Under the pieces are notes generated by a model that was not told the DNA's origin, searched no databases, and saw nothing but the letters and a program-made list of their open reading frames with translations. From contig JANXTN010000033.1 of assembly GCA_025352435.1 (NCBI GenBank), positions 1 to 17,128 of the forward strand: a stretch of 17,128 nucleotides of DNA, given 5' to 3'. Positions 1 through 17,128 of this stretch are shown here, piece by piece (positions within the stretch are counted from its first letter, which is position 1; every line of letters starts with the position of its first letter). A program made the translations under genes and the position numbers. The stretch is from Ferruginibacter sp. (lineage in GTDB: Bacteria; Bacteroidota; Bacteroidia; Chitinophagales; Chitinophagaceae).

Positions 1-1
1 T

Positions 2-244
2 TGTAAAAAAATCGTTGAATTGCATTTACAATCACCGGCCATGTGGAGTGTGTTTTTATTGCAGGATCTGTTGGCTATTGATGGAAAGCTGCGAAGACCT
101 ATACCATCAGAAGAACGCATTAACGATCCTTCAAACCCAAACCAGGTATGGAATTACAGAATGCATTTAACTTTAGAGGAACTTTTAAAAGCAGACCATT
201 TAAACCTGCAATTAAAAATGATGATCAAGGAAAGTGGCAGATAA
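2..244 (+). CDS. malQ: 4-alpha-glucanotransferase (amylomaltase), C-terminal end only
   Basis: Partial gene: the reading frame is open from base 2 to the TAA at 242-244, so the true start lies upstream of the window. The roughly 80 visible residues carry the C-terminal signature of GH77 enzymes of the DPE2-like kind: SPAMWSVFLLQDLLAID, then ERINDPSNPN, then YRMHLTLEELL. Family members move alpha-1,4-glucan segments between maltodextrins and glucose in the cytoplasm, in glycogen and maltose metabolism. The catalytic residues are upstream and cannot be checked. The next gene starts 30 bp downstream on the same strand with no visible terminator, so read-through is possible, although no functional link is apparent. 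The family call is confident; the subtype (DPE2-like with an extra N-terminal starch-binding module) is inferred from the tail only. Confidence 0.88.
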   Translation, partial: CKKIVELHLQSPAMWSVFLLQDLLAIDGKLRRPIPSEERINDPSNPNQVWNYRMHLTLEELLKADHLNLQLKMMIKESGR

Positions 245-274
245 ATTTGCCTGTCTTTCATAAAATATTTTTAC

Positions 275-1294
275 ATGATCAAAATATCGTATAAAAAAAT
301 AAACTTACCATTTAAGTACCCGTTCACAATTTCAAAGGGAACAAAAACGCATCAACCATCGTTAATTGTGCGGTTAGATTATTTTGGACAAACGGGTTAT
401 GGAGAAGCGCCGGCAATCAATTATTACGACATTACTGTAGAAAAAATGATTGCAGATATTGAAGAGAAAAAAGTTTTTATAGAAAAATTTTCTTTGAGCG
501 ATCCCGAGCGTTACTGGCATTACCTGCACCATTTATTTCCAAAAAATCCGTTCCTGGTTTGTGCTTTGGATATGGCTGCATGGGATATTTTCGGCAAAAT
601 GAAACGCCAGCAGTTGCACGAATTATGGGGTCTCGATACCGGAAATGCACCCATAACTGATTTTACAATTGGTATAGATACTCTAGAAATGATGGTAAAA
701 AAAATGATGGAAAAGCCATGGCCCATTTATAAAATAAAAGTTGGTTTTGATGGTGATGTAGAAATGGTTGCAGCTTTAAGAAAGCACACTAACTCAATTT
801 TTAGAGTAGATGCAAATGCCGCCTGGAATGTAGATGAAGCCATGCGTAAAATTCCTTTATTGAAAGATCTTGGAGTTGAGATGGTGGAACAACCTTTGGC
901 AAAGGATGATTGGGCAGGGATGAAAACATTGTATGAAAATGCATCGCTGCCTTTGTTTGCAGATGAGTCATGTGTAAAGGAAGAAGATGTATTAATGTGC
1001 CTTAAACATTTTCACGGAGTAAACATAAAGCTTACTAAATGTAGCGGCATAACGCCTGCAAAAAGAATGATAGCTAAAGCAAAAGAGCTTCGCTTGCAGG
1101 TAATGATAGGCTGCATGAACGAATCTTCTGTAGGCACTGCAGCTATTGCACAATTGGCGCCGCTTATAGACTACGTAGATATGGATGGACCATTGCTTTT
1201 AACAGAAGATATTGCAAGTGGCGTAACATTTGATACCGGTAAAATTGTTTACACTAATGGTTATGGTTTAGGAATTGAAATGGGGGAGTGGTAA
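275..1294 (+). CDS. Dipeptide epimerase (enolase superfamily, Ala-Glu epimerase-like)
   Basis: A 339-residue enolase-superfamily enzyme of normal length. Such enzymes invert the alpha carbon of the second residue of dipeptides, typically L-Ala-D-Glu to L-Ala-L-Glu, which lets the cell reuse peptidoglycan peptides. An N-terminal capping domain (about 1-120) precedes the barrel. Visible catalytic set: KxK at K153/K155 (YKIKVG), metal ligands D179 (VDANAAW), E205 (VEQPL) and D230 (ADES), and the opposite-face lysine K252 (VNIKLTK). The DxD motif at D302/D304 (DMDGP), which binds the dipeptide amino group in this subfamily, separates it from muconate cycloisomerases. The ATG at 275 begins 30 bp after malQ and gives the expected N-terminus. 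Which dipeptide is preferred cannot be read; Bacteroidota homologues vary. No terminator is seen before the next gene. Confidence 0.88.
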   Translation: MIKISYKKINLPFKYPFTISKGTKTHQPSLIVRLDYFGQTGYGEAPAINYYDITVEKMIADIEEKKVFIEKFSLSDPERYWHYLHHLFPKNPFLVCALDMAAWDIFGKMKRQQLHELWGLDTGNAPITDFTIGIDTLEMMVKKMMEKPWPIYKIKVGFDGDVEMVAALRKHTNSIFRVDANAAWNVDEAMRKIPLLKDLGVEMVEQPLAKDDWAGMKTLYENASLPLFADESCVKEEDVLMCLKHFHGVNIKLTKCSGITPAKRMIAKAKELRLQVMIGCMNESSVGTAAIAQLAPLIDYVDMDGPLLLTEDIASGVTFDTGKIVYTNGYGLGIEMGEW

Positions 1295-1361
1295 TTTTTC
1301 ACACCAATAAATTATGGTCTAAAATTATTCCACTATTTTACGCCACATTTTAAAATTAAAT

Positions 1362-1964
1362 ATGCAGAAATATTTATTTATTGACAGGGATGGTACGTTG
1401 CTTCAAAGTCCGCCGCCGGGAGGACAGATAGATAGTTTTGAAAAATTACATTTTTACCCGCATGTTATCACCTGGGTTGGTAAAATTGCACGTGAACTGC
1501 CTTATAAACTAGTAATGGTTACCAATCAAAATGGATTGAACTCGCCTATGTATCCTACAGAGCAATTTTATCCTACACAAAATTTTATGCTGGAGGTTTT
1601 TACAAATGAGGATATTATTTTTTCTGAAATAATTATCGATGGATCTTTACCTCAGGAAAATTCGCCGTTGCGAAAGCCACGTACAGGCAGAATGACAAAA
1701 TATCTGACTGATGATAATGCTGATATTAAAAATTCTTTTGTGATAGGAGATCGGCTAACAGACGTACAGTTTGCAAAAAACATGGGTTGTAAGGCTTTGT
1801 TTTTAAATCCCGCAAACTTAAGAGGACAAACTGAGTTGACTGATTCTATTGATGAATTAAAGACAAATTGGGTTGCGTTAGCATCTACTAATTGGCAGGA
1901 TGTTTATGAATTTTTATGCAAGCAACGAGAGATAACATCTTTTAAAAAGATGTCATCTTTCTGA
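1362..1964 (+). CDS. Stand-alone HisB-N-type HAD phosphatase (histidinol-phosphatase-like)
   Basis: A 200-residue HAD phosphatase that follows the N-terminal half of bifunctional HisB closely. HAD motifs: DRDGT with D8 and D10 (nucleophile and acid/base), VTNQNG with T54, K105 in LRKP, and GDRLTD with D130 and D134 for Mg binding. The family removes phosphate from histidinol phosphate or similar small phosphoesters in the cytoplasm. The reading frame ends at the usual linker (WQDVYEFL, about 178-185) that joins the HAD half to the imidazoleglycerol-phosphate dehydratase half, and no dehydratase follows. The four zinc ligands of E. coli HisB (C93, H95, C101, C103) are replaced at matching positions by D93, S95, S101 and L103. 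No other his gene is in the window, so a role in histidine synthesis is not established. Confidence 0.8.
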   Translation: MQKYLFIDRDGTLLQSPPPGGQIDSFEKLHFYPHVITWVGKIARELPYKLVMVTNQNGLNSPMYPTEQFYPTQNFMLEVFTNEDIIFSEIIIDGSLPQENSPLRKPRTGRMTKYLTDDNADIKNSFVIGDRLTDVQFAKNMGCKALFLNPANLRGQTELTDSIDELKTNWVALASTNWQDVYEFLCKQREITSFKKMSSF

Positions 1965-1977
1965 GTCCATAAAGCAC

Positions 1978-2011
1978 AAAAAAAAGCACATCTCTCAACG
2001 ATGTGTTTTTT
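1978..2011. terminator. Bidirectional intrinsic terminator between convergent genes
   Basis: The stem CACATC (1987-1992) pairs with GATGTG (2000-2005) around a 7-nt loop. It is preceded by an A tract (1978-1985) and followed by a T tract (2006-2011), so the structure reads as a U-tailed hairpin on both strands. It sits between the stop of the HisB-like gene (+) at 1964 and the stop of the M13 peptidase (-) at 2031. Confidence 0.8.
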
Positions 2012-2030
2012 CAATTATTTAAATATCTTC

Positions 2031-4073
2031 TTACCAGATGTTTACTCTCAAGCTATCAGGTCTGTACATTTTGTCGCCGGGTTTAATACCAAAAGCCTCA
2101 TAAAATTCAGGGACATTTACAAAAGGCCCGTTTACTCTTTCCTTTGAAGGTGAGTGCACATCTGTCATTACAAGATTTGCCAGTCTTTCTTTTCTTTCAG
2201 TATATAACCAACCTAATGCATAACCTAAAAAATAACGCTGCAATTGCGTAAACCCTGCAATTTTTTCATTCTTTTTGTATGAATCAGTTTTCTTAAACGC
2301 ATCTAGTCCAAGAAGCACACCACCGAGGTCTGCAATGTTTTCTCCCTGTGTAGCACTACCATTTATATGCAAAGTATCTACCGGGCTAAATTCATTGAAC
2401 TGGTTGATGATAAATTTTGCTCTCTTAGAAAATTCTTCTCCATCTTTTTTATTCCACCAGTCTTTTAAATTTCCTTTTTCATCATATTGTCTGCCCTGGT
2501 CATCAAAACCATGCGTAATCTCGTGCCCTACTGTAGATGCGGCTGCGTAACCATACACCAAAGCATCATCCAAATCCTCATCTCTGTAACCCGGCACAGC
2601 AAAAATTCCTGCAGGCAAAACAATCTCATTGTTGCTTGCGTTGTAGTAAGCGTTGTAGGTCTGAGGTGTCATTCCCCATTCGGTTCTATCTACCGGTTTG
2701 CCAAGTTTATTTAGTTGATAATTGTGCCACCAAGCAGCTGCACGTTGCACATTTAAAACCCAAGGGCCATCTTCTATAGCAAGGCTGCTAAAGTCTTTCC
2801 ATTTATCTGGATAACCAACTTTTTTAGAAATGGTAGCCAGTTTTTGATAAGCTTTTGTTTTCGTGCTATCACTCATCCAGCTAAGTTTTGCAATGCGTTC
2901 TTTGTATGCTGCACGAATATTTTCCACTATTCCATCATATCTTTTTTTTGCAGTTTCGCTAAAGTATTCTTTAACAAAAAGCTGCCCAAGTGCTTCACCA
3001 ATAGCATTCTCTTCTGAATCTAAAACACGCTTCCATCGGTCTTTAGGTTTGGTAGCGCCAGATAATGTTTTGCTGTATTCAAAGCGGTTATTAAATGTTT
3101 TTGAATCTAAATAAGCAGCTGATGAAACCACTAATCTTAATTTCAAATAATTTTTCCATACGTTAATTGGTGTAGCTTTTAGTTCATTGCTAAAGGCTGT
3201 ATAAAATTCCGGCTGACCAATAATAATAGAGTCAACTTTATCAGTACCTGATAATTTTGCATAAGCAGTCCAGTTTACCGAAGGTGCTATTTTGCCTAAT
3301 CCGGCACGGTTCATTTTATTGTAATTCTTATAAGGATCACGCAGATCAGCAATTTTTCTGCTTGCCTTTGCCAGCTTGGTTTCCAATGCAAAAACATCCT
3401 CTGTATTTTTCGCAGCATTCGCACTGTCAATTTGTGTGAAAGTTTTAAGTATATACGTTTTATAAGCGGCTTTTACTTTCAATGTTCTTTCATCTGTGTT
3501 AAAATAATAATCACGGTTTGGCAAGCCAAGGCCACCCTGCTCAAGTTTCACTGCCATCATTTCACTGTTTTTATCATCTTGTCCTATGTAAGTGCTAAAC
3601 AAACAGCCAATACCTTTGCTTTGCAAACCTGCACCTACGATCATTACATCATCTGTAGTAACTATTGCATCTATCTTTTTCATATCTTCTGCAAGCGGCT
3701 GTAGGCCCGCAGTTTCAATAGCTGCTGAGTCCATTCCACTCTTCCAGAAATCACCTATTTTTTGTGTGATGGTTCCCTTTGCAGCTTTAGCCAGCACAGC
3801 ATCTTCATTAATTTTTTTTAGCTTGTTGTAAATGTCATCCTGCACCATATTGCCAATTCCCCAGCCGCTTTCTGCATCTGGTATTGGCGTGCGTTTTATC
3901 CAACCGCCATTTGCGTACATAAAAAAATCGTCGCCCGGTTTTACGGTGCTGTCAATATTGGCTGCAAGTATATCGGGCTTGCTGCCTGTGCTGTTTGTAG
4001 ATGTGCTTGAGTTTTTGGTATTGCAGGCAAACAAAATGCCGCAGAGCATAGCCGGTAAAAATATTTTTTTCAT
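2031..4073 (-). CDS. M13 family zinc metallopeptidase lipoprotein (neprilysin/PepO-like)
   Basis: A 680-residue M13 endopeptidase, normal for the family, probably anchored by lipid to the outer membrane facing the periplasm or outside. The start is the ATG at 4073-4071, which begins a lipoprotein signal (MKKIFLPAML) with lipobox LFAC and lipidated C17; the frame stays open upstream, but those codons have no family character. The zinc site is HEITH (H517, E518, H521) with E578 in ENIADLGG. NAYYN (474-478) is the substrate-backbone strand, VNGPFVN (647-653) the conserved C-terminal region, and the chain ends VNIW, equivalent to the family's CxxW end. The large N-terminal domain (about 40-440) closes over the active site, so substrates are probably oligopeptides. 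The specific substrate cannot be predicted. A mobile miniature element lies about 190 bp upstream. Confidence 0.93.
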   Translation of the reverse strand: MKKIFLPAMLCGILFACNTKNSSTSTNSTGSKPDILAANIDSTVKPGDDFFMYANGGWIKRTPIPDAESGWGIGNMVQDDIYNKLKKINEDAVLAKAAKGTITQKIGDFWKSGMDSAAIETAGLQPLAEDMKKIDAIVTTDDVMIVGAGLQSKGIGCLFSTYIGQDDKNSEMMAVKLEQGGLGLPNRDYYFNTDERTLKVKAAYKTYILKTFTQIDSANAAKNTEDVFALETKLAKASRKIADLRDPYKNYNKMNRAGLGKIAPSVNWTAYAKLSGTDKVDSIIIGQPEFYTAFSNELKATPINVWKNYLKLRLVVSSAAYLDSKTFNNRFEYSKTLSGATKPKDRWKRVLDSEENAIGEALGQLFVKEYFSETAKKRYDGIVENIRAAYKERIAKLSWMSDSTKTKAYQKLATISKKVGYPDKWKDFSSLAIEDGPWVLNVQRAAAWWHNYQLNKLGKPVDRTEWGMTPQTYNAYYNASNNEIVLPAGIFAVPGYRDEDLDDALVYGYAAASTVGHEITHGFDDQGRQYDEKGNLKDWWNKKDGEEFSKRAKFIINQFNEFSPVDTLHINGSATQGENIADLGGVLLGLDAFKKTDSYKKNEKIAGFTQLQRYFLGYALGWLYTERKERLANLVMTDVHSPSKERVNGPFVNVPEFYEAFGIKPGDKMYRPDSLRVNIW

Positions 4074-4210
4074 GTAAGTTGTTTTGTAAGCTAAATGTAA
4101 CAATAAAATTAAACGGTAATAATTCAATTTTATGAAAGGCAAATTTGGGGCTTTGTACTTTTGTAACATTGGTCGGCATTTGGTCGGGCTTTCCGTTGTA
4201 ATCTTTTTAT

Positions 4211-4225
4211 TCCGCCAAAGGCGGA
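4211..4225. repeat. Short perfect hairpin TCCGCC-AAA-GGCGGA
   Basis: Six-base arms (4211-4216 and 4220-4225) around AAA. TTTTATT on the left and AATAAAA on the right can extend the pairing around a small bulge. The following bases are A-rich rather than T-rich on the plus strand, so it does not look like a terminator for either neighbour. It could be a dispersed palindromic repeat, but this window holds only one copy. Confidence 0.5.
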
Positions 4226-4259
4226 GAATAAAAAAAATTTCCACTGCAATCCCGCAGCC

Positions 4260-4382
4260 CAATGTCATTTAGTTAAGGAAACGAGCTGTCAGGTTGAGCG
4301 TGTCGAAACCGGGTTTTAATCGTATTATGATAGCATCGACTTCGACAAGCTCAGTCTGACAATCCTTAACTAAATGACATTG
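4260..4382. mobile_element. 123-bp MITE-like element with 20-bp terminal inverted repeats and 10-bp target duplication
   Basis: The left end (4260-4279) CAATGTCATTTAGTTAAGGA is the exact reverse complement of the right end (4363-4382). TCCCGCAGCC occurs immediately outside both ends (4250-4259 and 4383-4392), as expected for a target-site duplication. Inside is a second, imperfect inverted repeat: 4287-4307 against 4341-4361, 18 of 21 bases matching, with the core TTGAGCGTGTCGAA / TTCGACAAGCTCA. The whole element can fold into one long hairpin. It has no coding capacity, so it would need a transposase in trans. Duplication length and the TTAAG-containing end recall the IS4 superfamily (IS231-like ends); this is inference from memory of the family, not a search. 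It lies 187 bp upstream of the M13 peptidase start. Confidence 0.8.
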
Positions 4383-4455
4383 TCCCGCAGCCCTTGGGCA
4401 TTTAGGCATTTTTCAACATTGCTTTGAAAATATTGTTCCAATTAAATTTAGTAAA

Positions 4456-5103
4456 TCACAAATACTCAATTAGTTTTCTGTAATTCGTAATGACGTACAC
4501 ATTACTATTGCCTTTAAATGCAGATTTGTAATCATACAACACTGCGTCAATTCCAAGTTCAAATGCAGCCTTAATTTCAGATTCCAAATCATCACCTACC
4601 ACTAATACATTTTCGGGATTTAATTTATTCCTAAAAAGAATATCCTCAAAGGTATCCCTCTTTGTTTTTTTTGTTGTTGTCGAATCTAGAATATGTATCT
4701 CCTTAAAATCATTTTCAATCCCAAGTGCATCAATCTTACTCAATTGAAGTTTCATAAAACCACTGGTTACCAAATATTTCTCAACAGATAAATTTTGAAT
4801 GAAACTGTAATCCTGGAATACTTCTGCAGTGCCAGTATAACTTAAATATTTTAAGTGTGCTGTTGCCCTTTCCGTAAGCGTTTTTGAAAAATTATATTTT
4901 ACCGCCACCTGCTGAAAAGGTTTTCTCAGAATATCTCTTTTAATATCGTCTATTTCATGACCATGATTTCCTTCATCTTTAATTAATGTGAACAAATGCG
5001 AAAACAAGGCTTCACCTATAGAGTCAGCTGCATACAGCGTATTGTCCAGATCAAAAATGATTGCTTTTTTTTTCAATGGTTCGTGCTTCAATTGTTTATG
5101 CAA
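4456..5103 (-). CDS. HAD-superfamily hydrolase (phosphatase/nucleotidase-like), start uncertain
   Basis: About 215 residues with the four HAD motifs: DLDNT (nucleophile D18, general acid D20), LVTSG (T113), a lysine-rich segment around 145-149 (KKTKR) and VVGDD (D171/D172 with E175). The helical insert between motifs I and II (about 25-105) indicates a small C1 cap, as in pyrimidine 5'-nucleotidase or phosphoglycolate-phosphatase relatives. The substrate is a small cytoplasmic phosphoester that cannot be named. The start is odd: no ATG lies in frame between the upstream stop at 5134-5136 and the first motif. TTG at 5103-5101 is the longest practical choice; TTG at 5076-5074 would give the typical N-terminus MKKKAIIFDLDNT. 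Both are rare starts in this phylum. No clear terminator is seen after its stop. Confidence 0.8.
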   Translation of the reverse strand: MHKQLKHEPLKKKAIIFDLDNTLYAADSIGEALFSHLFTLIKDEGNHGHEIDDIKRDILRKPFQQVAVKYNFSKTLTERATAHLKYLSYTGTAEVFQDYSFIQNLSVEKYLVTSGFMKLQLSKIDALGIENDFKEIHILDSTTTKKTKRDTFEDILFRNKLNPENVLVVGDDLESEIKAAFELGIDAVLYDYKSAFKGNSNVYVITNYRKLIEYL

Positions 5104-5213
5104 TCTAATAAAAAGGTTACTTTCTATTTTAATTCATGAATTTGCTTAGTATCATAAAACTCTATTTTTGGCGCTTTATCATGAACTTTATTTGTATAAA
5201 ACAAAATGATTTT

Positions 5214-5261
5214 GAACAAAAAAATCCGTTTAAAAGTACCATAAGTATATTTTAAACGGAT
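5214..5261 (-). terminator. Intrinsic terminator of the small secreted-protein gene
   Basis: Perfect 12-bp arms, 5224-5235 (ATCCGTTTAAAA) and 5250-5261, with a 14-nt loop. On the minus strand the hairpin is followed by a run of seven T (plus-strand A tract 5218-5224). It begins about 20 bp beyond the stop of the gene at 5282-5659 and isolates it from the HAD gene downstream. Confidence 0.85.
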
Positions 5262-5281
5262 CTTGAAATTTTAAAAAGGAA

Positions 5282-5659
5282 TTACATTACTTTTCTATAA
5301 TCTGCTTTTGCTTCTTCGTATGTTACTTCTTTTAAACGAGGGCGCACACCAAATAGACCCAGCATATTTCTGTATTTCACAGCATAGGTTTTTCCTGCTT
5401 CTGCATTAAAAGTAATTGCTCTTTTTGACTGCTTCGGTGAAATAGTATGAGATCCCGGTGTAAGATCAGTTGTAACTACTGAACCACTTTTAAGTGTACC
5501 TACTTCTTTGCCGTCTACATTTACAGGGAATTTTGCAAACAATCCATAAGGGCTGCCTTTGCGGTATGCAATTAATTTTGCAGGTTGCTGTGCAAAAAGT
5601 GTTATTGAAAACATCATACATATAATTGCGAAAGATGTTTTTACGATTGTGTTTTTCAT
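5282..5659 (-). CDS. Small secreted protein, DUF2846-like
   Basis: A 125-residue protein with a clear Sec signal peptide (hydrophobic residues about 7-22, cleavage predicted after LFA before QQPAK, near residue 23). The mature part of about 100 residues is a small beta-rich domain with the pattern VNVDGKEVGTLKSGS (47-61) then TDLTPGSHTI (64-73), which resembles DUF2846: a strand, an NGK-type turn, then a PG-H motif. The function of that family is unknown. There is no lipobox and no transmembrane segment beyond the signal, so it should be periplasmic or secreted. The ATG at 5659-5657 is the only start that gives the signal peptide. It appears monocistronic, with its own terminator downstream. 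The DUF assignment is from motif memory and is moderate in certainty. Confidence 0.75.
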   Translation of the reverse strand: MKNTIVKTSFAIICMMFSITLFAQQPAKLIAYRKGSPYGLFAKFPVNVDGKEVGTLKSGSVVTTDLTPGSHTISPKQSKRAITFNAEAGKTYAVKYRNMLGLFGVRPRLKEVTYEEAKADYRKVM

Positions 5660-5776
5660 GAGTTTGTTGTTTAAAATGACATAATAAAACCATGTACGCT
5701 TAAAGAGTGAGGAAAGTTTTATGAAGCAACAAAAACATTTTCATACTATATATGCCAATGAGAGATCTTCAGTTTC

Positions 5777-5909
5777 AAATAGCGTTGAAGGAAATCGACT
5801 CGGTTTTTATAAATATTTAAGAGCAGCTTTTACATGTTTGAAGACAGTCAAAAATTTCTTAAAAAATATCATCATCTTCAATTATTATATCCAATCCCTT
5901 CTTAGTCAT
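5777..5909 (-). pseudogene. Remnant of a response-regulator receiver domain
   Basis: Reading down the minus strand from ATG 5909-5907, the first codons give MTKKGLDIIIEDDD, the beta-1 strand and acidic pocket of a receiver domain. A TAA follows at codon 17 (5861-5859), then EIFDCLQT in the same frame. After a frame change the sequence AALKYL, a stop, and KPSRFPSTLF matches the helix-2 to strand-3 part of Bacteroidota receivers. About 20-25 residues expected between the two parts are missing, as is everything from the phospho-aspartate onward. It is therefore a degraded fragment, not an expressed gene. It lies just downstream of the chimeric receiver gene on the same strand and may be the remains of a second tandem receiver. 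The match is short and rests on motif recognition. Confidence 0.5.
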
Positions 5910-5950
5910 TTCAATTATTTTCGTGATTTAAATATTGGTAACTAACAATA

Positions 5951-6559
5951 TTAATTATAATGATTTGACGTAGCACAATTTTTCCAATACTCCATAGTGA
6001 TTGAAATAATCTTCTCAAGTTTTGGCATTTCTGTTTGTTTTATAAAGAAACCCGGCGCCGAAAGGTTGTATGCATTTATAACAGCTTTCTGTTCTATTGC
6101 TGTAGCGAAAAAGAGGTAAGGAATACACTTGATACCTAAATCCGCATCTGTTCTCAATTTTTCTCTTAATTCAAAACCATTTAGCTTGAGCATGTTTATA
6201 TACAACAAAACAAGCGGTATTTGCTCGTTTGCAGGGAGTGGTGATTCCTTAATTAGGGGCTCGATCTGGTGGAAAGCCAATTCGGAAGTCGAATACATAA
6301 TTATGGGAACATGGTTTAAATAAGAAAGGCTTCGTATTTTTTTGAGACAATCCTTACTGTTCATCCCTCGCAGTGTTCGGTCAAGAAAAATAATGTCGGG
6401 TAAAAGTTCATTTGGATCTGTGAGAAATTGAATGCCGCAGTCCGCACCATTTATTCCTATTGTATGGCTTTTCGGACTTACTATTTTTACAGCATCAGCA
6501 AAAATTTGTCTGTCGTATTCTTCTTTAGTAATGATCATCACCTCTTTGTACTTCGCCAT
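5951..6559 (-). CDS. Chimeric response-regulator receiver protein (two partial REC domains)
   Basis: A 202-residue protein made of two incomplete receiver domains. Residues 5-93 give the first: beta-1 VMIIT (residues TKEE where DDD is usual), phospho-acceptor D60 in IIFLDRTLRGM and the conserved S90/T91 in IIMYSTS; its last strand, lysine and helix are absent. From about 112 the chain resumes inside a second receiver: LVLLYINMLKLNGFEL, where Y120 replaces the phospho-aspartate, then T153 in FFATA, K174 in GFFIKQ, and the final helix ending MEYWKNC typical of Bacteroidota receivers. The second domain lacks beta-1 to beta-2. An internal deletion joining two tandem receiver genes would explain this. 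It has no output domain. It may be non-functional, or a decoy able to dock partners. Start ATG 6559-6557; 43 bp separates it from the Sel1 gene. Confidence 0.7.
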   Translation of the reverse strand: MAKYKEVMIITKEEYDRQIFADAVKIVSPKSHTIGINGADCGIQFLTDPNELLPDIIFLDRTLRGMNSKDCLKKIRSLSYLNHVPIIMYSTSELAFHQIEPLIKESPLPANEQIPLVLLYINMLKLNGFELREKLRTDADLGIKCIPYLFFATAIEQKAVINAYNLSAPGFFIKQTEMPKLEKIISITMEYWKNCATSNHYN

Positions 6560-6602
6560 AATTCAATTAATTTTTATACTTAACACATTTACTAAAATGG
6601 TT

Positions 6603-7877
6603 TTATTCCAAAATCTTAAAAACAACTCGGTTGCTTTTCTGCCCTGCTACTTCTAATAAAATTTTTATTTGTTTGCCATTGGGCATCAACACGGGCATAG
6701 TAAAATACAGGTTGTTGCTTTTATCTAGTGCTTCAATGCCTGTGTTTCCAGGGTAAATTTGTTTTAAAAGAGAAACCCACTGTTTAAAAACTTCTGTTGA
6801 TTTGCTAGGGGTTGTGTAAAATATAACATCAGCCTGATAGCGAAAGCTGCTGTCTAATTTTGAACTGCTCTGCAGATTGAGATTTACCGGCTGAACAGTT
6901 TTTACAATAACTCCATTTTTAAATCCGAGATCCAAAGCGCATTTATAGGACGTTTCAGCTGGTTTTGCCGAAAAATCTATTGAGCTTTTATCCCAATCAA
7001 TAGTTTCTGTTTCTTCTCGCTTTAATTGCTTAAAATTATTACTCGCTCCTTCCAACAATTGATTTAAGATGGGTTTAAATGTTGTGACATTTATAAGAGG
7101 CACTTTATTTCCGATCGTGTAAAAGTTTTCGTAAACGCTATAAAACTTGCTGTGCTCATATTCCGGAGAAGATAGAATGAGATAATATATTCTTGCAGCT
7201 TCATCATAGTTGGGTTGCTCTAATCCCTTACCCAGTTTATACATGCTGGCTAACCGGTTCATGCTTTGTAAATCTTTACTTAGTAAACCTTTTTTATACC
7301 AATGAATTGCTTCACTATATTGCTTACTTTCTTCTGCCATTTGGCCTAGAGAGGCATATGCTGCAGGATATCCTTTTGCAGCAGCTTTTTTGAAATATTC
7401 TTTTGCAAGAGGTTTATTTTCTGTGTAACCTGAATATCCTCCTCCGAAATAAACAGTACCGATTTTATACAGTGCCTCCGGGTATTGACTTTCGGCTAAC
7501 TTTTCTATAATTTTTATAGCCTTTTCTTCCTCTTTATCTACCTGAATGCCTTTTAAATAAGCATTTGCTAGAAACATTCCTGCATCAATATTGCCCTTGT
7601 CAAAAAGGTTCTTTAAAATGTTTGTGCCTTCCCTTTGTTTCTCCGGGGAAGGGTAGTTGCCTGTCAGTAATTCCACTGCGTATTTATATTACTGATCATA
7701 CAATAAAATGTCTTTGTGAGAAGAAAAACCAGGAAATGTTTTATACAAACTTTTTGTTTTCAAATGATTCACTGCAAGGCTTGCATTGAGACCCGAGTTA
7801 CCATTTTGAGCACCGGCAATAGAGATAGTAACTAACCAAAATGAAGCAGAAATCTATATGTTTAAAAACTTGTTCAT
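6603..7877 (-). pseudogene. Secreted Sel1-repeat protein broken by two in-frame stops
   Basis: The frame from ATG 7877-7875 reads MNKFLNI, a TAG (codon 8, 7856-7854), then ISASFWLVTISIAGAQ, a typical signal-peptide core and cleavage site, then about 45 residues ending ILLYDQ. A TAA follows (codon 63, 7691-7689), and the same frame continues YKYAVELLTGNYPSP to the stop at 6603. Continuity in one frame shows a single ancestral gene of about 424 residues hit by two nonsense changes. The part after the second stop holds about four Sel1/TPR-like helix pairs (roughly residues 97-232: LANAYLKG, LYKIGTVYFGGG, YASLGQMAE, RLASMYKLGKG) and a C-terminal alpha/beta region of unknown function. A GTG at 7676-7674 could start a 357-residue product, but that product would lack the export signal. 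Sel1 proteins usually scaffold protein contacts. Confidence 0.8.
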
Positions 7878-8041
7878 TCAATAAAGAAGTAAATTTGGAC
7901 ATAAGAAAATTTCATCATTCTTATCTAAAATTCTTCCGGGAGATACTAATTATTGTAGGATGTAGTAGTAGTATTCTACGCTCAAATAGTAAACCAACTA
8001 CAATATTTGTGCATAACTTGTAATCTAAAGAAGAAGAATGA

Positions 8042-8079
8042 GGCAAAAAAGCGCAGGTCAAAGACCAACGCTTTTTGCC
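8042..8079 (-). terminator. Hairpin terminator after the histidine kinase gene
   Basis: GGCAAAAAAGCG (8042-8053) pairs with CGCTTTTTGCC (8069-8079) with one bulged A, and the inner GGTC-AAA-GACC (8056-8066) extends the stem. Read on the minus strand it is an A-rich arm, a GC core and a T-rich arm, the usual form of an intrinsic terminator, 54 bp past the kinase stop. It also separates the kinase from the Sel1 pseudogene. Confidence 0.7.
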
Positions 8080-8132
8080 GAGCAATTTCCAACTACCAAT
8101 TTAGGATATGTTCTTAATTGTATATTTTCTTA

Positions 8133-10580
8133 TTATACAGGCAGATAGATATGAAAGGTTGCGCCTTCTCCTAAAATGCCTGACGCAGTTATTATCCCGT
8201 TGTGGTTATCTACAATTTTTTTTACAATAGCCAAACCTATGCCTGTTCCCTTGTACGTTTCTTTGCTGTGCAGTTTTTGAAAGACTTCAAAAATACGTTT
8301 ACTGTATTCTGGCTCAAAGCCAATGCCATTGTCTTTGAGGGAGATATGGCAATAGCTATCTTCAGGGATCAAATCTTCATTATTTAATTCACGGCCATAA
8401 GCAATGTGGCTGTTGATAGTAATATTAGGTGTTACATCCTGCTGCGCAAATTTAATAGAGTTGCCAATTAAGTTATGCATAAGCTGACGGAATTGAAAAA
8501 CGATTACTCTTACTTCGCAGGTACTGTGAATGTCAATAACAATATGCTTATTTTCTATACTCTCTTTAAGTTCTTCCTCTACCTCTAACACGATTGATTT
8601 TAAATCAGTTACTACCATTTCCCGATCTATAATATTTACTCTGGAAAAGGAAAGTAAGTCTTCTATTAGTTGCCGCATACGGACAGCTGCACTTTGCATT
8701 CTTCTAAAATAATCTCTGCCTGTATCTGTGAGATTTTGTAATTCACTTTCTATTATTCGCTCTGCAAAAAAAGTTATTTTTCTCAGGGGTTCCTGCAGAT
8801 CGTGACTTGCTACATAAGTAAAAGACTGTAATTCTTTATTTGCCAGAAGCAGTTCATTCGATCTTTTTTCTTTTTCAGCATTTTGAAATGCAAGTTCAGA
8901 ATTTGCAACGCCCAATTCTGCGGAGCGTTTTTCTTTTTCCAGGTTTTGATATATCAGTTCCTTGTTCGCAATCTCCAGTTCAATTGTTCTCTGGGCGACA
9001 GCAGTTTCCAGCATTTCTTTTTGTTTTACCTGTTCATCTATTTCAATTGTATTTCCCACCCAGGTTTTAATTTTTCCCTGCTGATCTTTAACAGGAGTAG
9101 CTAGGTTCAAATGCCATTTATACTCTCCGTATTTATTTAAAAAACGCATTTCCATATTTAAAGGCTTCCCCGTCTGCAGCGCATTCAAAAGATTCTTGCC
9201 GTATGTTTTTATATCTTCAGGATGAAGAATATCGTAATAACCTAATCCTTGCAGTTCTTCGAAGGTCTTCCCCGTATATTCAAGCCATTTTTCATTTAAG
9301 TATAACATTTGTCCATCTGCAGTCGCATTGCTTATTTTAGAAGGAATCAAATCTGCTAATTGTCTAAAGTGTTGTTCACTTTCCTCGAGTTTCAAATTGG
9401 CATTTTTAAAATCAGTTATATCTCTTGATACGGTAAGTAATCTTTCCGCTTTGTTGGTGGCTTCATCTACACGCAGTGGCATCACTATAATATCCCACCA
9501 TTTAGGAGTTCCTTTTGCAGTATTCGACGATGCCTGAAAACGTACTTTTTCCTTGCTAAGTGCTGCTGAAACTGCTTCTTTAATCATCGGCTTATTCTGT
9601 TCTTCCCACAAATCCCACCAATATTTAGTTTCAGCTTCAGCAATGTTATCAATCTCTAAAAGGCAAAGACCGTTTTCATTTATAAATTCAATGCGACCGT
9701 TTTTATCAATAATTTTTATACAATCTGGACTGTTTTCTAAAAATGACTTATTAAACATTTCTGTTTCCTCCATTTTTTTTCTCGCCATCACCATTTCCGT
9801 AACTTCATAAGCTATGGTTGCAACACCTGATGTGTTTTGTTCTTCCTCATAATATGGATGACAGATAATATTAAAAAATCGGTCTTCATTTTTATTATCT
9901 ACTTCCAGTCTTACCAAAAGATCATTTGCGTAAACTGGTTTGCCTGAAGTAAATACCTCCTGTATTTTTTCAAGAAAAGGTTGATTTTTTAATTCAGGTA
10001 ATATTTGCAATAATGCTGTGCCTTCAATATCGTTTCCTTTGCCCCAAAAAGCCTTCATCATATCATTCGCAACCGTTATTAAAAAATTGTCTCCGGTCAT
10101 TATAGAAAATCCAAAAGGAGAGTCCATCAACATATCATAATAACGTTGTTGTGTTGCATCATTTTGAAGATGTATTTTATTATTTTTTTTACGTAGATGT
10201 TCATGATTTTTAGTTGAATAAATTTCTTCTCTTATCTGTAAAATCGATTCAACGTTATTGGCTTCATCGAGCACAGGAACGTGGGTTAATTGCAGAGATA
10301 ATTTTTCAAAACTGTTGCTTGTAACTGTTACCTTATCTGTTATTTTATTTTGAAGAGCGGTGGTTAAAGAACGTTGAATTTTATTTAGTTCTTCAATTGA
10401 AAAATTAGCGCCGTTTTTGGATAAAGCGTATGAAAAATTCTGTCCAACAATCTCGTCTAATGAAATTTTTGTGTGGGAAAGAAAAAGATTTGAAGCCGTT
10501 TTTATTCTAAATTCAGTATTCAGTAAAAGCCCTGAAATTGGTAATTGGTCAAAAAATAAATGATGGTTTGCAATGCTCAT
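8133..10580 (-). CDS. Multi-PAS sensor histidine kinase (cytoplasmic, orthodox)
   Basis: An intact 815-residue kinase with no transmembrane segment, so it senses inside the cell. Four PAS/PAC units can be traced: about 5-118, 145-265, 273-395 and 400-520. The last, with GQMLYLNEKWLEYTG and a WxGNTIEID end, is the clearest. A coiled coil (530-586) follows, built of a 21-residue repeat. HisKA: H593 in SHDLQEPLRKI. The ATPase domain has N703 and N707 (HNLIGNSIKFA), DNGIGF (750-755) and GTGIGLAIVKK (778-788). The chain ends without a receiver, so a separate response regulator is needed. The nearest receivers, at 5951-6559 and 5777-5909, are damaged and are unlikely partners. The ligand is unknown; PAS domains may bind haem, flavin or small molecules. 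Start ATG 10580-10578, divergent from the stress-protein pseudogene. Confidence 0.93.
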   Translation of the reverse strand: MSIANHHLFFDQLPISGLLLNTEFRIKTASNLFLSHTKISLDEIVGQNFSYALSKNGANFSIEELNKIQRSLTTALQNKITDKVTVTSNSFEKLSLQLTHVPVLDEANNVESILQIREEIYSTKNHEHLRKKNNKIHLQNDATQQRYYDMLMDSPFGFSIMTGDNFLITVANDMMKAFWGKGNDIEGTALLQILPELKNQPFLEKIQEVFTSGKPVYANDLLVRLEVDNKNEDRFFNIICHPYYEEEQNTSGVATIAYEVTEMVMARKKMEETEMFNKSFLENSPDCIKIIDKNGRIEFINENGLCLLEIDNIAEAETKYWWDLWEEQNKPMIKEAVSAALSKEKVRFQASSNTAKGTPKWWDIIVMPLRVDEATNKAERLLTVSRDITDFKNANLKLEESEQHFRQLADLIPSKISNATADGQMLYLNEKWLEYTGKTFEELQGLGYYDILHPEDIKTYGKNLLNALQTGKPLNMEMRFLNKYGEYKWHLNLATPVKDQQGKIKTWVGNTIEIDEQVKQKEMLETAVAQRTIELEIANKELIYQNLEKEKRSAELGVANSELAFQNAEKEKRSNELLLANKELQSFTYVASHDLQEPLRKITFFAERIIESELQNLTDTGRDYFRRMQSAAVRMRQLIEDLLSFSRVNIIDREMVVTDLKSIVLEVEEELKESIENKHIVIDIHSTCEVRVIVFQFRQLMHNLIGNSIKFAQQDVTPNITINSHIAYGRELNNEDLIPEDSYCHISLKDNGIGFEPEYSKRIFEVFQKLHSKETYKGTGIGLAIVKKIVDNHNGIITASGILGEGATFHIYLPV

Positions 10581-10875
10581 ATTTAAAAGTAGTTTTCGTA
10601 TGAATTGTAAATGTTTAGAACAAAAAGAATTTCAAAATTGAGAAATAGACCAATCAGTTCTTTATGAACTTATATAAAATTTGTCTAATCAGGTACTGGA
10701 TAGGAAAAATGTGTATAAAAAAAACATATAAAAACTCAAGTAATCTCTCTATTAATTAAACTCGGTACAAAGTCGTTTTCTAAGGACTATCCCTAATTCT
10801 TTTGCAATGGCATGATTCATATGTGTATTGATTTTAAAAAAAATATGGAGAATAATTTTCATGGTGAATAAAACA
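10581..10875. other. Divergent intergenic region, no gene seen
   Basis: About 295 AT-rich bases lie between the kinase start (-) and the first ATG of the broken stress-protein gene (+), so two divergent promoters are expected here. I found no well-spaced pair of Bacteroidota -33 (TTTG) and -7 (TAnnTTTG) elements on either strand, no strong hairpin and no convincing coding remnant. TAATTTTC near 10852-10859 (+) is a weak -7 candidate only. Confidence 0.5.
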
Positions 10876-11374
10876 ATGTCGAAAATTTAACCGGTCAGGA
10901 TGCAGTTGCGAAATTAAAAGAACTGGCTGACCGTGCGAGAATATGTATGTTCACTACCTACGCAATTCAGCGCCCATGCCTAGCCGACCAATGGCGTTAC
11001 AAACGGTGGCGGATGATGGACGAATGTTCTTTTTCAGTGCTACGGATTTTGATAAAAATAAGGAAATAAGAAATAACCCTCAGGTAAAATTATTTTTTGC
11101 AAATACTGGCAGCAGTGAATATCTAAATGTTTTTGGAGATGTCGAAATTTCTGATGAACGAGCTAAAATAAAGGAGCTCTGGAGCGTTTGGGCAAAAGCA
11201 TGGTTTCAAGACGGGTCTGAAGATGAAAAATTGCCACTGCTTATTTTAACTCCCAAAAAATGTGAATATCGGGATACCAAACACAATAAAATGGTGCAAT
11301 TATTAAAAATTGCTGCTTCACTAGTTACAGGAAAAACAATGGATGATGGTATGGAAGGAGAACTGAAAATGTAG
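10876..11374 (+). pseudogene. General stress protein 26-like (pyridoxamine 5'-phosphate oxidase fold), two frameshifts
   Basis: The intact 3' part (frame from 10943 to the TAG at 11372) has the family features PMPSRPMALQTV, FFFSATDFDKNKEI, VKLFFANTGSSEYLNVFG, AKAWFQDG and the end LVTGKTMDDG. The N-terminal part lies in another frame: bases 10881-10963 read ENLTGQDAVAKLKELADRA, then ICMFTTYA. Joining the frames requires one missing base near 10962-10964. A second missing base after ATG-TC (10876-10880) separates the start codon from that segment, because the annotated ATG frame stops at once (TAA at 10888-10890). Restored, the protein would be about 166 residues, normal for this family of split-barrel, probably flavin-binding proteins. 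An internal start at 10943 would lose the first strand. It is broken unless reads show assembly error. Confidence 0.8.
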
Positions 11375-11391
11375 TAGAATTTGATTGCTGA

Positions 11392-11420
11392 TTGAGCTTT
11401 TATATTAAATCGTACTTTCG
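11392..11420 (+). promoter_or_regulatory. Candidate Bacteroidota promoter for the RNA methyltransferase
   Basis: TACTTTCG (11413-11420) matches seven of eight positions of the phylum's -7 element TAnnTTTG if a C is allowed at position 7. A TTGA (11392-11395) lies 17 bp upstream as a partial -33 element. The ATG follows five bases later, so the transcript would have a very short leader or none, which is common in this phylum. Confidence 0.4.
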
Positions 11421-11425
11421 CCGCC

Positions 11426-12010
11426 ATGACGCCAGAAAGAACTGACAGACTGAATGAAGTATTAGCGAAACGCCAACCTGGTTTAACTTTAGTACTGGAA
11501 AATGTTACAGACCCTCATAATATTTCTGCAGTAATGCGAACCTGCGATGCAGTAGGTGTGCAGGATATTTATATTCTGAACACTAAAATCGGGCTTCACG
11601 AAATGTGGAGTGCAAAAAGTTCATCAAGCGCAGCGAAATGGCTAACGGTGCACCAGTTTACAAATACTCAAGAATGTTTTGCCGCACTTCGAAAAAATTT
11701 TTTTAAAATTTATGCAACTCATTTGGGTGCAGATGCTGTAGACATGTATGCCCTTAATTTTACAGAACGATGTGCAATTATTTTTGGAAATGAGCACAGT
11801 GGTGTAAGTAATGAAGTTACAGAACTGGCGGACGCTAATTTTATTATTCCTCAAGTAGGTATTATTAAGTCGTTAAACATTTCTGTAGCTTGTGCAGTTA
11901 CGTTGTATGAGGCCTATCGGCAAAAGAAACTTGCAGGGCATTTTGATAATATTAATTTAACAGGAGACTCATATACCAGTTTGAAATCTAAATGGGGTTT
12001 ATTGGGATAA
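11426..12010 (+). CDS. trmH: TrmH/SpoU-family RNA 2'-O-ribose methyltransferase (tRNA Gm18-like)
   Basis: A 194-residue SPOUT enzyme that transfers a methyl group from SAM to a ribose 2'-OH, most likely G18 of tRNA. All three SpoU motifs are present: motif 1 ENVTDPHNISAVMRTCDAVG (25-44) with N32 and catalytic R38; motif 2 IIFGNEHSGVS (118-128) with E123; motif 3 IPQVGIIKSLNISVACAVTLYEAY (from 141), with S149, L150 and N151 in the knot. Compactness and lack of an N-terminal RNA-binding extension favour TrmH over RlmB. A C-terminal tail (175-194) ends in SLKSKWGLLG. The gene starts at ATG 11426, 51 bp after the stress-protein pseudogene, and has its own candidate promoter. tRNA position 18 is an assignment by family similarity. 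Confidence 0.88.
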   Translation: MTPERTDRLNEVLAKRQPGLTLVLENVTDPHNISAVMRTCDAVGVQDIYILNTKIGLHEMWSAKSSSSAAKWLTVHQFTNTQECFAALRKNFFKIYATHLGADAVDMYALNFTERCAIIFGNEHSGVSNEVTELADANFIIPQVGIIKSLNISVACAVTLYEAYRQKKLAGHFDNINLTGDSYTSLKSKWGLLG

Positions 12011-12137
12011 TTGCTGATAAATTTACCCATTAACCTTAATTTACATCTAGAAGAAAATCCCCTCCATTCCCCAAAGCTTCAATTTGGCTTGGCATGTTTG
12101 TTGGTTTTAGGCAAGTGCTCATTTTACACCAAACAAT

Positions 12138-12995
12138 ATGTTATCATCCAAACTAACATTGTCTTTTATATTACTCTCTTTCTTTTTTTTAGGGTGTAAT
12201 AGCAAAATCGAAAAAGAAAAATTCGAGAATTCCAGCACGTTTAATTTTACAAAACCAAAGATTATCAATTTGCCACAATCTTTAAATGAAATTTCTGGCA
12301 TAGCCTACTACCCAAAAGATACAAGTGTTTTTGCCATCATTGATGAAGATGGATTAATGTTTAAAATCTCACTTAACAAAGCTGATGATGTAAAAGAGTG
12401 GAGATTTGATAAAAAAAGAGATTTTGAAGATATTGTTTTAAAAAACAATACATTTTATGTAATGGTTAGCAATGGAGATATGGATAAAATTACCTTCAAT
12501 GGAGATAAAATGTCTGTAGCACAAGTTGATTTTCCCAACGCATCAAAAAAAGTTAATGAATTTGAATCCTTGTATGCTTCTGCTGACAGCAGTAAAATAA
12601 TTATGTTATGCAAACAATGTGAAGACGATAAAAAGAGTAAACTTTCATCTTATTACTTCAGCGATTCAGCTCACCAGTTTATACCTTATAAAACAACAGA
12701 AACAGAATCGTTATTTCAAAAAATTGGAAGTAAAAAAGATAAGATTAAACCTTCGGCTGCTGCTATTAATCCGGTTACAAAAGAGTTATATGTTCTTTGT
12801 TCAGTAAATAAATTTATTTATGTTGAGGATACCGAAGGCAAAATAAAAGAAGTAATCAAACTAAATCCCGTTTTATATAAACAACCTGAAGGAATGACCT
12901 TTACGCCAACAGGCGATTTAATAATATCAAATGAAGTGAATACTGAAGGATACGCAAACTTATTACTTTTAAAAAACCAAAAGACCGGCAAATGA
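12138..12995 (+). CDS. Beta-propeller lipoprotein, SdiA-regulated/esterase-phytase-like
   Basis: A 285-residue protein with a lipoprotein signal: hydrophobic 7-18 and FLGC with the lipidated cysteine at C20. The mature part shows propeller-blade signatures: LNEISGIAYYPKDTSVFAI (49-67), RDFEDIVL, KKVNEFESLYAS, KPSAAAINPVTKELYVL and, near the C-terminus, QPEGMTFTPTGDLIISNE. The last motif is typical of the SdiA-regulated family, whose biochemical role is unclear; distant relatives are phytase-like or esterase-like propellers. The start ATG 12138 gives the signal peptide. The stop overlaps the next start by four bases (ATGA, 12992-12995), so translation of the two is probably coupled. That partner is an exported phosphatase-barrel, so a joint envelope role is reasonable, but the substrate or binding partner cannot be read from sequence. 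Confidence 0.78.
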   Translation: MLSSKLTLSFILLSFFFLGCNSKIEKEKFENSSTFNFTKPKIINLPQSLNEISGIAYYPKDTSVFAIIDEDGLMFKISLNKADDVKEWRFDKKRDFEDIVLKNNTFYVMVSNGDMDKITFNGDKMSVAQVDFPNASKKVNEFESLYASADSSKIIMLCKQCEDDKKSKLSSYYFSDSAHQFIPYKTTETESLFQKIGSKKDKIKPSAAAINPVTKELYVLCSVNKFIYVEDTEGKIKEVIKLNPVLYKQPEGMTFTPTGDLIISNEVNTEGYANLLLLKNQKTGK

Positions 12996-15900
12996 ATAGT
13001 AAATTGATTTTGATTTTAATATTATTTATCCGAATTCCGGGTTTACAGGCACAAACTATTAAAGACGAAAATGATAGTGTGCAAGCCCGAATATTACTTA
13101 TTGGTGATGGTGGTCAACTCACAAATGGAAGACATCCGGTAGTAAATGCTGCAAGGAAAATTGTTCCGATGAATAGCAAAACAACGGTGATATATTTAGG
13201 TGATAACCTTTATAAAACCGGTCTTCCAGATAACACTTTACCTACTTATGATATTGCAAAAGCACCTCTTGATTCTCAAATAGAGATTGCAGGTAAAGCA
13301 CCCGTGAATGTGTTTTTTATTCCCGGAAACCATGACTGGGCCAATGGTTCCAGAATTGGCTATGAGTCTATTTTAAGAGTACAGAATTACATAGATGTAC
13401 TGGGCAATAAATATATACGCCAATTACCCAGAAATGGCTGCCCTGGTCCTGTAGAAGAAAAAATCAATGATGATGTGACCTTAGTGATGGTGGATTCGCA
13501 ATGGTGGTTACAGGAGTTTGAAAAGCCTGGAGTGGAATCTGATTGTCCATACAAAACAAAGGCTGAAGTGATTACACAGCTTCAGGATATAATGGATAAG
13601 AATGACAAGAAATTTGTAATTTTTGCTATGCACCATCCTATAAGAAGTTATGGTCCGCACGGTGGATTCTTCACTTTAAAACAGCATATCTTTCCTTTTA
13701 CTGATGCTATTCCAAAACTCTATATTCCTCTCCCTATTATTGGTTCAGGCTACCCTCTTACCCGTGCCGTATTTGGTACTGCACAGGATCTTAAGCATCC
13801 ATTGTATCAGGAAATGATAACTGCATTTGAAAGTGTAGTGAAGGGGCATAAAAATGTAATTTTTGTTAGTGGTCATGAACATACTTTGCAGTTAATAAAG
13901 GATACCAATTATATAAATATTGTAAGTGGAAGTGGCAGTAAAAATTCCAGAGTTTCAAAAAGCCGCAATACAGTATTTGCTTCCGGCGATTATGGTTTTG
14001 TAACGCTTGATGTTTTAAAAAACAAATCTGTTCGTTCTACTTTTTACAATGTTGATGGAGAGAATGTAAAAAAGGTATTTACACAAAATATTTTAGACTT
14101 CTCTAAAGTAAAAGAGCTGAAAGGAGTTTCTGACACTTTAAGAGAACCGGAGTTTGTTTTTAAGGATAGTGCTGTAATATCTGCAAGCGATAAGTATAAG
14201 AAAGAAAAGAAAATTAAGGATGCTTTTTTGGGTGAAAATTATAGAAGAGAATGGAATACACCAGTGCAGTTCAAAGTATTTAATTTAAGGAAAGAAAAAG
14301 GAGGTTTTATAATAAAAGGAATTGGTGGTGGTAAACAAACAAAATCTTTAAAACTGGAGGATAAAAATGGAAAAGAGTGGACACTCAGAACCATAGATAA
14401 AGATCCGGAGAAAGCTGTTCCTGAAAACTTAAGAGGAACTATCGGGCAGGCTATTGTGGTAGATGTAATAAGTGCAAGCAGTCCTTACGCTCCACTTACT
14501 ATTCCCCCTCTTGCAAAGGCAGCAGGCGTTCCTGCAGCCAATCCGCAATTTTTCTTTGTGCCTGATGATCCTGCGTTTGGTTATTACAGACCTGTATTTA
14601 AAAATACTGTTTGTCTGCTCGAAGAAAAACAACCGACACCTGATGAAACCGATACAAAAAGTACTAATGCTATTATCAACAAATTATTTCAACAGAACGA
14701 CCATCATATAGATCAACCCGCGGTATTGAGAGCCAGGTTATTGGACATGTTGATTGGAGACTTTGACAGACATGCTGACCAGTGGAGATGGGGAACAAAA
14801 GATACAGGAAAAGGTAAAGTTTATTACCCGGTTCCTAAAGACAGAGACCAGGCATATTTTAATTCAAATGGATTATTACTGCGCTACTTATCTGCCAACT
14901 CGATGCCTTTTTTGCAAGGCTTTAAATCAAAGATAAAAGACATAAATGGGTTAAACCTTGTAGCAAAAGATTTTGACAGAACTTTTATGAATGAACTTAG
15001 CAAACAACAGTGGAAATCTATTTCTGATAGCTTCGCACGTAATATAACCAATGAAGTAATTAAGGATGCAGCATCCAAATATCCTCCTGAAATAAAGCAG
15101 TTCGATTCAACATTTACCGCAAAAAGGTTAATGAGCAGAAGAGATGATATGCCCAGGCAGGCTATGAAATATTATAAATTTTTAGCAAAGGGCGTAACCG
15201 TTACGGGTAGCAATGAGGAAGAATATTTTCACGTTCAAAATGATAATGGCGGAATAAAACTTAGTGTATATAATAAAGATAAACACGGCGATACAACAGC
15301 ACTAAATTACCGCCGTACTTTTACTCACAAGGAAACAAGGGAGATTGTATTATATGGCTTAAACGGCAACGATAAGTTTGTCGTAGATGATGATGTTTCT
15401 TCAAGAATAAAATTAAGAATAGTAGGCGGGAAAGGAGATGACACTTTTCATCTTGGCGGTAAAATGAAAAAAACGTTATATGATTTATCAACAGAAAAAA
15501 ATGTTTTTGAACACTCTCGCAATACTGAAAAGCGATTATCTTCTAATCCCAAAATATTAGATTTTAAGAATACAGGTTTTCAATACGATAAATTAACTTT
15601 CCCTCAAATAAATTTTGGATTTAATGCTGAGGATAAATTATTATTAGGAGTTGGATTTACATCAAAAAAATATGGGTTTAGAAAAGATCCTTATGCAAGC
15701 TTACAGAAGCTTACGACCTTATCAGCACTAACAAGGGGAGCTTTTCAGGTAAGGTATGATGGCATTTTTAACCAGGTAATATTAAACAACGATCTGGTTT
15801 TAAATGGAGAATTGCAAACGCCAACACTTTCTAACTTTTTTGGTTACGGCAACCAGACAGCTTACAACAAAACACTCCCTCTTTCTTTTTACAGAACAAG

Positions 15901-16654
15901 GTATAAATACGGGTCGTTTAACATGGCAATTAGAAAAAGATTCAACGATATTTTTCAGTTTAGTATTGGTCCATCCTATTTCCGTTATTGGAATGATGCC
16001 TTAGATAATAAAAACAGAATTTTATCTGTACCCGCTGCAGTTGGTAGAGATTCCGTAAGTCTTTATTCAACAAAACAGTATTTAGGAGGTAAGGTTAAAT
16101 TTGATATCAACTACTTAAACAATGAAATTTTTCCTACAAGAGGAATTACCTGGTTCACAAGCTTTAGTTCTTTAAAAGGCTTAAACAACAGCTCCAAGCC
16201 AATAACGGACCTTCAATCTGACATGACGATCTACGCATCAATTTCTGATCTTAAAAAAGTTTCCGGTGTTCTGCGATTCGGCGGCGGTCGAATTTTCTCA
16301 AGAGATTTTGAATTTTTTCAGGCAAAATCTTTAGGGGTACAAAACTATCTTAGGGGTTATAGAAGAAACCGTTTTTCCGGTAGAGGTATGGCTTACGGAA
16401 GCGGAGAATTACGGGTTAAAATTTTTAAATCTAAATCGTTTGTATTGCCCGGTGATGTTGGGGTTCTGGGGTTTGCAGATTTTGGAAGAGTGTGGCAGGA
16501 TAATGAGAATTCCAAAAAATGGCACAATTCATTTGGTGGAGGTTTGTATTTTATTCCTTTTAATTTAATTGCAATATCTGCAACAGTAGCTGTTTCAAAA
16601 GAAGAAAAGTTATTTAATTTTTCACTTGGAACTAAATTCAATCTTACATTTTAA
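12992..16654 (+). CDS. Exported metallophosphatase / kinase-like / Omp85-type barrel fusion
   Basis: A 1220-residue envelope protein. The signal peptide (1-20) ends at LQA. The metallophosphatase (about 31-345) has the purple-acid-phosphatase motif order: GDGG (D39), GDNLY (D71, Y74), GNHD (N113, H114), MHH (H214/H215) and GHEH (H295, H297). The middle segment (about 425-640) has a glycine-rich turn GIGGGKQTK, a DKDP lysine (K470), LIGDFDRHADQW (587-598) and PKDRDQAYF (615-623), which resemble the loop and metal-binding aspartates of CotH/HipA/Fam20 kinases. An RTX-like stretch, NGNDKF and VGGKGDDTF, lies at 791-819. From about 870 to the terminal F1220 is an Omp85/surface-antigen barrel with the LRGYRRNRFSGRG motif (1120-1132) and a final TF. 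It is probably an outer-membrane protein that positions its own enzyme, like PlpD-type fusions. The phosphatase and barrel calls are strong; the kinase-like call is inference. Confidence 0.85.
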   Translation: MNSKLILILILFIRIPGLQAQTIKDENDSVQARILLIGDGGQLTNGRHPVVNAARKIVPMNSKTTVIYLGDNLYKTGLPDNTLPTYDIAKAPLDSQIEIAGKAPVNVFFIPGNHDWANGSRIGYESILRVQNYIDVLGNKYIRQLPRNGCPGPVEEKINDDVTLVMVDSQWWLQEFEKPGVESDCPYKTKAEVITQLQDIMDKNDKKFVIFAMHHPIRSYGPHGGFFTLKQHIFPFTDAIPKLYIPLPIIGSGYPLTRAVFGTAQDLKHPLYQEMITAFESVVKGHKNVIFVSGHEHTLQLIKDTNYINIVSGSGSKNSRVSKSRNTVFASGDYGFVTLDVLKNKSVRSTFYNVDGENVKKVFTQNILDFSKVKELKGVSDTLREPEFVFKDSAVISASDKYKKEKKIKDAFLGENYRREWNTPVQFKVFNLRKEKGGFIIKGIGGGKQTKSLKLEDKNGKEWTLRTIDKDPEKAVPENLRGTIGQAIVVDVISASSPYAPLTIPPLAKAAGVPAANPQFFFVPDDPAFGYYRPVFKNTVCLLEEKQPTPDETDTKSTNAIINKLFQQNDHHIDQPAVLRARLLDMLIGDFDRHADQWRWGTKDTGKGKVYYPVPKDRDQAYFNSNGLLLRYLSANSMPFLQGFKSKIKDINGLNLVAKDFDRTFMNELSKQQWKSISDSFARNITNEVIKDAASKYPPEIKQFDSTFTAKRLMSRRDDMPRQAMKYYKFLAKGVTVTGSNEEEYFHVQNDNGGIKLSVYNKDKHGDTTALNYRRTFTHKETREIVLYGLNGNDKFVVDDDVSSRIKLRIVGGKGDDTFHLGGKMKKTLYDLSTEKNVFEHSRNTEKRLSSNPKILDFKNTGFQYDKLTFPQINFGFNAEDKLLLGVGFTSKKYGFRKDPYASLQKLTTLSALTRGAFQVRYDGIFNQVILNNDLVLNGELQTPTLSNFFGYGNQTAYNKTLPLSFYRTRYKYGSFNMAIRKRFNDIFQFSIGPSYFRYWNDALDNKNRILSVPAAVGRDSVSLYSTKQYLGGKVKFDINYLNNEIFPTRGITWFTSFSSLKGLNNSSKPITDLQSDMTIYASISDLKKVSGVLRFGGGRIFSRDFEFFQAKSLGVQNYLRGYRRNRFSGRGMAYGSGELRVKIFKSKSFVLPGDVGVLGFADFGRVWQDNENSKKWHNSFGGGLYFIPFNLIAISATVAVSKEEKLFNFSLGTKFNLTF

Positions 16655-16665
16655 AAAGTATTTTC

Positions 16666-17128
16666 ATGTCGTCCTTTTCAATATTATATAAAAAAACAGA
16701 AGCGTTCGTTACAGAAATGTTTCAACGACTTCAACCTCCGCATTTAGTTTTTCATAATTTAGAACATACACAATCAGTTGTAAAAAAAGTAAATGAAATT
16801 GCGGGTCATTATAATCTCACTGATGAAGACATGATGGTGGTGTACGTTGCAGCATGGTTTCACGATACAGGTTATTTGATGGATAAGCCCGAAAATCATG
16901 AATTTAAGAGCGTAGAAATCATGAAGGAATTTATGCTGGAGCAACAAACGGGAGGAGAAGTTATTAATAAAATTGAAAAATGTATTCTGGCAACCAGAAA
17001 TCCAAGAAATCCACAGGATTTGAATTCTGAGATTCTTTGTGATGCGGATACTTATCAGTTTGGAAGTAAAAAGGAATTTAAACGCACCAATAAGCTTGCT
17101 TTTCAGGACGCCTCCCATTTTAGCGAAC
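16666..17128 (+). CDS. HD-domain metal-dependent phosphohydrolase, N-terminal part (possible Pycsar-effector family)
   Basis: The frame is open from ATG 16666 to the window end, giving 154 residues with no stop. HD signature: H30 and H34 in FHNLEHT, the HD pair H66/D67 in WFHDTGY, H78, then CILATRNP and CDADTYQFG with D126/D128 as the last metal ligand. Such domains hydrolyse nucleotide or other phosphoesters. In Bacteroidota this exact N-terminal layout often precedes a membrane domain (DUF5706/PycTM) in proteins labelled Pycsar-system effectors; the C-terminal half is beyond the window, so this remains open. The gene starts only 11 bp after the stop of the barrel fusion and is probably in its operon. 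The visible part has no membrane segment. Confidence 0.82.
   Translation, partial: MSSFSILYKKTEAFVTEMFQRLQPPHLVFHNLEHTQSVVKKVNEIAGHYNLTDEDMMVVYVAAWFHDTGYLMDKPENHEFKSVEIMKEFMLEQQTGGEVINKIEKCILATRNPRNPQDLNSEILCDADTYQFGSKKEFKRTNKLAFQDASHFSE

What the first reader, a model, noticed from the sequence alone, without database searches (positions are those of the whole stretch)
12992..16654. Phosphatase, kinase-like domain and Omp85-type barrel in one exported protein
One chain combines a purple-acid-phosphatase-like enzyme (GDGG, GDNLY, GNHD, MHH, GHEH), a segment with a kinase-like catalytic loop (DFDRHADQW, residues 590-598) and metal motif (DRD, 617-619), and a C-terminal barrel with LRGY. Established: PlpD-type (type Vd) proteins fuse a patatin enzyme to an Omp85 barrel. 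Inference: this is an analogous self-presenting system with a phosphatase as passenger, and perhaps opposing phosphatase and kinase activities on one polypeptide at the cell surface. I am not aware of a characterised protein with this order.
Basis: partly seen in the sequence, partly recalled or inferred. Interest (0 to 1): 0.75.

Follow-up and report, generated by a model that had tools for sequence, protein, structure and literature searches.

The report
Outer-membrane protein with phosphatase and kinase folds
A protein found in many Bacteroidota bacteria ties a phosphate-removing enzyme and a kinase-like domain, not recognised by current domain libraries, to an outer-membrane barrel, usually beside one particular inner-membrane enzyme gene, which suggests an undescribed phosphate-switching device in the cell envelope.

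Summary
The 1220-aa ORF has a signal peptide, a purple-acid-phosphatase (PAP) fold with the metal-ligand positions conserved, a kinase-like domain, and a 16-strand Omp85 barrel. The kinase domain modelled alone (pLDDT 92.5) matches kinases in all 50 PDB entries shown (PI4K-II, CotH, CtkA, HipA, VPS34, Fam20 and others). Its catalytic residues are kept in fused, kinase-barrel and stand-alone relatives; the Pfam scans found no kinase model for it.

The phosphatase-barrel architecture is not new: Heinz and Lithgow (2014) listed PF00149-Omp85 proteins, as "metalloprotease". I did not find the kinase domain or partner genes in the papers searched. The three parts also occur as three adjacent genes, two of them lipoprotein-like. 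Of 77 fusion places tabulated from a 296-genome sample, 65 have a PycTM gene within 10 kb. A second version, with a different kinase-like protein, sits in a gene run with a TLC ATP/ADP-type transporter.

Best reading: an outer-membrane-tethered, periplasm-facing kinase/phosphatase pair. Substrate, phosphate donor and activity are unknown.

The parts
12992..16654 (+). whole gene: signal peptide - PAP-like phosphatase - kinase-like domain - beta domain - Omp85 barrel (1220 aa)
12992..13054 (+). signal peptide, residues 1-21 (hydrophobic run then LQA|Q; no lipobox)
   Evidence: read from the sequence; not scored by a predictor
13073..14107 (+). purple-acid-phosphatase-like domain, residues about 28-372
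14153..15196 (+). kinase-like domain, residues 388-735
14324..14341 (+). glycine-rich turn GGGKQT (445-450), between two strands as in a kinase G-loop
14759..14785 (+). catalytic loop DFDRHADQW (590-598); D590, D592, R593, H594 55/55; Q597 53/54
14840..14848 (+). metal motif DRD (617-619), directly after the strand where kinases carry DFG; D617 and D619 54/54
   Evidence: the DFG comparison is by order of elements, not superposition
15191..15559 (+). strand-rich domain with GGKGDD (812-817), residues about 734-856; stays with the kinase part when the parts are split
15581..16642 (+). 16-strand Omp85 barrel, residues about 864-1217
   Evidence: NF047779 Omp85_fam E 1.3e-17 but 64.4 bits against a cut-off of 200
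16349..16360 (+). LRGY (1120-1123), Omp85 loop-6-type motif (name recalled)
12138..12995 (+). SdiA-regulated-type (PF06977) propeller gene, lipoprotein-like start (by eye), overlapping the main gene by 4 nt; neighbour in many relatives
16666..17127 (+). start of an HD-domain gene that runs off the window; in relatives the full gene is HD-PycTM

Best explanation
The protein is an outer-membrane-anchored enzyme pair. [quoted passage not shown] The two enzymes act in opposite directions on the same class of periplasmic or membrane-bound substrate (protein, lipid or glycan phosphate). The system is coupled to an inner-membrane HD-PycTM enzyme encoded beside it and, in some lineages, to a propeller lipoprotein, a class III cyclase or a TLC nucleotide transporter. 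Shown by computation: domain folds, conserved active-site residues, modularity, gene linkage. Inferred: periplasmic side, catalysis, shared substrate, coupling, phosphate donor.
Against: No biochemical evidence at all. The periplasm is normally thought to lack ATP (recalled). The window's own genome, 84.85% complete, shows no TLC transporter, and only 19 of 296 genomes do. Of 48 tabulated places with the kinase but no phosphatase, only 16 have a PycTM gene within 10 kb, so the linkage is mainly a feature of the full fusion. Many relatives lack the phosphatase, so the kinase cannot always depend on it. Sequence profiles alone do not show kinship to known kinases. Bacteroidota can export lipoproteins to the surface (recalled), so surface exposure is not excluded.
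Confidence: 0.5

Rival explanations
1. Type-Vd-like self-presenting protein: the barrel moves the phosphatase and kinase to the cell surface, where they act on external phosphoesters or host molecules.
For: The same order, enzyme then Omp85 barrel, as PlpD, which the 2014 survey describes as surface-delivering (PMC4104836, section 10).
Against: PlpD's domain was later reported in the periplasm (PMC11116518, passages). The enzymes occur as separate lipoprotein-like genes and as kinase-only-length proteins with signal-like starts and no barrel.
Confidence: 0.15
2. Phosphate-scavenging phosphatase: the PAP domain releases phosphate in the periplasm and the kinase-like domain only binds the substrate or regulates, without phosphotransfer.
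For: PPK1 lies beside several loci. ATP is not expected in the periplasm (recalled).
Against: Catalytic-loop and metal residues are nearly invariant, including in proteins without any phosphatase, unlike decaying pseudokinases. The PPK1 excess, 7 of 35 against 1 of 20, is not significant (P 0.13).
Confidence: 0.2
3. Outer-membrane assembly factor: an Omp85 barrel that still inserts or exports proteins, with the enzyme domains as regulators of that work.
For: Barrel matches BamA/TamA. Heinz and Lithgow call an assembly role the most conservative hypothesis for unknown subfamilies.
Against: No POTRA domain in the Pfam scan. The kinase part occurs without a barrel (L053, L054).
Confidence: 0.1
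4. Part of a Pycsar-like anti-phage system, because PycTM and sometimes a cyclase are its neighbours.
For: PycTM neighbour; class III cyclase within 0.3 kb of 7 of 35 loci.
Against: Widespread and co-occurring across the phylum sample: 93 of 109 tabulated kinase genomes have the high-scoring PycTM, more like a core function. The low-scoring PycTM class is never nearby (0 of 27). PADLOC finds nothing in the protein.
Confidence: 0.05

Closest known systems
Omp85 'Metallo' subfamily (Heinz and Lithgow 2014, PMC4104836; section 10 and passages seen)
   Same: PF00149 N-terminal domain with an Omp85 barrel, listed among non-POTRA architectures; very likely the same kind of protein
   Different: There called a metalloprotease and said to be conserved only at genus level; no kinase domain or partner genes in the text seen. 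Here it is spread across the phylum sample.
PlpD / patatin-Omp85 (type Vd)
   Same: Exported enzyme fused to an Omp85 barrel
   Different: Different enzymes, no patatin; PlpD has a POTRA domain; a kinase-like domain and a strand-rich domain lie between enzyme and barrel here
Purple acid phosphatases (pig, human TRAP) and Plasmodium GAP50
   Same: Fold; metal-ligand motifs of the purple acid phosphatases
   Different: Fused to a kinase-like domain and a membrane barrel; about 18% identity over the aligned part
Helicobacter pylori CtkA, PI4K type II, VPS34, CotH, HipA, Fam20 kinases
   Same: Fold; DRH-type catalytic loop. A profile of kinase-only-length relatives aligns its DWDRHADN with CtkA's FDRHNGN (E 0.36, not significant alone)
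   Different: Exported and barrel-linked; no Pfam kinase model among the families shown; Q often replaces the second metal-ligand N in barrel-linked members; DRD in place of DFG
NTT/TLC nucleotide transporters of free-living bacteria (Major 2017, PMC5381601; passages seen)
   Same: The roughly 910-aa TLC genes of the K60 runs may be the NTT-HEAT type the paper describes (the HEAT part was not tested here)
   Different: The paper says functions of the fusion genes are unknown; here they sit in a run with a kinase-like protein, a barrel and, in three genomes, a phosphatase

Membership tests
Omp85 superfamily | 16-strand C-terminal barrel | tested here: met
Omp85 superfamily | loop-6 (V/L)RG(F/Y) motif (recalled) | tested here: met
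   LRGY 1120-1123
Omp85 superfamily | one or more POTRA domains | tested here: inconclusive
   No POTRA hit in Pfam; the fold search was filled by other domains. POTRA-less members are accepted
Omp85 'Metallo' subfamily | PF00149 domain before an Omp85 barrel | tested here: met
   the subfamily's own sequence tables were not seen
Purple acid phosphatase fold | fold plus seven metal ligands in five motifs (ligand list recalled) | tested here: met
Purple acid phosphatase fold | phosphatase activity | not testable with these tools
   needs a bench assay
PI3/4K-CtkA-CotH-HipA kinase-like fold | two-lobe kinase fold | tested here: met
PI3/4K-CtkA-CotH-HipA kinase-like fold | catalytic Asp, second metal ligand and DFG-position Asp | tested here: met
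   Positions by secondary-structure order and conservation; residue-level superposition was not available
PI3/4K-CtkA-CotH-HipA kinase-like fold | match to a Pfam kinase model | tested here: not met
   61 members of A4 scanned at E 0.5: 25 of 26 families shown, none a kinase; five window or split kinase-type proteins likewise; hhalign to CotH weak (P 0.025)
PlpD / type Vd | patatin enzyme domain | tested here: not met
   no patatin in Pfam; the domain is PAP
PlpD / type Vd | enzyme domain delivered to the surface | not testable with these tools
   PlpD itself was reported periplasmic
Pycsar | pyrimidine cyclase plus effector as the defence pair | tested here: inconclusive
   PycTM neighbours, cyclase only in some loci; cyclase specificity not tested

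The most novel reading that the evidence does not exclude
A phylum-wide Bacteroidota envelope switch. An exported PI3K/CtkA-like kinase family without a Pfam model and a PAP phosphatase reversibly phosphorylate an outer-membrane lipid or protein. An inner-membrane HD-PycTM enzyme reads or feeds the state, and in some lineages a TLC transporter exports ATP into the periplasm to drive it, which would give NTT transporters of free-living bacteria a purpose.
Probability: 0.2. Interest if true: 0.93.

Novelty: new variant of a known kind. Interest (0 to 1): 0.74.

Why it matters
If the kinase domain is active, phosphate would be put on and taken off molecules outside the cytoplasm of many bacteria, where ATP is not expected. 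The gene linkage gives testable partners, a candidate ATP supplier in a few lineages, and a likely function for a large set of proteins now called hypothetical or metallophosphoesterase. It also asks what PycTM genes do outside phage defence.

Tried and rejected
Surface self-presentation: rejected as the leading reading. Metalloprotease (the 2014 label): PF00149 is the calcineurin-like phosphoesterase model and the fold is PAP. Anti-phage DS8 hit (NF053861, E 0.0013): far below its cut-off (16.6 against 790 bits), and PADLOC is empty; dropped. Riemerella anatipestifer metallophosphoesterase (Niu 2021): paper not held; a review table lists it as a T9SS effector (PMC10202324, passages), so treated as a different protein; its sequence was not compared.

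Weak or negative results: K60 against KIN by hhalign not significant; KIN against CotH only P 0.025; a profile search of solved structures gives CtkA only at E 0.36, behind two unrelated hits, and the A2 profile gives no kinase; K60 finds no Pfam family and no convincing PDB match. Of 10 K60 places, 9 were aligned; 3 of the 9 have lost the catalytic motif. PPK1 linkage is not significant against controls (P 0.13), though seen in Pedobacter and Ferruginibacter loci. A genome-wide PPK1 census never ran. Three of 61 kinase members show a sub-threshold T9SS C-terminal signal (CHU_C, best E 0.037); not followed.

Limits of the counts: at most two candidate stretches per genome were scored in the rows seen, so its counts are lower bounds. 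The 40 test loci were picked by hand's rows (35 fusion, 5 kinase-barrel), mostly one per genus; the 20 controls come from 20 of those 40 genomes at fixed offsets. Neighbour probes were neighbours already seen at relatives. The Fisher tests ignore relatedness of genomes. One search used 55 of 56 kinase-bearing and 53 of 54 phosphatase-bearing ORFs (short matches dropped). In one search the 121 fused proteins include the window's own and are at least 59% identical to it; the kinase-barrel set includes the own-genome copy twice; the 120 kinase-only-length proteins include some fragments (P0311 and P0316 are named 'partial'). Not-in-print statements rest on ten searches of an open-licence library. 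Only joined Omp85 with a kinase term; its one paper was seen in the listing only.

Full report
What is there. The gene at 12992-16654 (+) is one intact ORF of 1220 aa. Among Pfam families only the phosphatase passes its cut-off (PF00149, E 4.8e-6, residues 33-226). NCBIfam gives an Omp85 match at 1111-1216, E 1.3e-17 but below its cut-off. The nearest named relative is a Ferruginibacter MAG contig (L004, 87% identity); Ferruginibacter belongs to Bacteroidota.

Conservation. In 53 phosphatase parts from fetched loci the ligand positions D71, Y74, N113, H214, H215, H295 and H297 are each 53/53, and D39 is 52/52. In 55 kinase parts R466, D491, E544, D585, D590, D592, R593 and H594 are 55/55; K470 is 54/55, Q597 53/54, D617 and D619 54/54. 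In database relatives the pattern D.DRH..[QNEH] with a following DRD is found in 120 of 121 fused, 121 of 121 kinase-barrel and 120 of 120 kinase-only-length proteins. The last set is the best 120 of 2,280 hits (7,996 candidates scored), none with a precomputed Pfam domain; a few are fragments. Many of them carry N where the fused ones carry Q. True stand-alone genes are seen in context in L053 and L054.

Parts list in nature. A search of 296 genomes of the phylum found a match in 147. Of the rows tabulated, 77 places in 72 genomes span phosphatase to kinase, and 48 places in 45 genomes have the kinase without the phosphatase. The window's own genome has a second, kinase-barrel copy (L002, 854 aa). 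In two genomes of one genus the kinase, phosphatase and barrel are three adjacent same-strand genes, in the order kinase-phosphatase-barrel, which differs from the fusion; the first two start like lipoproteins (L051, L052; read by eye). Stand-alone phosphatases occur too (L055, L059).

A second version. In three genomes of one genus (L145-L147) an unbroken same-strand run holds a TLC transporter gene (about 910 aa), an Omp85 barrel, a 558-568-aa lipoprotein-like gene called K60 here, and the phosphatase. TLC is Pfam's ATP/ADP transporter (PF03219). K60 shows NDTDRRDANT and a later DFG, like a HipA-type kinase (comparison recalled), but has no detectable sequence kinship with KIN and was not folded. 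Seven of 296 genomes have K60. In six a TLC gene lies beside it; the seventh (G147) has a K60 relative without the catalytic motif and no TLC. One fusion locus (G286) also has TLC directly upstream. TLC is in 19 of 296 genomes; in the other 13 no such adjacency was seen in the listed rows. The window's genome shows none, so TLC cannot at present explain ATP supply in the window's organism.

Neighbours. Around 35 hand-picked fusion loci, 7 kb each side, against 20 control regions from 20 of the same genomes: HD-PycTM or one of its halves 32 against 0; SdiA-type propeller 14 against 0; PPK1 7 against 1; class III cyclase 7 against 0; TLC 1 against 0. Around five kinase-barrel loci: 2, 1, 2, 2 and 0. 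One-sided Fisher P values are 3.5e-12, 5e-4, 0.13 and 0.033 for the first four, without correction for relatedness. Pfam confirmed PycTM in five of five neighbours tested from these loci. A separate whole-genome search for PycTM, tabulated, splits in two: 105 places at 70 bits or more, of which 80 lie within 10 kb of a match, and 27 weaker ones, of which none does. Of 77 fusion places 65 have PycTM within 10 kb; of 48 kinase-only or kinase-barrel places 16 do. At genome level the kinase is in 109, the strong PycTM in 100, both in 93. The HD active-site residues (H41, H73, D74, D132, D134) are kept in 20 or 21 of 21 full-length neighbours aligned, and the representative examined has three hydrophobic stretches. 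In the window the HD gene starts 11 bases after the stop codon and runs off the end. Contig C14 of the same genome begins with a PycTM half followed by PPK1, the order seen in Ferruginibacter L005.

Mechanism. The best reading is a kinase and a phosphatase held on the periplasmic face of the outer membrane, acting against each other on a shared kind of substrate and coupled to an inner-membrane HD-PycTM enzyme. The periplasmic side is inferred from PlpD, whose patatin domain was reported to stay in the periplasm (PMC11116518, passages), and from the split lipoprotein-like versions. Catalysis, substrate and phosphate donor are unproven. ATP outside the cytoplasm is the main difficulty; the TLC runs suggest one answer for a few lineages.

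Known or new. Heinz and Lithgow 2014 (PMC4104836, section 10 and passages) catalogued PF00149-Omp85 proteins as 'Metallo', named the domain a metalloprotease, and left topology and function open. The kinase domain, the split genes and the PycTM and TLC links were not found in the ten paper searches listed under Tried and rejected, which cover open-licence papers only. Major 2017 (PMC5381601, passages) reports NTT transporters in free-living bacteria, with functions of the fusion forms unknown. The 2025 Flavobacterium BAM paper (PMC12611786, passages) has no word beginning with phosphatase, kinase or phosphoesterase in its main text. So: a known architecture with an unrecognised enzyme domain and a new, strong genetic context.

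Noticed in passing
L145:849-7706 (-), L146, L147: Four-gene run: TLC ATP/ADP-type transporter, Omp85 barrel, K60 (HipA-like motif), phosphatase; K60 has no Pfam family and no convincing PDB sequence match
   Followed up: partly
PycTM (PF18967) falls into two score classes in this phylum sample; only the strong one is tied to the fusion gene. Some genes annotated as Pycsar effectors may not be defence genes.
   Followed up: partly
L069, L071, L072: K60 relatives that have lost the catalytic DxxxxN and DFG residues: possible pseudokinases; beside a barrel gene in L069 and L071
   Followed up: no
L061:4014-5798 (-): Barrel protein that keeps only the strand-rich domain with a GGSGND motif and lacks the kinase part
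   Followed up: no
L107-L112: Class III cyclase (TPR repeats in the one scanned, L110) within 0.3 kb of the fusion in six loci of one family, with a NUDIX gene nearby in three
   Followed up: partly
window 15425-15442: GGKGDD in the strand-rich domain resembles RTX calcium-binding repeats (recalled)
   Followed up: no
window 8133-10580 (-): 815-aa ORF that reads like a PAS sensor histidine kinase (by eye); not linked to the finding
   Followed up: no
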